Of a stretch of DNA of 64,000 bases, positions 1 to 64,000 are shown piece by piece. Both the position numbers and the translations under genes were made by a program. Positions within the stretch are counted from its first letter, which is position 1; each line of letters starts with the position of its first letter. This DNA comes from Streptantibioticus cattleyicolor NRRL 8057 = DSM 46488 (GTDB lineage Bacteria > Actinomycetota > Actinomycetes > Streptomycetales > Streptomycetaceae): assembly GCF_000240165.1 (NCBI RefSeq), contig NC_017585.1:992001-1056000 (forward strand). The letters run 5' to 3'. Under the pieces are notes generated by a model. It saw nothing but the letters and a program-made list of their open reading frames with translations, was not told the DNA's origin and ran no database searches.

Positions 1-2
1 GC

Positions 3-134
3 GACGACGACCCGCCCGCCGGTGTGCTCCACGCGGCCAACACCGTGCTGCCCGCCGGTGACTTCGACCAGGCACTGGCCGCCCACCCCGCGGGCGCCGC
101 CATCCTGTCCGCCGCGGGCCGCCGGGGAGGTTAG
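3..134 (+). CDS. C-terminal end of an unidentified protein (5' end outside window)
   Basis: The first 132 bases hold an open frame that enters from the left edge and stops at a TAG. It encodes 43 residues containing VLHAANTVLPAGDFDQALAA and ending RRGG. The codons are GC3-rich, as expected for coding DNA here, while the other two forward frames either stop or read like a shadow. I do not recognise the family from this tail. It converges on the DUF1348 gene 10 bases downstream. Confidence 0.4.
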   Translation, partial: DDDPPAGVLHAANTVLPAGDFDQALAAHPAGAAILSAAGRRGG

Positions 135-143
135 CGGGCGTCC

Positions 144-617
144 TCAGAAACCGAGGTCGCTGAGGCCCGGGTGGTCGTCGGGACGGCGGCCCAGCGGCCA
201 GAGGTAGGCGCGCTCGGACTCGGCGATCGGGAGGGTGTTGATGGAGGCGTGACGGGTGCGCATCAGGCCGTGCTCGTCGAACTCCCAGTTCTCGTTGCCG
301 TAGGAGCGGTACCAGTTCCCGGCGTCGTCGCGGTGCTCGTAGGCGAAGCGCACGGCGATGCGGTTGCCGCCGTGCGCCCACAGCTCCTTGATCAGCCGGT
401 AGTCGAGTTCGGTGTTCCACTTGCGGGTCAGCAACGCGACGATCTCGTCCCGGCCCGTGGCGAATTCCGCGCGGTTGCGCCACCGGGAGTCCACCGTGTA
501 GCCCAGCGACACCTTCCGCGGATCACGGGTGTTCCACGCGTCCTCGGCGAGCCGGACCTTCTCGATGGCGGTCTCCCGGGTGAACGGGGGTACCGGTGGG
601 CGGGTGCTGTCGGCCAT
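144..617 (-). CDS. DUF1348 (SnoaL/NTF2-like fold) protein
   Basis: The 157-residue product matches the DUF1348 family of small, single-domain NTF2-like proteins. The middle and C-terminus carry the typical pattern [20 protein letters not shown], then [13 protein letters not shown] and a Trp-Pro-Leu-Gly motif near the end. The ATG at 617 was chosen because GGAG lies about 9 bases upstream; the frame stays open further 5' but loses family resemblance. The biochemical role of the family is unknown; it often sits beside TetR regulators. Here it is read divergently from a TetR gene, with two palindromes between them, so that TetR protein probably controls it. Confidence 0.85.
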
Positions 618-679
618 GTCGGCTTCAACTCCTTCGAAGTCCGGGGCGCCCGCACGCCGGCGGGCCTCGGAAACCATCG

Positions 680-729
680 GAGAACGATCGTTCTCACGGT
701 GCTTGCTAGAGTAGAGAACGTCCGTTCTC
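680..729. promoter_or_regulatory. Two palindromic operators between DUF1348 and TetR genes
   Basis: A perfect 16-bp palindrome GAGAACGATCGTTCTC lies at 680-695. A near-identical one with a single centre mismatch, GAGAACGTCCGTTCTC, lies at 714-729. Their centres are 34 bp apart. They fall in the divergent promoter region, and the second ends 17 bases before the TetR start. Paired sites of this form are typical of TetR autoregulation plus control of the divergent gene. Binding is inferred, not shown. Confidence 0.75.
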
Positions 730-746
730 CGCGCAAGGGGGCATAG

Positions 747-1334
747 ATGCTGGACCACGAAACGGCACGGACGCGCGTGCTGGAGGCGGCCGAGGAGCTG
801 TTCTACGGCCGGGGCGTCCAGGCCGTCGGGATGGACGCGGTACGCCACGCCTCCGGGGTGTCGCTCAAACGCCTCTACCAGCTGTTCCCCTCCAAGGAAG
901 AACTGGTGCTGGAATTCCTCCGGCAGCGGGACGCGCGGTGGCAGCGGGCCCTCGCCGACCACGTCGACGCGCGGCCGACGCCCGAGGAGCGGATCACCGC
1001 GGTCTTCGACTGGCTGCACACGTGGTTCTCCGACCCCGGCTACCGCGGATGCGCCTTCATCAACTCCTTCGGCGAGCTGGGCGCGGTCTCACCCGAGGTC
1101 GCCGAAGAAGCCCGGCACCACAAGAAGACCTTCCACGACTACCTCGCCGGCCTCGTCGCGGCGGCCGGACGCCCCGCCGGACTCGCCGGCCAGCTCGCGC
1201 TCCTCGCCGAAGGAGCGATCACCACCGCGGCGATCTTCGGCACACCCGAACCCGCGCACCAGGCACGGGACGCCGCGCTCCTCCTGCTGCGCACGCCCGC
1301 CTCCACACGCAACGCAACCCCGTCGAGCGCCTGA
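747..1334 (+). CDS. TetR/AcrR-family transcriptional regulator
   Basis: This 195-residue protein has the TetR N-terminal helix-turn-helix at about residues 7-55 ([20 protein letters not shown], then [18 protein letters not shown]). A ligand domain with conserved Cys-Ala-Phe-Ile-Asn (GCAFINSF) follows, as in the YxaF/LmrA-like subgroup with a TetR_C_33-type end. It probably represses itself and the divergent DUF1348 gene through the twin palindromes at 680-729. The inducer is unknown. Start chosen at the ATG 17 bases after the second palindrome. Confidence 0.88.
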
Positions 1335-1423
1335 CCAACCGGCCGGGGGACCGCTCCGAGCCCCGGAGGTCTTTCACAGGCGGCCGTTTGATCGCGACAT
1401 CCCGCAGGACCTAGCGTCGCGGT

Positions 1424-1822
1424 ATGAACGACAACGTGTACGTGGGCAACGCGGGCGTGGACGCGCCACTGGACCGGGGCTGGCTGCTGGGTCACTTCAA
1501 GGAGGGCGGCGACCCCCGGCACAGCGACGCCGTGGAGATCAAATGGGGCGTCCACCCGCGCGGCGACGAGCGCGCCCAGTGGGTACGCGGTGAGGAACGC
1601 ACCGCCCTGCTCGTCCTCATCAGCGGTCGCTTCCGCGTCGAACTCCCCGGCCGCAGCGTCCTGTTGAGCGAGCAGGGCGACTACGTCGTGTGGGGCAAGG
1701 GCGTGGACCACTCCTGGGTCGCCGAGGAGGAATCCGTCGTGCTCACCGTGCGCTGGCCCTCGGTCCCCGGCTACGCGGTGCCCCGTTCCCCCGCCGAGGA
1801 GACCGCCACCACCTCCGGCTGA
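1424..1822 (+). CDS. Small cupin-fold protein
   Basis: The 132-residue protein reads as a single beta-barrel cupin. It contains KWGVHPRGDERAQW, a strand pair ALLVLISGRFRVELPG, then SEQGDYVVWGKGVDHSW, which fits cupin motifs 1 and 2. Only part of the usual His/Glu metal set is present (one His in each motif), so catalysis is uncertain. Similar actinobacterial proteins are often named signal peptidase I in error; no serine-lysine peptidase motif or membrane helix is present. Only about 14 bases separate a plausible -10 (TAGCGT) from the ATG, suggesting a leaderless or nearly leaderless mRNA. Confidence 0.7.
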   Translation: MNDNVYVGNAGVDAPLDRGWLLGHFKEGGDPRHSDAVEIKWGVHPRGDERAQWVRGEERTALLVLISGRFRVELPGRSVLLSEQGDYVVWGKGVDHSWVAEEESVVLTVRWPSVPGYAVPRSPAEETATTSG

Positions 1823-1951
1823 CACCCCCGGCCACCCCCGCGCCCGGCACCACCACCGGCTGCGGGGACAATGGCCGCGGTCCCCCCGGAACGACACCGC
1901 GCCGGGGCGGAACGGACGTACACAGGCGCGGTGACCTCAACAGGGGGGCCG

Positions 1952-2650
1952 ATGGGCACGCCACTACTGCGACTGAGGCACGTCAGCCGCAGCTACCACC
2001 AGCGCCGGGTGCTGCACCCGATCGATCTCACCCTCGACGCCGGCGAATGCGTCGCCGTGCTCGGACACAACGGCTCGGGCAAGTCGACCCTGCTGCGCAT
2101 CGCGGCCGGCCGGGACACCCCGACCACGGGGCAGGTCGAATTCGACGGCGCGCCGATGGACGAGAACGACCCCCGGGTACGCGCCCGGGTGGCCGTGGTC
2201 GGCGACACCGCCGCCTGCTACCCGGACCTGACCGTGCGCGAACACCTGCGCCTGGTGGCCACCGCGCACGGGGTGGCCGACGCCGGCGAGTGGATCGACC
2301 ACGTCCTGGCCGACCGGCGCCTCGACGGCCACGCCGACGCCGTACCCTCCGCCCTCTCCTCCGGCCAGCTGCAGTCACTGCTGCTGGCCTGCGCCCTGGT
2401 CAGGCCGCGCGACCTGCTCCTGCTCGACGAGCCGGAACAGCGCCTCGACCCGGACGCGCGCCGCCGCCTCGCCGACCTCATCGCCGCCGAGACCGCCGAC
2501 GGCGTCGGCGTCCTGCTCGTCACCCACCACGCCGAACTGGCCCGCCGCGCCGCCGGCCGGGCGCTGGTGCTGCGGGACGGCCAGGTCGTCGCCGACGGCG
2601 CGCCGGACGACGTCCTGACCGCCGACGGACCGCTGGGAGGCGAGGCGTGA
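1952..2650 (+). CDS. ABC transporter ATP-binding protein
   Basis: This 232-residue protein is a complete ABC ATPase. Walker A is GHNGSGKST (about residues 37-45), the Q-loop region follows TGQVEFDG, the signature is degenerate (ALSSGQLQSL), and Walker B is RDLLLLDEPEQ with a Glu after the Asp; the H-loop His is in LLVTHHAEL. The linker Ser-Gly-Gln is kept although the usual LSGGQ is altered to LSSGQ. Its stop overlaps the GTG of the next gene by four bases, so ATPase and permease are translationally coupled and form one exporter-type transporter. The substrate is unknown. Confidence 0.92.
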   Translation: MGTPLLRLRHVSRSYHQRRVLHPIDLTLDAGECVAVLGHNGSGKSTLLRIAAGRDTPTTGQVEFDGAPMDENDPRVRARVAVVGDTAACYPDLTVREHLRLVATAHGVADAGEWIDHVLADRRLDGHADAVPSALSSGQLQSLLLACALVRPRDLLLLDEPEQRLDPDARRRLADLIAAETADGVGVLLVTHHAELARRAAGRALVLRDGQVVADGAPDDVLTADGPLGGEA

Positions 2651-4335
2651 AGACCACCACCGGATCCGCCGACCATCCGCCGGCCGACGAGGAGCACGCC
2701 GCAGCCTGGTCCGAGGAGGACGACTGGACCGAGGAGACACTGCGGCTGCTGCGTTCGCTGCGCGCCCCGCACCGCCGCAAGCGGGCCGGTGAGATCGGCT
2801 ACGTCCTCTACTGCGTGGTGCTCGTCCTGGTGGCCTGGGGCGCGCTGCCGAGTCTGGGGCTCTTCCTCCAGACCTCGCTGGGCGCCGACTACACGGGCTT
2901 GCGCCAACCGGTGCTGCGGGCGCTGCCCGCCGGGAGCTGCGCGCTGGCCCTGGCGGTACTGGTGCTCGCCGCGCGGGACGCGTTGTGGCGCGGCCCGGTG
3001 GTGCCGCCCCGGGAGAGCGTGGACTGGCTGCTGACCCAGCCGGTACGCGTCGGCCGGCTGCTGCGGCCGTGGCTGTGGGTCTCGGGGGGCGCCTCGCTGG
3101 CCGTCGGCGTGGTCGCGGCCGGGGTCGGGATGGTGGCGCTCGGGCTCACCGTGGGTGTCGGGCTGCCGGCCGCCTTCGGCTGGTGTCTGGCCGGCACGGC
3201 GACGGTGCCGGTGCTCGGCACCGTGATCGGGGTCGCCGTCGAACGCCACGGCCGCGCCGCCCGGTGGGCCCGGCGCGCGGCGCCCTGGGCCTCCCTCGCC
3301 GTGCTGGCGCTGGTGGCGCAGTGCGTGCTGGCGGTGCTGGGGCACCCGGTGCGATGGCTGGAGCGCGTCGAGTTGTGGTCCGGCCCGTGGGGCTGGGCGG
3401 GGCTGGCGGCGCTGTCGCCCACCCCGGCCGCGGTGCCCGGCGGCGCGGTGGCCGCGGCGGCGCTGCTGGTGCTGGGCGCCGCCGCGTCGTGGTGGGCGGT
3501 ACGGGCGGCCGGCGCGATCCCGCTGGCGGAGGTACGGCGCCGTTCGCGCACCGCCTCCGGCGTGAAGACCGCGTTGCTGACCGTGGAGTTGCGTACCGCG
3601 CGGCAGGTGGCCTCCGGCGCCTCCGGTGGTGCCCGGGTGGGCCGGATACGGCTGCCCGCTCCGCGCCGGGCGGCGTTGGCGGTGCCGTGGCGGGACGCGG
3701 TGGCGTTGCTGCGGGCGCCCGGACGCGCGATGCGTACGGTACCGGCCACCGTGCTCGCGGTGCTGAGCGGTGTGGTCGCCGCGGGCGCGCACCGCGGCAC
3801 CGCGCTCGTCGCCGTGCTGGCCGCCCTCACCTTCGGCTACTGGGCCATCACCCAACTGCTGGAACCCGCCCGGCTGGAGACCGACGACACCCGGCGGGCC
3901 TCCTGGGCACCGTACCGTTTCCCGAATCTGATGATGCGTCACCTCGTGGTGCCGGCCGTGCTGGGACTGCTGCTGTCGGTGCCGGTGGTGGTCGCGGTGG
4001 TGCTGTGCGGTGGCGGCTGGCGCGCGACGCTGGCACCGGCCGCGGTACCGGCGCTGATCGCCGCCGCCCTGGTCAACGCCTGCCGCGGCGCCGGACGCCA
4101 GCACCTGCTGCTCTCCCCGGCGCAGACCCCCACCGGCAGCGCCGGCCCCCTGTTGTATCTGCTGTGGTACTGCTCCGGCCCGCTGGCCACACTCGCCGTA
4201 CTGTGCGTCCCCTACACGCTGGCGCTCCACCGCCCCGACGGCCCCGCCGTCCCGGCCGCCTGCGCCGTCAGCCTCGCGGCCACCGCGGGCCTGCTGCGCT
4301 GGGCGTGGGCGCGGGCCCGCAAATTCACACGATGA
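2647..4335 (+). CDS. ABC transporter membrane subunit
   Basis: This 562-residue protein starts at a GTG that overlaps the ATPase stop codon (GTGA). After an acidic cytoplasmic N-terminus of about 50 residues it has roughly 12 hydrophobic segments, arranged as two halves around a basic loop near residue 300 (SRTASGVKTALLTVELRTAR). No periplasmic binding or peptidase domain is visible. It resembles the large DUF6297-type permeases of Streptomyces that pair with a single small ATPase. It forms the membrane channel of the transporter encoded with the preceding gene. Substrate and direction cannot be told from sequence; export is more likely as there is no binding protein. Confidence 0.8.
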   Translation: MKTTTGSADHPPADEEHAAAWSEEDDWTEETLRLLRSLRAPHRRKRAGEIGYVLYCVVLVLVAWGALPSLGLFLQTSLGADYTGLRQPVLRALPAGSCALALAVLVLAARDALWRGPVVPPRESVDWLLTQPVRVGRLLRPWLWVSGGASLAVGVVAAGVGMVALGLTVGVGLPAAFGWCLAGTATVPVLGTVIGVAVERHGRAARWARRAAPWASLAVLALVAQCVLAVLGHPVRWLERVELWSGPWGWAGLAALSPTPAAVPGGAVAAAALLVLGAAASWWAVRAAGAIPLAEVRRRSRTASGVKTALLTVELRTARQVASGASGGARVGRIRLPAPRRAALAVPWRDAVALLRAPGRAMRTVPATVLAVLSGVVAAGAHRGTALVAVLAALTFGYWAITQLLEPARLETDDTRRASWAPYRFPNLMMRHLVVPAVLGLLLSVPVVVAVVLCGGGWRATLAPAAVPALIAAALVNACRGAGRQHLLLSPAQTPTGSAGPLLYLLWYCSGPLATLAVLCVPYTLALHRPDGPAVPAACAVSLAATAGLLRWAWARARKFTR

Positions 4336-4369
4336 TCACCGACGACGGCGCATCCGCCACACTGACGTC

Positions 4370-5005
4370 ATGACTCCCGACCACCTCAAGGCCGCCTGCC
4401 TCGCCCTCACCGGCGCGTACGAGGACTTCCCGTTCCCCAGCAGCCCCTCCCTGTCCGTCTTCAAGGTGGGCGGCAAGATGTTCGCCCTCACCGCCCTGGA
4501 CAACCAACCCCTGACCGTCAGCCTCAAATGCGACCCCGAACTCGCCCTCCGCCTCCGCGCCACCCACCCCGCCATCGCCCCCGGTTACCACCTCAACAAA
4601 CGCCATTGGAACACCCTCACCCTGGACGGCTCCCTCCCCGACCCCCTGATCGAGGAACTCATCGAGGACTCCTACGACCTCGTGGTAGCCGGACTCCCCA
4701 GGGTGGAACGCCTGAAGCTGGACTGGCCGGGGGGGGGGGGCGGAACCCGACCTCCGGCCCCCTCGCCCGGGGTCGGACCGGCGACCTCCCGGCCCCCGGA
4801 CGCCGGATGCTCCGCCTCGCTGAGCCACGAGGAGTTAGTGCCCCGCCCGGTGCCTCGGAGACGGACGCACGGGCATGGCGTGATCAGGGACGGCGCCCGA
4901 TCTGCAAGGACCAGTACAGGTCTTCGCGCTCGGCCTCGGTGTACGACGGGTCCGGGTACTCCACCGTCTCCACCCGCACGCCGGCGCTGCGGCAGGCTGC
5001 GGTGA
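4370..5005 (+). CDS. MmcQ/YjbR-family protein with an abnormal read-through tail
   Basis: Residues 1-121 match the MmcQ/YjbR family, a small single-domain fold of about 120 residues (FKVGGKMFALTAL, KCDPELALRLR, then LNKRHWNTLTLDGSLPD and DSYDLVVAGLPR). The family normally ends just after this. Here the codons for Leu-Asp-Trp-Pro run into a tract of 12 G at 4729-4740 and the frame stays open for about 85 further Pro/Arg-rich residues antisense to the next gene. A second, 3'-only copy at 9392-9553 keeps a normal ending (WPGERGREG, stop). The natural end therefore seems to have been lost when the downstream island arrived or when the G tract slipped. Confidence 0.75.
   Translation: MTPDHLKAACLALTGAYEDFPFPSSPSLSVFKVGGKMFALTALDNQPLTVSLKCDPELALRLRATHPAIAPGYHLNKRHWNTLTLDGSLPDPLIEELIEDSYDLVVAGLPRVERLKLDWPGGGGGTRPPAPSPGVGPATSRPPDAGCSASLSHEELVPRPVPRRRTHGHGVIRDGARSARTSTGLRARPRCTTGPGTPPSPPARRRCGRLR
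4591..4740 (+). repeat. Left copy of 3'-end direct repeat flanking the island
   Basis: Bases 4591-4740 recur at 9392-9540 with only a handful of differences, including one lost C in the right copy (GACCCCCTG versus GACCCCTG). The repeat starts at CCTCAACAA and fades out in a G-rich stretch. The two copies lie 4.8 kb apart in direct orientation and both encode the end of an MmcQ/YjbR protein. This is the arrangement expected when an element inserts at the 3' end of a gene and brings a replacement 3' end. Confidence 0.8.
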
Positions 5006-5264
5006 AACCCCCGACGTCGGCGACCGCCAGGTCCAGCAACCGCGGGCTCGCGGCGACCACCACGTCAACCTGCCCGATCCGCTCGACCGCCTTGTCCGTG
5101 GGCTGGTTGGAACAGATCACCCACTCGGCGACCTGGTAACCGCGCTCCGCGGCCCATCCGGTGCACACGTCGTGCTGGGCCTTGGCATCGACCGCGAAGG
5201 GGTCCTGCCAGACCTCCGCCGAACCGACGAGCGTCGTCAGCACCATCACTCGGGTACCGCCCAC
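4884..5264 (-). CDS. Small resolvase-like protein without catalytic serine (island copy 2)
   Basis: The 126-residue protein starts at a GTG with a strong GGAGG upstream. It resembles the N-terminal fold of serine recombinases in layout: a first strand (VMVLTTLVG), then FAVDAKAQHDVCTGWAAERG, VAEWVI, QVDVVVAASPRLL and VRVETVEYP. The Tyr-x-Arg-x-Ser active-site motif is absent and there is no DNA-binding C-terminal part. It is similar in plan to the protein at 7801-8208. It lies 10 bases after the zinc ribbon gene and is presumably co-transcribed with it. Function unknown; a structural or regulatory role is more likely than recombination. Confidence 0.6.
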   Translation of the reverse strand: MGGTRVMVLTTLVGSAEVWQDPFAVDAKAQHDVCTGWAAERGYQVAEWVICSNQPTDKAVERIGQVDVVVAASPRLLDLAVADVGGFTAACRSAGVRVETVEYPDPSYTEAEREDLYWSLQIGRRP

Positions 5265-5274
5265 GGCTCACCTC

Positions 5275-5472
5275 CTACGAGACGGTGGAAGCGACCGTAC
5301 CGCGCGCGACCGGTGCCGGGGCAACGCTCGGGGAGGAGTACCCGCAGGCGTGACAGATCTTCCAGCCATCCTGGTTCACGGCGAGCGGACCTCCGCAGTT
5401 CGGGCAGTTCTCGGCGCGGACTTCGCGCGACTCGCCGACCTGTGCGGTGATGAACGTTGACGACATGCTCAT
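5275..5472 (-). CDS. Short zinc-ribbon protein (island copy 2)
   Basis: This 65-residue protein has two CxxC pairs 17 residues apart (ENCPNCGG and ICHACGYS), the signature of a treble-clef or rubredoxin-like zinc ribbon. The remaining ends are low-complexity and likely disordered. GAGAAAGGG upstream supports initiation at 5472 or at the second ATG at 5466. It is followed after 10 bases by the resolvase-like gene, and the same pairing of zinc ribbon plus resolvase-like protein occurs at the other end of the island (7538-8208). A remnant of its 3' end is fused to the resolvase-like 3' end at 11810-11990. Confidence 0.65.
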   Translation of the reverse strand: MSMSSTFITAQVGESREVRAENCPNCGGPLAVNQDGWKICHACGYSSPSVAPAPVARGTVASTVS

Positions 5473-5682
5473 CCCTTTCTCGTGCTGATCATGCGGAGTG
5501 CGTCTCCGCGTCCGTCGTGCATGTACCGTGCGCGTCCGGTCCGGGCGTGCCGGTCGGTCCGGTTCGGCCGTTCGGCCTGCGCAGGGCTCTCCGGCCGGAC
5601 CGGGTGCTCAAGTGGGGCTGTCAGGCCCGGGACCGTCGTCGCCCGACCGCCTTCCCAGGTACGCCGGGCGGCGACGGAGTCA

Positions 5683-6345
5683 TCAGGCGGACGCCGCGAG
5701 ATCCCGCAACTCGTCCGGTGAGACTGGGGTGACGCCGTGGAATGAGATGATCTTGTGGTAGGCCAACATCCATGCGATCCCAGGGGATTCGTAGGCGACC
5801 TTCGCAGGAGTGGAGGAATGGGCGGGGTCCCCCAAGTCGTGCAGGGTCCCGGCGACCCCCCACGGCAGTGAGGCCCGCACCCAGGCGGCGACGTAGCCGC
5901 CGGCCCGCAGCGCCGGACACGCCTTGATCGCCTCAACCGCGCAGGCCGGATGTACCGGGGGCGATGACGTACGCTCCCCGTCCTCGATCTGTCGGCCGCC
6001 GGCCGCGTGCATGAGGTACAACTGCTGCTCGTTGACGCCGTCGAGGGTGGATTCGCCGCACACCTGGCAGAGCAGACCGTAGATGGCACGCCGCTGCCGC
6101 AGAGAGTGCACGGCAGCCCACTCCGGAGTCCCCTTGCCACGGGCGATGCCCTGCCGTACCCACAACACGCCTAGCGGGTCCCGGTCGTAGGGGGTCTCGT
6201 CCTCGTATCCCAGGAACAGACCGTCTCGACCGCGCCGGGCAACGAGGGCCCTGGCGGGATGCAACTCGTTCGACCAGGTGGTGATGTAGGGCACCGTGCG
6301 CCCCTGATATGTGTACCTGCTCGGGGTGGATCGGGGTGTGGCCAC
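5683..6345 (-). CDS. Unidentified island protein with Cys/His cluster
   Basis: I place the start at GTG 6345, preceded by GGAGAAGG, giving 220 residues. The protein begins with YTYQGRTVPYITTWSNE and has a central CQVCGES pair, then HAAGGRQ and HPACAVEAIKACP. This gives a plausible zinc site of three or four Cys plus His, rather like an HNH-type scaffold without its catalytic core. No family is recognised. It is divergent from the small gene at 6431 across 85 bases. The 210 bases between its stop and the next zinc-ribbon gene hold CGGTCCGG-type short repeats and nothing else I can name. Confidence 0.55.
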   Translation of the reverse strand: MATPRSTPSRYTYQGRTVPYITTWSNELHPARALVARRGRDGLFLGYEDETPYDRDPLGVLWVRQGIARGKGTPEWAAVHSLRQRRAIYGLLCQVCGESTLDGVNEQQLYLMHAAGGRQIEDGERTSSPPVHPACAVEAIKACPALRAGGYVAAWVRASLPWGVAGTLHDLGDPAHSSTPAKVAYESPGIAWMLAYHKIISFHGVTPVSPDELRDLAASA

Positions 6346-6430
6346 GGGTGGCCTTCTCCGTTCTGTACTCGTTCGGTTGCTGCGCCGCCCGGCCGCCGGA
6401 TCGGCTACCGTGCTGCCGACCGGGGAGGCG

Positions 6431-6850
6431 ATGGGGATGCAGGAAGGCGGCAAGCCGTTCACGATGGACGGCGGCGGGCGGCTGGTGTGCGGGGTGTGTC
6501 CGTCGCTGCGGTATCCCGGCGGTCAGTTCGACGTCGTGTCCAAGCCGAGCCGGGACTGTCCGTTCGACCCGGCCACCGGGTACCGCTTCACCGCGCTCGG
6601 GGTGCCGGTGTGCGTGCACCCCGAGCGCGTCGGCCTGCCCCCCGCGCCGTACGCCAGCGGCGGGGTGCCGCTGCCGTGGCAGACCCCGCCGCCGGCGTCG
6701 GCCGCCGACGTCCCGGCGTGGGTACGGACCGCGGTGGCCGCAGCACCACCGGAAGCGTGCACCGAGGTGATCGAGCAGGCCACGAAGCTGCTGCTCGCCG
6801 CCGACCCCGGTACGGACGTGGTGGCGGTGCTGCGGGCCGCCCTCGGCTAG
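6431..6850 (+). CDS. Unidentified Cys-containing island protein
   Basis: The ATG at 6431 follows GGGGAGGCG and gives 139 residues. The N-terminal half contains CGVCPSLRYPGG, DCPFD and VCVHPE, i.e. four or five Cys plus a His that could bind metal. A Pro-rich linker precedes a short helical C-terminus (CTEVIEQATKLLLA). Its TAG overlaps the stop of the convergent gene within the four bases CTAG. It is the only plus-strand gene inside the island. No family recognised. Confidence 0.5.
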   Translation: MGMQEGGKPFTMDGGGRLVCGVCPSLRYPGGQFDVVSKPSRDCPFDPATGYRFTALGVPVCVHPERVGLPPAPYASGGVPLPWQTPPPASAADVPAWVRTAVAAAPPEACTEVIEQATKLLLAADPGTDVVAVLRAALG

Positions 6851-7420
6851 GCCGCGGCGAAGGTGATGCTGTGCTCCCGGCCGGAGCGGTCCATGCCGAT
6901 GGAGGCGTACAGTGCGGCCAGGTGCTCGCGGCGCCGGGTGACCTCGTCGTGGTCGAGCCAGTAGCGGGCCGGGGGCTCGCCCCACGCGTCGCGGTAGCAC
7001 TGGTGGGTGTACCCGCCGGTGCGGTAGTCGGTGTGTTCCTGGTCGGTCTGGTGGATGACCGTGAAGTCCGCGTTCTGGGCGATGCGGCTGAGGAGTTGGG
7101 CCTGCGCGAGCATGGCGTGCGTCATCTCGTCCACAGGGACCGCAATGGCGATCTCGGCGGCCACCTCGTCGCCGGGTCAGCTCGTAGACCGCCGCTTTGA
7201 GGGCGAGGGCCCGCAGCCCTTCCTCGAACAGCGGCGCGGCGTCGGTCTCCAGGCGCCACTGGTCGAGGACCGGGAAGCCGGTGAAGCACTGCCAGTCGCT
7301 GGAGTATTCCAGGGTGGCGTCGCGGAGCGCGGCGAAGCCGGGAGCCGCCTTCCAGTCGATGAGGATCTGGTGGGCGCCCTGGGCGACGTCCGGCACGCTG
7401 GGCAGCATGCGTACAGGCAT
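6847..7420 (-). pseudogene. Unidentified island gene, apparently frameshifted
   Basis: Two coding-like frames abut. From ATG 7420 to about 7176 the frame reads MPVRMLPSVPDVAQG and on to AVYELTRR, then turns into shadow-like Arg/Pro/His sequence. From about 7170 to the TAG at 6847 another frame reads AAEIAIAVPVDEMTHAMLAQ and YRDAWGEPPARYWLDHDE. Together they would make about 190 residues of ordinary composition. The junction CTGACCCGGCGACGAGG needs a one-base frame change. This could be a true mutation, a sequencing error, or two overlapping genes; I favour a single damaged gene. No family recognised. Confidence 0.5.
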
Positions 7421-7537
7421 GGTTCGTCCTCCTGCTGGTCGAGCGGATTGGGTGGGGGTGGTGCTGGTGGCCGGCACCCCGCGCGGGACGGTGCTCTCCG
7501 CCCGGGGCGCCGGCGGCTCACGGGGTGCGCGAGCAGG

Positions 7538-7804
7538 TCAGTCCCACCGGACGATCCGGTGCCGTGGCGCCGGTGGGCAGGCGTACATGCAGTCCGGTTT
7601 CGATCCCGGGAGCACGTCGGTGTACCAGGCTGGTGGGAGTCCGTCGGTGAACGGGCTTTCCGCGAGCGGGATCAGCCGGTGGTCGAACCGGCAGTTGCGG
7701 CAGGCGTAGTAGGCGGGGCCGACGATGGTGGCGCCGTCCTCGAATCCGATCAGGACGATGTCTGCGTCGGGGTCGTTCGTGTGGCACCAGGAGCATCCGT
7801 TCAC
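7538..7804 (-). CDS. Short zinc-ribbon protein (island copy 1)
   Basis: The 88-residue protein starts at GTG 7804 inside the TGA of the upstream gene (GTGA overlap), so the two are translationally coupled. It has CSWCHTND near the N-terminus and YYACRNCRFDH about 30 residues later, a CxxC...CxxC zinc ribbon, followed by AESPFTDGLPPAWYTDVLPG. The extended N-terminal reading overlapping the upstream gene is a shadow. As at the left end of the island, a zinc ribbon is paired with a resolvase-like protein, here in the order resolvase-like then zinc ribbon. Confidence 0.65.
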   Translation of the reverse strand: MNGCSWCHTNDPDADIVLIGFEDGATIVGPAYYACRNCRFDHRLIPLAESPFTDGLPPAWYTDVLPGSKPDCMYACPPAPRHRIVRWD

Positions 7805-8208
7805 CGCAGCAGCGGCACGCCCGACAGCAACCCGGCCGGCTCGGTCCGGCCATCGGGCAGGATCCGTTCGCCGAAGCACGTCTCGACCCGGGCGCCGAGC
7901 CCGAGGAGGCGGCGTACGAGGATGCCGCGCTTGGCCCGGTCGTTGCTGATCCGGTCCCAGTCGAGCACGAGGCATACCCGCGGCCGGCCCCGGTCGGCCG
8001 CCGCGATGGCGCGCATCAGCCGCTCGAAGTTCGGCCGCTGGTTGAGCAGCAACGCGGCGTCGCCGGTGTCCACGAACCAGCCGCCTATCTCCCACCCCTG
8101 CTTGTCGGCGTAGGCCGCGCAGGTCTGTGCCCGCTGCCGCAGGATGTCCCGGGGGCCGGTGAAGTATCGGTCGTAGACGAACGCCACCGTGCAAAGATCA
8201 GTGGTCAT
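7801..8208 (-). CDS. Small resolvase-like protein without catalytic serine (island copy 1)
   Basis: The 135-residue protein resembles the catalytic domain of serine recombinases: a first strand VAFVYDRY, then RQRAQTCAAYADKQGWEI, a RPNFERLMRAI helix, and CLVLDWDRISNDRAKRG, which matches the LDRLxR strand-helix. The expected YxRxS motif reads YDRYF, so the nucleophilic Ser is missing, and there is no C-terminal DNA-binding extension. It is therefore probably not a recombinase. It is the first gene after a GntR gene and its promoter carries the GntR-type site at 8211-8267. GGAG lies six bases before the ATG. Confidence 0.6.
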   Translation of the reverse strand: MTTDLCTVAFVYDRYFTGPRDILRQRAQTCAAYADKQGWEIGGWFVDTGDAALLLNQRPNFERLMRAIAAADRGRPRVCLVLDWDRISNDRAKRGILVRRLLGLGARVETCFGERILPDGRTEPAGLLSGVPLLR

Positions 8209-8210
8209 GT

Positions 8211-8267
8211 GGACTCCAGTACGCTAAGGGTGTGATTGGCCACACACCCTCCGTACTGGAATAGTCC
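8211..8267. promoter_or_regulatory. Large inverted repeat with GntR-type half-sites upstream of resolvase-like gene
   Basis: The outer arms read GGACTCCAGTACG and CGTACTGGAATAGTCC; inside them AGGGTGTG and CACACCCT pair across ATTGGCCA. The right arm read on the minus strand is GGACTATTCCAGT, matching the site GGACTGGTCCAGT at 9110-9122 in the GntR promoter except for two centre bases. The left arm is the same motif with three centre bases missing. It starts 3 bases upstream of the ATG at 8208 and covers its ribosome-binding site, so binding could block both transcription and translation. Confidence 0.6.
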
Positions 8268-8307
8268 ACCGGTGGAGCAGTCAGGTCAAGCCTGCGGACG
8301 CAAAGAA

Positions 8308-8328
8308 GCCCCCTCGAGCTGAGGGGGC
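8308..8328 (-). terminator. Hairpin downstream of the GntR gene
   Basis: GCCCCCTC and GAGGGGGC form an 8-bp G/C stem around a 5-base loop (GAGCT). It lies 29 bases after the GntR stop on the minus strand. There is no clear U run, which is common for actinobacterial terminators. It would separate the GntR transcript from the resolvase-like gene, which has its own operator. Confidence 0.6.
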
Positions 8329-8356
8329 CCCTACGCAAGTTGACGCCAGATCAGCG

Positions 8357-9088
8357 TCACGGCTGCATGCTGTACTCCTCCGTGCGCGACCAGCGGCCCG
8401 CCGGGGTGATGCCCACTTCGTACGTCAGCGGTCGGCCGTCCTGGCAGAACGCGACGTGCCTCACCTCCGAGACCGCGGCCGGCCCGTCCAGGCGCAGCAG
8501 CTCCAACTCCGCGTCGGTGGCCAGCCGTGCCGTCCACCAGTCGCGGCCCGTGTGCGGGCGCCGTCCGGTCTGCATCTCCACGTAACGGGTCGTGCCCTCG
8601 CGGATGCGCTCCCGCTGGAGCAGGCGCGGCGCGGCTTCGGCCACCTCGGCGCTGAACCACGACACCGACGTGGCGGTCGGGGTTTCGCCCTCGAAGGTGA
8701 CGCGCTGGCGCCGCACCACCTCGGCGCCCGCCTCCACGTCGAGGGCTGCTGCCACGTCCTCCGGGGCAGGAACCCGCTCGGCGCTCACGATGTCCGCGTG
8801 CTCGCCGGCCGTGTAGATGTAGCCGGTGGTCACCGAGGTCTTGTACCGCTCACCGGCGGTACGGGCCAGGGCCATGCGGTCCCGCACGGTCGAACCGGTG
8901 CCCTGCCGGGTCTCGATGAGCCCTTCCTGGCGCAGGATCTCCAGCGCCTTGACGATGGTGGCGCGAGCGACGGACCAGCGTTCCGTCAACTCCCGCTCGC
9001 TCGGGATGGCGTCGCCGGGGCGCAGCTCGCCACGGACGATCCGGCCGCGCAGGTCTGCGGCGATCTGCTCGTACTTCGGGAGTGCCAT
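8357..9088 (-). CDS. GntR/HutC-family regulator with UTRA domain
   Basis: The 243-residue protein has the GntR winged helix at residues 1-70 (YEQIAADLRGRIVRGELRPG, PSERELTERW, VARATIVKALEILRQEGLIE) and a UTRA ligand domain at about 90-240 (TSVSWFSAEVAE, REGTTRYVEMQTGR, VRHVAFCQDGRPLTYEV). HutC-type GntR proteins bind small effectors such as sugars or imidazoles, and related ones (KorSA of pSAM2) control transfer of integrative elements. A palindrome at 9110-9123 suggests autoregulation, and a matching site before the resolvase-like gene suggests it controls the island. Confidence 0.9.
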   Translation of the reverse strand: MALPKYEQIAADLRGRIVRGELRPGDAIPSERELTERWSVARATIVKALEILRQEGLIETRQGTGSTVRDRMALARTAGERYKTSVTTGYIYTAGEHADIVSAERVPAPEDVAAALDVEAGAEVVRRQRVTFEGETPTATSVSWFSAEVAEAAPRLLQRERIREGTTRYVEMQTGRRPHTGRDWWTARLATDAELELLRLDGPAAVSEVRHVAFCQDGRPLTYEVGITPAGRWSRTEEYSMQP

Positions 9089-9109
9089 GTCGTCCCTCTG
9101 ATGACTAGT

Positions 9110-9123
9110 GGACTGGTCCAGTC
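9110..9123. promoter_or_regulatory. Predicted GntR operator (autoregulatory)
   Basis: GACTGGTCCAGTC at 9111-9123 is palindromic around its central T, and is framed more widely by ATGAC at 9101 and GTCAT at 9124. It lies 22 bases upstream of the GntR start. Read as GGACTGGTCCAGT from 9110 it matches the site at 8255-8267. Its layout resembles HutC-subfamily operators such as the DasR site, which is also a TGGTC/GACCA palindrome. Confidence 0.65.
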
Positions 9124-9391
9124 GTCATAGTCGCGGAGAGACGGCGGGCGGGTCAAGCGGCAGTAGCTCCGAGTGAGGGCCCGGCCAATGGCACAAGCAG
9201 CGCTGCGGTAGCGGTAGTTCCGCGGACGCTTCTGAGGCGGCCTCACGGCTGGTGCCCACACGGCAGCCCTGCGCGAGGGTTTGGCCAAGGATTTGAAATG
9301 CCGTTCAGTAGCGGTAGCTTGACGGAAGCTTGGGGAATACGGCCGAGAAGGCATGCTAAATGCCCGGGCAACACCGCAGGTCCGAGCCGAA
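9124..9391. other. Gene-free right end of the island with short repeats
   Basis: No convincing gene lies here. The tract has lower GC between about 9280 and 9360 than its surroundings and repeats the motif GTAGCGGTAG followed by a T-rich end (near 9216 and 9308), with a related CAGTAGCT near 9162. It ends where the right copy of the MmcQ 3' repeat begins. Such repeats could be integrase or excisionase binding sites at an element end, but no integrase is present, so this is inference. Confidence 0.35.
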
Positions 9392-9553
9392 CCTCAACAA
9401 GCGTTACTGGAACACCCTCACCCTGGACGGCTCCCTCCCCGACCCCTGATCGAGGAACTCATCGAGGACTCCTACGACCTCGTGGTAGCCGGCCTCCCCA
9501 GGGCGGAACGCCTGAAGCTGGACTGGCCGGGGGAGCGGGGGAGGGAGGGGTGA
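9392..9553 (+). pseudogene. 3'-end fragment of an MmcQ/YjbR gene (right direct repeat)
   Basis: This fragment repeats the last 50 or so codons of the gene at 4370. It reads LNKRYWNTLTLDGSLPDP and then hits TGA because one C is missing; the next frame continues LIEELIEDSYDLVVAGLPRA and ends with the normal stop after WPGERGREG. It has no 5' end. It is best read as the displaced original 3' end of the gene, now separated from its head by the 4.7-kb island and decaying. Confidence 0.8.
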
Positions 9554-9593
9554 GCTTCGTGCGGGGTGCCGGTTCACCACCGGGTCTTCCGGG

Positions 9594-10130
9594 TCACAGG
9601 AGCTCCAGCCGTTCCAGCGCGAGGTACGCCGCGGCGGCGTCGGTCAGCTCGCCCTTGCGGAGCACGCCGGTGCGGAACTCCTCAAGGGTGAGCGTGACGA
9701 CATCGATGAACTCGGTGCGTTCCGGGGTCGGTGCGCCGACCCTGACGCAGTCGGTGGCGACGAAGGCGTACTTCTGGACGTCGGAGTAGGCATCGTGCCA
9801 GTACGCCCCCGCCGGCCGCACTTCGCCGGAGTAGCCGGTCTCCTCCAGCAACTCCCGCGTGACGGCCTCCACCGCCCGCTCCCCGGGTTCCACGTAGCCG
9901 CCCGGGAGTTCGTACAGCACCCGGGCGGGGCCGGGCCGGTACTGGCGGGCGAGTACGACGCGCCGGTCGGGGGTGAGGGCGAGCACCGCACCGGCCGGGC
10001 GCTCGCGCTTGAGGTAGAACTCCTCCTTCCTGCCGTCGGGCAGTTCGAAGCGGACCCTGTCCACGGCCCGTCCGAACTTGCTGAAGATCACGTGGCGTTG
10101 GGTCTCGCGCCACGGCGTGGGGTGGGTCAT
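9594..10130 (-). CDS. NUDIX hydrolase (ADP-ribose pyrophosphatase-like)
   Basis: The 178-residue protein carries a complete NUDIX box, GGYVEPGERAVEAVTRELLE followed by ETG, in which the Glu residues coordinate Mg2+. The N-terminus (PWRETQRHVIFSKFGRAVDR) and the segment LYELPGGYVEPGE resemble ADP-ribose/nucleotide-sugar pyrophosphatases, which clear nucleoside diphosphate derivatives in the cytoplasm. The ATG at 10130 gives the usual length; no good ribosome site is visible and the mRNA may be leaderless. It lies just right of the island and may once have followed the MmcQ gene, convergently. Confidence 0.87.
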   Translation of the reverse strand: MTHPTPWRETQRHVIFSKFGRAVDRVRFELPDGRKEEFYLKRERPAGAVLALTPDRRVVLARQYRPGPARVLYELPGGYVEPGERAVEAVTRELLEETGYSGEVRPAGAYWHDAYSDVQKYAFVATDCVRVGAPTPERTEFIDVVTLTLEEFRTGVLRKGELTDAAAAYLALERLELL

Positions 10131-10301
10131 GGGGGGACTGTACGGTGTCGGGCGCGGGCGGTGTGGCCGCCGCACGGCCTGGCGGTCGGAGCCGACTGAG
10201 CCGGAAAGCGGTGTCGGCGTACCAGGTGCAGAGGCTCATCGGGTCTCACCCGTACGGTCATCCCCTGTCGTGCTGGGCGATTGCCCGTTACCGACCCACG
10301 T

Positions 10302-10748
10302 CTAGGAAGCTCCTGCGTCGTGTTGCTCGCGGTTGGTGAGGACCTGGTCCATGTGAGTCTGCGCCCATTGCCTGAGCCCGCGTGTCAAGTGGTGGAGTGA
10401 GAGGCCGAGGTCGGTCAGCTCGTAGGTGACGGTAACGGGGACGGTGGGTGTCACGGTGCGGGTGAGCAAGCCGTCGCGTTCGAGGGCTCGTAGGGTCTGG
10501 GTCAGCATCTTCTGGCTGACGCCGGCCAGCAGCCGGGCGAGTTCGGAGTAGCGCATCGGTCTGGGGCCGTGCGAGGCGCCGGGTTGTCCGGACGCGTCAT
10601 CACCCAGTGCGCACAGGATCAGGACGACCCACTTGTCCGAGATCCGGTCGAGGAGCTGACGGCTGGGGCACACCGCCAGGAACGCGTTGTATTCCGCCTT
10701 GGCCTGCGTCTTCTTGTCGGCCTTCGTCGTCACTGATGCCACCGCCAA
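10302..10748 (-). CDS. HxlR-family transcriptional regulator
   Basis: The 148-residue protein has the HxlR winged-helix core: CPSRQLLDRISDKWVVLILC, RYSELARLLAGVSQKMLTQT, LRALERDGLLTRTV and YELTDLGLSL. The N-terminal Cys of the VCPS motif is present and could sense redox or electrophiles as in several family members. The start is uncertain: TTG 10748 is the longest, with GTGs at 10742 and 10733. It is divergent from the aldo-keto reductase; an imperfect inverted repeat with inner GCAC/GTGC arms at about 10759-10782 is a candidate operator. Confidence 0.85.
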   Translation of the reverse strand: MAVASVTTKADKKTQAKAEYNAFLAVCPSRQLLDRISDKWVVLILCALGDDASGQPGASHGPRPMRYSELARLLAGVSQKMLTQTLRALERDGLLTRTVTPTVPVTVTYELTDLGLSLHHLTRGLRQWAQTHMDQVLTNREQHDAGAS

Positions 10749-10863
10749 CGTCTGAGGTAGTTACGCACTTCCAGGTGCCTACTTCCCGTCGGGAAGCGCA
10801 TCTCCCATGCTGGTGCAAGGGCGAGGGAGACACCACCCCTGGCAAGAAGCGAAAGGCACTGCG

Positions 10864-11742
10864 ATGGCGACCACCACCTTCACACCTCATCTTCCCGGCG
10901 GGACCTGGACGCTGGGAGATTCGACCGTCACCCGGTTCGGGTACGGCGCGATGCAACTGGCCGGCCCGTGGGTCATGGGGCCGCCCGCCGACCACGACAA
11001 CGCCCTGGCTGTCCTGCGCGAGGTGGTCGGCCTCGGGATCACCCACATCGACACCAGCGACGCCTACGGGCCGCGCATCACGAATGAGCTGATCCGCGAA
11101 GCGCTGCACCCCTACCCGGAGTCGCTGTTCATCGCCACCAAGGTGGGCGCGACCCGCGACGCGCAGGGTGGCTGGCCCACGGCCCGGCGCCCCGAAGACC
11201 TGCGCGAGCAGGTCCACGAGAACCTCGACTCCCTCGGTGTCGGGACCCTCGACCTGGTCAACATGCGCATGGGCGACGCCCAGGGCCCTCAACCCGGCTC
11301 GATCGCCGAAGCCTTCGAAACGCTCGCCGACCTCCAACGGGACGGCTTGATCCGTCACCTCGGTGTCAGCAATGTCACCGCGGAGCAGGTCGCCGAGGCG
11401 CGCGGCATCGCCCCGGTCGTGTGTGTGCAGAACATGTACAACCTCGCCCACCGCCACGACGACGCCCTCGTCGATCACCTGGCCACCGAGGGCATCGCCT
11501 ACGTGCCGTTCTTCCCGCTGGGCGGCTTCACACCGCTCCAGTCCGACGCCCTCTCCCGGGTCGCGAGCCGGCTGAAGGCGACACCGATGTCGGTCGCGCT
11601 CGCCTGGCTGATGCAACGCTCACCGAACATCCTCCTCATCCCCGGCACCTCGTCCACCGCCCACCTGCGCGAGAACATCGCAGGCGCCGGACTCTCCCTC
11701 TCCGACCAGGACGTGGCCGAACTGGACGGCATCGGGCACTGA
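10864..11742 (+). CDS. pdxI: Aldo-keto reductase, PdxI/YdbC-type pyridoxal reductase
   Basis: The 292-residue protein closely resembles E. coli YdbC (PdxI), an NADPH-dependent pyridoxal reductase: RFGYGAMQLAGP, HIDTSDAYGP (catalytic Asp and Tyr), FIATKVGA (catalytic Lys), and YVPFFPLGGFTPLQS near the cofactor-binding end, then LLIPGTSSTAHLREN. The usual catalytic His is replaced in the strand DLVNMRMGD, as in YdbC, so this is a subfamily trait. It starts at ATG 10864 after GCGAAAGG. The divergent HxlR gene probably controls it. The exact substrate here is an inference from similarity. Confidence 0.85.
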   Translation: MATTTFTPHLPGGTWTLGDSTVTRFGYGAMQLAGPWVMGPPADHDNALAVLREVVGLGITHIDTSDAYGPRITNELIREALHPYPESLFIATKVGATRDAQGGWPTARRPEDLREQVHENLDSLGVGTLDLVNMRMGDAQGPQPGSIAEAFETLADLQRDGLIRHLGVSNVTAEQVAEARGIAPVVCVQNMYNLAHRHDDALVDHLATEGIAYVPFFPLGGFTPLQSDALSRVASRLKATPMSVALAWLMQRSPNILLIPGTSSTAHLRENIAGAGLSLSDQDVAELDGIGH

Positions 11743-11809
11743 ACCCGCGCCGCATGTACACCTCACGGTCGAAGGCCGACGGCCCGTGCTGGGGTCTCGC
11801 GGGCCCGCA

Positions 11810-11990
11810 GAGCCACGAGCGATGTCACCCACCCATGCGTCACGGGAGACGGACGCACGGGCGTGGCGTGATCAGGGGCGGCGCCCGACCCGCAAGGACC
11901 AGTACGAGGCGGTGGAAGCGACCGTACCGCGCGCGGCCGGTGCCGGGGCGACGCTCGGGGAGGAGTACCCGCAGGCGTGACGGATCTTCC
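11810..11990 (-). repeat. Deleted second copy of the island's left end
   Basis: Bases 11810-11905 match 4822-4917 and bases about 11903-11990 match about 5276-5363. The copy therefore carries the 3' ends of the resolvase-like gene and the zinc-ribbon gene with the 361 bases between them missing. The join lies at a shared TAC. On the minus strand the two 3' ends are fused in frame (GTVASTASYWSLRVGRRP, stop). It lies in the 280-base space between the aldo-keto reductase and isochorismatase-like genes and is not a working gene. Confidence 0.8.
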
Positions 11991-12024
11991 CGCAGTCCGC
12001 CCCCCGCGGCACGCCGTCGACCCC

Positions 12025-12637
12025 TCATCCGACGTCCTCCGGCGACGGCACCACCACCCCGTACAGGTCGCCGATGGTGGCGAGGGCGGCGAGGTGGAGC
12101 TGGCGGGCGGTGAGTTGGGTGCCGGTGACGGACAGGGGGCGGGTGGTGCCGGCGTCGGCCACGACCGTGGGGCGGTTGCCGCGGAGGAAGGCGCCCTGGG
12201 CGGTGGAGGCGACGCACATGTGGGTCATGAATCCGGCGATGACGAGGTCGTTGTGGCCGGCCTCGTCGACGAGGCGGCCGAGGTCGGTGGCGTGGAAGGC
12301 GTCGGGGGCCTGTTTGACGACGACGGGTTCGCCGGTGGCCGGGGCCACGCGGGGGTGGATGCGGCCGATGTCGGCCCGGATGTCGTACGGCGTGCCTTCG
12401 CCGCCGTCGTTGACGACGTGGAAGACGGTGGCGCCTTCCCGGCGGGCCCGGGCCAGCAGCCGGGCGGGCCCGGGCCAGCAGCCGGGCGGCGGCGTCGAGG
12501 GCGGCCTGCCAGCCGTCGAGTTCCAGCACGCCGGTGGTGTAGGTGTTCTGGTAGTCGATCAGCACCAGGGTGGAGTCGGCGAGCTTCGCGGGGGTGTCGT
12601 CGAAGCCGTTGAGCCGGCGCAGCGTCGTTCCGGGCAT
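12025..12637 (-). pseudogene. Isochorismatase-like cysteine hydrolase broken by a 22-bp duplication
   Basis: From ATG 12637 the frame reads NGFDDTPAKLADSTLVLIDY, with the catalytic Asp of the isochorismatase fold, up to AARLLARAR. It then shifts into nonsense at a 22-bp tandem duplication (12444-12487). The other frame resumes with VVVKQAPDAFHATDL (catalytic Lys) and VIAGFMTHMCVASTAQGAF (nucleophile Cys) to the stop at 12025. All three catalytic residues survive, so removing one 22-bp unit would restore a normal protein of about 195 residues. Close relatives include nicotinamidase-like and ring-opening amidohydrolases; the substrate is unknown. Confidence 0.8.
12444..12487. repeat. 22-bp perfect tandem duplication
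   Basis: The unit starting GGGCCCGGGCCAG and ending AGCCGGGC is present twice in a row (12444-12465 and 12466-12487). Twenty-two is not a multiple of three, so the duplication frameshifts the isochorismatase-like gene. Slippage at the GC-rich GGGC/GCCC repeats inside the unit is the likely origin. Confidence 0.9.
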
Positions 12638-13688
12638 GGGATACCGCCTTGAGGACGTAGGAGTGGGGAGACACCGACGCTATGGCCCGGCACAGGGCGT
12701 CGGCAATGACGTCTACCATGCAGAAACCGACATCGTGGTTGCACGGCCGTTGGGGGGCGCGTGAACACCGTGGAACGACTGATCGTCATCGTTCTCTTCG
12801 AAGGCGTCGACCTGCTCGACGTCACGGGGCCGCCGGAGGTGTTCCATCTCGCGCGCCGTGAGACGGAGGAGGCGGCGGGGTACGGTGTGGTGCTCGCCGC
12901 CGAGACCATGGACCCTGTCGTCACCGCGGCCGGGGTCCGGGTGCTGCCCGACGTGACCTTCGAGGCGTTGTCGGCCAGGAGCGTCGACACGCTGATCGTG
13001 CCGGGCTCGGTCGAGGCGGACGGTGACCACCGGGTGCGCCCGCTGGTCGATCCGGCCGTGGTGAAGCGGGTGGCACAACTCGCGCCCCGCGCCCGGAGGG
13101 TCACCTCCGTCTGCGTCGGGGCGCACGTCCTCGCCGCCGCCGGGCTCCTGGACGGCAAACGGGCCACCACGCACTGGTCCACCGCGCGGCAACTCGAAGC
13201 CGACCACCCGGCGGTCGAGGTGGACGCCGACCCGATCTTCATCCGCGACGGGAACGTGTGGACCGGCGCGGGGATCAGCGCCTGTCTCGACCTGTCACTC
13301 GCCCTCATCGCCGACGACCTCGGCGAAGCGGTCGCACTCCGCGTCGCCCGGCAACTGGTGATGTACCTCAAACGGCCAAGCGGCCAGAGCCAGTTCAGCG
13401 TCCCGTTGGAACAGGTCGCCACGACCCGGCGCGTCGAGGAACTGCGCCACTACATCCTGCGCAACCTCGCCGCCCCGCTCACCGTCGCCCACCTCGCCGA
13501 ACACGCCCACGTCAGCGACCGGCACCTCACCCGGATCTTCAAGACCGAGCTGGGCACGACACCACACGCCTACATCGAGTCCGTCCGCGTCGAGCAGGCA
13601 CGCAACCAGCTGGAAACCACCGACGCCACCGTCGAGCGCGTCGCCACGGCGAACGGATTCGGCACCACCGACACCCGGCGGTTTCTAG

Positions 13689-14970
13689 GGGTCGTCGCAA
13701 CACGTGGTCGTGTTGATCAGGCCGCGAGCAGTTTATGCAGGCGCTCGGCTGGGGTTTCCCAGCCGAGCGTTTTGCGTGGGCGGCCGTTGAGTTCGGCAGC
13801 GACGGCGTGCAGGTGCTCGCGGGTGTGGACGGACAGGTCGGTGCCCTTGGGGAAGTACTGCCGCAGCAGGCCGTTGGTGTTCGCGTTGGAGCCGCGCTGC
13901 CAGGGGCTGGCCGGATCGCAGAAGTAGACCGGGATGTCGGTGGCGATGGTGAACGCGCCGTGCGCGGCCATCTCCGCGTCTTGGTCCCAGGTCAGCGAGC
14001 GCACCAGGTGGGCGGGCAGCGTCTGGACGGTGTCAGTCAGGGCGTCACGGACGTGCTCGGCGCTGCGGCCGTCGGGCAGGTGCAGGAGCATGACGTAGCG
14101 GGTGGCTCGTTCGACCAGGGTGCCGATGGCGGAGGCTCCGTCCTTGCCGATGATGAGGTCGCCCTCCCAGTGGCCGGGCACGGCCCGGTCTTCCGCCTCG
14201 GCGGGCCGTTCGCTGATCATCACCATGGGAGTGGAGAACCGCGGTTGGCGCTGCTGGGCCTGGCGGCGAGGCTTGCGCCGGGCGCGGCCGGTCCGCAGGG
14301 CGCGGGCCAGCTCGCGGCGCAGCTCTCCCCGGCCCTGGACATAGAGGGCCTGGTAGACCGTCTCGTGGACCACGTGCATCTCCGGCCGCTGGGGGAACTG
14401 TGCCCGCAGAGCCTGGCAGATCTGCTCGGGGCTCCACCGTAGATGCAGGCGATCCTGGATGAAGCGCCGCAGTTCGGGGTTCTGGCTGATCTTCCCCGGC
14501 TTGGGGCGGGGCCGGCGGGCATCGGCACGGGCCTGGGCTGCGTGTGGTCGGTACTGGCCGTTGCCCGGATGCCGGTTGCGGCGGATCTCGCGGCTGACGG
14601 TCGACGGGCTGCGGCCCAGCTCGGCCGCGATCGCCCGAACCGTGGCCTTCTCCCGCAGCCGGTCGGCGATGTAGATCCGGTCGTCCTCGCGCAGGTACCG
14701 GGACGGACCAGAAGGCGGCACCACCGCGTGGATCGGTGGCGCCGCCTTCTGCCGGCGGTCCGCGCTGCGGCCGTTCCGCCATCGCCGGCCGGTCTTCTCG
14801 TTGATACCGACGATCCGGCACGCCTCTTTGTTGCTCAGGCCCTGCTGCATGAGTTGGGAGTATGCCTCCCGCTCACGCAGCAGCTTCTTGGGCCCCTGAG
14901 CCACCGTCCGGATCTCCCGGATCTTGAAGTCCATCGCAGCATCCCCTGAACTGGGGTGTTGCGACGACCA
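13689..14970. mobile_element. IS30-family insertion sequence
   Basis: The 1,282-bp element has terminal inverted repeats GGTCGTCGCAACAC (left, from about 13690, and reversed at 14956-14969) and is flanked by the direct repeat CTAG (13685-13688 and 14971-14974), the target duplication. The neighbourhood GTTTCTAGAAC of the rejoined target is nearly palindromic, in keeping with IS30 preference for symmetric sites. It carries one transposase gene on the minus strand and interrupts an AraC-family gene. Confidence 0.9.
13717..14934 (-). CDS. IS30-family transposase with catalytic Glu replaced by Ala
   Basis: The 405-residue protein has the IS30 plan: an N-terminal helix-turn-helix (LSNKEACRIVGINEKTGRRW), a second one (ATVRAIAAELGRSPSTVSRE), then the DDE core. 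The Asp residues are in GHWEGDLIIGKDG and LVRSLTWDQDAEM. The conserved NENTNGLLRQYFPKGTDL motif reads NANTNG: residue 351 is Ala (codon GCG at 13882-13884 on the minus strand), exactly 33 residues after the second Asp, where the family has Glu. One base change (GAG to GCG) explains it. The enzyme is otherwise full length and is predicted to be unable to transpose. Confidence 0.92.
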   Translation of the reverse strand: MDFKIREIRTVAQGPKKLLREREAYSQLMQQGLSNKEACRIVGINEKTGRRWRNGRSADRRQKAAPPIHAVVPPSGPSRYLREDDRIYIADRLREKATVRAIAAELGRSPSTVSREIRRNRHPGNGQYRPHAAQARADARRPRPKPGKISQNPELRRFIQDRLHLRWSPEQICQALRAQFPQRPEMHVVHETVYQALYVQGRGELRRELARALRTGRARRKPRRQAQQRQPRFSTPMVMISERPAEAEDRAVPGHWEGDLIIGKDGASAIGTLVERATRYVMLLHLPDGRSAEHVRDALTDTVQTLPAHLVRSLTWDQDAEMAAHGAFTIATDIPVYFCDPASPWQRGSNANTNGLLRQYFPKGTDLSVHTREHLHAVAAELNGRPRKTLGWETPAERLHKLLAA

Positions 14971-15075
14971 CTAGAACGGAAGCCCTCGTCCGGGCCTTCC
15001 GCCGTCGGCTCGGCACGACACCGACCGAATACCGCCGCCGATTCCGTACCAGCCCCGTGGAGTGAGCGCCGCCGG

Positions 15076-15537
15076 TCACTCCACCAAAGCCGTGGCGATG
15101 CGGTCGAGGTCGGCGAGGAGCGCGGTCATGCGATGTGAGGGGATGGCCTCGGTCATGCGTTGTTCGACGGCGTAGACCGCGGTCTGGACGGCGGCGAGGC
15201 GGGCGCGGCCCTCTTCGGTGAGGTGGGCGGGGCGGGCGCGGCCGTGGTCGGGGGCGGTGGGGCGGGTGATGAGGCCGGCGTCCTGGAGGCCGCGCAGGAC
15301 GACGTTGCCGGACTGCCGGGTGACGAAGGTGGCGCGGGCGAGGTCGGCGTTGGACATGCCGGGGTGCAGGGCCAGCAGCTCCAGGGTGGCGTATTGCGGC
15401 ACGGTCAGCCCGTGCTCGCGCAGCACCTTGTCCATGGCGCCGCGCAGCGCGGCCTGGGCGCGTTTGAGCAGGTAGCCCACGTGATTGGTGACCTCGTCCG
15501 CGGAGTGGCGCGGTTGCGTCGGGGTGGTCTTCTTCAT
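15076..15537 (-). CDS. MarR-family transcriptional regulator
   Basis: The 153-residue protein has the MarR winged helix: YATLELLALHPGMSNADLAR, FVTRQSGNVVLRGLQDAGLI and a wing with ARPAHLTEEGRAR. Its ATG overlaps the first of two identical-plan inverted repeats (15536-15598) in the space shared with the divergent VOC gene, so it probably represses both. The ligand is unknown. Confidence 0.88.
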   Translation of the reverse strand: MKKTTPTQPRHSADEVTNHVGYLLKRAQAALRGAMDKVLREHGLTVPQYATLELLALHPGMSNADLARATFVTRQSGNVVLRGLQDAGLITRPTAPDHGRARPAHLTEEGRARLAAVQTAVYAVEQRMTEAIPSHRMTALLADLDRIATALVE

Positions 15538-15598
15538 GTCAGCATTTTGACATAGCGGCCGGAGGATCCTAGCCTCGGGTATGTCAAAGTTCTGACAT
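15536..15598. promoter_or_regulatory. Two MarR-type operators ATGTCA-N6-TGACAT
   Basis: ATGTCA, six bases, TGACAT occurs at 15536-15553 and again at 15581-15598, with perfect arms in both and centres 45 bp apart. The first includes the MarR start codon; the second lies 18 bases before the VOC gene start. Matching arms and spacing make a shared regulator very likely, and the divergent MarR protein is the obvious candidate. Confidence 0.8.
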
Positions 15599-15616
15599 GT
15601 GAATCGAGGAAGACCC

Positions 15617-15988
15617 ATGTCTGTCACCATCGACGGCCCCGACTTCGTCGCCCTGCAAGTCCGTGACCTGGAGGCGGCGGCGGCGTTCTGCGAGCGCCAC
15701 CTTGGCCTGCGCCGGGCCCAGGTCTCGCCGCCGCACGCGGTCGTGTTCGACACCGAGCCGACGCCGTTCGCCCTGCGGGAGCCGCTCCCCGGCGTGGACC
15801 TCGACGCCGTCGCCCGGCCCGGCCTCGGCGTGGTGATGTGGTTCCGCACGCAGGACGCCCACAAGCTCCACGACCAGCTGGTCGCCGCCGGGGTCACGAT
15901 CCTCACCCCGATCACCCAGAGCCCGTTCGGGCCGATGTTCTCCTTCGAGGGCCCGGAGGGCTACACGCTCACGGCGCACGGAGGCTGA
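15617..15988 (+). CDS. VOC-superfamily (glyoxalase/bleomycin resistance fold) protein
   Basis: The 123-residue protein has one vicinal-oxygen-chelate module pair: FVALQVRDLEAAAAFCERHL, HAVVFDTEPTPFALREPLPG, and the closing SPFGPMFSFEGPEGYTLTAH with a Glu in the position used for metal binding. Such proteins act as glyoxalase-like enzymes or drug-binding resistance proteins. GAGGAAG lies eight bases before the ATG at 15617. Control by the divergent MarR protein suggests an inducible detoxification role. Confidence 0.82.
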   Translation: MSVTIDGPDFVALQVRDLEAAAAFCERHLGLRRAQVSPPHAVVFDTEPTPFALREPLPGVDLDAVARPGLGVVMWFRTQDAHKLHDQLVAAGVTILTPITQSPFGPMFSFEGPEGYTLTAHGG

Positions 15989-16134
15989 CCCCCGTCCGCC
16001 GTCCCGGCGCCGTCGACGAACGCCGGGACGGCGGGAGGAGCCCCGGAGCACCGGGCCGGAAAAACCGGTTGCCCGGGGCCGAGAGGGCGCGAGATCATCA
16101 TCGGGTCGTTGCTGTCGCCCCCAGGAGTTAGCCG

Positions 16135-16302
16135 ATGCTCATTCGGAGCGTTCATCCGTCCACGCGGCCGTGCCCGGTCGCATCGACCACGAATGCTTCG
16201 GAGTATCCGCATGCCTACGCAGATCACCGCCCTCGCCGTCACCAAGGCATACCAGGGCCAGGTCGTGCTCGACTCGGTCACCTGCTCGCTCACCGAGGGT
16301 GA
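16135..16302 (+). promoter_or_regulatory. Possible leader ORF of the ABC-F gene
   Basis: AGGAG lies six bases before an ATG at 16135 that opens a 55-codon frame (MLIRSVHPSTRPCPVAS...) ending at TGA 16302, so it overlaps the ABC-F start at 16211 in another frame. The first codons are not GC3-biased, unlike real genes here. The ABC-F ribosome site (GGAG near 16200) falls within a small stem, ATGCT-TCGG-AGTAT. Ribosome-mediated attenuation by a leader peptide is known for several ABC-F and macrolide resistance genes; here it is an inference. Confidence 0.4.
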
Positions 16303-17833
16303 GCGCACCGGGATCATCGGGGAGAACGGTTCCGGCAAGACCACGCTGCTGCGCCTGCTCGCCGGACCGGAGCAGCCCGACAGCGGCGAGATCGTCCTCC
16401 ACGCCACCGGCGGCGTGGGCTACTTCGCCCAGGACGGCGAACTGCCGCCGCACGTCACCGTCGCGCAGGTCGTCGACCACGCCCTCGGCGAACTGCGCGC
16501 CGTCGAAGCCCGTCTGCGCGATCTCGAAGCGCGGATGGCCGACGGTGACACCTCGTCCCTGGCCGAGTACGGCGACCTGCTCACCGTCTTCGAGCTGCGT
16601 GGCGGCTACGAGGCCGACGCCCGCCTGGAGCGCGCCCTGCACGGGCTCGGCCTCGGCCACCTGCCCCGGGACCGTGTGGTCGGCGGGCTGTCCGGCGGCG
16701 AACAGGCACGGCTGCGGCTCGCCTGCGTCCTCGCGTCCGGCCCCGAGGTGCTGCTGCTGGACGAACCCACCAACCACCTCGACGCCTCCGCGCTCACCTG
16801 GCTGGAGACGTATCTGAGCACCCGGCGCGGCACCACGGTGGCGGTCTCCCACGACCGGGCCTTCCTGGAACACGTCACCACCACCTTGCTGGAGGTGGAC
16901 GCCGACCGCCGCCAGGTCTTCCGCTACGGCAACGGCTACGCCGGCTACCTCGCCGAGAAGGCGGCGGCCCGGCAGCGCTGGGCGCAGGCGTACGACGAGT
17001 GGCGGGCCGAGACCGACCGGCTGCGGGAGACGGCGGCCACCACCGCCCGCCGGGTCGCCCCCGGCCGGGCGATGACCGACCGCAACAAGATGGCGTACGG
17101 GCGGGCCGCCGGGCGCGTCCAGCAGTCCGTGGCGAGCCGGGTGCGCAACGCGGAGGAACGGCTGCGCCGGCTCCTCGCCGACCCGGTGCCGGCCCCGCCC
17201 GAACCGTTGCGGTTCACCGCGGCACCACGGCCGGCCGGAGACCCGCAAGGCGCCGTGCTCGACGCCGCCGCCATCACCGTCACCGGCCGCCTCGCCGCCA
17301 CCGACCTCACCGTCACGGCGGGGGAACGGGTGCTGATCACCGGGGCCAACGGCGCGGGCAAGACCACGTTGCTGCGGGTGCTCGCCGGTGAACTGGCCCC
17401 CGACGGCGGACGCGTGTCCCGGCGCGGCCGGATCGGCTACCTGTCCCAGGAGCCGCCCCCCGGCCGCCCCGGCGAGACGCTGCTCGCGGCGTTCGCCCGC
17501 GGCCGGGCCGGTACCGCCGAGGAACACGCCGAACGGCTGCTCGCCCTCGGCCTGTTCACCGCCGACCGGTTCGACACCCCGGTCACCCGGCTCTCCACCG
17601 GTCAGCGGCAGCGCCTCGCCCTGGCCCGGCTGGTCACCGCGCCCGCCGACGTCCTGCTGCTGGACGAGCCGACCAACCACCTCTCCCCGGCCCTGGTCGA
17701 GGAGTTGGAGGAGGCCCTGGCCGGGTTCCCGGGCGCGCTGGTGGTGGTCAGCCACGACCGCAGGCTGCGGGAACGCTGGCGCGGCAGCCGGGTGGAGCTG
17801 GCGGACAGCGGTACCGCCGCACTGCGGATGTGA
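16211..17833 (+). CDS. ABC-F ribosomal protection-type protein
   Basis: The 540-residue protein has two ABC ATPase domains and no membrane segment, the ABC-F plan. The first has GIIGENGSGKTT, LSGGEQARLRLA and LLLDEPTNHLD; the second has LITGANGAGKTT, LSTGQRQRLALA and LLLDEPTNHLS. A charged linker of about 80 residues between them (YDEWRAETDRLRETAATTAR, AGRVQQSVASRVRNAEERLR) is the interdomain arm that reaches the ribosome in resistance members. The start at 16211 gives an intact first domain. The next gene is a virginiamycin B lyase 61 bases downstream, so streptogramin A/lincosamide/pleuromutilin-type protection is the best guess. Confidence 0.88.
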   Translation: MPTQITALAVTKAYQGQVVLDSVTCSLTEGERTGIIGENGSGKTTLLRLLAGPEQPDSGEIVLHATGGVGYFAQDGELPPHVTVAQVVDHALGELRAVEARLRDLEARMADGDTSSLAEYGDLLTVFELRGGYEADARLERALHGLGLGHLPRDRVVGGLSGGEQARLRLACVLASGPEVLLLDEPTNHLDASALTWLETYLSTRRGTTVAVSHDRAFLEHVTTTLLEVDADRRQVFRYGNGYAGYLAEKAAARQRWAQAYDEWRAETDRLRETAATTARRVAPGRAMTDRNKMAYGRAAGRVQQSVASRVRNAEERLRRLLADPVPAPPEPLRFTAAPRPAGDPQGAVLDAAAITVTGRLAATDLTVTAGERVLITGANGAGKTTLLRVLAGELAPDGGRVSRRGRIGYLSQEPPPGRPGETLLAAFARGRAGTAEEHAERLLALGLFTADRFDTPVTRLSTGQRQRLALARLVTAPADVLLLDEPTNHLSPALVEELEEALAGFPGALVVVSHDRRLRERWRGSRVELADSGTAALRM

Positions 17834-17894
17834 CACCACCGTCCCCACCGAAGCTGACGTTGTGTCAGCGTGCTCGGAACACACAGCAAGGAGC

Positions 17895-18800
17895 ATGGAA
17901 TTGCGGCCAGTTGTCCCCGCCATCACGCGTTTCCCGGTCGCCGACGCGGCGGCCGGTCCGTACGCGATCGCCGCGGGTCCGGACGGCGCGTTGTGGTTCA
18001 CCCTGGTGCACGCGGGGGCGATCGGCCGCCTGACCACCGACGGCCGGGTCGACCGGTTCCCGCTGGACTCCGCGTCCTGCGGGCCCTCGGTCATCACGTC
18101 GGGGCCGGACGGGGCGCTGTGGTTCACCCGTTCCCGGGACCACCGCGTGGGGCGGATCACGGTCACCGGTGACGTCACCTCGTTCGCCGTGCCCAGCGCC
18201 GACTGCGGTCCGTTCGGGATCGCCGCGGGCGCTGACGGGGCGCTGTGGTTCACGCAGATGCACACCGACCGGATCGGCCGCGTCACCACCGACGGCCGGG
18301 TGACGGAGTTCCCGCTGCCGGTCCGCGGGGCGTTCCCGTCGGCGATCACGGCCGGTCCGGACGGCGCGTTGTGGTTCACCCTCAACCAGGCCGGAGCCGT
18401 CGGTCGGATCGCGCTCGACGGCACCGCCACCGTCCACCCGCTCCCCACCCCGGGCGCCGGACCGGTCGGCATCACGTGCGGTGCGGACGGCGCCCTGTGG
18501 TTCGTCGAGATCGGCGCCGGCCAGGTGGGGCGGATCACCACGGACGGCGAGGTCACCGAGTTCCCGCTGCCCGACCGCGCCGCCCGGCCGCACGCCATCA
18601 CCGCCGCCCCCGACGGCACCTGCTGGCTCACCGAGTGGGGCGCCAACCGCGTCGCCGCCGTCTCCCCGGACGGCGGCGTGCGCGAGTACGATCTGCCCGC
18701 CCCCGGCTCCGAACCCCACGGCCTGGCCATCGGGCAGGACGGCGCGCTCTACGTGGCGCTGGAGACCGGGGAGATCGTCCGCCTCACGGGGCTCAGTTGA
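17895..18800 (+). CDS. vgb: Virginiamycin B lyase (streptogramin B lyase)
   Basis: The 301-residue protein is a seven-bladed propeller in which the pattern GPDGALWFT recurs in each blade, and it matches the 299-residue Vgb family. Residues His233 (RPHAI), His275 (EPHGLAIG) and Glu290 (YVALE) occupy the positions of the lyase's catalytic His228, His270 and Glu284. The enzyme linearises streptogramin B antibiotics by Mg2+-dependent elimination at the ester bond. AGGAG lies four bases before the ATG, and it follows the ABC-F gene, so the two probably form one operon. Its end overlaps the convergent reductase by eight bases. Some Vgb-like chromosomal propellers lack lyase activity. Confidence 0.85.
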   Translation: MELRPVVPAITRFPVADAAAGPYAIAAGPDGALWFTLVHAGAIGRLTTDGRVDRFPLDSASCGPSVITSGPDGALWFTRSRDHRVGRITVTGDVTSFAVPSADCGPFGIAAGADGALWFTQMHTDRIGRVTTDGRVTEFPLPVRGAFPSAITAGPDGALWFTLNQAGAVGRIALDGTATVHPLPTPGAGPVGITCGADGALWFVEIGAGQVGRITTDGEVTEFPLPDRAARPHAITAAPDGTCWLTEWGANRVAAVSPDGGVREYDLPAPGSEPHGLAIGQDGALYVALETGEIVRLTGLS

Positions 18801-19617
18801 ACGTGTCCGGATCCGGGCCGGTGCGCAAGGCCCGGTCGAGGCCGGCGACGGCGTCGAGGTCGGCGGGGGAGAGGTCGAAGCCGAACACGTCGAGGTTCTG
18901 CCGGATCCGCGCCGGGGTGACCGACTTGGGGATGACCACGTTGCCCGACTGGAGGTGCCAGCGCAGGACGACCTGGGCGGGGGTGCGGCCGAGGCGGGCG
19001 GCGATGTCGGTGATCGCCGGGTCGTCGAGCACGGCGCCCTGGGCGAGCGGGCTCCACGCCTCGGTGACGATGCCGTGCGCGGCGTGGAAGGCACGCAGTT
19101 CCCGCTGCTGGAGGCCGGGGTGGAGCTCGACCTGGTTGACGGCGGGGACGATGCCGGAGGTGTCCAACAGCCGCTCCAGATGGGCGGGTTGGAAGTTGGA
19201 GACGCCGATCGCCCGGGTGCGCCCGTCGGCCAGCAGCCTCTCCAGCGCCCGCCAGGTGTCGGGGTAGCTGTCCCGGGCCGGGGTGGGCCAGTGGATCAGG
19301 TACAGGTCGAGGTGGTCCAGGCCCAGCTTGGCCAGCGAGGCGTCGAACGCCCGCAGCGTGGCGTCGTAGCCGTGGTCCGCGTTCCACACCTTGGTGGTGA
19401 CGAACAGCTCCTCGCGCGGCACCCCGGAGGCGGCCAGGGCGCGGCCCACGCCGGCCTCGTTGCCGTAGACGGCGGCGGTGTCGACGCTGCGGTAACCGGC
19501 CTGGAGGGCGGCGGTGACCGCGGCGGTGGTCTCCTCGTCGGGGACCTGGAAGACACCGAAGCCGAGCTGCGGCATGGTGACGCCGTTGTTGAGGGTGACG
19601 TGGGGGACGGGGGACAT
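18793..19617 (-). CDS. Aldo-keto reductase (2,5-diketo-gluconate reductase-like)
   Basis: The 274-residue protein is a standard AKR barrel: LNNGVTMPQLGFGVFQV, GYRSVDTAAVYGNE (Asp and Tyr), FVTTKVWN (Lys), DLYLIHWPTP (His), and the NADPH-binding end VIPKSVTPARIRQN. All four catalytic residues are present. It resembles the AKR5 group, which reduces ketoses and other carbonyls. The start at 19617 was chosen by family alignment; the longer upstream frame is Pro/Arg-rich shadow. It is convergent with vgb. Confidence 0.9.
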   Translation of the reverse strand: MSPVPHVTLNNGVTMPQLGFGVFQVPDEETTAAVTAALQAGYRSVDTAAVYGNEAGVGRALAASGVPREELFVTTKVWNADHGYDATLRAFDASLAKLGLDHLDLYLIHWPTPARDSYPDTWRALERLLADGRTRAIGVSNFQPAHLERLLDTSGIVPAVNQVELHPGLQQRELRAFHAAHGIVTEAWSPLAQGAVLDDPAITDIAARLGRTPAQVVLRWHLQSGNVVIPKSVTPARIRQNLDVFGFDLSPADLDAVAGLDRALRTGPDPDTFN

Positions 19618-19723
19618 TCCGGTTCTCCTTCGGTGGTGCCGACTCCGGGGTGCGGGTCGCGGGTGCCCGGCCGGTGCGCGGGGTTCCGCGCCGGATCCGG
19701 CCGGACGGCTACGAGGCCCGGGG

Positions 19724-20956
19724 TCAGTGGCGGGCGCCGGAGGTGACGGGGGTGTCGGCGGACGGCCGGGGGAGGGGCGTTCCGCCGGCGACGACGCGCT
19801 CCCCGTGGTGGCCGGCGCGGCGCTCCAGCAGGGTGGAGACCACGGCAAGGCCCAGCGCGGAGGCGGCCATCAGCGCGCCGACCCAGTTGGGCGCGGTGTA
19901 GCCGAGCCCGGCGGAGATCACCACGCCGCCCAGCCAGGCCGCCAGCGCGTTACCGGCGTTGAAGGCACCGATGTTGGCGGCCGAGGCCAGCGTCGGAGCG
20001 CCGTGCGCCTGGTCGAGGACGCGCTTCTGGAGCGGCGGCACGGTGGCGAAGCCGAGGGCGCCGACCAGGAAGACGGCGACCGCGGAGGCGATCTTGTCGT
20101 GGGCGCCGACGGTGAAGAGCGCCAGCACCACGGCGAGGCCGGTGAACGCGGTGTAGAGCATGGCCATCAGCCGCCGGTCGGCGAACTTGCCGCCGAGCAG
20201 GTTGCCGGCCACCATGCCCGCGCCGAAGAGGACCATCAGCCAGGTCACCGAGGAGTCGGCGTAGCCGGCCACCCCGGTCATCATCGGGGCGATGTAGGTG
20301 ATGGCGGCGAAGACCCCGCCGAAGCCGAGCACGGTCATCGCCATGGCGAGCAGCACCTGGAGGTTCTTGAACGCCGCCAGTTCGTGGCGCAGCCGTACGC
20401 CCTGCGGCTTGGGCACGTCGGGCACCAGCTTGGCGACACCGGCCAGACCGACCACGCCGAGCGCGGCGACGACGAGGAAGGTCACCCGCCAGCCGGCGCT
20501 CTGGCCGACGAAGGTGCCCAGCGGTACGCCGACCACGTTGGCGATGGTGAGCCCGGTGAACATCATCGAGATCGCGCCCGCCTTCTTCTCCGGCGCGACC
20601 AGTTCGGCGGCGACCACCGAGCCGATGCCGAAGAAGGCGCCGTGGGCCAGCGAGGCGACGATCCGGCCGAGCAGCATCACCGCGAAGACCGGGGCCACCG
20701 CGGAGAGCACGTTGCCCACCACGAAGAGCCCCATCAGCAGCATGAGCATCCGCTTGCGGGAGATCTTGGTGCCGAGCACCGTCATCAGCGGGGCGCCGAT
20801 GACGACGCCGAGCGCGTAGCCAGTGACCAGGAGGCCGGCGGTGGGCACCGAGACCCCGAAGTCGCCGGCGACCTCGGGCAGCAGGCCCATGATCAGGAAT
20901 TCGGTGGTGCCGATCCCGAAGGCCCCGATCGCGAGGGCCAGGAGCGCGAGTGGCAT
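19724..20956 (-). CDS. MFS drug-efflux-type transporter (DHA1)
   Basis: The 410-residue protein has 12 hydrophobic segments and DHA1 motifs: FGIGTTEFLIMGLLPEVAGD in helix 1, GAPLMTVLGTKISRKRML between helices 2 and 3 (motif A), and GWRVTFLVVA after helix 5. It is close to AraJ/YdhP and the chloramphenicol exporters Cmx/CmlR. It is divergent from a MarR gene across 234 bases containing an ACAATAATTGT palindrome, so efflux is probably induced by the substrate of that regulator. The substrate cannot be named. Confidence 0.9.
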   Translation of the reverse strand: MPLALLALAIGAFGIGTTEFLIMGLLPEVAGDFGVSVPTAGLLVTGYALGVVIGAPLMTVLGTKISRKRMLMLLMGLFVVGNVLSAVAPVFAVMLLGRIVASLAHGAFFGIGSVVAAELVAPEKKAGAISMMFTGLTIANVVGVPLGTFVGQSAGWRVTFLVVAALGVVGLAGVAKLVPDVPKPQGVRLRHELAAFKNLQVLLAMAMTVLGFGGVFAAITYIAPMMTGVAGYADSSVTWLMVLFGAGMVAGNLLGGKFADRRLMAMLYTAFTGLAVVLALFTVGAHDKIASAVAVFLVGALGFATVPPLQKRVLDQAHGAPTLASAANIGAFNAGNALAAWLGGVVISAGLGYTAPNWVGALMAASALGLAVVSTLLERRAGHHGERVVAGGTPLPRPSADTPVTSGARH

Positions 20957-21071
20957 GAGGGGTCATTCCTTCGAAGCGAGGGCGTTGGTCTTCGGCCGAT
21001 CCGGCCGGGTCGGGCCGTGCGACCGGTCTGTCCGTGCGAGCAGTCAAACCGTGCGAGCCTTGCGAGCTTCC

Positions 21072-21113
21072 ACAATAATTGTATGCGCGGGTTAATTGCA
21101 AGCGCGCTATAGT
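21072..21113. promoter_or_regulatory. Operator/promoter region between MFS and MarR genes
   Basis: ACAATAATTGT at 21072-21082 is a perfect 11-base palindrome. AATTGTATGCGCG (21077-21089) is repeated as AATTGCAAGCGCG (21094-21106), two mismatches, 17 bases apart. TATAGT at 21108-21113 could be a -10 box for the MarR gene. This short A/T-rich block stands out in the GC-rich surroundings and is the likely MarR binding site. Confidence 0.6.
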
Positions 21114-21190
21114 GGTCCACGCGTTACATCATGAGGAGACTGGCGACGGACGCGGACCGCCCGCCGCCCTCGGCCCGCCGGAGGGACGCC

Positions 21191-21811
21191 ATGACCGCAA
21201 CGGACCCGGCCCTGACCACCCTGGCCCACAGCTGGTGCGCGCTGACCGTGCTGCACCAGCGCATCGAGGGCCGCATAGAACGCGCGCTCCAGGCCGGACA
21301 CAGGCTGAGCGTGCGCGAGTACTCACTGCTCGAAGTGCTCAGCCGGCAGCACGACGGGGAGGGCGGCCACCTCCAGATGAAGGACCTCGCGACGGCCGTC
21401 GTCCTCAGTCAGAGCGCCACCACCCGCCTGGTCAGCCGGCTGGAGGACCGCGGGCTGCTCTCCCGCTACCTGTGCCCCACCGACCGCCGCGGCATCTACA
21501 CCGACGTCACCGCCGAGGGGCTGGAGTTGCTGCGGCAGGCCCGTCCGACCAACACCGCGGCGTTGCGCGCGGCGCTCGACGAGGCCGCCGGTGACCCGCA
21601 CACCGCCCCCTTGGCGGCGGCGGTCGAACGGCTCCCGGACATCCCCGTCCGCGACGACCGGTCGTCACCGGCTCCGGTCACGCCCTCGGCGGCCGAGGCG
21701 CCCGTTCCCGGCGCGCGGCCCGCCCGCCGCTACCGCCGGGCGCGCCCGACCCGTACCGGCGTCCTCTCCCGGCTCGCCGCGCGCCGTCGCACTCCGAGCG
21801 CGGCCCGCTGA
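21191..21811 (+). CDS. MarR-family regulator with Arg-rich tail
   Basis: The ATG at 21191 follows GGAGGGA, giving 206 residues; an in-frame ATG at 21131 lacks a ribosome site. Residues 1-150 hold the MarR fold (RLSVREYSLLEVLSRQHDGE, LQMKDLATAVVLSQSATTRL, VSRLEDRGLLSRYL, DRRGIYTDVTAEG). A tail of about 50 residues rich in Arg, Ala and Pro follows, longer than usual. It is divergent from the MFS transporter and probably represses it and itself. Confidence 0.87.
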   Translation: MTATDPALTTLAHSWCALTVLHQRIEGRIERALQAGHRLSVREYSLLEVLSRQHDGEGGHLQMKDLATAVVLSQSATTRLVSRLEDRGLLSRYLCPTDRRGIYTDVTAEGLELLRQARPTNTAALRAALDEAAGDPHTAPLAAAVERLPDIPVRDDRSSPAPVTPSAAEAPVPGARPARRYRRARPTRTGVLSRLAARRRTPSAAR

Positions 21812-21823
21812 GCGCGCGCTCGG

Positions 21824-22336
21824 CTAGTCGCCGCAGACGGCCGGGGTGTCGTCGTCGACGGCCACCCCGGCCCGGGCCGCCGCGTCGAGCGCGTCGGTGA
21901 CGCGTTCCAGCGTGTCGCGCAGTTCGACGGCTTCGCGGACGGTCAGTCCGGTGGTCCGGGCGACGGCGAGCGGGACGGGGGCGGCCTTCTCGCGCAGGGC
22001 GCGGCCGGCCGCGGTGAGGGTGACGATCACCGAGCGCTCGTCCTCCGGGCTGCGGTCGCGGCGGACCAGACCGGCCGCGTCGAGCCGCTTGAGCAGCGGC
22101 GAGAGCGTCCCCGAGTCCAGGCGCAGCAGCTCGCCCAGGCGCTTGACCGGCATCTCGCCGTGTTCCCACAGCGCCATCATCGCCAGGTACTGCGGATACG
22201 TCAGCCCGGTCTCCCGCAGCAGCTGCCGGTAGACGCCGCCGAAGGCGCGGGCGGCGGAGTGCAGGGCGAAGCAGATCTGCACGTCGAGCCGGAGCAGGTC
22301 GGGCGCGGATTCCTGGTGGGCTGCGGTACCGGACAT
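21824..22336 (-). CDS. ohrR: OhrR, organic hydroperoxide sensor (MarR family)
   Basis: The 170-residue protein has LRLDVQICFALHSAARAF near the N-terminus, where the Cys corresponds to the reactive Cys of OhrR, and Tyr residues in GLTYPQYLAMM that normally bond to it. The winged helix follows (KRLGELLRLDSGTLSPLLKR, EDERSVIVTLTAAGRAL). Oxidation of the Cys by organic hydroperoxide releases it from DNA. It is divergent from ohr with operators between, so the pair is a complete peroxide-response unit. Confidence 0.92.
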   Translation of the reverse strand: MSGTAAHQESAPDLLRLDVQICFALHSAARAFGGVYRQLLRETGLTYPQYLAMMALWEHGEMPVKRLGELLRLDSGTLSPLLKRLDAAGLVRRDRSPEDERSVIVTLTAAGRALREKAAPVPLAVARTTGLTVREAVELRDTLERVTDALDAAARAGVAVDDDTPAVCGD

Positions 22337-22356
22337 GGAGACGAGTGTACTATTCA

Positions 22357-22383
22357 GTTGTGCGCAATTGAGTTGCGCGCAAC
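22357..22383. promoter_or_regulatory. OhrR operators between ohrR and ohr
   Basis: GTTGCGCGCAAC at 22372-22383 is a perfect 12-bp palindrome, and GTTGTGCGCAAT at 22357-22368 is the same site with two changed bases. Their centres lie 15 bases apart, so two dimers could bind on nearly the same face. They sit between the two starts (22336 and 22413), as expected for control of both genes. Confidence 0.75.
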
Positions 22384-22412
22384 TTAAATGCTCATCCGAA
22401 GGGAACGTCACC

Positions 22413-22826
22413 ATGGACGCCATCTACACCGCCGCCGCCACCGCGGGCGGCCGGGACGGCCGGGCCGTCAGCTCCGACGGACACCTCGACCTGCCGCTCG
22501 CCTTCCCGCCCGCGCTCGGCGGCGACGGCGCGGGGACCAACCCCGAGCAGCTCTTCGCGGCCGGGTACGCCGCCTGCTTCGCCAGCGCGCTGGGCGCCGT
22601 CGGCCGGAGCACCCGCACCGACACCAAGGACACCCGTGTCACCGCCGAGGTCTCCATCGGCAAGGACACCGACGGCGGCTTCGGCCTCGCGGTCACCCTG
22701 CGCGTCGAACTCCCGGCGCACCTGCGGGACGAGACCGGCCGCGCCCTGGTCGAACAGGCCCACGCCTACTGCCCGTACTCCAAGGCCGTGCGCGGCAACA
22801 TCCCGGTCGAACTCGTCGTCGCCTGA
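22413..22826 (+). CDS. ohr: Organic hydroperoxide resistance peroxidase Ohr
   Basis: The 137-residue protein fits the Ohr/OsmC family. The two active-site Cys are in YAACFASALG (peroxidatic) and AYCPYSKAVRGNI (resolving), and the N-terminal domain has the typical FPPALGGDGAGTNPEQLFAA segment with its conserved Arg-containing loop in VSIGKDTDGGFGL. It reduces organic hydroperoxides with lipoyl thiols in the cytoplasm. The ATG at 22413 follows GAAGGGAA. Confidence 0.95.
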   Translation: MDAIYTAAATAGGRDGRAVSSDGHLDLPLAFPPALGGDGAGTNPEQLFAAGYAACFASALGAVGRSTRTDTKDTRVTAEVSIGKDTDGGFGLAVTLRVELPAHLRDETGRALVEQAHAYCPYSKAVRGNIPVELVVA

Positions 22827-22897
22827 CCGCCCGGCCGGGTACGGGTCCGTCCCGGGGCGCCCGGGGCGGACCCGTACCGCGGATCGTCCGGCGCCGG

Positions 22898-23186
22898 TCA
22901 CCGCTCGCCGGCGTCGTCCATCATGTCCGGGAAGAAGCCGTCGTGCCGGACCTGGAACCCCTTCAGCTCCTCCCGGCCGCGCCGTGCGGACTCCGCTACG
23001 CGCTCGAAGTACTCCTCGCGCGGCGCGCCCGGCGTGAACAGCATCAGCGGTCCTCGGTGCCTTCGGGGCCATGTCCACCTTGTAGAGCCCGAACTCGCCC
23101 TGGGTGGTGGCGTGGCCGGCCAGGTAGTGGGTGGTGGTGCCGGCGGGCGAGACGATGTCCGGCGGGGTGTCGGCGGATCGGAACAC
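22898..23186 (-). pseudogene. Remnant of a cupin-domain protein (core deleted)
   Basis: Two pieces in different frames abut near 23055. The upstream piece reads FRSADTPPDIVSPAGTTTHY and GEFGLYKVDMAPKA, the usual N-terminus of a cupin-domain family of about 160 residues. The downstream piece reads LMLFTPGAPREEYFERVAES and ends DDAGER, its usual C-terminus. The roughly 60-residue beta-barrel core with the metal-binding His/Glu residues is missing. An internal deletion that also shifted the frame explains this; it cannot make a working cupin. Confidence 0.75.
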
Positions 23187-23229
23187 CGCGCTGACCTCGC
23201 CCTCTTCGCCGTGGTACCGAGGGCCTGGG

Positions 23230-23913
23230 TCAGGACCTGGCCGCGTGGCGCCGGGCGAACGACCGGGCGCGGGCCTGCCGGCCGGGGTCGAAGGCGTCGG
23301 TGGCGCCCGCGCCCGCGTTGCCGGGGCCGGTGTTCCACCCGGTGATCGTCCGGGCGATCCGGGTCACCTCGCGGTGGCCCGGGGCGTAGGCGATCTCGAA
23401 GTGCGACTCCTTGGGGACGGTGAAGTCACCACCCCACGCCACCACCCCCTCCAACTCGGCGAGGATGTCGCGGACCACCGTCAACTGGGCCGGGTACAAG
23501 CCCCCCTTGACGCCCAGCGGATACGCCAGGGGTCTGATCTCGACGGCGGTGCCGGACAGGTAGTTGGACTCGTAACGGGCGCCGACCCGGCGGGAGGTGC
23601 GGTGGCCGTGGAGGTCACCGTCGCGCAGCCGGTCGATCTCGTAGTGGAAGCGGCGTGCGACGTGCAGCAGGATCGTCGCGGTGTCGCCCGCGGCGAGGCG
23701 GACGCCCTGGTCGCTCCCCTCGACGTGGAACTGCCGCGCCTCGCGCAGGATCTCCCAGCCGTTGGCGGACCGCGGACCGCTCCAGGTCCAGGTCGCGGGC
23801 CGGGCGGCGGCCGGGGCGGCGGACGCCGGGGCCGCGCCGAGGGACCCGATGGCCAGCGCACCGGCCACACCGGCGGTGGCGCTGACGAAGTGACGCCTGG
23901 ACAGCTCGTTCAC
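23230..23913 (-). CDS. Tat-exported M15-like peptidase domain protein with altered metal site
   Basis: The 227-residue product starts at GTG 23913 after GGAGGG and overlaps the stop of the upstream gene. SRRHFVSATAGVAGALAIGS is a twin-arginine signal with an AxA cleavage site. The body fits VanY-like M15 D-Ala-D-Ala carboxypeptidases (SGTAVEIRPLAYPLGVKGG, VVAWGGDFTVPKESHFEIAY). The usual SxHxxGxAxD zinc motif reads SNYLSGTAVE, so the His and Asp ligands are Tyr and Glu; only the third ligand His (SHFEI) remains. It may bind rather than cut peptidoglycan. It is the third gene of an operon with the DUF1906 protein. Confidence 0.7.
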   Translation of the reverse strand: MNELSRRHFVSATAGVAGALAIGSLGAAPASAAPAAARPATWTWSGPRSANGWEILREARQFHVEGSDQGVRLAAGDTATILLHVARRFHYEIDRLRDGDLHGHRTSRRVGARYESNYLSGTAVEIRPLAYPLGVKGGLYPAQLTVVRDILAELEGVVAWGGDFTVPKESHFEIAYAPGHREVTRIARTITGWNTGPGNAGAGATDAFDPGRQARARSFARRHAARS

Positions 23914-24320
23914 GCTGTGCCCTCCTTGGTTCGTCGGTCGGCGACCGCCAGCCGGACGGCCACGCCCGCGCAGACGACGGCCGCCACCGGCAGCGCCACC
24001 AGCGTGGGGTTGACCCACGCCGGCACCAGGTCGTAGGTGGCGTTGCACTTGTTGTGCAGGGGGAACCATCGCGAGGCCTCCCGCCAGTGGTCGTGCTGGT
24101 AGGCCCGGTCGTAGTCGGCGCCCGCCGCGTGGCAGGACTTCTCCCGGCTCAGCGAGGTACCCGACAGGGCACCGACGAGCCAGGTGACGCCGGTCAGGAC
24201 GAGACAGAGCCCGGCCGTCCCGGCGAACCAGCCGGGCGACCTCCAGCCTCCGGTGAACAGCGGCCTGCCCCACAACCACAACACGGGCAGGGCGATGACG
24301 GCGATGACGACGAAACTCAC
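23910..24320 (-). CDS. Small membrane protein
   Basis: The 136-residue protein has three or four hydrophobic segments: one at the N-terminus (SFVVIAVIALPVLWLWG), one at about 30-52 (GTAGLCLVLTGVTWLVGA), and a pair near the C-terminus (TLVALPVAAVVCAGVAVRLA). Between them lies a polar loop with two Cys (SREKSCHAAGADYDR, LHNKCNATYDLVP) that could form an external disulphide. It begins 15 bases after the DUF1906 gene and overlaps the M15-like gene by four bases. Function unknown; no family recognised. Confidence 0.65.
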   Translation of the reverse strand: MSFVVIAVIALPVLWLWGRPLFTGGWRSPGWFAGTAGLCLVLTGVTWLVGALSGTSLSREKSCHAAGADYDRAYQHDHWREASRWFPLHNKCNATYDLVPAWVNPTLVALPVAAVVCAGVAVRLAVADRRTKEGTA

Positions 24321-24335
24321 GATGGTGACGGTGCC

Positions 24336-26783
24336 TCAGTGCTCGGTTCGTACGGCGGCCCGCTCCCGGGCGGCCTGGAGGTAGGTGCGCAGGTTGCGGC
24401 GGTAGGTGGCGGCCAGGCTGTTCTCCAGGCCGATGAGGGCGAGCATGCGGTCGCTGAAGCCCAGGCAGAACGAGTCCAGCTTGTCGCTGCCGCCGGGCAG
24501 GTTGATCATCACCGACGGGAGCATGGCGCCCGAGGCCATGATGAGCTTCTTGCGGGCCAGGTCCACGGTGAAGTCGTCGGCGGCGGTGAGGATGTTCCAG
24601 CAGGACTGCTTGCAGTTGTCGGCGGTCTGCCAGCGGCGGTCGAAGTTGGCACGGAAACGGTGCAGGGCGCCGCCGTTGTTGTAGTGGGCCTTGACCCAGT
24701 CGACGACGTTCTGGTTGCCCGCGACCGCCTTCGCCAGCAGGTAGCCGTCGGCGTCCTCCACCATGTCGGTGAAGCCGAAGCTGGAGACCACGGCCGGCTT
24801 GGCGAGCTTGGCGTCGCAGAACGCGTGGCCGGAGGCGTACTGGTCCTCCGAGTTCCGCCAGTCCGCGTAGAACGTCATGATGTCACCGCCCCACCCCGCG
24901 ATGTCGCCGCCGGTGGCGGACTTCTTGTCGTCGGGGTCGGAGTTGACCAGGAAACCGTTGGCGGTGGCCATCAGATGGGTGGCGTCCAGTTCGTAGCCGG
25001 AGACCGGGTCCTTGAAGGAGTCCATCACCGACATGCCGCGGCTGTTGCAGTAGTCGACGAAGCCCGAGTCGTAACTGCCGGCCAGCCACCACCAGGCCAT
25101 CCCCTGGTACTTCTCGTGCCGGATGTACTCCATCACCAACTGGCTGGGGTTCTTGCCGCCGCCGTAGGCCACGGCCATCCCGTACAGCTTCTCCACGTAG
25201 GCGATGAAGGCGTCGGCGGGGCCCGCGCTGTCGTTGACGGAACGGGCGCCGGGGTCGCCGCCGCTGCGCACGTCACGCCAGACGTCCCGGTCGAGGTCGA
25301 AGCTGTCGGCGCCGTTGGTGACCTTGAACTCCTTGATCTGGTTGACCGTCCAGTTGTCCGGCAGCGGGAAGCCCAGGTTGCCGGAGAAGCCCCAGGACAT
25401 GCCGGAGACGAAGGAGTAGCGGGCCAGCGTCTTGCGGGTGACGTTGGTGCACACGTTGCGGGAGCCGTAGACGCCGTGGAAGTACTTCTTGCCCTGGCTC
25501 GCCAGGCCGGCCGACACGCCGTTGAAGTAGGCGACGATGCCCTGCGGCGAGCCGTCGATCTCCTCCTGCGTGGCGTCGTAGTCGCAGGCGAAATAGATGG
25601 TGGTGCCCCGGTTGAAGCCGTAGCCGGTGGCGAGCTTGTGGGCGTTGAGGGCGTGCTGGTAGCCGGTGGTGTAGGTGAAGTCGGCCAGCTGGCGGGCGTT
25701 GTCCTGGTAGATGGGGAAGACGGCCAGCCCGGAGTCGAAGATGGTCTTCAGCTCACCGGGCTTGATCTCCTTGTCGAGGGTGGACCCCGGCGGGTCGTAC
25801 AGATAGCGGCCGACGATCCGGTAGCCGTTGTCGTAGAGCCACTTGCCGCGGGACGCGGTGATCTCGAAGCGGGTGTCGCAGCCGTGCGCCTCCCGGTCCG
25901 GGTCGCCCATGGAGACCAGGAGCTGGGCCCAGGTCTGGTAGTCGCCGCTGCCGCTGGTGTCGGGCAGTTGCGAGAACTTCTGGAACAACTGGACGTACTC
26001 GGTGGTCTTGGCGTCGTAGGTGTCCTTGAAGGTGGTGCGCACCTCCTGGTCGTCGAGGCCGTGGACGATGACCGGCTCGTTGAAGACGCAGGCGGCGGTG
26101 AAGAGCTGGACGAAGATGCCGGAGTCGCCCTGCTTGAGGGGGTGGGCCTTGAGCCCGGCCTGGGTGCCGGGGCCGAAGTTGCCGGTGGGGGTGAGCCCCA
26201 GCTCGTACTGGAGGGCGACCATCAGGGCCTTCTGCACGTCGCGGGAGTAGATCCCGTCGCAGGGGCCGATGTTGTAGGCGTCTTTTTGCCAGTAGCGGCC
26301 GTTGAGCCACTGCTGGATGCCGCGGATCTTGTCGGTGCCGCCGGCCACGACCACGTAGGCGTCCATGTTGAGGATGCACTTGGCGATCTTGGCGTTGATG
26401 GTGCCGTCGCCCTCGGGGATGCCCATGTTGGACCGCAGGCTCTTGACGGCCTCCCGGGTCACCCCGGTGAACCAGCCGTAGCTGTCCGGCTCGACGGCCC
26501 AGTAGCCCTTGCAGAACAGGGCGTGTTCGAGGACGGCGACGATGTTGCGGTTCTTGTCCCAGCCGAAGCCGATGTCCCCCAGGGCCGCGAACTTGGCCAC
26601 GGTGGTGGGGCCGAAGGAGGCCACCACCGGATCGATGCCCAGCTCGTGCTGGAGCCCCATCACCAGCGCGTTCATGGTGGACCAGCCGGTGCGGCCGTCC
26701 TCGGGGCAGCGGACGTAGCCGTTGACGTTGCCATAGGTGGCGTTGACCCACTTCTGGGCTTCCAGGACCTTGGCGTCTGCCAT
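24336..26783 (-). CDS. Large DUF1906 glycoside-hydrolase-like protein with peptidoglycan-binding-type repeats
   Basis: The 815-residue protein starts at ATG 26783 after AGGAG. Residues 1-270 hold two peptidoglycan-binding-like helical modules (QKWVNATYGNVNGYVRCPED; IQQWLNGRYWQKDAYNIGPC). Residues about 310-540 match DUF1906/Rv2525c-like TIM barrels (YRIVGRYLYDPPGSTLDKEI, GTTIYFACDYDATQEEIDGS, GKKYFHGVYGSRNVC). A C-terminal region of about 250 residues is unrecognised. No Sec or Tat signal peptide is visible, which is odd for a cell-wall enzyme. Two envelope proteins follow in the same operon. Confidence 0.82.
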   Translation of the reverse strand: MADAKVLEAQKWVNATYGNVNGYVRCPEDGRTGWSTMNALVMGLQHELGIDPVVASFGPTTVAKFAALGDIGFGWDKNRNIVAVLEHALFCKGYWAVEPDSYGWFTGVTREAVKSLRSNMGIPEGDGTINAKIAKCILNMDAYVVVAGGTDKIRGIQQWLNGRYWQKDAYNIGPCDGIYSRDVQKALMVALQYELGLTPTGNFGPGTQAGLKAHPLKQGDSGIFVQLFTAACVFNEPVIVHGLDDQEVRTTFKDTYDAKTTEYVQLFQKFSQLPDTSGSGDYQTWAQLLVSMGDPDREAHGCDTRFEITASRGKWLYDNGYRIVGRYLYDPPGSTLDKEIKPGELKTIFDSGLAVFPIYQDNARQLADFTYTTGYQHALNAHKLATGYGFNRGTTIYFACDYDATQEEIDGSPQGIVAYFNGVSAGLASQGKKYFHGVYGSRNVCTNVTRKTLARYSFVSGMSWGFSGNLGFPLPDNWTVNQIKEFKVTNGADSFDLDRDVWRDVRSGGDPGARSVNDSAGPADAFIAYVEKLYGMAVAYGGGKNPSQLVMEYIRHEKYQGMAWWWLAGSYDSGFVDYCNSRGMSVMDSFKDPVSGYELDATHLMATANGFLVNSDPDDKKSATGGDIAGWGGDIMTFYADWRNSEDQYASGHAFCDAKLAKPAVVSSFGFTDMVEDADGYLLAKAVAGNQNVVDWVKAHYNNGGALHRFRANFDRRWQTADNCKQSCWNILTAADDFTVDLARKKLIMASGAMLPSVMINLPGGSDKLDSFCLGFSDRMLALIGLENSLAATYRRNLRTYLQAARERAAVRTEH

Positions 26784-26877
26784 GGGCGCAGCCTTTCTCC
26801 TCATGGGAAGCGGCACCGGCCACCGCATCTCGCACGGGGGGACCGAGGCCGGTGCGGTGGCCGGTGCCTGCCCGACC

Positions 26878-27483
26878 CTAGGAGGTCCCACTCTCCGGCC
26901 GCTCTCCGGACGACGCGACGGGCGTGTCGCCCGGTTCCCCGGCCGGTTCGCCGGATGGTCCGCCGGCCGGGAAGAGGATCGGGCTGAGCAGGTGCCGGGT
27001 GCGTCCGGCGGCCGGACCGTGCGCCATGCGCTTGAGAATCACCGCGCGCAACTCCTCGATGAACTCGGCGCGTTCGGCGGGGCTCAGCCAGACGGCGTGC
27101 TGCCGGTAGCCCACCTGGTCGGCCACGGGGTCGGCGTCCTCGCGGTCGAGATAGGCGCTGAACTCACCGAGCAACGCGGCGGTGGCGACGGCGAAGGCCC
27201 GGCGGTGGTCGTCCGGGGAGAGCGCGGCGGCGGTGTCGGCGTCCACCACCGCCCGAGCCCGGAGCAGCCGGTAACGGCGTTCCACCGCGCCGCGTACCCG
27301 CTGCTCCCCGGCGACCTGGAGCAGACCGCCGTCGGCCAGCAGACCGACGTGGCGGTAGACGGTGGCCTTGGAGACGTCAGGCAGCAGGGCGCACAACTCG
27401 GCGGTGGAGAGCGTCCGTTCACCGGCCATGGCGTGCACGATGCGCAGCCGTACCGGGTGCAGCAGGAGGTCGACGGTGTCCAT
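26878..27483 (-). CDS. ArsR-like helix-turn-helix regulator
   Basis: The product of 201 residues begins VDLLLHPVRLRIVHAMAGER and has a winged helix (LSTAELCALLPDVSKATVYR, LLADGGLLQVAGEQRVRGAV), followed by an alpha-helical region with WLSPAERAEFIEELRAVILK and a Gly/Pro-rich end. It matches actinobacterial helix-turn-helix proteins that pair with hydrolases or transporters. The ATG at 27483 is used; a GTG six bases upstream is possible. A 22-bp inverted repeat lies between it and the divergent hydrolase gene. Confidence 0.8.
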   Translation of the reverse strand: MDTVDLLLHPVRLRIVHAMAGERTLSTAELCALLPDVSKATVYRHVGLLADGGLLQVAGEQRVRGAVERRYRLLRARAVVDADTAAALSPDDHRRAFAVATAALLGEFSAYLDREDADPVADQVGYRQHAVWLSPAERAEFIEELRAVILKRMAHGPAAGRTRHLLSPILFPAGGPSGEPAGEPGDTPVASSGERPESGTS

Positions 27484-27507
27484 GGACACACGTTCTCACA
27501 TCGGATA

Positions 27508-27529
27508 CCTTTCTCAAACATGAGAAAGG
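27508..27529. promoter_or_regulatory. Operator between HTH regulator and hydrolase
   Basis: CCTTTCTCA, four bases (AACA), TGAGAAAGG is a perfect inverted repeat of 9-bp arms in the 93-base divergent space. It is strikingly A/T-richer than its surroundings. The regulator at 26878-27483 is the natural binder; it would control itself and the hydrolase. Confidence 0.75.
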
Positions 27530-27576
27530 CTGGCCGCGTCAGCACCTTTGGCGCACGACCGTGAGGAACGCACCAC

Positions 27577-28506
27577 ATGAACGAGCAGTCGACGGTCACC
27601 CGACCAGGTGCCCGCACCACCCCGTCCGTTCCGCCGCTGGGACGCCACTACCAGGTGGCCGGAGGCCGGCTGATGCTGCACCGCTCCGGCACCGGCGGCC
27701 CGTCCGTTGTCTTCCTGCCCGGCGCCGGACTCGTCGGGCTGGACTACGTCAACATCCACGACCGCACGGCCGAGTTGACCACCAGCGTCCTGTACGACCG
27801 GGCGGGCACCGGCTGGAGCGACCCGGCCCCGCTGCCACGTCCGGCCGCCGACGTCGCCGCCGAACTGCGCGACCTGCTGCGCGCCGCCGCCGTCCCCGGG
27901 CCCTATCTGCTGGTGGGCCACTCACTCGGCGCCGCCTACGCCCGGCAGTACGCGTGCGCCCACCCGGACGAGGTGGCCGGACTGCTGCTGCTGGACCCGT
28001 TCCACGAGGACATGCTGGCCCGGGCGTCCGAGGAGGTACGCCGCAAGAACGCCGAGTTCTCCGCGCAGGAACCGCCCGAGCCCACCGCCGAGCAGCTGGA
28101 GCGCTCCCGCGAGGTGATCGCCCCCCTCTTCGCCGCGTGGCCGGACGCGGTCCGCGAACCGCTCGTCGAGTACCACCTCACCCGCTGGCGCACCGGGATG
28201 GACGAGAACCGCAACGTCCACGACGAGGTGGCCGGTGAGATGCGGCGGCTGACCGCCCCTCCGGACGTCCCGCTGATCGTGCTCACCGCGATGGGGCTCG
28301 ACGCCACCCAGGTCGCGCTCTGGTCGGAGTCGGTCGTACGCGAGATGAACGAGGCCAAGCGCCACCTGCACGCCGGGCTCGCCGCCTCGGTACCCCGTGG
28401 CGAGCAGCGGATCCTGCCCGGCGCGGGACACGGATGGCCGCACGAGGAGGCCCCCGAGGAGGTGCTGACCGCCCTCCGCGACCTGCTGCGCGCGGCCGGC
28501 CGCTGA
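27577..28506 (+). CDS. Alpha/beta hydrolase
   Basis: The 309-residue protein has the alpha/beta-hydrolase core: VVFLPGAGLVGLDYVN (oxyanion region), YDRAGTGWSDP, the nucleophile elbow LLVGHSLGAAYARQYA (Ser), a following Asp in LLLLDPFHEDML, and a late His in GAGHGWPHEEAP. No signal peptide is present, so it is cytoplasmic. It belongs to the broad haloperoxidase/esterase-like group; the substrate is unknown. It is regulated by the divergent HTH protein. Confidence 0.87.
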   Translation: MNEQSTVTRPGARTTPSVPPLGRHYQVAGGRLMLHRSGTGGPSVVFLPGAGLVGLDYVNIHDRTAELTTSVLYDRAGTGWSDPAPLPRPAADVAAELRDLLRAAAVPGPYLLVGHSLGAAYARQYACAHPDEVAGLLLLDPFHEDMLARASEEVRRKNAEFSAQEPPEPTAEQLERSREVIAPLFAAWPDAVREPLVEYHLTRWRTGMDENRNVHDEVAGEMRRLTAPPDVPLIVLTAMGLDATQVALWSESVVREMNEAKRHLHAGLAASVPRGEQRILPGAGHGWPHEEAPEEVLTALRDLLRAAGR

Positions 28507-28544
28507 CGTTCCCGGCCGGCCCTGCCGTCGGAAGCGAGGGCGTA

Positions 28545-28571
28545 CCCAAACGATTGGCGCAATCGTTTGGG
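28545..28571. terminator. Perfect inverted repeat between convergent genes
   Basis: CCCAAACGATT, five bases (GGCGC), AATCGTTTGGG forms a perfect 11-bp stem. It lies 38 bases after the hydrolase stop in a convergent gene space, so a bidirectional terminator is likely. The A/T-rich arms also look like a LacI-type operator, but no promoter-facing gene is next to it. Confidence 0.6.
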
Positions 28572-28657
28572 CAGGTCACACCCGAGTTCGTCCGCCATCC
28601 CCTGCAACGTCGCCGGACGTCCCTTGCCCGTCATATCCGCCGCACACCTCCCGGTCG

Positions 28658-28691
28658 CCCCGTCGTCGTCCCATTCTCGCCGACGACGGGG
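28658..28691 (-). terminator. Hairpin after the metallophosphoesterase gene
   Basis: CCCCGTCGTCG and CGACGACGGGG pair perfectly over 11 bp with a 12-base loop, 14 bases beyond the stop of the minus-strand phosphoesterase gene. No U run follows. It fits an actinobacterial GC-rich terminator. Confidence 0.65.
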
Positions 28692-28705
28692 TGACCGCGG
28701 GCCGG

Positions 28706-30445
28706 TCAGCGGCCCGGTCTGGCCAGCAGCAGCTCGGTGTTGTGGTCGCCGGGCGCGCCGAGCTTGGCGGCGGGTGTGGCGTAGGGGTCGTTGTAGGACA
28801 GCTCGCGGTAGAGCGCGGCGAGGCCGGCGTTTGAGGTGTCACCGAAGTCGGTCGCGTACCGGGCGGCGGACTCGATGAGCGTGGTGAACAGCGAGAGCGT
28901 GCCGTCGCCGTTGTCGGCGACCTCGATGATGCGGGCGTGCTGCGGGTAGTCGATGTGCGAGGCGGTGTTGACCTCCCAGAACGCGCGCTCCGGCACCGGG
29001 TGGCCGTGCGGGATGATGCGGTTGGCGTGAGTGTGCCCGTTGACCCAGGCCACCACGTTGGGGTAGCGCTGGAGCAGGGAGACCAGCGCCGCGCCGTCGT
29101 GCCGCGCCTCGAACGGGTGGTAGGGGTCGGGCAGCAGGTTGCCCATGGTGCCGCTGGTGTGATGGCTGAAGACCACCAGCAACGCGTCGTCCCCGGTGCC
29201 GCGCACCACGGTGCCGTCGGTGTCGTACCAGTGGCCGCTGTGCTGCCGCAACACCCCTTCCAGCCATCTGAGTTGCGCGGTGCCCAGCGAGCCGTCGGCG
29301 AACCCGGCGCGGTTGGTGGTGTCCAGGCTGATGCCGACCACCCCGGGCGCGATGGGGAAGGTGTAGTACAGGCGCCCGCTGCTCACCGCCTCCCGGGTGA
29401 AGCCGTGGCCCATCGGCCCCGCCCCGGTGCGGGCCGGGTCGAGGTGGGCGGCGGCGAACTCGGCCGGGGTGAACGGATGGCGCCGCGCGTCGGGCGTCAC
29501 CTTGCGCACGTCCCCCTTGCCCAGCAGACCGGCGAGGAGGGAGACGGCGGAGGCCGGGTCGTGGCGCAGCGCGTCGGCGAGCCGGGCCGCGTCGGCGTCG
29601 TCGCACCCCTCCAGCTTGCGGTCGCCGGTGTAGAGCGCGTTGAGCAGCCCGAGGTCCGGCAGCGAGCCCTCGATGCTGTCGTCGTGGTTGCCGATCGTGG
29701 TGTACCACGGCACCCGCAGCCCCGGCGCGGTGAACGGGCTCCCCGCGGCCGTGAGGAACCCCGGCACCTGCGGGAACCCCTTGGCCTTGTAGGCGTCCCG
29801 GTAGGCCAGCTCGGGGTTCCAGTAGGCGGCGTTGCCGGAGTTCTGCACGCCCTCGTAGGCTCGCAGGTCACCGGTGTTGGGGGTGAGGCGGCCACCGCTC
29901 ATCACCGTCAGGTACCAGTCGAGTTCGACCCGCTCGTGGTTGTCGGTGTTGTCACCGGTGGCCATCACCAGGCTGAACGGGAGCCCCGTCCAGGGGCCGC
30001 CGGCCAGCGAGTTGACCCGTTCCACCAGGGAGGACGCGCCCCGCACGGTCAGCGACTCGTGCGGCCGGTAGGCGCTGTCGACGAAGCGCGCCAGGTACTC
30101 GAAGCGCACCGGCGACTCGGTGTCCACCAGGTGCAGGTCGGTGAACTGGACGAAACCGGCCAGCCCGGTGCGCCGGTCGTCGCGGCCGGGCTTCGGCGCG
30201 GCGAGGTCGTCGCGGACCACCAGAGGCCACCCCGGGCCCGCCGCCAGCCGCCGGTAGCCCCGCGTGCCGGTGGCGGTGGCGGCCTGCTCCAGCGTGGTCC
30301 CCTCGATCCGCACCGCGCGCGCCGCGGTGGCCGCCAGCGCCCGGTCGAGCGCGGACGCCGGGCCGCCGCCGTACAGGGAGAGCGCGGCACCGGCGACGGT
30401 GGCGGACGCGCCGGTGACGAAGCGGCGCCTGCTGATTGCCCCCAT
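28706..30445 (-). CDS. Tat-exported metallophosphoesterase (TIGR03767-type)
   Basis: The 579-residue protein begins ISRRRFVTGASATVAGAALS, a Tat signal. The calcineurin-like metal-binding motifs are visible: FVQFTDLHLVDTES (DxH), MATGDNTDN (GDxxD-like), TTIGNHDDS (GNHD), FSHHTSG and VNGHTHANR (GHxH). It is thus a secreted, two-metal phosphoesterase; family members are annotated TIGR03767 and are common in Streptomyces. The substrate is unknown, perhaps phosphate monoesters scavenged under phosphate limitation. It stands alone between a convergent hydrolase and a divergent PI-PLC-like gene. Confidence 0.88.
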   Translation of the reverse strand: MGAISRRRFVTGASATVAGAALSLYGGGPASALDRALAATAARAVRIEGTTLEQAATATGTRGYRRLAAGPGWPLVVRDDLAAPKPGRDDRRTGLAGFVQFTDLHLVDTESPVRFEYLARFVDSAYRPHESLTVRGASSLVERVNSLAGGPWTGLPFSLVMATGDNTDNHERVELDWYLTVMSGGRLTPNTGDLRAYEGVQNSGNAAYWNPELAYRDAYKAKGFPQVPGFLTAAGSPFTAPGLRVPWYTTIGNHDDSIEGSLPDLGLLNALYTGDRKLEGCDDADAARLADALRHDPASAVSLLAGLLGKGDVRKVTPDARRHPFTPAEFAAAHLDPARTGAGPMGHGFTREAVSSGRLYYTFPIAPGVVGISLDTTNRAGFADGSLGTAQLRWLEGVLRQHSGHWYDTDGTVVRGTGDDALLVVFSHHTSGTMGNLLPDPYHPFEARHDGAALVSLLQRYPNVVAWVNGHTHANRIIPHGHPVPERAFWEVNTASHIDYPQHARIIEVADNGDGTLSLFTTLIESAARYATDFGDTSNAGLAALYRELSYNDPYATPAAKLGAPGDHNTELLLARPGR

Positions 30446-30716
30446 GAGTTCTCCCCACTCCGACGGGTCGACCAGAACTATGGCGTCCCGCGCCGTGCGG
30501 CAGCCGCCGGTCGCGCACACTACCGGCGGGTAATGCGACGGCCCACACCTGTGGGTGAACACCTCGGGAATTGTCCGGAACACTTCGGACGCGCGGGCCG
30601 CCCCGGGCCAACTCCCGCCGTCCGCACGCGTAATCGGCGGTGAAACGCGCTGCGCTTCCACGCGGCCTCCAGTACGGTGCGCGGGCCCGCTCCGACGACG
30701 ACAAGGAAGAACAGGT

Positions 30717-31781
30717 ATGCGCACCCGCATCGTCCGGCGCCTGCTGACGCCCTTACTGGCCGCCACCGCCCTGGCCGCCGCCGTCCTCACCCCGGCCGGC
30801 ACCGCCTCGGCCGACGTCCCCGGCACCGCCTCGCTGGCCGCCGCCACCACCGTGGGCATCCACAACACCTACGACCAGGCCGCCTACCCCTACCTCGCCG
30901 ACGCGCTGGACGCCGGGGCGTCGATGGTCGAACTCGACTCCTGGTTCAACGTCTTCACCCACAAATGGAACGTCAGCCACGGCAACCCGCTGGGCGACGA
31001 CAACAACTGCGTGGCCGCCACCACCGCCGCCGGGCTGCACGGCGGCGACCGCGACCAGGACCTCGGCGCCTGCCTGGACGACATCCGCCTGTGGCTCGGC
31101 GCCCACCCCGGACACCCCCCGGTCGTGATCAAGCTGGAGCTGAAGGCCGGGTTCGACGCCACCATAGGGATGGGCCCGGCGGCCCTGGACTCCTACGTCG
31201 CCCAGCACCTCGGCGACATCGTCTTCCGCCCCGCCGACCTGCTCGCCAAGGCGGGCGGCGGCGCCTACCCCGACCTCGACACCGCCGCCCGGGCCGGCAA
31301 TTGGCCCAGCCGCGCCGCGCTCGCCGGCAAGGTGATCCTGGAGGTGATCCCCGGCACCGTCGAGGAGTCCAACCCCTTCGACCACCTGTGGACCGACGTC
31401 GAGTACGCGGGCCACCTGCGCGACCTGGCCGCGGCCGGCACCCTCGGCAGCGCCCAGATCTTCCCCAGCGTCCTCGGCGCCGCCGCCGGCGACCCGCGTA
31501 CCCGTTACGCCGACGCGGGGCTGCGCCCCTGGTTCGTCGTCTTCGACGGGGACGCGGCGACCTACCTCGGCGGCATCGACACCTCCTGGTACGACACCAA
31601 CCACTACCTGCTCGTCATGACCGACGCGCAGAACGTCGCCCCGGCGCTGGACGACACCGCCCCGCCGGTCGACCAGGCCCGGGCCAGAGTGGCGCAACTC
31701 GCCGCCGCCCACGCCAGCGTCGTCTCCTGCGACTGGCGCGGGCTGACCACCGTCCTGCCCGAGGTGCTGCCCCGCGGCTGA
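30717..31781 (+). CDS. Secreted PI-PLC-like (Ca2+-dependent type) phosphodiesterase
   Basis: The 354-residue product has a Sec signal (RTRIVRRLLTPLLAATALAA, then AxA cleavage after GTASA). The mature protein matches the Ca2+-dependent phosphoinositide PLC domain of actinobacteria: TTVGIHNTYDQAAYPYLADA with a catalytic His, SMVELDSWFN with metal-binding Glu/Asp, and WNVSHGNPLGDDNNC with a second His. It would cleave phosphoinositides or related glycerophosphodiesters outside the cell. AAGGAAG precedes the ATG. It is divergent from the metallophosphoesterase gene, so the two may serve phosphate release together. Confidence 0.8.
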   Translation: MRTRIVRRLLTPLLAATALAAAVLTPAGTASADVPGTASLAAATTVGIHNTYDQAAYPYLADALDAGASMVELDSWFNVFTHKWNVSHGNPLGDDNNCVAATTAAGLHGGDRDQDLGACLDDIRLWLGAHPGHPPVVIKLELKAGFDATIGMGPAALDSYVAQHLGDIVFRPADLLAKAGGGAYPDLDTAARAGNWPSRAALAGKVILEVIPGTVEESNPFDHLWTDVEYAGHLRDLAAAGTLGSAQIFPSVLGAAAGDPRTRYADAGLRPWFVVFDGDAATYLGGIDTSWYDTNHYLLVMTDAQNVAPALDDTAPPVDQARARVAQLAAAHASVVSCDWRGLTTVLPEVLPRG

Positions 31782-31897
31782 CCCGGCCGGGCCTGTCCCG
31801 CGACGGAGCCGGACAGGCCCGCCCGCACCCCCGCCCCGGTCGACCGGCAGGTGAGGCACCGGTGCCGGAACGGGCCGGGCGGACGATAATCGACGCC

Positions 31898-32494
31898 ATG
31901 GGAAAGACCTACGAACGCATCGACGGAAGGCTCCGCGCATTCATCGAGGCACAGCCGATCTTCTTCACCGCCACCGCCCCGCTCTCCGGCGACGGCACGG
32001 TCAACCTCTCGCCCAAGGGCCTCACCGGCTCCTTCACGGTGCTCGACGAACACACCGTCGCCTACCTGGACTTCGCCGGCAGCAACGCCGAGACCATCGC
32101 GCACCTGCGGGAGAACGGCCGCATCACCTTGATGTGGTGCGCCTTCCAGGGCCCGCCCGACATCGTGCGGGTCCACGGCCGCGGCGAGCCGGTCTTCCGC
32201 GACGACCCGCGCTTCGAGGACCTCCTGGCCCGCTTCCCGCACCCCGACCCCGGCGCACACGGCGTCCGCGCCGTCATCGTGGTCACCGCCGAACTGATCC
32301 GCGACACCTGCGGCTACGGCGTGCCCCTCATGTCCTACGACGCCGACCGCGACCTGCACCGCAGACGCTTCGAGCGCGAGGACGACGACTCGCTGGCCCG
32401 CTACTTCGAGAAGAAGGAACACATCGCCACCAGCCTGGACGGCCTGCCCGGACTGCCGCTTCCGCTCCCGCCGCGCACCGTGCCGTCCGGCTGA
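31898..32494 (+). CDS. Pyridoxamine 5'-phosphate oxidase-fold protein
   Basis: The 198-residue protein has the split-barrel flavin-binding fold: FIEAQPIFFTATAPLSGDGT, NLSPKGLTGSFTVLDEHTVA, RENGRITLMWCAFQGPPDIV and VHGRGEPVF. The C-terminal part (CGYGVPLMSYDADRD, ARYFEKKEHIA) is typical of the subgroup annotated as pyridoxamine 5'-phosphate oxidase family, which are usually FMN or F420 oxidoreductases rather than PdxH. A P450 gene follows 21 bases downstream in the same direction. Confidence 0.85.
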   Translation: MGKTYERIDGRLRAFIEAQPIFFTATAPLSGDGTVNLSPKGLTGSFTVLDEHTVAYLDFAGSNAETIAHLRENGRITLMWCAFQGPPDIVRVHGRGEPVFRDDPRFEDLLARFPHPDPGAHGVRAVIVVTAELIRDTCGYGVPLMSYDADRDLHRRRFEREDDDSLARYFEKKEHIATSLDGLPGLPLPLPPRTVPSG

Positions 32495-32515
32495 CGACAG
32501 GGCTAGCATCCGTCC

Positions 32516-33727
32516 ATGGAAGCCACCGCCGTCTTCGACCCGTGGTCGCCGGAGTTCGTCGCCGACCCCTACCCGGGCTTCGCGCGGTTGCGTGAGGCCG
32601 GCCCCGTCCACTGGTTCGAGCCGTCCCGGCAGTGGCTGGTGCCACGCCACGCGGACGTACGGGCGCTGCTGCGCGACCGGCGGCTGGGCCGCACCTATCT
32701 GCACCGCTTCAGCCACGAGGAGTTCGGGCGCACCCCGCCGCCGCCGGAACACGAGCCGTTCCACGTGCTCAACGGCCACGGGCTGCTCGACCTGGAGCCG
32801 CCGGACCACACCCGCATCCGGCGCCTGGTCTCCACGGCGTTCACCCCGCGCACCGTGGAGGAGCTGGCCCCGACCGTGCGGCGGCTCGCCCGCGAACGGG
32901 TGGACGCGCTCCTCGCCGAGGGCGGCGGCGACCTGATGGCCACGGTCGCCGAACCGCTCCCGGTGGCCGTCATCGGGGAGATGCTGGGCATCCCGGCCGC
33001 CGACCGGGGCCTGCTGCGCCCCTGGTCGGCCGACATCTGCCGGATGTACGAACTCAACCCGGACGAGGAGAGCGCACGCCGCGCGGTGCGGGCGAGCGTC
33101 GAATTCTCCGACTACCTGCGGGGGTTGATCGCCCACCGGCGCACCCACCCCGGGGACGACCTGATCAGCGCGCTGATCGCGGCCCACGACGAGGGCAACC
33201 GGCTCACCGGACAGGAGATGGTCTCCACCTGCGTGCTGCTGCTCAACGCCGGCCACGAGGCCACCGTCAAGACGGTGGGCAACGGCTGGTGGGCGCTCTT
33301 CCGCGACCCCGGCCAGCTCGCCGCGCTCCGCGCCGACCACACCCTGCTGCCCGGCGCGGTCGAGGAGCTGATGCGGTATGACACCCCGTTGCAGCTCTTC
33401 GAACGCTGGGTGCTGGACGACATCGAGATCGGCGGCACCCGGATCCCCCGGGGCAGCGAGGTGGCGCTGCTGTTCGGCTCCGCCAACCACGACCCGGCCG
33501 CCTTCGCCGCCCCCGACCGGCTGGACCTCACCCGCGCCGACAACCCGCACGTCAGTCTCGGCGCCGGGATCCACTACTGCCTGGGGGCGCCGCTGGCCCG
33601 GCTGGAACTGGCCGCCGTCTTCGGCGAGTTGCTGCGTCGCGCGCCACGGATGCGGTTGCTGGCGGAGCCGGAACGGGAGGGCGGGTTCGTGATGCGGGGG
33701 GTGCGGGGGCTGCTGGTGGAGTGCTGA
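32516..33727 (+). CDS. Cytochrome P450
   Basis: The 403-residue bacterial P450 has the I-helix motif LLLNAGHEATVKTVGNGWW (acid-alcohol pair is Glu-Ala-Thr), the K-helix ExxR in VEELMRYDTPLQL, and the haem loop LGAGIHYCLGAPLARLEL with the axial Cys; the usual Phe at the start of that loop is Leu. No ferredoxin gene is adjacent. It follows a PNPOx-like gene by 21 bases and may share its transcript. Its 3' 176 bases are antisense to the end of the MFS gene. Substrate unknown. Confidence 0.92.
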   Translation: MEATAVFDPWSPEFVADPYPGFARLREAGPVHWFEPSRQWLVPRHADVRALLRDRRLGRTYLHRFSHEEFGRTPPPPEHEPFHVLNGHGLLDLEPPDHTRIRRLVSTAFTPRTVEELAPTVRRLARERVDALLAEGGGDLMATVAEPLPVAVIGEMLGIPAADRGLLRPWSADICRMYELNPDEESARRAVRASVEFSDYLRGLIAHRRTHPGDDLISALIAAHDEGNRLTGQEMVSTCVLLLNAGHEATVKTVGNGWWALFRDPGQLAALRADHTLLPGAVEELMRYDTPLQLFERWVLDDIEIGGTRIPRGSEVALLFGSANHDPAAFAAPDRLDLTRADNPHVSLGAGIHYCLGAPLARLELAAVFGELLRRAPRMRLLAEPEREGGFVMRGVRGLLVEC

Positions 33728-34901
33728 GCCGGCGCGTCCGGCGGGCGAGCGGCGGCTGGACGGCGGCGAGCACCAGACAGACCACGGCCGCCGCCGACCA
33801 CAGGGCGGCCGGGCCCGCCAGACGCAGCAACCCGGTGCCCACCAGCGGGGCGCCGACCGCCGCGACGCCCCAGCCGAGTCCGTACACCGCCAGGTAACGG
33901 GCGCCGGCGCCGGGCGGGGCCAACTCGGCCACCAGCGCGCAGGCCGGCCCCTGCACCAGCGGCCCACTCAGGCCCCACACCACGCTCGCCGCCAGCATCG
34001 CCGCCATGGAGTGCGCCAGCGCGTACCCGGCCAGCCCCGCCGCCGCGAGCACCTGGCCGAGGGCGAGCAGCGCGGACGGCGGCAACGCGGCCAGTGGCCC
34101 GGCGCGCAGCAGGGGCTGGACGGCGACGACGGTGGCCGCCGAGACCGTGAAGAGCAACCCCGCGTCCGCCGGGCGCACACCGTGCCAGGCCAGCGACAGC
34201 GGAAGGGCCGTCATCACCTCCATGACCACCAGCGCGTACCCCGTGCCGCAGAACAGCGGGGCGAGCAGCCGCCGGCCACGCCACGGACCGCCGCCGGGCG
34301 GCCGGGGCGCGCGGTGCCGCGGACCCGCGGCGCGGTCGGGCCGGTCGGCGGGGAGGGCGAACCGGACGACGGCGGCGCAGACGGCGGACGTCAGCGCGTC
34401 GGCGACGAAGAGCGGACGCAGCCCCCAGCGGCCCAGCGCGGCGGCGAGCAGCCCGGAGCCCATGCCGCCGATCGCCGGCGCGGCGGTCAACAGGCCGTAG
34501 GCACGCACCCGTTGGGCGGCCGGCACGACATCGGCGACGAGCGCCTGGCTGGGCGGCTCGTACACCTCGAAGGCGAGGCCGAGCAGCACCGCGCAGACGG
34601 CCGCCTCCGGCAGCGTCCGCGCGGCGGCGACACCGAGCTGGGCGACGGCGCAGCCGGTCAGCCCGAGCACGATCGTCCGGCGCCGCCCGAGGCGGTCCGC
34701 GAGCCGTCCGCCGGCCAGCCGGGACGGGATCGTGGCCACCCCGAAGGCCGCCGTGACCAGCCCCGCGGTGCCGAGGTCCGCCCGCAGTCCGGTGGTGAGC
34801 AGCACGGTGAGGAACGCCAACGAGAACGCCCCGAGCTGGTTGACACCCCGGGCCACCAGCAGCGGCCACAGGGCCCGGGGCAGCCGTCCGTCACGCGTCA
34901 T
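33552..34901 (-). CDS. MFS transporter with long C-terminal tail
   Basis: The 449-residue product has 12 hydrophobic segments over residues 1-390 (LARGVNQLGAFSLAFL-type helix 1; RLADRLGRRRTIVLGLTGCA, motif A; YEPPSQALVADVVPAAQRVR). It resembles DHA1 drug exporters. The last 60 residues are Pro/Ala/Arg-rich and lie antisense to the P450 3' end, so the tail is probably a read-through extension after loss of an earlier stop. It is divergent from a CGNR zinc-finger gene with a perfect palindrome between. Confidence 0.82.
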   Translation of the reverse strand: MTRDGRLPRALWPLLVARGVNQLGAFSLAFLTVLLTTGLRADLGTAGLVTAAFGVATIPSRLAGGRLADRLGRRRTIVLGLTGCAVAQLGVAAARTLPEAAVCAVLLGLAFEVYEPPSQALVADVVPAAQRVRAYGLLTAAPAIGGMGSGLLAAALGRWGLRPLFVADALTSAVCAAVVRFALPADRPDRAAGPRHRAPRPPGGGPWRGRRLLAPLFCGTGYALVVMEVMTALPLSLAWHGVRPADAGLLFTVSAATVVAVQPLLRAGPLAALPPSALLALGQVLAAAGLAGYALAHSMAAMLAASVVWGLSGPLVQGPACALVAELAPPGAGARYLAVYGLGWGVAAVGAPLVGTGLLRLAGPAALWSAAAVVCLVLAAVQPPLARRTRRLSTPPAAPAPPASRTRPPVPAPPATASVARDAATRRRRRPVPAGPAAPPGSSGSRRRD

Positions 34902-34918
34902 CGTCCCCCCCCGTATCC

Positions 34919-34950
34919 CGTCACCGACGAACCGGATATCGTCGGTGACG
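34919..34950. promoter_or_regulatory. Perfect 12-bp inverted repeat between MFS and CGNR genes
   Basis: CGTCACCGACGA, eight bases (ACCGGATA), TCGTCGGTGACG forms a perfect inverted repeat. It starts 17 bases upstream of the MFS start and ends 31 bases before the CGNR start. Such a site suggests that the CGNR protein, or another dimeric regulator, controls the pump. Confidence 0.75.
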
Positions 34951-34981
34951 AACGCTAGGGGTGGCGGAGGTAACTGGTCAA

Positions 34982-35593
34982 GTGTTGTTCGACAGTCACA
35001 TGGCGGTGCTGCTGGACGCGGCCGTCTCCCTCGTCAACGCGCTCACCGACGGCGCGGCGCGCGGCAAGCCGTACACCGCGCCACGCGGCGCACAGCTGCC
35101 CGGCGCCGTCGCCGCCGCGCTGGACGTCCCGGCCGCCGACCGGCACCTGCTCGGCCACGAGCAGTCACGCCAACTCGCCGACACCGCGGCGCGGTTGCGT
35201 GTCGTCTTCGAAGCCGTGCAGGCCGGCCGGCTCGACGACGCGGCCGGCACCCTCAACGCGCTGCTGCGTTCCACCGGGGCCCGCCCGCAACTGGACCGCG
35301 CCACCGGCGAGCCCTGGCAGGTGCACTTCCACGGCGCCGACGACTCCCTCGCCGTGGGGTGGGGCGCCGGCTGCGCCACCGGGCTCGCCATGCTGATCGG
35401 CGGCGGCCTCGCCGGCCGGCTCGGCGTCTGCCAGGCGGTGCGCTGCGACCGGGTCTACGTCGACACCTCACGCAACGCCGCCCGCCAGTTCTGCGGCACG
35501 GCCTGCCAGTCCCGCGCCAAGACCGCCGCCTTCCGGGCCCGCCGGGCCGGACGCGCCGAGCCCGGCGGCACCGCGGATGCGATCAGGGGTTGA
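34982..35593 (+). CDS. CGNR zinc-finger (ABATE-domain) regulator
   Basis: The protein of 203 residues starts at GTG 34982, 11 bases after GGAGG. The ABATE-like N-terminus reads LFDSHMAVLLDAAVSLVNAL and the C-terminal CGNR zinc finger reads CDRVYVDTSRNAARQFCGTA with CQSR and VCQAV upstream; the name-giving CGNR is here CGTAC...R. Four Cys for zinc are present. These proteins are putative stress-induced transcriptional regulators in actinobacteria. It is divergent from an MFS exporter with a palindrome between, so it probably controls efflux. Its end overlaps the DUF4185 gene by 11 bases. Confidence 0.85.
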   Translation: MLFDSHMAVLLDAAVSLVNALTDGAARGKPYTAPRGAQLPGAVAAALDVPAADRHLLGHEQSRQLADTAARLRVVFEAVQAGRLDDAAGTLNALLRSTGARPQLDRATGEPWQVHFHGADDSLAVGWGAGCATGLAMLIGGGLAGRLGVCQAVRCDRVYVDTSRNAARQFCGTACQSRAKTAAFRARRAGRAEPGGTADAIRG

Positions 35594-36806
35594 TGCCGTC
35601 GAACTGGAGGACCCAGTAGGGCGGTTGGTTCTGCTTGCCGTTCCACTGCGAGACCATCAGGGTCAGCGAGGTGGCGCTGGCGCTGCCCGGGTGGATGTAA
35701 CCGCCGTAGAGGTAGGGCACCTGAGGCTTGCCCCAGTGGCTCGCCGGCCAGGTGTTGTTGCCGACGATCTGCGGCGTGGGCGCGCTCCACACGGCGTCCG
35801 GGCGGGGCGCGGTGCGCGTGCAGATCGAGTAGTCCTGCACGTCGAAGTAGCTCATGCAGTAGGTGTTGCCGATCCGCTTGACGGAGAACTCGCCGATGTT
35901 GTTCCCGGACAGGATGACCGACGGCGGGGCGGCCGTGGTCCACTGCCAGGAGCCGTTGAGATACGCCCAGTTCTGCTGGGCGCCGAAGTTCCCGGCGCGG
36001 AAGTCGTCCGGGCGGATGCGGAACAGCTGGATCGCCCCGCCGTCGGCGGTGTTGACGTGACTGCCGTTCCAGCGCTTGGAGAAGATGTACAGCCAGCCGT
36101 CCGGGTCGATGCCCGCGAACGACCACATCCCGTACAGCGACTGGTTGACCCCCTTGGTGTCACCGGCCCAGTGGTACGGGTAGTCCTGCCAGGTCACGCC
36201 GTAGTCGTCGGAGTAGGCGACGCCGGACATCAGCGAGCCGTCGTAGCCGGCCGGCGGCGTCCAGGTGGCCACCGAGGTGTACTGGATGTAGGTGCGCCCG
36301 CCGAACTCGATGCAGTCGTTGGGGATCCGGCTGAACTCCCAGCCGTACCCGTTGTCCTGCTGGTGCCGGTAGTCGAAGAGCTGCCCGGCGTGGCCGCCGG
36401 TGGGCATCGCCCAGGTGAACGAGATCGGGGTCGCCCCGGAGGCGTCGAAGTTCGCCTGGTTGAGCATCACCGGCGAGCCGATGTAGGTACCGGTCTGCTG
36501 GATGCCGGTCCACGAGTCGCCGAAGACGTAGCCCCAGCTGTTGTCGTGTTCCCGGAAGTAGGGGATGCCCAGGTCCCCGGAGCCCAGGCCCTGCTGGGAC
36601 GCGGAGTCGCCGGGCTGGTCGCACAGCGAGGTGCCGCTCTGGTACAGCGGTGCCCTGGGCGCGCGGGTCCGGGCGGCGGCGGGGGTGGCGCCGAGCAGCC
36701 CGGTGCCCAGCGCCAGGCCCATGCCTGCCTTCAACGCCGTGCGGCGGCTGGTCGTCCGGGGCTCCGGCGGCGTCGTGCGGCGTTCCGGCTGCGATGAGGT
36801 CGACAT
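35583..36806 (-). CDS. Tat-exported DUF4185 protein
   Basis: The 407-residue protein has a Tat signal (TTSRRTALKAGMGLALGTGL) and an AAA/R cleavage zone. The mature part matches DUF4185, a five-bladed propeller-like secreted domain: GSGDLGIPYFREHDNSWGYV, GDSWTGIQQTGTYIGSPVML, TSVATWTPPAGYDGSLMSGV and YGGYIHPGSASATSLTLMVS. Many members resemble glycoside-hydrolase propellers and are secreted by actinobacteria; the activity is unproven. It is a single-gene unit. Confidence 0.85.
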   Translation of the reverse strand: MSTSSQPERRTTPPEPRTTSRRTALKAGMGLALGTGLLGATPAAARTRAPRAPLYQSGTSLCDQPGDSASQQGLGSGDLGIPYFREHDNSWGYVFGDSWTGIQQTGTYIGSPVMLNQANFDASGATPISFTWAMPTGGHAGQLFDYRHQQDNGYGWEFSRIPNDCIEFGGRTYIQYTSVATWTPPAGYDGSLMSGVAYSDDYGVTWQDYPYHWAGDTKGVNQSLYGMWSFAGIDPDGWLYIFSKRWNGSHVNTADGGAIQLFRIRPDDFRAGNFGAQQNWAYLNGSWQWTTAAPPSVILSGNNIGEFSVKRIGNTYCMSYFDVQDYSICTRTAPRPDAVWSAPTPQIVGNNTWPASHWGKPQVPYLYGGYIHPGSASATSLTLMVSQWNGKQNQPPYWVLQFDGINP

Positions 36807-37016
36807 CGGCGGGTCCTCTCCTTGGGGGGTCGGTCTCGGGACTCGGAACACACCACCGCCCGCCGACCGGCACCGAGGCCCGTCCGGCCCACGACATCCC
36901 CCCTGTCCCCTCGCCGACCGGACGCTACGGAGACGGTGCGCGGCGCCGCTGGGACATCACGGCCGGATGGCCGAAACCCCCGCGCACAACGGCCGGTTCG
37001 GCCCTCTTGCGTGAGC

Positions 37017-37211
37017 CTAGGTGCGGGCCGGAGTCCGGTGCGGCGGACCGGCCGGGTCGGGTTCGGCCGCGCAGCCGGGGTCGTCGTACAGACACGTCTC
37101 CCGGCCGTCGGCGAGCAGATGGATGTGCCGGCCCGCCGCGTGCGCCGCGGCGATGTCCGCCTCGGTCACCGGATCGCTCAGCAGGCACACGAGACCGTCC
37201 AGGGAATCCAT
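37017..37211 (-). CDS. Short protein next to an IS5-family insertion
   Basis: The 64-residue frame reads SLDGLVCLLSDPVTEADIAA, HAAGRHIHLLADGRETCLYD, then a Pro-rich end. The first 40 residues look like a real alpha/beta protein. Its ATG lies only six bases from the TA target of the IS5 element, so whatever promoter or 5' coding part it had is now cut off. It may be an intact small gene or the 3' end of a longer one. No family recognised. The 200 bases on its left, up to the DUF4185 start, hold nothing I can name. Confidence 0.45.
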   Translation of the reverse strand: MDSLDGLVCLLSDPVTEADIAAAHAAGRHIHLLADGRETCLYDDPGCAAEPDPAGPPHRTPART

Positions 37212-37218
37212 CTCCGTA

Positions 37219-38087
37219 AGGGCTGTCCCGTAAATGATCTCTGACGGGTCTGGTGGCCTGCTGGTTTCTGCGTCACCCGGCAAGGACGAGGTTGTGCAGG
37301 CGGGCGATGCCGAGCATGGCGTGCTGGACGCCGTCGCCCTTCAGCCGGCAGTCGCGAAGGATCTTCCAGCCCTTCATCCGGGCGAAGACGTGCTCTACAC
37401 GGGCGCGGACTTTGCGGTGGGAGGCGTTGTGCTCCTCCTTCCATTCCGGGAGTTCGGTCTGGCCCTTCTCGCGGCGGTGCGGGATGACCAGGCCGGTGCC
37501 CCGGTAGCCGCCATCTGCGATGACCGTGGTCTTGCCGACGGCGTCTTTCGCGCCGGACAGCTCCCACGCCTTGCAGTCGTTGCGGTTGCCTGCGACTGGT
37601 CGGCCGACCGCGACGACGAGCCGGGTGTCGGCGTCGATGACGACCTGGTGGTTGGTGGAGTACCGGTAGTTCTTGGACTGCTCGGCGATGGTGTGGTCAC
37701 GGGTGGGAACGAGGGTGCCGTCCACGATGAGCACGGTGTCCTTGCGGAACCGCTTGCGCTGCTGGAGCGCGAGCGCGGGCCCGAGGTGGTCGATGATGCG
37801 GTCGGCCGCCGACTTGGACACCCCGAACAGCGGGGCCAGTTGGCGCAGGGTCAGGTTCGTCCGCCAGTACGCGGCGATCAGGAGCACGCGGTCCTCCAGC
37901 GGCAGGCTCCATGGCCGACCCTTGCGCACCGGGTCCACACCCTCACGCCGGAGCGCGGTGATCAGCTTGCCGAACTGGCGCGGGCTCAGCCCAGTGAACG
38001 GGGCTATCCAGGAGGGCTCAGACGCCGTGATCACACCAGACACAGCCAGATCATCTCACCCGTGACCAGCAGTTACGGGACAGCCCT
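37219..38087. mobile_element. IS5-family insertion sequence, apparently intact
   Basis: The 869-bp element has perfect 15-bp terminal inverted repeats AGGGCTGTCCCGTAA (37219-37233) and the reverse complement at 38073-38087, flanked by TA on both sides (37217-37218 and 38088-38089). One transposase gene fills it on the minus strand. The TA duplication and the AGGGCTGTCCC end are typical of actinobacterial IS5-family (IS427-like) elements. Confidence 0.92.
37273..38043 (-). CDS. IS5-family transposase
   Basis: The 256-residue protein has an N-terminal helix-turn-helix (LTLRQLAPLFGVSKSAADRI) and a DDE core: VLIVDGTLVPTRDH (Asp), TTVIADGGYRGTG (Asp) and VRARVEHVFARMKGWKILRD (Glu). All three catalytic residues are present and the frame is uninterrupted, unlike the IS30-family copy in this window. 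It is therefore potentially active. Confidence 0.93.
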   Translation of the reverse strand: MSGVITASEPSWIAPFTGLSPRQFGKLITALRREGVDPVRKGRPWSLPLEDRVLLIAAYWRTNLTLRQLAPLFGVSKSAADRIIDHLGPALALQQRKRFRKDTVLIVDGTLVPTRDHTIAEQSKNYRYSTNHQVVIDADTRLVVAVGRPVAGNRNDCKAWELSGAKDAVGKTTVIADGGYRGTGLVIPHRREKGQTELPEWKEEHNASHRKVRARVEHVFARMKGWKILRDCRLKGDGVQHAMLGIARLHNLVLAG

Positions 38088-38155
38088 TAGCCTGGCACGA
38101 AGCGGGCCGGACCCGCAGGGGAACACGCGCGTCCGCACGCTCCCCACGGGGCGGG

Positions 38156-38903
38156 TCACGCGGCGGGCTTCTCCCACACCGACACGTGCTTGCGGCTCTC
38201 CCCGGTGAACGGCGCCCGCGACCAGTCCTCCCACCGGTGCCGCAGACGCATCCCGGCCAGCCGCGCCATCAGGTCCAGCTCGGCGGGCCAGACGTAACGG
38301 AACGGCACCGACCGGTGTTCGGCGCGGCCGTCGCGGATCGTCAGATGGTGCGAGGTCATCGCCTGCGTGGCGGGGTCGTAGGTGTCGAACCCCCACCGGA
38401 CCGGACCGGTGCGGAACGGCACCGCGGTCTGCCCGGGCGGCAGCAGGCGCAACTCCGGCACCCCGACCTCGACGATGAAGCAGCCGCCCGGGCGCAGATG
38501 GGCGGCGGCGTTGGCGAAGCAGGCGACCTGGGCGTCCTGCGACGTCAGGTTGTTGATCGTGTTGTACACCAGATACGCCAGCGAGAACGGGCCCGGCACC
38601 CGCGTCGTGGCGAAGTCGCCGACCGTCACGCCGACGGCGTCACCACCGGGTTTGGCAGGTCGTGCGCAGCCGGGCGACCATGGCGCGGGAGAGGTCGATG
38701 CCGTGCACCGCGACCCCGCGCCGGGCCAGCGGCAGGGCGATCCGCCCGGTGCCGACGCCGAACTCCAGCGCCCGGCCGTCCCCGGCCAGCTCGGCGAGCA
38801 CGCCGGCCACCGGCTCCACCGCCTCCGGCCGGAACGTCTCCGCCTCCGAGGTGTCGTAACGCGCCGCGACGGCCTCGCCGAAGTACCCGTCCTCGTCCTC
38901 CAT
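38156..38903 (-). pseudogene. SAM-dependent methyltransferase, frameshifted
   Basis: From ATG 38903 the frame gives EDEDGYFGEAVAARYDTSEA and the SAM-binding motif GRALEFGVGTGRIALPLARR, then GIDLSRAMVARLR, and stops at TGA 38640. Another frame resumes at about 38650 with KPGGDAVGVTVGDFATTRVP, AYLVYNTINNLTSQD and AHLRPGGCFIVEVGVPELRL to the stop at 38156. Together they make one class I methyltransferase of about 250 residues with an indel near 38650. Either the gene is broken or the sequence has an error. The substrate is unknown. Confidence 0.75.
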
Positions 38904-38945
38904 GAGCGCCGACCGTACGCCCGACTCGGCGGCGTGGCACGCGAT

Positions 38946-39779
38946 TTACCGCGGCAGCGGGACGACGGCCACCGGGCAGCGCGCGTGGTGCAGGAGCGCG
39001 TGGGTGACGGCGCCGAGGTGGCCGTGGCGGCGGCGGGAGCCGAGGACGAGGAGGTCGGCGGCGTCCGCCGCGTGCAGCAGGGCGGGGGCCGCGGGGCCGG
39101 GCACCGCGTCCGCGCCGACCTCGGTGTCCGGGGCGGTGTCCGCAAGGCCCGCGGTGACGCTCGCCAGGAGTGCCTGCGCCCGTTGCTGGGCCCGGCCCGG
39201 GTCGAGGACCACCGAGATCCCGGAGAAGTCCACGTCCGGCTGCCAGGCGTGGACGACCTGGAGGACGGCGGACCGGGCGCGGGCCTGCTGGGCGGCGAAC
39301 TCGGCGGCGGGCCCGGGGAACTCGTGGGTGCCGACGCCGAGGACGACCCGGCCGCGCGGGGGCGGCGGCTCCTCACCCCGCACCACGACCACGGGGAAGT
39401 CGGCCCGCGAGGTCACCCGCAACGTCACCGACCCCACCAGCAGCCCCTCGAAGCCGCCGTGTCCGCGCGACCCCATCACCAGCAGGGCCGCCTCGGACCC
39501 GGCGGCCAGCAGCGCCGGAACGGTCTCGTCGCCGATCACCTCGGTGCCGACCGTCACCTCCGGCCGGCGGGACGACGCGTGGGCGGCGAAGTCGGAGGCG
39601 AGCCGCCGGGCGGCCAGCCGGGCCCGCGCGAAGTCGTCGTCCTCGCCCTCGTACCGTTCCCACAACGAGGCGTGGACCACGCGCAGCGGCACCCCGCGCC
39701 GCGCGGCCTCGTCCGCCGCCCACTCCACGGCCCGGCGCGAGGGTTCCGAGCCGTCCACCGCCACCGCCACATGCGTCAC
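38946..39779 (-). CDS. Tandem universal stress protein
   Basis: The 277-residue protein has two UspA domains. Each has the ATP-binding motif Gly-x2-Gly-x9-Gly-Ser: first VMGSRGHGGFEGLLVGSVTL, second VLGSRRRHGHLGAVTHALLH. The second copy has a degenerate loop. The N-terminus is VAVAVDGSEPSRRAVEWAAD. Such proteins bind ATP and aid survival in stress or dormancy; partners vary. It stands alone between the methyltransferase and the MFS pump. Confidence 0.93.
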   Translation of the reverse strand: MTHVAVAVDGSEPSRRAVEWAADEAARRGVPLRVVHASLWERYEGEDDDFARARLAARRLASDFAAHASSRRPEVTVGTEVIGDETVPALLAAGSEAALLVMGSRGHGGFEGLLVGSVTLRVTSRADFPVVVVRGEEPPPPRGRVVLGVGTHEFPGPAAEFAAQQARARSAVLQVVHAWQPDVDFSGISVVLDPGRAQQRAQALLASVTAGLADTAPDTEVGADAVPGPAAPALLHAADAADLLVLGSRRRHGHLGAVTHALLHHARCPVAVVPLPR

Positions 39780-39905
39780 CTGAACACACCGTTCCTCTCC
39801 GGGCGCCGACGGCCGGCCGCTCCGCCCGTCCCCGTGCCCGTCTACCCGGCGGGCACGGGGACGCCTCCGCGGACACCCTGAACGGCGGCAGGGCGGGGCC
39901 GGGCG

Positions 39906-42212
39906 CTACTCGTGGGCGAGCCACACCTCCAGGTCGTCCCGGCCGGTGCCGTCCACGGTGACCTGGGTGGCCACCGCCGGGTAGCCGCTGGCCACCAGGG
40001 TGTATTCACTGTGGGCGAGGTCGGCGAAGGCGTAGCCGCCGTCCTCCGGGGTGATCCGGGTGTCGACGGTGGTGCCGTTGGCGTCCAGCAGGGCGACCCG
40101 GGCCTGCGGCACCGGCCGCCCGGCGGGGTCGCGGACCGTGCCGTGCAGCCGCGCGCCGACCGGCAGTTGGACGTCGAGGACGACCGGGTCCACCCCGTCC
40201 ACCGTGGTCTGCGCGGCGGCGGGCCGGTGGCCGGCCGCGTTGACGGCGACGGTGTAGTCACCCGGCACCAGGCCGGGGACGTGGTACTCCCCGCTGTCGC
40301 CGGTGGTGACGGAGGCCGCCACCTCACCGTGCGCGTCGGCCACCACGACCAGGGCCCGCGCGACCGGGGCGCCCTCGGCCCGTACCGTTCCGGACAGGGT
40401 GCCGTTGCCGGCGAGCACCAGGTCGGCCTCGGCGCCGGTCTCGCCGACGGCGAGCGTGACGACACCGGGCCGGCGGCCGACGGAGGAACCCACCAGCACG
40501 TACTGTCCGGGGGCCGGACGGGCGACGGCGTACCGGCCGTCCGGCGCGGCGGTGGCGTGGCCGAGCTGACGGCCCCGCTGGTCGACGAGGGTCACCACGG
40601 CACCCGGCACCGGGGCCCCGGAGGCGTCGAGCACCCGGCCGCCGACCACCGGGCCGGACGCGGGCGGCGGGGTGACCGTCGGGGCGGGGGTCCGCTCGGT
40701 GGCCGCCGGAGCGGGGGTGGGAGCGGTGGCGACGGGGCGGCCCCTGCGGTAGACGAGCACCGCGACGACCAGCCCGACGGCGAAGAACCCGGCCGCCCAG
40801 GCGTAGGCGGTGGCGTAGCTGTGCAGGGCGGCGTGGCCGGCCAGGTCGGCCGTGCCGAGGTGGTTCCTGGCGTAGTCGGTCGCCGCGGTGGCGGCCAGGG
40901 TGTTGAAGAGCGCGGTGCCGATCGAACCGCCCACCTGCTGCATGGTGTTGACGGTGGCGGAGGCCACGCCCTGGTCCTCACCGGCCACGCCGAGGGTGGC
41001 CAGGCTCATCGCCGGGGGCATCACCATGCCGAGGCCGACGCCGAGCAGCAGCAGCGGCGGCAGCACGTGCGCGGCGTACGAGCTGTGCAGGCCGAGCGCG
41101 GTCAGCCACACCATGCCGCCGGCCGCCAGCGCCATCCCGACCGGTACCACCGGCTTGGGGCCCAGCCGGGGGACCAGCATGTTGGTGGAGACCTGTGCCA
41201 TCACCATCAGCGCGCCGACCATCGGCAGGAAGGAGAGCCCGGTCTTCACCGGGGTGTAGCCGAGCGTGACCTCCAGGTAGTACGTCAGGAAGAGGAAGAC
41301 CCCGAACATCCCGGCGCCGGAGATGAACACGGACACGTACGAACCGGCGCGGTTGCGGTCGGCCAGCACGCGCAGCGGCAGCAGTGGGTGGACGGCCCGC
41401 GTCTGCCACCAGGTGAACAGCGCCAGCAGCACGCCGCCGGCGGCCAGGAACGCCCAGCACATCCAGTTGCCCCAGCCGTGCGTCTCGGCGTTGGAGAAGC
41501 CGAAGACCACGGCGAACAGTCCGCCCGCGACCAGCACGGTGCCGAGCACGTCCAGCTTGGGCCGGGCGACCGGGGCGCCACGGCGGACGAAGACGGCGGC
41601 GCCGGCGATGGCGAAGACCGCGATGACCACGTTGACGTAGAGCGTCCAGCGCCAGTTGAGGTGCTCGGTGAGCAGGCCGCCGAGCAGCAGGCCGATGGCA
41701 CCGCCGGAGCCGGCGATGGCACCGAAGATGCCGAACGCCTTGGCGCGTTCCTTGGCGTCGGTGAACGTGGTGGTCAGCAGCGACATCGCGGACGGCGCCA
41801 GCAGCGCGCCGAAGAGCCCCTGCAACGCGCGGGCCACCACCAGCATGGTGAACCCGTTGGCGGCGCCGCCGAGGGCGGAGGCGGCACCGAAGCCGGCCAG
41901 CGCGATCAGCAAGGTGGTGCGCCGCCCGATCAGGTCGGCGAGGCGTCCGCCGAGCAGCAGCAGGCTGCCGAAGGCGAGCGAGTAGGCGGTGACGATCCAC
42001 TGCCGGCCGTCGTTGGAGAAGCCCAGGTCGTGCTGGGCGGACGGCAGGGCGATGTTGACGATGGTGGCGTCCAGCACCACCATCAGCTGGGCGAGGCCGA
42101 TCACGGCCAGCGTCCACCAGCGGTGCCGGGATACGGGTGCGGGCCCGCGGGCGGACGCGGTGGCCGCCGGGGCGTCGGAGCCGACGGATATGTCGACCGG
42201 TGCGGCGTGCAT
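39906..42212 (-). CDS. DHA2 MFS drug transporter with C-terminal carboxypeptidase-regulatory-like domains
   Basis: Residues 1-510 form a 14-helix DHA2 exporter (LAQLMVVLDATIVNIALPSA, RLADLIGRRTTLLIALAG, GLLLGGLLTEHLNWRWTLYV). A Pro-rich linker is followed, from about residue 515 to 768, by three beta-sandwich repeats like the carboxypeptidase regulatory domain: GRVLDASGAPVPGAVVTLVD, LSGTVRAEGAPVARALVVVA and LHGTVRDPAGRPVPQARVAL. Fusions like this occur in Streptomyces MFS pumps but the tail's role is unknown. The start is the ATG at 42212. It is followed by its TetR regulator on the 5' side, 53 bases away in the same direction. Confidence 0.88.
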   Translation of the reverse strand: MHAAPVDISVGSDAPAATASARGPAPVSRHRWWTLAVIGLAQLMVVLDATIVNIALPSAQHDLGFSNDGRQWIVTAYSLAFGSLLLLGGRLADLIGRRTTLLIALAGFGAASALGGAANGFTMLVVARALQGLFGALLAPSAMSLLTTTFTDAKERAKAFGIFGAIAGSGGAIGLLLGGLLTEHLNWRWTLYVNVVIAVFAIAGAAVFVRRGAPVARPKLDVLGTVLVAGGLFAVVFGFSNAETHGWGNWMCWAFLAAGGVLLALFTWWQTRAVHPLLPLRVLADRNRAGSYVSVFISGAGMFGVFLFLTYYLEVTLGYTPVKTGLSFLPMVGALMVMAQVSTNMLVPRLGPKPVVPVGMALAAGGMVWLTALGLHSSYAAHVLPPLLLLGVGLGMVMPPAMSLATLGVAGEDQGVASATVNTMQQVGGSIGTALFNTLAATAATDYARNHLGTADLAGHAALHSYATAYAWAAGFFAVGLVVAVLVYRRGRPVATAPTPAPAATERTPAPTVTPPPASGPVVGGRVLDASGAPVPGAVVTLVDQRGRQLGHATAAPDGRYAVARPAPGQYVLVGSSVGRRPGVVTLAVGETGAEADLVLAGNGTLSGTVRAEGAPVARALVVVADAHGEVAASVTTGDSGEYHVPGLVPGDYTVAVNAAGHRPAAAQTTVDGVDPVVLDVQLPVGARLHGTVRDPAGRPVPQARVALLDANGTTVDTRITPEDGGYAFADLAHSEYTLVASGYPAVATQVTVDGTGRDDLEVWLAHE

Positions 42213-42265
42213 GGGGGTGGTTCTCCTGTTCCTGGTCTTCCTCACCGGTTGGTCCGGGACGGCGG

Positions 42266-42868
42266 TCACCGGCGCGTGAGCACCGGCAGCACCACGGCGT
42301 CGAGAAAGCGCTGGAGGTAGTCGGTGTCGGCGTCGAGCTGCTCGATGAGCGGGCGGGCGAAGACGGCGCCGCTGAGCAGATGGGGTACGAAGGCGGCGGC
42401 CGGGGCGTCGGCGGCGACCTCACCGCGTGCCACGGCCCGCGCCAGCAGGGTCCCGATGAGGTCGATCTCCGGCTGCACCAGGGTCTCCCGCAGCGCCTCG
42501 GCCAGGTCGGCGTTCCTGGGCACGGCGGGCGCGACGGCCCGTATCAGCCGGACGTCCTTCTTGGCCTCGCCCAGCCGGCGGGCCAGCTCGTGGAGGTCGC
42601 CGTGGAGCGAACCGGTGTCCACGTCGTCCAGGCTGAACGGCCGGCCGTGCCGCATCGCGGCGGCGACCAGCCGGGGCTTGCCCTGCCACTGCCGGTAGAG
42701 CGTCGCCTTGCTGCATTTGCAGCGCGCCGCCACCGCGTCCATGGTCAGCAGGTCGTACCCGTCCTCCCGGAGCAGGTCGAGCACCGCCTCGTACAACTCG
42801 GCCTCACGCTGCGGAGTCAGCCGGGTGCGACGGGTCGCGGGTGCCGTTGTCTCGGGCGTCGGGGTCAC
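42266..42868 (-). CDS. TetR/AcrR-family regulator
   Basis: The 200-residue protein has the TetR helix-turn-helix (YEAVLDLLREDGYDLLTMDA, RCKCSKATLYRQWQGKPRL) and a C-terminal ligand domain of the TetR_C_16-like type. It directly precedes the DHA2 pump in the same transcript direction. Repeated CGAAAC/GTTTCG sites at 42885-42943 in its promoter fit autoregulation that would also control the pump. Such TetR proteins usually respond to the drug the pump exports. Confidence 0.9.
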   Translation of the reverse strand: MTPTPETTAPATRRTRLTPQREAELYEAVLDLLREDGYDLLTMDAVAARCKCSKATLYRQWQGKPRLVAAAMRHGRPFSLDDVDTGSLHGDLHELARRLGEAKKDVRLIRAVAPAVPRNADLAEALRETLVQPEIDLIGTLLARAVARGEVAADAPAAAFVPHLLSGAVFARPLIEQLDADTDYLQRFLDAVVLPVLTRR

Positions 42869-42884
42869 GTTCGTCCTATCGAAT

Positions 42885-42943
42885 CGAAACCGTTTCGTAC
42901 GCCCATAAGGTAAACGCTGTCGTTTCGAAACGCAAACGTTTCG
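42885..42943. promoter_or_regulatory. Cluster of CGAAAC/CGTTTCG operator half-sites
   Basis: CGAAACCGTTTCG (42885-42897) is an odd palindrome, CGTTTCGAAACG (42921-42932) is a perfect 12-bp palindrome, and CGTTTCG recurs at 42937-42943 to form another inverted pair with the preceding CGAAACG. All lie within 75 bases upstream of the TetR start. This is a strong candidate for TetR binding, and may also reach the divergent P450 promoter. Confidence 0.75.
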
Positions 42944-43055
42944 CTGGAGGCAGGGTCAACTCCGGTGCCGATTAAGGCAGTTGCTTGACTTAGGGACCGG
43001 AGCGCGGGTTGGCTGGGCCCCGGTACATTCGCACCGGCGTACGAAGGAGAACGCA

Positions 43056-44273
43056 GTGAGCGAGGTCCAGGACGCGGAGACGTTGCGCTACCCGCTGGCC
43101 GGCCCGGCGGCGCTGGAGCCGCCGGAGGAGTGGGCACGGCTGTGGGAGGGGTGCCCGGTGGCGCGCGTCACGCTGCCCAGCGGCGACGAGGCGACGCTGC
43201 TCACCCGGTACGCGGACGTACGGCTGGCACTCTCCGACCCCCGGCTCAGCCGTGAAGGGTTGCAGCGGCCCGACGCGGCCCGGGTCGCGGCCGACGACTC
43301 GGGCGGTGTCTTCACCGGAGAGATGGCCAGGGCGCTCAACGACGAGGGGCACGAGCGGTGGCGCCGGATGGTCGGCAAGTGGTTCACCGCCAAGCGGATG
43401 GTGGCGCTGCGGCCCGGCATCGAGGAGACCGCCGAGCGGCTGATCGACGCCATGGTGGCACCCGGCGGCCCCGCCGACCTCGTCGCCCACCTGGCCTTCC
43501 CGCTGCCGGTGCTGGTCATCTGCGACATGCTCGGCGTCCCGGACGGCGACCGGGACGACTTCAAGCACTGGTCCGACGCCTTCCTCAATCTGACCCGCTA
43601 CACCCGCGACGAACTCGCCACCGCCCAGCGGGAGTTCACCGCCTACATGGCCGCGCTCCTCGCGGCCAAGCGCACCCGCCCCGGCGACGACCTGCTCAGC
43701 CGGCTGCTCACTTCCACCGACGCCGACGGCGCGCCGATGTCCGAACGCGCGCTGGTCGCCACCGGCCAGGCACTGCTGCTCGCCGGACACGAGACCACCG
43801 CCGGCTTCATCGCCAAGACGGTGGCCCACCTGCTGGCCGACCGGCGGCGCTGGGAACGCCTGCTCGCCGACCCGGCACTGGTGCGCACGGCCGTCGAGGA
43901 GGCGCTGCGCTTCGACCCCAACAACGGCTTCGGCATGCTGCGTTACGTCCACGAGGACGTCGAGATACCCAGCGGCACGCTCACCCGCGGCACCACCGTG
44001 GTGTGCAGCATGCAGGCGGCCAACCGGGACGAGACCGCCTTCGCGGACGCCGGCGGGATGGACCTGGGCCGCACCCCCAACCCGCATCTGACCTTCGGCT
44101 CCGGCGCCCACTCCTGCCTCGGCCAGCCGCTGGCCCGCACCGAACTGCAAGCGGTGCTCCACGTACTGCTGCGCCGGCTGCCCACCCTGGAACTCGCCAC
44201 CGACCCGGGCGCGTTGCGCGGCGTCGAGGGGCTGCTCACCACCCCGCTGCGCGAACTGCCGGTGCGGTGGTGA
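43056..44273 (+). CDS. Cytochrome P450 (CYP105-like)
   Basis: The product of 405 residues starts at GTG 43056 after AAGGAG. It shows the I-helix LLLAGHETTAGFIAKTV, the ExxR motif EEALRF, and the haem loop FGSGAHSCLGQPLARTEL with the axial Cys, all canonical. The N-terminal half (ALNDEGHERWRRMVGKWFTA) and general layout resemble the CYP105 and related actinomycete groups that hydroxylate xenobiotics or secondary metabolites. A TetR gene and a ferredoxin gene follow with GTGA-type overlaps, so electron donor and regulator are in one operon. Confidence 0.92.
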   Translation: MSEVQDAETLRYPLAGPAALEPPEEWARLWEGCPVARVTLPSGDEATLLTRYADVRLALSDPRLSREGLQRPDAARVAADDSGGVFTGEMARALNDEGHERWRRMVGKWFTAKRMVALRPGIEETAERLIDAMVAPGGPADLVAHLAFPLPVLVICDMLGVPDGDRDDFKHWSDAFLNLTRYTRDELATAQREFTAYMAALLAAKRTRPGDDLLSRLLTSTDADGAPMSERALVATGQALLLAGHETTAGFIAKTVAHLLADRRRWERLLADPALVRTAVEEALRFDPNNGFGMLRYVHEDVEIPSGTLTRGTTVVCSMQAANRDETAFADAGGMDLGRTPNPHLTFGSGAHSCLGQPLARTELQAVLHVLLRRLPTLELATDPGALRGVEGLLTTPLRELPVRW

Positions 44274-44275
44274 AC

Positions 44276-44947
44276 ATGGCGGGCCGCACCGTCCGCGCCG
44301 ACCGGGCGGCCGGGACCCGGGAGGCCATCATGACCGCCGCCGAACGGCTCTTCGCCGAACACGGCCTGGTCGCGGTCTCCAGCCGGCAGATCAGCGAAGC
44401 CGCCGGCCAGGGCAACAACACCGCCGTCGGCTACCACTTCGGCGGCAAGACCGAACTCGTCCGCGCCATCATGCGCCGGCACACCGAACCCATCGAGGAC
44501 ATCCGCCGCGCGATGCTCGCCCGCACCGCCGACAGCGCGGAACTACGGGACTGGGTCGCCTGCCTGGTACGCCCCGTCCCCGTCCACCTGGCCACCCTCG
44601 GCACCCCCTCCTGGTACGCGCGCTGCGCCGTCCAGATCATGACCGACCCCATGACGCGTGCCATGGTCACCGACGAGGCCCTCACCCGCGACACACTGCG
44701 CCGCACCGTGGACGGCCTCGACCGCTGCCTGGCCGCCCTGCCCGAACGCGTCCGGGCCGAACGCGGCGAGATGGCCCGCCACTTGATCATTCACACCTGC
44801 GCCGAACGGGAACGCGCCCTCGCCGAAGGCACCGGCGCCCTCCAGCCCTCCTGGGAGGAGACCGCCACCTCCCTGACCGACGCCATCACCGGACTGCTGC
44901 TCGCCCCCGTCACCCCCCGCCCCGCACCGAAGGAGAACCGCCCGTGA
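44276..44947 (+). CDS. TetR-family regulator inside the P450 operon
   Basis: The 223-residue protein has a TetR helix-turn-helix (AIMTAAERLFAEHGLVAVSS, NNTAVGYHFGGKTELVRAIM). A GTG at 44270 overlapping the P450 stop or the ATG at 44276 may be used. Its stop overlaps the ferredoxin start by four bases. It is the middle gene of P450-TetR-ferredoxin and likely autoregulates the whole unit in response to a P450 substrate. Confidence 0.88.
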   Translation: MAGRTVRADRAAGTREAIMTAAERLFAEHGLVAVSSRQISEAAGQGNNTAVGYHFGGKTELVRAIMRRHTEPIEDIRRAMLARTADSAELRDWVACLVRPVPVHLATLGTPSWYARCAVQIMTDPMTRAMVTDEALTRDTLRRTVDGLDRCLAALPERVRAERGEMARHLIIHTCAERERALAEGTGALQPSWEETATSLTDAITGLLLAPVTPRPAPKENRP

Positions 44948-45144
44948 GGATCACCGTCGACGAGGAGAAGTGCTGCGGCGCCGGCCAGTGCGTGCTGCTC
45001 GCCCCCGATGTCTTCGACCAGCGTGACGAGGACGGCGTCGTCGTGCTGCTGGACGCGGCCCCGGACGCCTCGCTGCACCCCGTGGTGCGCGAGGCGGCCA
45101 CGGTCTGCCCGGCCGCCGCGATACACCTGGACGAGGAGGGCTGA
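44944..45144 (+). CDS. Small ferredoxin for the P450
   Basis: The 66-residue protein starts at GTG 44944 inside the TGA of the TetR gene. It has EEKCCGAGQCVLLAPDVFDQ and VREAATVCPAAAI, the pattern of the single-cluster 3Fe-4S (or 4Fe-4S) ferredoxins that serve CYP105-type P450s. Three or four Cys can ligate the cluster (10, 11, 16 and the one in VCPAA); having two Cys side by side is unusual and could allow a fourth ligand. It would carry electrons from a reductase elsewhere to the P450. Confidence 0.9.
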   Translation: MRITVDEEKCCGAGQCVLLAPDVFDQRDEDGVVVLLDAAPDASLHPVVREAATVCPAAAIHLDEEG

Positions 45145-45176
45145 CGCGAACCCGGCACGGGCGTGCGCGAGCCGCG

Positions 45177-45392
45177 TCACTCGCGCGCGCCCCAGCTCCC
45201 CGGGCCGCCGCCGTGCCACTCGATCTGCTCGGCGTCCTCCAGCCGGACGCGTTCCGGGTCGAGCCCCGCCCGCCGCAGGAAGTCCAGCACGTCGGCCCGG
45301 CAGTACGCCAGGCCCACCGTCTCGTGGCCCACCCACACCCGCCGGCCACCGTCGGCCGCCGGCGGATCCACGATCACCCGCAACGCCTCCAT
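45177..45392 (-). CDS. Small conserved-type protein of unknown function
   Basis: The ATG at 45392 gives 71 residues: EALRVIVDPPAADGGRRVWV, HETVGLAYCRADVLDFLRRA and a Trp-rich end. Composition and codon use are normal for coding DNA. It looks like a small alpha/beta protein; a longer N-terminal reading is Ala/Gly/Pro-rich shadow. It converges on the ferredoxin gene with a 32-base gap. No family recognised. Confidence 0.6.
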   Translation of the reverse strand: MEALRVIVDPPAADGGRRVWVGHETVGLAYCRADVLDFLRRAGLDPERVRLEDAEQIEWHGGGPGSWGARE

Positions 45393-45589
45393 ACCCCCAG
45401 CATCCCCGGCCGCGCCGCCCGGCGCGCGCGGAGCGGTGCCGTGCGGTGCCCGCACGGTCGCCGGGTGTGTTCCCCGCCGGGCATGGACCCGGTGGCGGCG
45501 GGTATGTCATCCACCACCCACCAGGCCCGTACGTCTTCCGCCAGGCTCCTGGAGGTCAGGAACCGCCGACACCCGCTGGGAGAACGCAG

Positions 45590-46426
45590 ATGCCCCCGAC
45601 CGTCCCCGTGCCCCCCGCCCCCGAGGCCGACGGACACGGCCCGCACGGCTACAGCCTCCCGCTCTCCCCGTCGGGACGCGCCGCGATGCTCACCCCGCCG
45701 CCGTGGCACTTCTCCGGCGAGATCACCATGGTCGACTACCGGGTCGACCCGGACGCCGCCGCCCGCTTCCTGCCGCCCGGCCTCACCCTCGGCCCCGACC
45801 CCGGCGCCGCCGCGGCGGTCTTCGCCACCTGGCAGTGGTGTTCCGACTCCGGCGCGGAACTGACCGACCCGTCCCGCAGCCAGTTCTCCGAATTCCTCAT
45901 CCTGCTCGGCTGCGCCTACCGGGACGAGGCGATGGCACGGTGCCCGTACGCCTGGGTCGACCAGGCCGTGCCGCTGGTACGCGGCTGGGTGCAGGGGATG
46001 CCCAAACAGTACGGCGCCGTCCACCAGACCAGGCACGGACTGCCCGGACGGGCCGGCTCGCGCAGGCAGGAGAACGGGCTGTTCGCCGGCGCCCTGTCCG
46101 TGCACGGCAGACGGGTGGTCGAGGCATCGGTGACCCTCACCGCACCGGCGCCGAACCCCCCGCGCCTGCACACCGTCCCCCTGGTGCACAGCCTGGTCAC
46201 CCCGCCCTGGACCACCCCGGACCCCCGCCCCGCCCCCCTGTCCGCCTCCCACGTCACCGACGTCGAGTTCGCCGACATCTGGACCGGCACCGCCCAACTC
46301 CGCTTCCTCGACACCCCCGACGACGACTTCGCCACGCTGGCCCCCGTCGAGGTCGGGGCCGGCCATGTCTTCTCGTACGCCGAGACGCTGGTGTCCGGCC
46401 GGGAGTTGCCGACGGGGGAGGGGTGA
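45590..46426 (+). CDS. Acetoacetate decarboxylase-family protein
   Basis: The 278-residue protein fits the ADC fold: WHFSGEITMVDYRVDPDAAA, FLPPGLTLGPDPGAAA, SQFSEFLILLGCAYRDE, and the active-site region VRGWVQGMPKQYGAVHQTR in which the Lys would form the Schiff base. Beyond acetoacetate decarboxylase itself the family includes pyruvate aldolase-dehydratases such as MppR in antibiotic pathways, so the reaction here is open. GGGAG lies 6 bases before the ATG. No partner genes adjoin. Confidence 0.8.
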   Translation: MPPTVPVPPAPEADGHGPHGYSLPLSPSGRAAMLTPPPWHFSGEITMVDYRVDPDAAARFLPPGLTLGPDPGAAAAVFATWQWCSDSGAELTDPSRSQFSEFLILLGCAYRDEAMARCPYAWVDQAVPLVRGWVQGMPKQYGAVHQTRHGLPGRAGSRRQENGLFAGALSVHGRRVVEASVTLTAPAPNPPRLHTVPLVHSLVTPPWTTPDPRPAPLSASHVTDVEFADIWTGTAQLRFLDTPDDDFATLAPVEVGAGHVFSYAETLVSGRELPTGEG

Positions 46427-46462
46427 CCGGGGGCCGCGCGACGGCCCCGGCTCCCCCGCGGC

Positions 46463-47248
46463 TCAGATCAGCCTGGCGAGGGCATCCGCGGAAGGGCTGC
46501 CCGGGGCGGCCTGGTAGACGATGATCACGTGCTGTTCGGCGCCGCCGACGGTGAGCGACTGGCGTCGCAGGGTCAGTTCGCCGACGTCCGGATGCGTGAA
46601 CCGTTTGAGTTCGTCGCGGGAGGGGCGGGCGTCGTGCCGGGCCCACAGGCGGCGGAAGTCGTCGTCCGCTTCCAGTTCGGCGACGAGCCGTGCGGTGGCG
46701 GGGTCGCGCGGGTCGGCCTCGGCGCGCAGGGCGGCGGCGGTCTGTGCGGCGATCTCCGGCCAGTCGGGGAGGAGTTGGCGGGTCGCGGGGGAGAGGAACA
46801 CCTCCCGGGCCAGGTTGTGTCCGGGCTCGTACATCGCCGCGAGCGCGCGGGCCCGTTTGTTCGCGGCGAGCACGTCGAGGCGCCGGTTGCGCACGTAGGC
46901 CGGGCTGTCCACCCACGCGTCGAGCAACTGGTGGACGTCCGGGGCGACTTCGGCCTCGGCGGGCCGGCCGGGGCCCGGGGCGGCGAGGGCGAACAGGTGG
47001 GCCGAGGTGTCGGCGTCCAGCTCCAGCGCCCGCGCGAGCGCCTCGAGCACCTGGGGTGACGGGTGGCGGTCGACGCCTTGTTCCAGCCGGGTCAGATACG
47101 GCTCGCTGATCCCGGCGAGCCGGGCCAGCTCGTCCCGGCGCAGCCCCGCGACCCGGCGCCGGCCCGGGGCGGAGCGCTCCGCGCGCGACGGCCGGACCCG
47201 TCCCCGGCGGGCCTTGAGGAACTCCCCCAGCACGTTGTCGACTGCCAT
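46463..47248 (-). CDS. XRE-family regulator with MmyB-like domain
   Basis: The 261-residue protein has an N-terminal XRE helix-turn-helix (GLRRDELARLAGISEPYLTR, LEQGVDRHPSPQVLEALARA) and a MmyB-like C-terminal ligand domain (NRRLDVLAANKRARALAAMY, FTHPDVGELTLRRQSLTVGG). MmyB of the methylenomycin cluster binds fatty-acid-like ligands. In actinobacteria this regulator class is often divergent from a short-chain dehydrogenase, exactly as here, and probably controls it. Confidence 0.92.
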   Translation of the reverse strand: MAVDNVLGEFLKARRGRVRPSRAERSAPGRRRVAGLRRDELARLAGISEPYLTRLEQGVDRHPSPQVLEALARALELDADTSAHLFALAAPGPGRPAEAEVAPDVHQLLDAWVDSPAYVRNRRLDVLAANKRARALAAMYEPGHNLAREVFLSPATRQLLPDWPEIAAQTAAALRAEADPRDPATARLVAELEADDDFRRLWARHDARPSRDELKRFTHPDVGELTLRRQSLTVGGAEQHVIIVYQAAPGSPSADALARLI

Positions 47249-47310
47249 CCTCGCAGGGTAACCCTCCCGGGGTGCTGGCTGGAATCCGGCGGCCCGCGCA
47301 GGATCGAGCC

Positions 47311-48117
47311 ATGAAGACCTGGTTCATCACCGGCGCGTCCCGCGGCTTCGGCCGGATCTGGGCCGACGCCGCGCTCTCCCGCGGCGACCGCGTCGCCGCC
47401 ACCGCACGCGACCTCGAGACCCTGCGCCCCCTCGTCGAAACCTATGGGGACGACGTCCTCCCGCTCCGCCTCGACGTCACCGACCGCTCCGCCGTCACCG
47501 CGGCCGTGCACCGGGCCGTCGACACCTTCGGCCACCTCGACGTGGTCGTCAACAACGCCGGCTACGCCCTGTTCGGCATGGTCGAGGAGGCCACCGAGGA
47601 GCAGGCCCGCGCCCAGCTCGACACCAACCTGTTCGGCCCGCTGTGGGTGACGCAGGCCGCGCTGCCGTTCCTGCGCGCCCGGGGGAGCGGACACATCGTG
47701 CAGGTCTCCAGCCTCGGCGGCCTCGCCGGCTTCCCCACCCTGGGGCTGTACAACGCCTCCAAGTGGGGCCTGGAGGGGATGAGCGAAGCGCTCGCCCAGG
47801 AGGTCGGGCCGCTCGGCATCCACGTCACCATCGTCGAACCCGGCCCCTACGGCACCGACTGGTCCGGCGCGTCCGCGGTGCACACCGAACCCATCGCCGC
47901 GTACGAACCGGTCCGCGAGGCCCGCCGGGCCGGCGCCACCGCCCGCGCGCCCCAGGACGCGCGGCCCACCGCCGACGTCATCCTCGAACTCGTCGACACC
48001 GACGAACCACCCCTGCGGCTCTTCCTCGGCGACTACCCCTACCCCGTCGTCGAAGCCGTCTACCAGCGGCGCCTCGACACCTGGAACGCGTGGCGACCGC
48101 TGGCCACCAAGGCGTGA
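47311..48117 (+). CDS. Short-chain dehydrogenase/reductase
   Basis: The 268-residue protein has the Rossmann motif ITGASRGFGR, NNAGYALFGM, and the catalytic Ser-Tyr-Lys set in VSSLGGLAGFPTLGLYNASKWG. It matches the classical SDRs that act on small alcohols or ketones, with the C-terminal YPYPVVEAVYQRRLDTWNAW segment of a common actinobacterial subgroup. It starts 63 bases from the divergent XRE/MmyB gene, which likely controls it. The cofactor is probably NADP(H) as a basic Arg follows the second strand (TARDLETL). Confidence 0.93.
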   Translation: MKTWFITGASRGFGRIWADAALSRGDRVAATARDLETLRPLVETYGDDVLPLRLDVTDRSAVTAAVHRAVDTFGHLDVVVNNAGYALFGMVEEATEEQARAQLDTNLFGPLWVTQAALPFLRARGSGHIVQVSSLGGLAGFPTLGLYNASKWGLEGMSEALAQEVGPLGIHVTIVEPGPYGTDWSGASAVHTEPIAAYEPVREARRAGATARAPQDARPTADVILELVDTDEPPLRLFLGDYPYPVVEAVYQRRLDTWNAWRPLATKA

Positions 48118-48193
48118 CGTGCCCGCCGTGCGAATCCCCGCGGACGGGCCGCCCGGGACGGGTCGCCCCGGGCGGCCCGGCCCTCCGGGTGAC

Positions 48194-49114
48194 TCAGCCG
48201 ACGTGCAGCGTCAGCGCCGCGGTGTGGAGCCTGCCGCCGGTCTGGAACTGGAGGAACATCCGCCAGTTGCCCGGCTTGGCCAGCTCCGCGTGGAACGACA
48301 GGTCGGGGCCGCCGTGGTCGCCGTCGACCTTGGTGCGCGGGTGCAGATGCGCGAAGGCGGCGTCGCCCTCGTGGAAGCCGGTCAGGTGCGCGTAGGTGTC
48401 CAGGTAGGGCTGGAGATCGGTGACGGGCCGGCCGTCCTTGCCGATGGAGACGGTCAGGGGGTGGGCCATGCCGGCCATGGGTTCGCCCTTGACCGTGACC
48501 GTGTAACCGTCCACCTGGGTGCTGGCGGCGGGGGCCGGCAGGCGTACGGGTTCGGCGTGGCCGGGGACGGTCACGGTGCGGCTGAGGACGAAGTCCTTGC
48601 CCTTGCCGGGGCCGCCGTCCGGGGTGAAGGAGGCGAACACCCGCCAGGAACCCGGCTGGAGCGCGGCGAGGTCCGCGGTCCACGTGCCGTCCGCGGCCAT
48701 GACCGGGTGCACGTGCTGGAAACCGGTGAGATCCGACCGGATCGCGTAGAAGTGCATCTTCTTCGTCTGGTCGACGGCGAAACCGGTGACCGGCCGGCCG
48801 TCCGGACCCGTGATCCGGAACGTGTAGCCGACGCTCTTGCCGGCCGGCAGCTCGCGGGTCTGCGAGACCAGCGCGTAGCCGTCCTTGGCGGCGGACAGAC
48901 CGTCCCCGCCGTCCATGCCGGCCATCGACCCGTGGTCCATACCGGGCATACCGCCCGGCGAGGACGACGCGGAGGCGGACGAGCCGTGGTCCATGCCGGG
49001 CATCGAGGAGCCCTTGGACGAGCCGCAGGCGGCCAGCGTCACCGCGAGGACGACGGCCGTACCGGCCGCCACGAGGCCGCGGCGGCGCAGGGGGGAACGA
49101 GAGGTGAACGACAT
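48194..49114 (-). CDS. Met/His-rich lipoprotein (copper-type)
   Basis: The 306-residue product has a lipoprotein signal (VLAVTLAACGSS; lipobox LAAC) and then three Met-Asp-His-Gly type motifs (PGMDHGSS, PGMDHGSM, AGMDGG), a pattern of periplasmic copper-binding proteins. Two beta-rich repeats follow (KKMHFYAIRSDLTGFQHVHP; LQPYLDTYAHLTGFHEGDAA, then AHLHPR), each with paired His. It is probably a membrane-anchored copper-binding or copper-sensing protein. A small DUF6153-like membrane protein gene lies 98 bases upstream in the same direction. Confidence 0.78.
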   Translation of the reverse strand: MSFTSRSPLRRRGLVAAGTAVVLAVTLAACGSSKGSSMPGMDHGSSASASSSPGGMPGMDHGSMAGMDGGDGLSAAKDGYALVSQTRELPAGKSVGYTFRITGPDGRPVTGFAVDQTKKMHFYAIRSDLTGFQHVHPVMAADGTWTADLAALQPGSWRVFASFTPDGGPGKGKDFVLSRTVTVPGHAEPVRLPAPAASTQVDGYTVTVKGEPMAGMAHPLTVSIGKDGRPVTDLQPYLDTYAHLTGFHEGDAAFAHLHPRTKVDGDHGGPDLSFHAELAKPGNWRMFLQFQTGGRLHTAALTLHVG

Positions 49115-49212
49115 CGGGTGGAAGCCCTCCGGGCTGCGGGCGCCGCACCTGCGGCGCCGGGTGATCGGGAAGCCGGAACCCGGTACCCGTGACGGCACCG
49201 GGCGCGGCTCCG

Positions 49213-49629
49213 TCAGCTCCGCGCCACGCACACCCTGAGCAGCAACGCCCGGCCACCGTACGGCGGCCCGCGCCGGCTCGCCGGCCCGGCGGTCCCCGGC
49301 CGTCCGGTCGGCGGCGGAACGAGCAGCACGGCCACGCCCACCGCGGCCACCAGCCACGCCGACGGCAACGCGATCCGGTCCCGGGACGTGACCGCCACGC
49401 ACAGCGAGCCGTGCGCCCCGGACACCCCCTGCCCGTCGGCCCGGGACGAACCCGAGCCGACCGCCGGAACCGGCGCCGCCCCATGGTGCACGGGCGCCAC
49501 CGCCGGCGCCGCACCGTGACACCCCTCGGCGGCGGCCGGAACACCGTGCATCAGGAAGAGCCCGAACAGCACCACGCACACCGCCGACAACCGGGCCATC
49601 GCCCCGCCGCGCCCGCGTCCGCCGTCCAT
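49213..49629 (-). CDS. Small membrane protein, DUF6153-like
   Basis: From ATG 49629 (after GAGGCGGG) the product has 138 residues; ATG 49599 is an alternative. It has an N-terminal hydrophobic segment (SAVCVVLFGLFLMHGVPAAA), a His/Cys-containing loop (CHGAAPAVAPVHHGAAP), and a second hydrophobic segment (SAWLVAAVGVAVLLVP). This fits small actinobacterial DUF6153-type membrane proteins found beside copper genes. The family call is from memory of its layout. It probably works with the Met/His-rich lipoprotein. Confidence 0.6.
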   Translation of the reverse strand: MDGGRGRGGAMARLSAVCVVLFGLFLMHGVPAAAEGCHGAAPAVAPVHHGAAPVPAVGSGSSRADGQGVSGAHGSLCVAVTSRDRIALPSAWLVAAVGVAVLLVPPPTGRPGTAGPASRRGPPYGGRALLLRVCVARS

Positions 49630-49704
49630 CCCCGCCTCATCCCACCGGTCGACAACCTCCCCGGAGCATACCCCCACCCCGTACCGCAGGGCCCCCGGGG
49701 TCCC

Positions 49705-50067
49705 TCACCCGCCGCTCGGCCCCACCGTCTTCTTCTTCCGGAACGGAGCCTCCTGCTGCCCGAGTTCCGCCTCGATCAGATACCGGTCGGACGCCACATG
49801 CTCCCCGAGCGCCACCAGGTGCAACTCCGACCCGCGGAAGAAGTGGAACAGCGTGACACTCGTCCCCCCGATCTTCCCCGCACTCGCGTGCAGCACCTGC
49901 ACCTCCACACCGTCCACGGTGTGCTTCCCGCTGTCCTTCCCCTTCCCGTCGTACGCGGCGTTGAGCGCCTGACTCAGATTGGTGACCCTGCTCCCCTCCA
50001 CATACCCACTCAAATCCTTCTGCGCCGCCGTCTGATCGGCATACCTCTTCAACGTCACCGTCGCCAT
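49705..50067 (-). CDS. Unidentified 120-residue protein
   Basis: The product begins ATVTLKRYADQTAAQKDLSG and contains VLHASAGKIGGTSVTLFHFF and LVALGEHVASDRYLIEAELG. It is likely a mixed alpha/beta, cytoplasmic protein with no signal or membrane segment. The ATG at 50067 is preceded by GAGGAGTGGGGGAC. It is divergent from the DUF2075 gene with 236 bases between; that space holds no feature I can name. No family recognised. Confidence 0.6.
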   Translation of the reverse strand: MATVTLKRYADQTAAQKDLSGYVEGSRVTNLSQALNAAYDGKGKDSGKHTVDGVEVQVLHASAGKIGGTSVTLFHFFRGSELHLVALGEHVASDRYLIEAELGQQEAPFRKKKTVGPSGG

Positions 50068-50303
50068 GTCCCCCACTCCTCTCGTCGGCGACCAGCGTGG
50101 TGGCCGGTGACGGAGCGGCACAAGAGGTGTGTTCACGCCACGACCGGTCGGGTCGGCCCGGCGTCGCGGGCACGGGTGCCGGCGCCGCCCGGTACCCTCG
50201 TCATCGTCAACGCGGCCCGACGGGCTTCCGCTCCACCCCGGTGGAGTCTCGAAGGACATGCCCCCACCCGCACGATTCACTTCGTGCTGCCTGGGGGAAG
50301 TCC

Positions 50304-52193
50304 TTGCTGTTCCGCGCGTCAGCGAAAACGGTGGCCGTCATGGCGCTCGACGGCTCCCTGTTCCTGCACCTCACCGAGGCGTTCGTCCACATGCACGGCT
50401 ACCGGCCCGGGCCCTCCGAGGTCCGTTCCTGGGAACGCAGCATCCCCGTGCTGGCCGCCGCGCTCAACGAGGCGGGCCTGAGCGACGTCGAGGTCATGCT
50501 CGAGTACGGGCTTCCGCTGAACAGCAAGCGCGCCGATGCCGTGCTCGCCGGCGTGCACCCGGCCACGGGCGAACCGTCCTACGTCGTGGTGGAGTTGAAG
50601 CAGTGGAGCCAGGCACTTCCCCACGAGGACGACCCCACCCTGTGCCATGTCGACGCCTACCGCGACCCGGTCCTCAACCCCGTCGAGCAGGTGCGCCGTT
50701 ACTGCGACTACCTCGTCAACTTCAACGGTGCGGTGGCCGCACACCCGGAGCGGGTCAGCGGAGTGGCCTACCTCCACAACGCCACCGAATCCGGCGTGTC
50801 CGGACTGCGGGAGATCGAGCGTGACGGCCACGGACTCCTGTTCACCGAGGAACGCCGTGGTGCCTTCCTCGACCACCTCCGTACCCGGCTGAGCCACAGA
50901 CACCCAGGAGCCCGGGCGGCGGACGAACTGTGCGCGGGCGCCACCGTGCCGTCGAAGCAGTTGATGTCCGTGGCCGCCGAAGAGGTGCGTGACCGCACGC
51001 AGTTCGTCCTCCTCGACGAACAGCAGGTCGCGTACCGCATGGTGCTCAACGCGGTGGAGAAGGCGAAGCACGCCGACCGCAAGGAGGTCGTCGTCGTCAC
51101 CGGCGGCCCCGGCACCGGCAAGAGCGTGATCGCCCTTCAGCTCCTCGGCGAGCTGTACCGGCGCGGGGTCCCGGCGCTGCACGCCACCGGCTCGCAGTCG
51201 TTCACCAAGACGATGAGGAAGATCGCCGGTGCCCGCAAACGAGAAGTCCAGGACCTGTTCAAGTACTTCAACAGTTTCATGGCGGCCGAGAAGAACAGCC
51301 TCGGCGCCCTGATCTGCGACGAGGCCCACCGCATCCGGGAGACCTCGGCCAACCGCTACACCCGGGCCGAGCACCGCACCGGCCGGGCGCAGATCGACGA
51401 ACTCATCGACGTGGCCTACGTTCCCGTGTTCTTCCTCGACGAACACCAGGTCGTGCGGCCGGGAGAGATGGGCACCGTGGCGGACATCAAGGCCGCGGCG
51501 GCGAAGCGGGGCATCCCCTGCACCGTCGTCCCGCTGGACAGCCAGTTCCGGTGCGGTGGCAGTGACGCGTACGTGCGCTGGGTGGTCCGCCTGCTCGGCC
51601 TGGAGCCGGGCGGGCCGGTCGTCTGGGAGCCCGACGGCCGCATGCGGTTGCTGGTCGCCGACAGCCCGGGGGAGATGGAAGCCTTCCTCGAAGCCCGCCG
51701 GGCGGAGCGGTACGGCGCGCGGATGTCCGCCGGTTACTGCTGGCGCTGGTCCCCGGAACCGAGGCCCGGCGAGCCGCTCCCGGCCGACGTCGTCATCGGC
51801 GACTGGGCCCGCCCCTGGAACCTGCGCGGCGACCGTTCCGTCTCCGGCGCGCCCCCGGCCGCCCTGTGGGCCACCGACCCGGCGGGCTTCGGACAGGTCG
51901 GGTGCGTCTACACCGCCCAGGGCTTCGAGTACGACTGGTCCGGTGTCATCATCGGCCCCGACCTGGTGTGGCGCGGCGACCGCTGGATCACGGACCGTAC
52001 GGCGTCCAAGGACCCGGTGTTCCGGCGGTCCACCCCGGACGCCGACGTGGACCGCCTGATCCGCAACACCTACAAGGTGCTGCTGACCCGGGGCATGGTC
52101 GGCACCGTCGTGTACTCGACCGACCCGGAGACGAGGGGGAAGCTGCGGGAGCTGGCCGGTGCCGTCACCCGTCAGGCACCGAGTCGGGGGTAG
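50304..52193 (+). CDS. DUF2075 nuclease-helicase (Schlafen-like ATPase)
   Basis: I place the start at TTG 50304, five bases after GGGGGAAG, as the family normally begins with LLFR; the first ATG is at 50340. The 629 residues comprise a restriction-like nuclease domain (YGLPLNSKRADAVLAG, then VVVELKQWSQ: the D...ExK metal site) and a superfamily-1-type ATPase: Walker A GGPGTGKS at about 267, Walker B LICDEAHRIRE near 335, FFLDEHQVVRPGEM, SQFRCGGSDAYVRWV, and VYTAQGFEYDWSGVIIG. DUF2075 proteins are linked to anti-phage or nucleic-acid surveillance roles. It is a lone gene without an obvious methylase or partner. Confidence 0.85.
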   Translation: MLFRASAKTVAVMALDGSLFLHLTEAFVHMHGYRPGPSEVRSWERSIPVLAAALNEAGLSDVEVMLEYGLPLNSKRADAVLAGVHPATGEPSYVVVELKQWSQALPHEDDPTLCHVDAYRDPVLNPVEQVRRYCDYLVNFNGAVAAHPERVSGVAYLHNATESGVSGLREIERDGHGLLFTEERRGAFLDHLRTRLSHRHPGARAADELCAGATVPSKQLMSVAAEEVRDRTQFVLLDEQQVAYRMVLNAVEKAKHADRKEVVVVTGGPGTGKSVIALQLLGELYRRGVPALHATGSQSFTKTMRKIAGARKREVQDLFKYFNSFMAAEKNSLGALICDEAHRIRETSANRYTRAEHRTGRAQIDELIDVAYVPVFFLDEHQVVRPGEMGTVADIKAAAAKRGIPCTVVPLDSQFRCGGSDAYVRWVVRLLGLEPGGPVVWEPDGRMRLLVADSPGEMEAFLEARRAERYGARMSAGYCWRWSPEPRPGEPLPADVVIGDWARPWNLRGDRSVSGAPPAALWATDPAGFGQVGCVYTAQGFEYDWSGVIIGPDLVWRGDRWITDRTASKDPVFRRSTPDADVDRLIRNTYKVLLTRGMVGTVVYSTDPETRGKLRELAGAVTRQAPSRG

Positions 52194-52428
52194 CCGGCGC
52201 AGCCGTGGTCGTCGCCGCCGCAGAAGGTGGTCTGAGCGACGCGGAACGGGCCGCGACCCCGTGGGCGCTGGAACGGCTGGAAGCCAACCTCACCCGCGGC
52301 GCGGCCGACCAGTGCTGAGCGCACCCCGCGCTTCCGGGCCCCGTTACCCCGGCGGGCACAACCCGGCGCGCGCCGACGCCCGCGCGGTGCCAGCCTGGGG
52401 CCAGGACCGTACCTCGAAGGAGCGCACC

Positions 52429-52857
52429 ATGCCGGGTCAGCAACCGCACGACGGACCGGACGACGGCGGCGCGCCGCAGGGTGCGGTGTCGGACGCCGCG
52501 GGACGTCTGTCGCAGGACGTGGCGTCACTGGTGCGCGCGGAACTCGACCGCGCGAAAGCCGAACTCACCGACACCGCCCGGCGCGCCGGAACAGGCACCG
52601 GAGCCTTCGCCGTAGCGGCCGTGAGTGGTGTCTTCGCCCTCGTGGCCGCACACCAGAGCCTCCTGGCCGCGCTGGAACGGGCCGTCTCCCGGCGAGCCGC
52701 GGCGGCAGCGCTCACCTGCGCGTACACGGCCTGCGCCGCGGCCTCCGCCTGGTACGGGTACGACCGGCTGTGCCAGGCCCGCGCCGCCTCCCGGCAGGCT
52801 CTGCGGCAGATGGGCACCGCCGAGGAGCCCGGGGCGGAGAACACCTCGCCGTCATGA
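52429..52857 (+). CDS. Phage-holin-family-like membrane protein
   Basis: The 142-residue protein has an amphipathic first part (LSQDVASLVRAELDRAKAEL), then two membrane helices (GAFAVAAVSGVFALVAAHQS; AAAALTCAYTACAAASAWYG), and a charged tail. This is the layout of the actinobacterial Phage_holin_3_6/holin-X proteins, which are usually ordinary envelope proteins despite the name. AAGGAG lies six bases before the ATG. Confidence 0.8.
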   Translation: MPGQQPHDGPDDGGAPQGAVSDAAGRLSQDVASLVRAELDRAKAELTDTARRAGTGTGAFAVAAVSGVFALVAAHQSLLAALERAVSRRAAAAALTCAYTACAAASAWYGYDRLCQARAASRQALRQMGTAEEPGAENTSPS

Positions 52858-52985
52858 GACGCCTCCCGCCGACCGGGGCGGAAGACGTACGGCAGCGCTG
52901 CCCGCTGCCACCGCGGACATCGCGTTCACCGCCTATCGTGGAAGTGTCGATGCCCGCCTCGTGATGGCTTCAGGTGGTGAGACCG

Positions 52986-53336
52986 ATGCTGTTCGTCACC
53001 GCGGAACCGCTGATGGACAAGATGGGCCCGCTCGTCATGGGTGTCTTCCTGCTCGGTGGCCTGGGCCTGGCGGCGTTGTACGCGCGTCTGCACCGCCGGG
53101 TGCACACCCACGCGCCGGGCAGCGGCCCGCAGCCGCGGTCGGCCGCCTGGGCGAGCTCCGAGGAGATCCGCAGCGGCCACTGCCCGCCGGACCACGGACC
53201 CGGCCACGACAGGGACGTCGAACCCGTGGAGTACGAGGACGCCCCGCCACCGCCCCCCGCCGAGGTCCCCCGGGACGGCCGTCGCCGCATGCCCTACGAG
53301 CTGCGCGATTCCTACCCCGGCCGCCCCACCTCCTGA
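52986..53336 (+). CDS. DUF6479-like membrane-anchored protein
   Basis: The 116-residue protein has one N-terminal helix (GPLVMGVFLLGGLGLAALYA), then a long Pro- and charge-rich tail ending RRRMPYELRDSYPGRPTS. The closing MPYEL motif and overall plan fit the Streptomyces DUF6479 family; the name is from memory. A GTG 12 bases upstream is an alternative start. Function unknown. Confidence 0.65.
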   Translation: MLFVTAEPLMDKMGPLVMGVFLLGGLGLAALYARLHRRVHTHAPGSGPQPRSAAWASSEEIRSGHCPPDHGPGHDRDVEPVEYEDAPPPPPAEVPRDGRRRMPYELRDSYPGRPTS

Positions 53337-53414
53337 CCCGGCCACACGCCCACGCATGCCCGCGCCGAAGACGGGTACCGCGACAGCTCCGACGACGGCC
53401 GACAGGAGCTGATC

Positions 53415-53972
53415 ATGGCCTTCTCGCTCACGCGCCACGACGCGGTGGACGTGCTCACCAGGCAGCACGCCCAGATCCGCCGCGGCTTCTACAAAGCCGC
53501 ACTGCCGGGACCCGGCCGCAAACGGGCCTTCCACCAACTGATGCGACTGCTGTCGATCCACGAAGCCGCCGAGGAAGCACACGTCCACCCCCTCGCCCGA
53601 CGCGTCCTGAGGGCCGGCCCGGCGGTCACCGCCCGCCGCCGCGCCGAGGAGAAGCAGGCCAAGCGGCTCCTGACCGCCCTGCTGCGGACCGGCCCGGACG
53701 GCAAGGGGTACGTGCGACAACTCGGCGCCGCGCGACGTGCCGTACTCGCCCACGCCGCCCGTGAGGAACGCGAGGAATTCCCGGCACTGCGGCGCGCGGT
53801 GGGCGCGACACGGCTGCGACTGCTCGGTGCCGAAGTCCGGTTGAGCCAGGTCTACGCACCGACCCGCCCGCACCGCTGGATCGACAACGAGGTCACCAAC
53901 AAGCTCGCCGCCCCCGTCCTCGGCCCGCTGGACCGGATACGCGACCTCTACCAGGCCAAGCGCGGACGCTGA
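53415..53972 (+). CDS. Hemerythrin HHE domain protein
   Basis: The 185-residue protein has the HHE cation-binding pattern: VLTRQHAQIRRGF (His), LSIHEAAEEAHVHPLARRVL (His, Glu), and LAHAAREEREEFPALRRAV (His, Glu). These ligands would bind a di-iron centre. Actinobacterial members are linked to oxygen, nitric oxide or peroxide response. A short C-terminal tail (WIDNEVTNKLAAPVLGPLDR) follows. It lies in a run of plus-strand genes with a GH15 enzyme next. Confidence 0.88.
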   Translation: MAFSLTRHDAVDVLTRQHAQIRRGFYKAALPGPGRKRAFHQLMRLLSIHEAAEEAHVHPLARRVLRAGPAVTARRRAEEKQAKRLLTALLRTGPDGKGYVRQLGAARRAVLAHAAREEREEFPALRRAVGATRLRLLGAEVRLSQVYAPTRPHRWIDNEVTNKLAAPVLGPLDRIRDLYQAKRGR

Positions 53973-54107
53973 GCGTTCCCGCGACGTCCGGCTGCCTTCG
54001 GGCTCCGCCGGGGCCGTGCCCCCGATGGCCCGTTTCACGGCGGCGGACAGGGTTACCCGCATTCCGGCGGGGTGCCCGGGCGCCCGACCGACGGCGGAAG
54101 GGGATCG

Positions 54108-55889
54108 ATGGCCAGCAAGCTGGCCGGGACGTGCGAGGAGAGCTTCCCACCGCAGCCGTTGCGCCAGTACGCGCTGCTCGCGGACGGCGAGCGCGGCATC
54201 CTGGTCGGTCCCCGAGGTGACTTCGCGTGGATGTGCGTACCGCGCTGGGACTCCGACGCGGTCTTCTCCACCCTCATCGGCGGGCGGGGGCTGTACGCGG
54301 TCAGCCCGGTCGGGCGGTACGTGTGGGGCGGTTACTACGAGCACGGTTCCCTGATCTGGCGCAGCCGCTGGGTCACCGGGGAGGGCGTCGTGGAGTGCCG
54401 TGAGGCGCTCGCCTTCCCCGGCGACCCGCACCGTGCGGTGATCATGCGGCGGCTGTCCGCACCGGACCGGCCGGTGCGCGTCCGCGTGCTGCTGGAGCCC
54501 GCCGCCGGATTCGGCCAGGACCCGCTGCGCCGGCTGCGGTGCGACGACGACGGTGTGTGGTCCGGTCACACCGGTGACCTGCGGGTGCGCTGGAGCGGCG
54601 GCGCCCGGGCACGTCCGGAGGGGGCCAAAGGCAGCCGGCTCGTGATGGATCTGACCGTCGAGCCGGGACGCCACCACGACCTGGTCCTGGAGATCGGCGA
54701 CCAGGCGTTGCCGTCCGCGCCGCCCCGGCCGGGGGAGTGCTGGCAGGCGACGGAGGACGCCTGGCGCCGGGCGGTGCCCGACCTCGCCGGGACGATCGCC
54801 CGACGCGACGCCCGGCACGCCTACGCGGTGCTGCGGGGGCTGACCGGTTCGGCCGGCGGGATGGTGGCGGCCTCCACGACCAGCCTCCCCGAACGCGCCG
54901 ACGAGGGGCGCAACTACGACTACCGCTACGTGTGGATCCGCGACCAGTGCTATGCCGGCCAGGCCGTCGCCACCGCGGGGGACGTGTCGCTGCTGGACGA
55001 CGCGGTACGGTTCGTCACCGCCCGTCTGCACGACGACGGGCCGTCGCTCGCCCCCGCCTACACCGTGGACGGCCGCAGGATCCCCGACCAGCGCACGCTC
55101 GACCTCCCCGGCTACCCGGGCGGGTACGACCTGGTCGGCAACCAGGTCAGCAAGCAGTTCCAACTCGACGCGTTCGGCGAGGCACTGCTGCTGCTGGCCG
55201 CCGCGGCCCGGCACGGACGCCTCGACGCCGACGGCCGGCGGGCCGCCGACATCGCCGCGGACGCCATCGCCCGCCGCTGGCAGCAACCCGACGCCGGGGT
55301 ATGGGAGTTGTCGGACCGGTACTGGGCCCACAGCCGGCTGATTTGCGCCGCCGGACTGCGGGCCATGGCCGGGGCCGCCGACCCCGGCACGGCCGGCGGC
55401 CGGTGGATCGCGCTCGCCGACCACCTCGTCGCCGAGACCTCCGCCCGCTGCCTGCACCCCTCCGGACGCTGGCAACGCTCACCCGAGGACGCGGGTCTGG
55501 ACGGCTCCCTGCTCCTGCCACCCCTGCGCGGCGCACTGCCCGGCAACGACCCCCGCACCATCGCCACCCTGCGCGCCTACACCGAGCACCTGACCGAAGA
55601 CCACTTCGCCTACCGCTTCCGCCACGACGACCGCCCACTGGAAGCGGCCGAAGGCGCCTTCCTGCTCTGCGGGTTCATCACCGCGCTCGCCGAACACCAA
55701 CAAGGCAACGAGGTCTCCGCACTCCGCTGGTTCGAACGCAACCGGGCCGCCTGCGGTCCGGCCGGACTCTTCTCCGAGGAGTACGACGTCTCCCAGCGGC
55801 AACTGCGCGGCAACCTCCCCCAGGCGTTCGTCCACGCCCTCATGCTCGAATGCGCCGCCCGCCTCTCCCGCCCCTGGCCCGGGCCGTAG
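54108..55889 (+). CDS. GH15 glucoamylase/trehalase-like glycoside hydrolase
   Basis: The 593-residue protein has the N-terminal beta-sandwich (YALLADGERGILVGPRGDFA, WMCVPRWDSDAVF) and an alpha/alpha toroid: NYDYRYVWIRDQCYAGQAVA, the first catalytic Glu in DAGVWELSDRYWAHSRL, and the second in GLFSEEYDVSQRQL. No signal peptide is present, so it is probably cytoplasmic, acting on alpha-glucans or trehalose. Several actinobacterial GH15 proteins are trehalases. The start is the ATG at 54108, ten bases after GGAAGG. Confidence 0.9.
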   Translation: MASKLAGTCEESFPPQPLRQYALLADGERGILVGPRGDFAWMCVPRWDSDAVFSTLIGGRGLYAVSPVGRYVWGGYYEHGSLIWRSRWVTGEGVVECREALAFPGDPHRAVIMRRLSAPDRPVRVRVLLEPAAGFGQDPLRRLRCDDDGVWSGHTGDLRVRWSGGARARPEGAKGSRLVMDLTVEPGRHHDLVLEIGDQALPSAPPRPGECWQATEDAWRRAVPDLAGTIARRDARHAYAVLRGLTGSAGGMVAASTTSLPERADEGRNYDYRYVWIRDQCYAGQAVATAGDVSLLDDAVRFVTARLHDDGPSLAPAYTVDGRRIPDQRTLDLPGYPGGYDLVGNQVSKQFQLDAFGEALLLLAAAARHGRLDADGRRAADIAADAIARRWQQPDAGVWELSDRYWAHSRLICAAGLRAMAGAADPGTAGGRWIALADHLVAETSARCLHPSGRWQRSPEDAGLDGSLLLPPLRGALPGNDPRTIATLRAYTEHLTEDHFAYRFRHDDRPLEAAEGAFLLCGFITALAEHQQGNEVSALRWFERNRAACGPAGLFSEEYDVSQRQLRGNLPQAFVHALMLECAARLSRPWPGP

Positions 55890-55946
55890 CACCGGACGAC
55901 CGCACGTGTCGGAAGAACGCGGCGCCCCTGGGCGTTGGCCGCGGGT

Positions 55947-56324
55947 ATGAGGATCGGCGAGGCTTCCGCAGCCAGCGGTGTGAGCGCGAGATCGTTGCGG
56001 CACTACGAGGACGAGGGCCTGATCGTCCCCAGCCGTTTCAGCAACGGGTTCCGCGACTACTGCCAGTCGACCATCGACCGGGTGCTCGTCATCCGCTCGC
56101 TGCTGGAATCCGGGCTGCCCGTACGGTTGATCAGTCAGGCCCTGCCCCGTCCCACCGACGGATCCGACGCCGGCACCGACGCGGTGTGCGCGGAGTTCCT
56201 GCACGAGGTACAGAGCTACCGCGATCGGCTCGCCGCTCGCATCGCCGTCCTCAGCGACCAGCGGGCGGCACTCGACGCCTACCTTCGAAAGGCCCGCCGC
56301 ACTGATCGCCGTACCGGTCCCTGA
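55947..56324 (+). CDS. MerR-family regulator
   Basis: The 125-residue protein has the MerR winged helix (MRIGEASAASGVSARSLRHY, EDEGLIVPSRFSNGFRDYCQ) and a long dimerisation helix, with VIRSLLESGLPVRLISQALP. There is no metal-binding Cys pair at the C-terminus, so it probably responds to organic ligands. It is 46 bases before the quinone oxidoreductase gene whose promoter contains a MerR-like TTGACC and TGAC/GTCA site. Confidence 0.9.
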   Translation: MRIGEASAASGVSARSLRHYEDEGLIVPSRFSNGFRDYCQSTIDRVLVIRSLLESGLPVRLISQALPRPTDGSDAGTDAVCAEFLHEVQSYRDRLAARIAVLSDQRAALDAYLRKARRTDRRTGP

Positions 56325-56331
56325 CCGCCAC

Positions 56332-56352
56332 TTGACCTTGACGCAAGTGTCA
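56332..56352 (+). promoter_or_regulatory. Candidate MerR-controlled promoter
   Basis: TTGACC at 56332-56337 could be the -35 and TACGGT at 56359-56364 the -10, giving a spacer of 21 bases, long as for MerR promoters. TGAC-GCAAGT... with GTCA (56339-56352) forms an inverted repeat in that spacer. The transcript would begin close to the ATG at 56371. The assignment is tentative. Confidence 0.4.
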
Positions 56353-56370
56353 GCTTCCTACGGTCGGCGC

Positions 56371-57385
56371 ATGGAGAACAACGAGCAGCGGCACACCGCC
56401 GGGCAGACGGTACGCGCACTGGTCCAGCGGTCGCACCGGGGCCCGCGCGACCTGGCACTGACGACCGATCACCCCCGTCCCACCCCGGGCCCCGGCGAGT
56501 ACCTGATCCGCGTGGGCGCCGCCGGGGTCAACTTCGCCGACGTCATGCGGGCACAGGGAACGTACGGCGGAGGCCCGCAGCCGCCCTACGTGGCCGGTTT
56601 CGAGGCCGCCGGCGAGATCGTGGCCGTCGGCCCGGGCGTCGAGAGCCCGTTCCGACCCGGTACCCACGTCGTCGGCCCCGGTGCCTTCGCGCAGTTCATG
56701 ACGATGCCTGCCGTGGGCGTACTCCCCGTGCCTTCCGGCTGGAGCGACGCCGAAGCTCTCGGCCTGGTGCTGAACTGGGCCACCGCCTTGGCGGCACTGA
56801 AGCCGTTGGGCGAGGTCAAGGCCGGTGAGGCGGTCCTCGTCCATGCCGCGGCCGGAGGCGTGGGACAGGCCGCCGTCCGCCTCGCCCGCCACTACGGTGC
56901 GCGCGTGATCGCCACGGCGTCACCGGCGAAGCACGACACGGTCGAAGCGCTCGGCGCCGACGTGGTCCTGGACAGCCGACGCCCCGACCTCGCCGCGGAG
57001 ATCCCCCGCCTGACCGGCGGCGTCGGCCTGGTCCTGGAATCGGTGGGCCAGGCCACGTTCAGGACAAGTCTGTCGGTCACCAAACCCTTCACCGGACGCG
57101 TCGTCGTGTTCGGCGCCGCTTCCGGCGATGCCACGCTGACCACGCACGATCTGGTCTTCACCCACCACGTCCAGGTCAAGGGACTGCACATCGGCGCGCT
57201 GGCGACTGCGGCACCCACCCTCTACCAGGCGTTGCTCGCCGAGCTCGAAGCCCTCATCACCGATGGCGTGTACCCGCCCGGCACCCCCCCCCCACGTCCA
57301 TCCCCTGGCCGAGGGGCCGACGGTGTTGCAACAACTCGAAGCCGGCCGGACCCGAGGCAAGCACGCCCTCGATCCCTGGCGTTAG
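56371..57385 (+). pseudogene. Zinc-type/NADPH:quinone oxidoreductase, frameshifted at a C10 tract
   Basis: Residues 1-310 fit a quinone oxidoreductase of the MDR group: LIRVGAAGVNFADVMRAQGT, VAGFEAAGEIVAVGPGVESP, and the NADPH site VLVHAAAGGVGQAAVRLARH, then FGAASGDATLTTHDL. At 57284-57293 is a run of ten C. Past it the original frame becomes Pro/Arg nonsense ending at 57576. One frame shifted, the normal end appears: HPLAEGPTVLQQLEAGRTRG, then KHALDPWR and TAG at 57385. A change of tract length therefore destroyed or toggles the C-terminal 25 residues, which close the catalytic domain. Confidence 0.78.
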
Positions 57386-57464
57386 GAACGCCTGTCATCC
57401 ACCCACGCCAACCACCTTGCGCGGTCGGTTTCGACCGGGTCGCAAGCATCGCCCCCGGAAGGCC

Positions 57465-57926
57465 TCACCTCCGGTATTCGGCGACGGCACGCTCAGCGGT
57501 TTCGAGGAGCGAGCGCACCAGGGCCTCCATGAGCCGTCGCACTACCCGTAGTTGCTCCACTTCATCGAGGTGCTGATCGAAGACCTCCTGGATCGACCGG
57601 AGATGCGGCCGTACCGCCGAGCAGCATTCGGCGAGGCGGACCATCCGCACATCGATCGCCGCTCGCGCCCGCCCTCGGGGCCACTGGTACACGTCCAGAG
57701 ACTTCTCCGCGGCGTCGAGCAGGGACTCCAGCACGACCTGGGTGTGGGTGGCGGCCATGAGTTCCATGAGGTCGGGGTCGCGAAGGGGCTTCTGCGTCTC
57801 CGCCTCGATCTGCTCGAGGTCGGGCCGGATCAGCCTGCAGCGCTCGGCGAGCCAGGACATCCGGGACTCCCACGCGATGCGCAGCTGCCGGGGAGTCCGC
57901 GGAGTGTCTTCGGCACTGTCGCTCAT
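57465..57926 (-). CDS. Unidentified helical protein with repeat structure
   Basis: The 153-residue protein is almost all charged helix and looks like two similar halves: RMSWLAERCRLIRPDLEQIE with HTQVVLESLLDAAEKSLDVY, and RMVRLAECCSAVRPHLRSIQ with RRLMEALVRSLLETAERAVA. Each half holds the pattern R-M-x2-LAE-x2-x-x-x-RP-x-L. It starts 20 bases before the gene on its right. No family recognised; a helical-bundle internal duplication is the clearest feature. The WD40 gene lies 41 bases upstream in the same direction. Confidence 0.65.
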   Translation of the reverse strand: MSDSAEDTPRTPRQLRIAWESRMSWLAERCRLIRPDLEQIEAETQKPLRDPDLMELMAATHTQVVLESLLDAAEKSLDVYQWPRGRARAAIDVRMVRLAECCSAVRPHLRSIQEVFDQHLDEVEQLRVVRRLMEALVRSLLETAERAVAEYRR

Positions 57927-57967
57927 GGCCAAAGGCCAGGGAGGCACGTGGGGTTGTGCAACGCCCG

Positions 57968-60016
57968 TCAGCCGCCGACGGCCAGGGCGAGCAGCCCGCC
58001 GGAGGTGGCGACGAGGAGCCGGTCACCGGCAGCCGCGAGCGCGGACACCGGAGAGTGGACGGGGATCTTTGCCACGCAACGGAACTCCTCCAGGTCCCAC
58101 AGGCGCACCCACCGGTCCTTGCCGCCGCTCGCCAGCACGGTGCGTCCCCCGAGCGACAGCAGACTCAACCCGCGGACCCAGTCCTGGTGGCCGCGCAGCA
58201 CCTGCTCGGTCCTTCCGGTGGCGAGATCCCAGAGGCGCACCGTGCCGTCATGGCTGCCGCTGGCCAGCAGCGTCCGCCCGTCCACCGGCACCGCGCACAC
58301 CGCGTTGACCCAGCCGGAGTGGCCGACCAGCGCGGCGGGATGGTCGTCCCCCGTGGTGTGCCACAGCCACACGTACGAGTCCCAGCCGACGCAGGCCAGC
58401 AGGGTGTGCTCCGGCAGGGTGATCGCGCACATGGCGCGGAGCTTGCCCTTGTGCCGGGCCACGGTACGCAGATGCTCGCCGGTCTCCGGGTTCCAGAGCC
58501 GCACGTTGGCGACGTCCCCGAGCAACGGCTCACCGCAGGTGGCCAGCAGCTGCCTTCCCTCCTGCGGCACCGGGCACACCGCGGTGAACGCCTCGGAGAC
58601 GAGCTCCCCCTCGGCCGTACGCACCCAGGCGGAGGGGTCCTGCGGGGTGCGCCCGATGACGCGGATGTCCTCGCCGGCCACGGGGTCGTGCAGGCGGACG
58701 GAACCGTTGCGGCTGACGGCCGCGAGCACCGGCCGGCCGCCGACAGGCAGTGCGCAGACCCCGCCGACCCAATCCCCGGTGTAATCCCGTTCCTCGCGGT
58801 CCAGCACATCCGTACGGCTGCCGGTCTCCGCATCCCACAGGCGCACCGCCCCGTTGGTGCTTCCGCTCGCCATCAGGGTCCGGTCGCCGAGCGGTACCGC
58901 GCAGAGCGTGTCGAACGATTCCCGCAGGCCCGGGCAGGCCGGCGGCTCGGCCGCCGGATCCCACAACCGCACCATGCCGTCGAACTTCCCGCCCCCGCTG
59001 GCCAGCAGCGCACGGTCGGGCAGCGGCAGCGCGCACACCCCACCCCACACCGGGCCGGTGTGCCCCTCGAAGACACGCACCAGCTCTCCGGTGCCCGGGT
59101 CCCACAGCCGCAAGCCGTAGTCCCCGCCGCCGACACCGGCCAGCAGGGTGCGGTCACCGGCCCGCACCTCGCACACACCGTAGGTCCCCCCTCGGCCGGG
59201 ACCGAGCCGGCGCAGCACATCACCGCTGCCCGGATCCCACAGCCGGATCGTGCCGTCGTCCCCACCACTGGCCAGCACGGTACGCCCGTCCAGTGACACC
59301 ACGCACAACGTGTACACCGGCCCGGTATGACCCACGGAGTCGACGGGGACGTAGCCCGGCCGGTACAGAACACAGGTCGCCCCGCGCGTCGGGTCGGGTC
59401 GGCCGACGAGTTCCCGCACCGGCCGACCGGTGACCGCGTCCCACAGCCGGATCGTGCCGTCGTCCCCACCGGCGGCCACCACGGCACGGCCGTCGACGGC
59501 GAGCGCGCACAGCCCGCGCACCGGGTGGGCGCCGTCGAACGGTTCGGTACCGGCGTCGAACACGTGCAGTTGGCGACCGGCTGCCAGGTCCCACAGGCGT
59601 ACCGTGCCGTCGTCCCCGCCGCTCGCCAGCAGCACACGGTCACCGAGTGGCACCGCGCACAGGCCGTTGACCAGCCGGCCGTCGTGCCCGGGCACGGTAC
59701 GCGGCGACCGCTCACCGGTGCGCGGATCCCACAACTCCACCGTTCCGTTCGCGCCGCCGACGGCCAGCAGCACGCCCTCCGGGACGGGGACCGCGCACAG
59801 CGCGAACACCGCTGACCGCTGATCCCCCAGGACGCGGGTCTCCTCGCCGGTGACGGGGTCCCAGATCCGTACCCGGCCGTCATCCATCCCGCCGGCCAGC
59901 CGTGTCCCCTCGGGCAGCGGCACCGCGCACAGCGCCTCCACCGCTTGCGCCCCGCTGTCGAGGGCCGACACCTCGGCCCGACCCGGCCCCGCGGTCCACA
60001 ACGTACGGTACGTCAC
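57968..60016 (-). CDS. Large WD40-repeat protein
   Basis: From GTG 60016 (after GAGAAGGGG) the product has 682 residues made almost only of WD40 repeats, about 13 full ones plus a degenerate last one. Each carries a version of LCAVPL..RTLLASGGDDGT followed by VRLWDPxTG. Fourteen blades would make two seven-bladed propellers. There is no kinase, protease or NACHT module and no signal peptide, which is unusual, as actinobacterial WD40 domains are normally C-terminal to such modules. It is a likely protein-interaction scaffold; partner unknown. Confidence 0.88.
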   Translation of the reverse strand: MTYRTLWTAGPGRAEVSALDSGAQAVEALCAVPLPEGTRLAGGMDDGRVRIWDPVTGEETRVLGDQRSAVFALCAVPVPEGVLLAVGGANGTVELWDPRTGERSPRTVPGHDGRLVNGLCAVPLGDRVLLASGGDDGTVRLWDLAAGRQLHVFDAGTEPFDGAHPVRGLCALAVDGRAVVAAGGDDGTIRLWDAVTGRPVRELVGRPDPTRGATCVLYRPGYVPVDSVGHTGPVYTLCVVSLDGRTVLASGGDDGTIRLWDPGSGDVLRRLGPGRGGTYGVCEVRAGDRTLLAGVGGGDYGLRLWDPGTGELVRVFEGHTGPVWGGVCALPLPDRALLASGGGKFDGMVRLWDPAAEPPACPGLRESFDTLCAVPLGDRTLMASGSTNGAVRLWDAETGSRTDVLDREERDYTGDWVGGVCALPVGGRPVLAAVSRNGSVRLHDPVAGEDIRVIGRTPQDPSAWVRTAEGELVSEAFTAVCPVPQEGRQLLATCGEPLLGDVANVRLWNPETGEHLRTVARHKGKLRAMCAITLPEHTLLACVGWDSYVWLWHTTGDDHPAALVGHSGWVNAVCAVPVDGRTLLASGSHDGTVRLWDLATGRTEQVLRGHQDWVRGLSLLSLGGRTVLASGGKDRWVRLWDLEEFRCVAKIPVHSPVSALAAAGDRLLVATSGGLLALAVGG

Positions 60017-60093
60017 CGCCACCCCTTCTCCCCGTCGCTGCGCCCAAGTTACCCTGGCCGGAAGGGAGAGGCCGAGCCGTTGGAGGCCGTGCT

Positions 60094-60510
60094 GTGATCG
60101 GACGGCTGTGGCGAGCACGTCGCGACCGGCGCCGGTACCTGGCCAACCTCGAGCCATGGCTGCTCCGCGCCGCCCGCGACGTGGTCTTCGACGGCATCAC
60201 CCGTGCCCAAGCGTCCCCCTCCGGGCGCGCCTTCGTCGGCGTCGAGGACGTCATCGACCAGGTCCGCCGCGACCTGCGCGACCAGACCATCCTCGGCGCC
60301 ATGCTGGAAGCACGCCGCCGACAACGCACCTTCCAGGACTCCGTCCACGACGCGGTCCAAGAAGGCAAACACCTCGGCGAGATCGCCGAAATCCCCACCT
60401 GGGCAGCCGCGGCGGCCCTGCGCGCCCACCTCGAAAGGCCGCGCCCGGACCCCCTTCCGCTCGACACCGACGCGTACGACGTCGTCGACGAGCCGCCGAC
60501 CGCCCCTTGA
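60094..60510 (+). CDS. Unidentified 138-residue protein
   Basis: It starts at GTG 60094 with GGAGG 8 bases upstream. The sequence is helical and basic at the start (IGRLWRARRDRRRYLANLEP), then VEDVIDQVRRDLRDQTILGA and GKHLGEIAEIPTWAAAAALR, with an acidic end (DTDAYDVVDEPP). It is divergent from the WD40 gene, with 77 bases between the two starts. No family recognised. Confidence 0.55.
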   Translation: MIGRLWRARRDRRRYLANLEPWLLRAARDVVFDGITRAQASPSGRAFVGVEDVIDQVRRDLRDQTILGAMLEARRRQRTFQDSVHDAVQEGKHLGEIAEIPTWAAAAALRAHLERPRPDPLPLDTDAYDVVDEPPTAP

Positions 60511-60516
60511 GGAGGG

Positions 60517-61308
60517 TCACGACCGGTCGAATGTGCCGGCGCGCCGCCGCCTCATCCACCGGCCACGAGCCCACAGCGCGGCGGCGACACCCCAACGCAG
60601 CGGCACACCGGGCTTCCGCATCCCGAACGCGCGACGCGCCCGGTCGTCGAAGAGCGCTCCGAACGCGGCTTGTGCCAGGGGGGCCACGGGCCGGGGGAAC
60701 CGGTCGGCCAGCACCGAACGGGTGGATCCCAGCAGCAGGCGGCCTTCGGGTGTCGGTGCGAAGCGCTCGGTTTCGTAACGGGTCATCCACGCGGCCAGTT
60801 CCGCATAGGAGTCGGGCATGCCGTCGATGCCCATACGACGCGCGAGCCCCGCGTAGAAGACATGGGCCGCGTCACGTTCGGTCCTGGTGGTGGGACGCCA
60901 CGCGTGCTGGTCGATCCATCGCAACGGCGTGACGCAGAAGGCCGCGAGCACGTAGACGAAGTCCTCCTCGGCCGCGGGCAGCCCGGCATGCAGTCTCACC
61001 AGAGCGTCGATCACTGCCTGCCCTCGCGGGGCGTCCAGGCCGTGGTGGATGAGGGCATACATCATCTCCCCGGTCACCTTCGCCCGGACTTTGGGCCGGG
61101 TCGTCATCTTCCCCGTCCCGGCGAGGACGCGGGCGATGGCCGGAACGGCGAAGGTGCGGTAGAAGCCGAGGTTCAGGCCGATCTTCAGATCGACCGCGAA
61201 GTCATCCGTGGCCAGCCGCCGGTACAGCACATGAGCCTGCCGCTCCCGCTCCGCGAGGTCGACGGGACAGGGCCGGCGCCCGGAGGGTGTGTCGTGCTTC
61301 GGCGTCAT
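60517..61308 (-). CDS. Oxygenase MpaB-family protein (DUF2236)
   Basis: The 263-residue protein fits the MpaB/latex-clearing DUF2236 family: LKIGLNLGFYRTFAVPAIAR, VRAKVTGEMMYALIHHGLDA with a His pair typical of haem binding, VYVLAAFCVTPLRWIDQHAW, and RMGIDGMPDSYAELAAWMTR. These are haem-dependent oxygenases acting on isoprenoid chains or unknown substrates. Starting at ATG 61308, it converges on the small gene at 60094 with a six-base gap. Confidence 0.85.
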   Translation of the reverse strand: MTPKHDTPSGRRPCPVDLAERERQAHVLYRRLATDDFAVDLKIGLNLGFYRTFAVPAIARVLAGTGKMTTRPKVRAKVTGEMMYALIHHGLDAPRGQAVIDALVRLHAGLPAAEEDFVYVLAAFCVTPLRWIDQHAWRPTTRTERDAAHVFYAGLARRMGIDGMPDSYAELAAWMTRYETERFAPTPEGRLLLGSTRSVLADRFPRPVAPLAQAAFGALFDDRARRAFGMRKPGVPLRWGVAAALWARGRWMRRRRAGTFDRS

Positions 61309-61779
61309 CGCCGGCCGCCCGTTGTTTTTGCCACGAGCACGAGATGGCGCCGAGTTCCGACGTCGACAACACCGCCCTCCGCCACCAGGATCCGGCCCGC
61401 GCCGCGCAACGGGACCGCCGGCGAATCGCCTACCTCCCGGAACGCGCGCGGCCCGGGCGCAGACGCGACCAGGCCCCGACGCCCAGGGCCGTGCCGATCC
61501 CCGCGAAGGTGCCGGCCCCGGCCGGAACGACCCACCCGGTGAGGGGAGTTCTCGCGTGACCGCCGCCACCCTGGTGGGAACTCGGCGGCCGGCCCGGCCG
61601 AGCCGCACCGCCCATGCCCCCACCGCGCCCCGGACCGGAGGCAAGCGACGAACACACCGGCGACGCCGGCGCGGTGACCGATGGCCCTGGGGCCGAGGCG
61701 CGGGGATTGACGGCCCGAGGCGCACGCCACCGGTCGGTGGCGGTGCCGCCGAGCCGTCAGCCAACGGGGCGGGGAGGGT
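61309..61779. other. Stretch without a convincing gene
   Basis: This 470-base stretch contains short open frames on both strands but none with a ribosome site, family resemblance and natural composition together. A minus-strand frame ending at 61430 has a hydrophobic Gly/Ala-rich C-terminus (WVVPAGAGTFAGIGTALG) that could be a decayed membrane-protein end. A plus frame from ATG 61344 to 61559 is Arg/Pro-rich. I treat both as unsupported. The area lies next to two truncated genes, so it may be further debris. Confidence 0.4.
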
Positions 61780-62109
61780 TCAGCCGCCGTGCGTGGCCCT
61801 GCTGCGGTATCGGTGGACGACCGGCACGCAGCCGGCAGCGATGGCCAGCAGGCCACCGACGGCGCAGTAGGCGACAGTGTTGCTCATCCCGGTGGAAGCC
61901 AGGCCGGCGGCCGTGCTGCTCCGGGCCGGCCGGCCGAGGGGTGCGAGGGCGGCGGCCTGGGCTCGTGTGCCGATCGTGCCTGAGGCAGAGGTAACCGGCG
62001 CGGCGGTGGTCGGAGCGGGGGTGGGGGCAGCCGCGTCGGTGCGGGCGGCCGTCGACGCGGCCTTCAACTGGAGAGTTGTTATCGAGTAGGGGGGCAGTGT
62101 CTGTGTCAC
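61780..62109 (-). pseudogene. 3' fragment of a secreted glycoside hydrolase with LAxTG sortase signal
   Basis: The frame begins TQTLPPYSITTLQLKAAS, which is how the last beta strand of many secreted glycosidases (with a final beta-sandwich) reads. An Ala/Thr/Pro-rich linker follows, then LASTG, a hydrophobic segment (NTVAYCAVGGLLAIAAGC) and a basic end. LAxTG is the sorting signal of class E sortases of actinobacteria. The entire catalytic part is missing: its 5' side meets the truncated expansin gene at about 62095-62109. Confidence 0.7.
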
Positions 62110-62599
62110 CGACTACGAGTCGGCCAGGGCGTGCGGGGCCTATGTGCTGGTCCGCGCGGCCAACGGAGCCTCCGTCACGGTACGGATCGTCAACGAATGC
62201 CCCTGGCCCTGCGCGCCAGGACAACTCGACCTCAGCCGACAGGCGTTCGCCAAGCTCGCCGACCTCTCGGTGGGCCGCCTCCCGATCTCCTGGTCGCTGC
62301 TGAGCCCGGACCTGCCGGGCACGATCGCCATCCGGTACAAGACCGGGTCCACCACGTGGTGGTGCGGGATCCAGGTGATCGGCCACCGGAATCCGGTGGC
62401 CGCGCTGTCGGTGCGGACCGCCGGCGGTTGGCGGCGGTTGCCCCGCACCGACTACAACTACTTCCTGTCCACCGATGGCACCGGCTGCGGCGGGACGCTC
62501 AGGATCACCGACGTCTACGGGGAGCGACTGACCGTCGCAGGCATCGCCGTGCGGCCGGACGTCGCGCAGCCGACCGGCGTTCAGTTCGCCCGGCGTTGA
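62090..62599 (+). pseudogene. Expansin-like protein lacking its N-terminus
   Basis: The frame opens right after a TAG at 62087 and reads SVCVTDYESARACGAYVLVR, VTVRIVNECPWPCAPGQLDL, SRQAFAKLADLSVGRLPISW. That is the second half of the double-psi barrel (RlpA/expansin D1), followed by a CBM63-like domain: YKTGSTTWWCGIQVIGHRNP, GGWRRLPRTDYNYFLSTDGT, GCGGTLRITDVYGERL. The signal peptide and first barrel strands are absent. GTG 62144 could start a shorter reading but would lack a signal for export. It is one of two genes cut at the same breakpoint. Confidence 0.75.
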
Positions 62600-62694
62600 C
62601 CAGCCCGCCGGACGGCCTCCACCGGCCCGCGACCGAGCACGAGCGCCGTTCGGATCCCGGGCCGGGCACTGTTAGGCTGCGCCCCGTTGTTAAC

Positions 62695-62712
62695 GCGCAC
62701 ATTGTTGTGCGC
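62695..62712. promoter_or_regulatory. Inverted repeat upstream of the sigma factor
   Basis: GCGCACA, TTGT, TGTGCGC is a perfect 7-bp inverted repeat that lies 31 bases before the ATG of the sigma gene, preceded by GTTGTTAACGC. It could be an operator or part of the promoter. Confidence 0.45.
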
Positions 62713-62742
62713 ACATCATTGTCAGGAGAAGGCGACCGAGGG

Positions 62743-63273
62743 ATGCTCCTCGACGACGCGTCCGCGGAGTTCCACGAATTCTTCGAACGCCACTATGCCG
62801 AACTCGCCCGTCTGGCACACCTCCTGACCGGCGAGACCGACGCGGCGGACGATCTCGCCGCGGATGCCCTGGTCGCCCTTTGGCAGCGCTGGGACCGGTT
62901 GCGGCAGGCGCACCACCCGCTCGCCTACGCCCGCGGCGTGGTGGCCAACCTGGCGCGCGGGCGGATCCGCAGCGCGGTGCGCGAGCGACGCCGGATCACG
63001 TTGTTCTGGTCCCGCAGCCCGCAGACGGCGGAGGGACCGGACGTGGCGGACGTGCTGGACGTCCGTGCGGCACTCGCCCGGCTGCCGTTCCGTAAGCGCG
63101 CCTGCGTGGTGCTGCGGCACGCCTTCGACCTGTCGGAGAAGGACACGGCGGTGGCGCTGGGCATCTCGGTCGGTACGGTGAAGAGCCAGACCTCGAAGGG
63201 AATGGCCGAGCTGGAAAGGATACTTGGCGCACGAGCGGTCGGGGACCTGGTGGCGGGGAGGAGGAACCGGTGA
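62743..63273 (+). CDS. SigE-family ECF RNA polymerase sigma factor
   Basis: The 176-residue protein has sigma region 2 (FFERHYAELARLAHLLTGET, DDLAADALVALWQRWDRL) and region 4 (LARLPFRKRACVVLRHAFDL, EKDTAVALGISVGTVKSQTS). It belongs to the SigE-type group 'SigE family RNA polymerase sigma factor' of Streptomyces rather than true SigE. AGGAG is 15 bases from the ATG and GAGGG nearer. Its stop overlaps the start of the membrane partner gene (GTGA). The two should work as sigma factor and membrane regulator. Confidence 0.9.
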   Translation: MLLDDASAEFHEFFERHYAELARLAHLLTGETDAADDLAADALVALWQRWDRLRQAHHPLAYARGVVANLARGRIRSAVRERRRITLFWSRSPQTAEGPDVADVLDVRAALARLPFRKRACVVLRHAFDLSEKDTAVALGISVGTVKSQTSKGMAELERILGARAVGDLVAGRRNR

Positions 63274-64000
63274 ACGAGGAGATCGCCCGTCGGCTGCGCG
63301 AGGCCGCCGACGCTCACCGGCCCGACCGCGCCAGGATGCTGGCCCGGGTGGAACGCGGCGTGGCCGGCCCCGCCGTCCGACACCGCGCGCGGCCGTTCGC
63401 GAGGTCCGGGACCTTCGCGAGGTCCGGGACCAGGGCCGCGTTCGCCGGGCTCGCCGCCGCCGTAACCCTGGTGACCGGCGGCTTCGCCGTGGCCGCCATC
63501 GTCGCGACCACGTCGCCGTCGCCCACCGTGAGCGCGCCTGCCGTCCCGTCCCCGACCGCCGGCTCCCCGCGACCGACGGCGACCCGCCTCACCCCTGTCG
63601 GGCCGGCCCCGGTCACCACCTCGGGCAGCTCGCGCCCGACTCCGGCGGCCACCAGTCCTTCGCCGGCCGCCGACGAGAGCCGGAACGGGGCACTGTGGTC
63701 GGCCGGCTCCGTCGACCCGCACAGCAACGTCTACTGGACGCAGAGCAACCTCGTCCTCCAGACGACCCAGCCGCTCACCTCGCTCGTGATCGAGATGCGG
63801 TTCGCGCAGACCGGCGGGGTGCGGAACACCGGTACCTGGCAGACCCTGCCGAGCGGTGACTTCACCGTCACCGTCGAGGAGGCCGGCGGCACGTCGGTCT
63901 ACCGCTGGGTCCTCAAGCCGGGCCTGACCGTGCCGACCGGGAGACACGAGTTCGCCGCCCAGTTCAACCACGCCACCGGCGTCCGCAGTGCCGCGGGCGA
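63270..64000 (+). CDS. Membrane partner of the sigma factor (partial, runs off the window)
   Basis: The frame starts at GTG 63270 and is open to the window end (243 residues seen). The cytoplasmic start (EEIARRLREAADAHRPDRAR) resembles the sigma-binding part of such partners. A membrane helix is at about 57-79, then a Pro/Thr/Ser linker, then a beta-rich domain from about 145 (NVYWTQSNLVLQTTQPLTSL, GTWQTLPSGDFTVTVEEAGG, TGRHEFAAQFNHATGVR). The outside domain could bind polysaccharide, as in the RsgI-type anti-sigma factors. An 18-bp tandem repeat lies in its basic region. Confidence 0.75.
   Translation, partial: MNEEIARRLREAADAHRPDRARMLARVERGVAGPAVRHRARPFARSGTFARSGTRAAFAGLAAAVTLVTGGFAVAAIVATTSPSPTVSAPAVPSPTAGSPRPTATRLTPVGPAPVTTSGSSRPTPAATSPSPAADESRNGALWSAGSVDPHSNVYWTQSNLVLQTTQPLTSLVIEMRFAQTGGVRNTGTWQTLPSGDFTVTVEEAGGTSVYRWVLKPGLTVPTGRHEFAAQFNHATGVRSAAG
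63396..63431 (+). repeat. 18-bp perfect tandem repeat in the sigma partner gene
   Basis: TTCGCGAGGTCCGGGACC occurs twice in a row and encodes FARSGT twice just before the membrane helix. The length is a multiple of three, so the frame is kept. The variable copy number would change the length of the juxtamembrane basic region only. Confidence 0.85.

Follow-up and report, generated by a model that had tools for sequence, protein, structure and literature searches.

An ABC-F/Vgb gene pair on the megaplasmid pSCAT: a probable inducible resistance unit with a candidate attenuator leader

The ARE4 group of ABC-F proteins has been associated with resistance to 14- and 16-membered macrolides (PMC6723617, Table 1) or with macrolide plus streptogramin B resistance (PMC10201436). 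In the published ARE summaries ARE5 (LmrC, VarM) is the actinobacterial lincosamide/streptogramin A group (PMC6723617, PMC10201436). Control by attenuators is known for the ABC-F genes lmrC, tiaA, are5sc (ARE5), msrD, vmlR and cplR (PMC8546547, PMC12421871, PMC10314930, PMC10201436), and an MLV-like leader has been reported for are5sc (PMC12421871). The WblC regulon of S. coelicolor includes vgb (PMC7157823).

We analysed a locus at which an ABC-F gene is followed by a gene for a virginiamycin B lyase (Vgb), in a 64-kb stretch of DNA referred to here as the window. A preliminary description, made from this sequence, proposed that the two genes could together resist both streptogramin components and that they might be a chromosomal ancestor of vga/vgb pairs or a self-resistance relic. 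The view of the two products as resistance-type proteins forming a conserved unit stood up to analysis; the coverage of streptogramins A and B, the chromosomal location, the ancestry and the relic did not.

The two genes and their location

Both ORFs were found where the preliminary description had placed them, intact and on the same strand (Table 1). The ORF list of the window gives 540 aa for the ABC-F protein, and vgb, starting after a gap of 61 nt, encodes 301 aa. The ribosome-binding site is GGAG (16200-16203) for the ABC-F gene and AAGGAG (17888-17893) for vgb. If translation began at another in-frame ATG, at 16193, the ABC-F protein would be 6 residues longer.

Table 1. Features of the ABC-F/vgb locus (positions in the window)
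Feature	Position	Strand	Basis or detail
WblC/WhiB7-like promoter motif	16060..16098	+	AAAAAC 16060-16065, CGG, TTGCCC (-35) 16069-16074, 18-nt spacer, GATCAT (-10) 16093-16098
Conserved leader RNA element (model R1)	16121..16222	+	89 bits, E 4e-20 in host genome; held-out relatives found
Upstream ORF (uORF), 55 codons (MLIRSVHP...)	16135..16302	+	92-nt overlap with the ABC-F gene start, in a different frame; ribosome-binding site AGGAG 16123-16127
Predicted hairpin arm 1 (uORF codons 3-7)	16142..16153	+	comparative structure; single-sequence fold
Predicted inner hairpin	16164..16181	+	GCGGCC (16164-16169)/GGTCGC (16176-16181); 89-91% of cells paired, 28 leaders
Predicted hairpin arm 2	16191..16202	+	contains most of the ABC-F Shine-Dalgarno (GGAG 16200-16203); helix 24-35 x 88-100
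ABC-F ATPase, ARE4-like (TlrC/CarA/OleB/SrmB group)	16211..17833	+	NF000171 676.6 bits; tree placement; ATPase motifs
Virginiamycin B lyase (Vgb)	17895..18800	+	PF24684 482 bits; PDB 2z2p/2qc5/2z2n; active-site residues Y23, H233, E273, H275

Both ATPase domains of the ABC-F protein are complete, and each retains its Walker A (at 37 and 378), signature (160 and 461) and H-loop (213 and 514) motif. An interdomain linker is present and a membrane domain absent, which fits the ARE4 architecture. The best NCBIfam model was NF000171 (TlrC/CarA/OleB/SrmB), and as the score lies under the curated cut-off of 800 bits we termed the protein ARE4-like. Other curated models scored much lower (Msr, 213 bits; Vga, 194.6 bits with a cut-off of 725). 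The ABC-Fs of other pairs scored 605-668 bits on NF000171, and the two nearest ABC-F paralogs of the host scored 286 and 269 bits. The ABC-F tree placed the pair proteins in one region with proteins scoring 680-786 on NF000171 and the paralogs far away; it contained no characterised ARE4 sequence, and ARE4 membership here means nearest model plus tree position. On this basis the window ABC-F is classed as ARE4-like; the known ARE4 proteins confer protection from macrolides and streptogramin B. Assignment to Vga (ARE1-type) was ruled out by the model scores (195 bits, compared with 677 for NF000171).

Residues 9-297 of the second protein matched the Pfam family PF24684 (Vgb_lyase; cut-off 50 bits) over profile positions 2-290 of 290, and the solved Vgb structures matched it at E values of 1e-84 to 5e-81. 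The active-site residues Y18, H228, E268 and H270 of VgbA correspond to Y23, H233, E273 and H275 of the window Vgb and were invariant in 99/99 related Vgbs. The propeller with its catalytic residues noted in the preliminary description was thereby confirmed. Family match and active-site residues identify the protein as a Vgb, for which opening of the streptogramin B ring is the predicted activity.

A tblastn search of plasmid records matched both proteins at 100% to pSCAT, a linear megaplasmid of 1.81 Mb in Streptantibioticus cattleyicolor NRRL 8057 = DSM 46488. Of the two contigs that make up the host genome, the one of 1.81 Mb contains the window, so the pair is not chromosomal as had been supposed. 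Further pairs were plasmid-borne in Streptomyces sp. NBC_01361, S. xanthii, NBC_01445 and NBC_00158. Immediately downstream, the opposite strand (18793-20956) carries an aldo-keto reductase gene and an MFS gene for Cmx/CmrA-like chloramphenicol efflux (344 bits against a cut-off of 400), the latter 0.9 kb from the pair. With the pair they appear to make a small resistance-type gene cluster. An IS30-family element at 12761-15066 (transposase 13717-14934; 14-bp inverted ends GGTCGTCGCAACAC/GTGTTGCGACGACC; CTAG flanking both sides) splits an AraC/DJ-1-type regulator gene, whose missing C-terminal codons are found beyond the element.

Conservation of the pair

The host genus holds a single genome; the comparison was made over 395 genomes of the family, with ABC-F occurrence scored by a linker-fragment search. 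Vgb was present in 122 genomes, the ABC-F lineage in 66 and both in 45, with an odds ratio for co-occurrence of 7.0 (3.9 after removing linked genomes). The two genes were adjacent in 20/395 genomes. Their order was always ABC-F then Vgb on one strand, and this adjacency is therefore not attributable to chance. Most Vgb genes (in ~100 of the 122 genomes) had no neighbouring ABC-F. Outside the family the pair was present in Streptosporangium and Plantactinospora; its conservation in other actinomycetes, which the preliminary description had left to be checked, is thus established. Pairing was clustered on the Vgb tree (9 changes, compared with ~24.5 when shuffled), with several gains or losses still needed. 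ABC-F and Vgb distances among the pairs were correlated (Mantel r 0.73, 0/5000), as would also result from shared species history.

Tighter linkage was seen in two relatives: in S. sedi (L103:4321-6885) ABC-F and Vgb form a single 854-aa ORF with a Pro/Ala-rich joint and the same upstream leader, and in NBC_01361 the annotated ABC-F and vgb genes overlap. In Parafrankia colletiae (L096:860-1130) vgb is preceded by a TetR gene, a palindrome resembling the operator, a match resembling the leader and a short piece of an ABC-F C-terminus (VGYLFLVSHDRALR), which we read as the scar of a lost ABC-F. The ABC-F gene and vgb probably form a conserved unit, presumably co-transcribed.

Some loci departed from the basic arrangement. 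The ABC-F beside vgb in Streptomyces radiopugnans (L045:5200-5919) is cut to 239 aa, apparently via recombination between two DEPTNHL-coding repeats, and its vgb is intact. On two Streptomyces plasmids (L192:8680-10335 and L195:8613-10259) a second, different ABC-F gene follows vgb in convergent orientation and has a TTGCTCGTCTGA (MLV-stop) leader. This leader resembles the one reported for the ARE5 gene are5sc, and such loci may confer resistance to macrolides and to both streptogramins, B and A, at once.

Leader RNA, promoter and regulator

Alignment of the regions upstream of 26 ABC-F genes revealed strong conservation outside the genes. All of the 28 leaders compared contained a uORF with its own ribosome-binding site, which overlapped the ABC-F start by 35-116 nt and in 25/28 was offset from the ABC-F frame by 1 mod 3. 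Codons 3-7 of the uORF pair with the ABC-F ribosome-binding site, a helix that RNAalifold proposed unaided. Compensatory changes were found in 10 of the 13 RNAalifold-predicted pairs, and in helix 24-35 x 88-100 89% of cells were paired, with both-side changes in six pairs. For the named leader structure 87% of cells were paired, compared with 27-47% after shifts of 1-3 columns; none of 500 shuffles reached its covariation score (0.194 vs 0.149). Since the stability of the window leader folded alone was not unusual (z -0.66), this comparative evidence was used. A covariance model recovered the held-out leaders L216, L192 and L196 at E values of 4e-26 to 2e-19. The window leader, whose sequence was in the training set, was the only strong match of model R1 in the 8.1-Mb host genome. 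No Rfam family matched the leader. Conservation of the uORF amino acids was inseparable from base pairing. With a uORF that has its own ribosome-binding site and a covariation-supported hairpin predicted to bury the ABC-F site, the leader is a candidate ribosome-mediated attenuator that would act through stalling. Unpaired ABC-F genes carry the leader too; it therefore belongs to the ABC-F, and the presence of Vgb is left unexplained by it. In one subgroup of pairs (L158, L160-L168) the leader was plainly distinct: its uORFs were for the most part shorter and ended in a stop, and the ribosome-binding site was CTGGAGCC.

The WblC/WhiB7 consensus GAAAWY-N3-TKGMNN-N16..19-TANNNT was taken from PMC7157823. 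An exact scan of the window with this consensus gave no match. The promoter motif in Table 1 fits 11/13 consensus positions, and 260 shuffled upstream regions never rose above 10. Most related ABC-F genes had the same -35 element ~150 nt upstream.

A divergent TetR-family gene (PF00440 + PF16859) adjoined the ABC-F gene in 38 of the 46 related loci examined. The TetR loci carry a palindrome, TTAAYGC-N9..10-GCRTTAA, where transcription should start. TetR gene and palindromic operator were both absent at the window locus. The host's nearest TetR, at C1:695 kb on the same megaplasmid (L215/L211, G000:C1:695052-695450), is a broken fragment that lies ~313 kb from the window copy and is 68% identical over residues 101-236. 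Palindromes were weaker at loci without TetR (P = 1.3e-4 with a palindromic score designed after seeing the data; P = 0.055 with the first, non-palindromic score). The sequences indicate that the window copy lost its TetR regulator and operator, the distant fragment being the apparent relic of the regulator.

Interpretation and comparison with known systems

We consider it probable (roughly 60%) that the two genes make up a resistance unit, inducible by antibiotics and directed against ribosomal exit-tunnel drugs, i.e. macrolides and streptogramin B. This reading is directly supported by the gene content, the conservation of the unit, the leader, the hairpin covariation, the overlapping uORF and the promoter-like motif, and we infer co-transcription, stalling, induction and the drug specificity of the pair. 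Drug stress would activate the WblC/WhiB7-type promoter and yield one transcript for both genes. In the absence of drug, the beginning of the uORF would pair with the ABC-F ribosome-binding site and keep it buried in the hairpin, and ribosomes translating the uORF would pass over the ABC-F start. A drug-bound ribosome stalled early in the uORF would hold arm 1 and free the ABC-F ribosome-binding site, so that both proteins could be made. The ARE4-type ABC-F would then dislodge drug from the tunnel, and Vgb, translated from the shared transcript, would open the streptogramin B ring and thereby prevent rebinding. Because the ABC-F is ARE4-like and not Vga-like, both members of the pair probably act against tunnel-binding drugs instead of dividing streptogramins A and B between them; two hits on one drug-binding region are most likely. 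A bolder version, which we hold to be doubtful, is an ancient shared ARE4 ABC-F/Vgb machine that protects and destroys, acting on tunnel-bound streptogramin B. Drug released from the ribosome would meet the lyase at once, with the single polypeptide of S. sedi as the extreme case, and control would lie with the start-overlapping uORF whose codons mask the ribosome-binding site and with the WblC-like promoter, joined in relatives by a drug-sensing TetR.

Streptogramins work as A+B pairs, and an ABC-F protecting against streptogramin A (with lincosamides and pleuromutilins) next to a Vgb acting on streptogramin B would cover both halves. Sequence is a poor guide to the drug spectrum of an ABC-F, and an A+B set may exist on the two Streptomyces plasmids, where the convergent second ABC-F has an MLV-like leader as does the ARE5 gene are5sc (PMC12421871). 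The ABC-F of the pair itself is, however, ARE4-like and not ARE5 or Vga, and the window holds no second ABC-F beside the pair. Its scores (NF000171, 677 bits; Vga, 195; Msr, 213) point to a group assigned to macrolides (PMC6723617) or macrolides plus streptogramin B (PMC10201436), and the streptogramin A protection proposed earlier is not supported. We regard joint cover of A and B as unlikely. Descent of vga/vgb pairs from this one also finds no support: the window Vgb is ~43% identical to Vgb(A), the ABC-F falls outside the Vga family, and vgb(A) adjoins vat(A) on one Enterococcus plasmid.

It is improbable, in our judgement, that the pair consists of two independently useful genes under one promoter in an accessory region of resistance genes, their linkage maintained by horizontal transfer with no special connection in drug spectrum. 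Such an origin would suit the megaplasmid location, the other plasmid-borne pairs, the nearby Cmx/CmrA-like efflux gene and the unpaired state of most Vgbs. Fixed order and strand, overlap or fusion, matching divergence and retention across several actinomycete families suggest instead selection for the combination. A self-resistance relic from a lost streptogramin or macrolide biosynthetic cluster, as suggested in the preliminary description, would agree with the nearest ABC-F family model having been built from producers' self-resistance proteins. The 64-kb window contains no NRPS/PKS-sized ORF, however; the unit occurs in many species with differing neighbours, and leader and TetR suggest drug sensing rather than cluster control, all of which makes a relic very hard to credit.

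Taken singly, the components of the locus (an ARE4 ABC-F, a Vgb, attenuation and WblC control) belong to types already described. The two-gene arrangement and the RNA switch appear previously undescribed: the literature searched, which covered few subscription papers, yielded no ABC-F/vgb combination, no start-overlapping uORF masking a ribosome-binding site, no ABC-F-Vgb fusion and no comparable ARE4 leader. If the inducible tunnel-drug unit is real, it links target protection and drug destruction across actinomycete plasmids and chromosomes, and the macrolide-type ARE4 group gains a testable attenuator, as known for other ABC-F groups. An ABC-F near a Vgb, tempting as that reading is, need not imply cover of streptogramins A and B.

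The window ABC-F resembles TlrC, CarA, OleB and SrmB, by far the nearest curated family, in its two ATPase domains and lack of a membrane domain. It differs in scoring below the family cut-off, in having no macrolide cluster beside it and in being followed by vgb. The window Vgb shares with Vgb(A) and Vgb(B) the full-length propeller match and the four active-site residues, but at the above identity to Vgb(A) it belongs to an actinobacterial lineage, and its partner is an ARE4-like ABC-F rather than vat. The staphylococcal and enterococcal vat-vgb and vga sets also place streptogramin-type resistance genes side by side, whereas the one Enterococcus plasmid examined has vgb(A) with vat(A) and no annotated ARE4 ABC-F. 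As in lmrC, tiaA, are5sc, msrD, vmlR and cplR, an upstream ORF and a leader structure would control the ABC-F gene, and a buried ribosome-binding site is also found in cplR. In contrast to these genes, the uORF here is long (39-63 codons) and extends past the ABC-F start in every one of the 28 leaders. The arm predicted to bury the ABC-F ribosome-binding site consists of uORF codons, and the gene is ARE4-like and lies in a putative operon with vgb.
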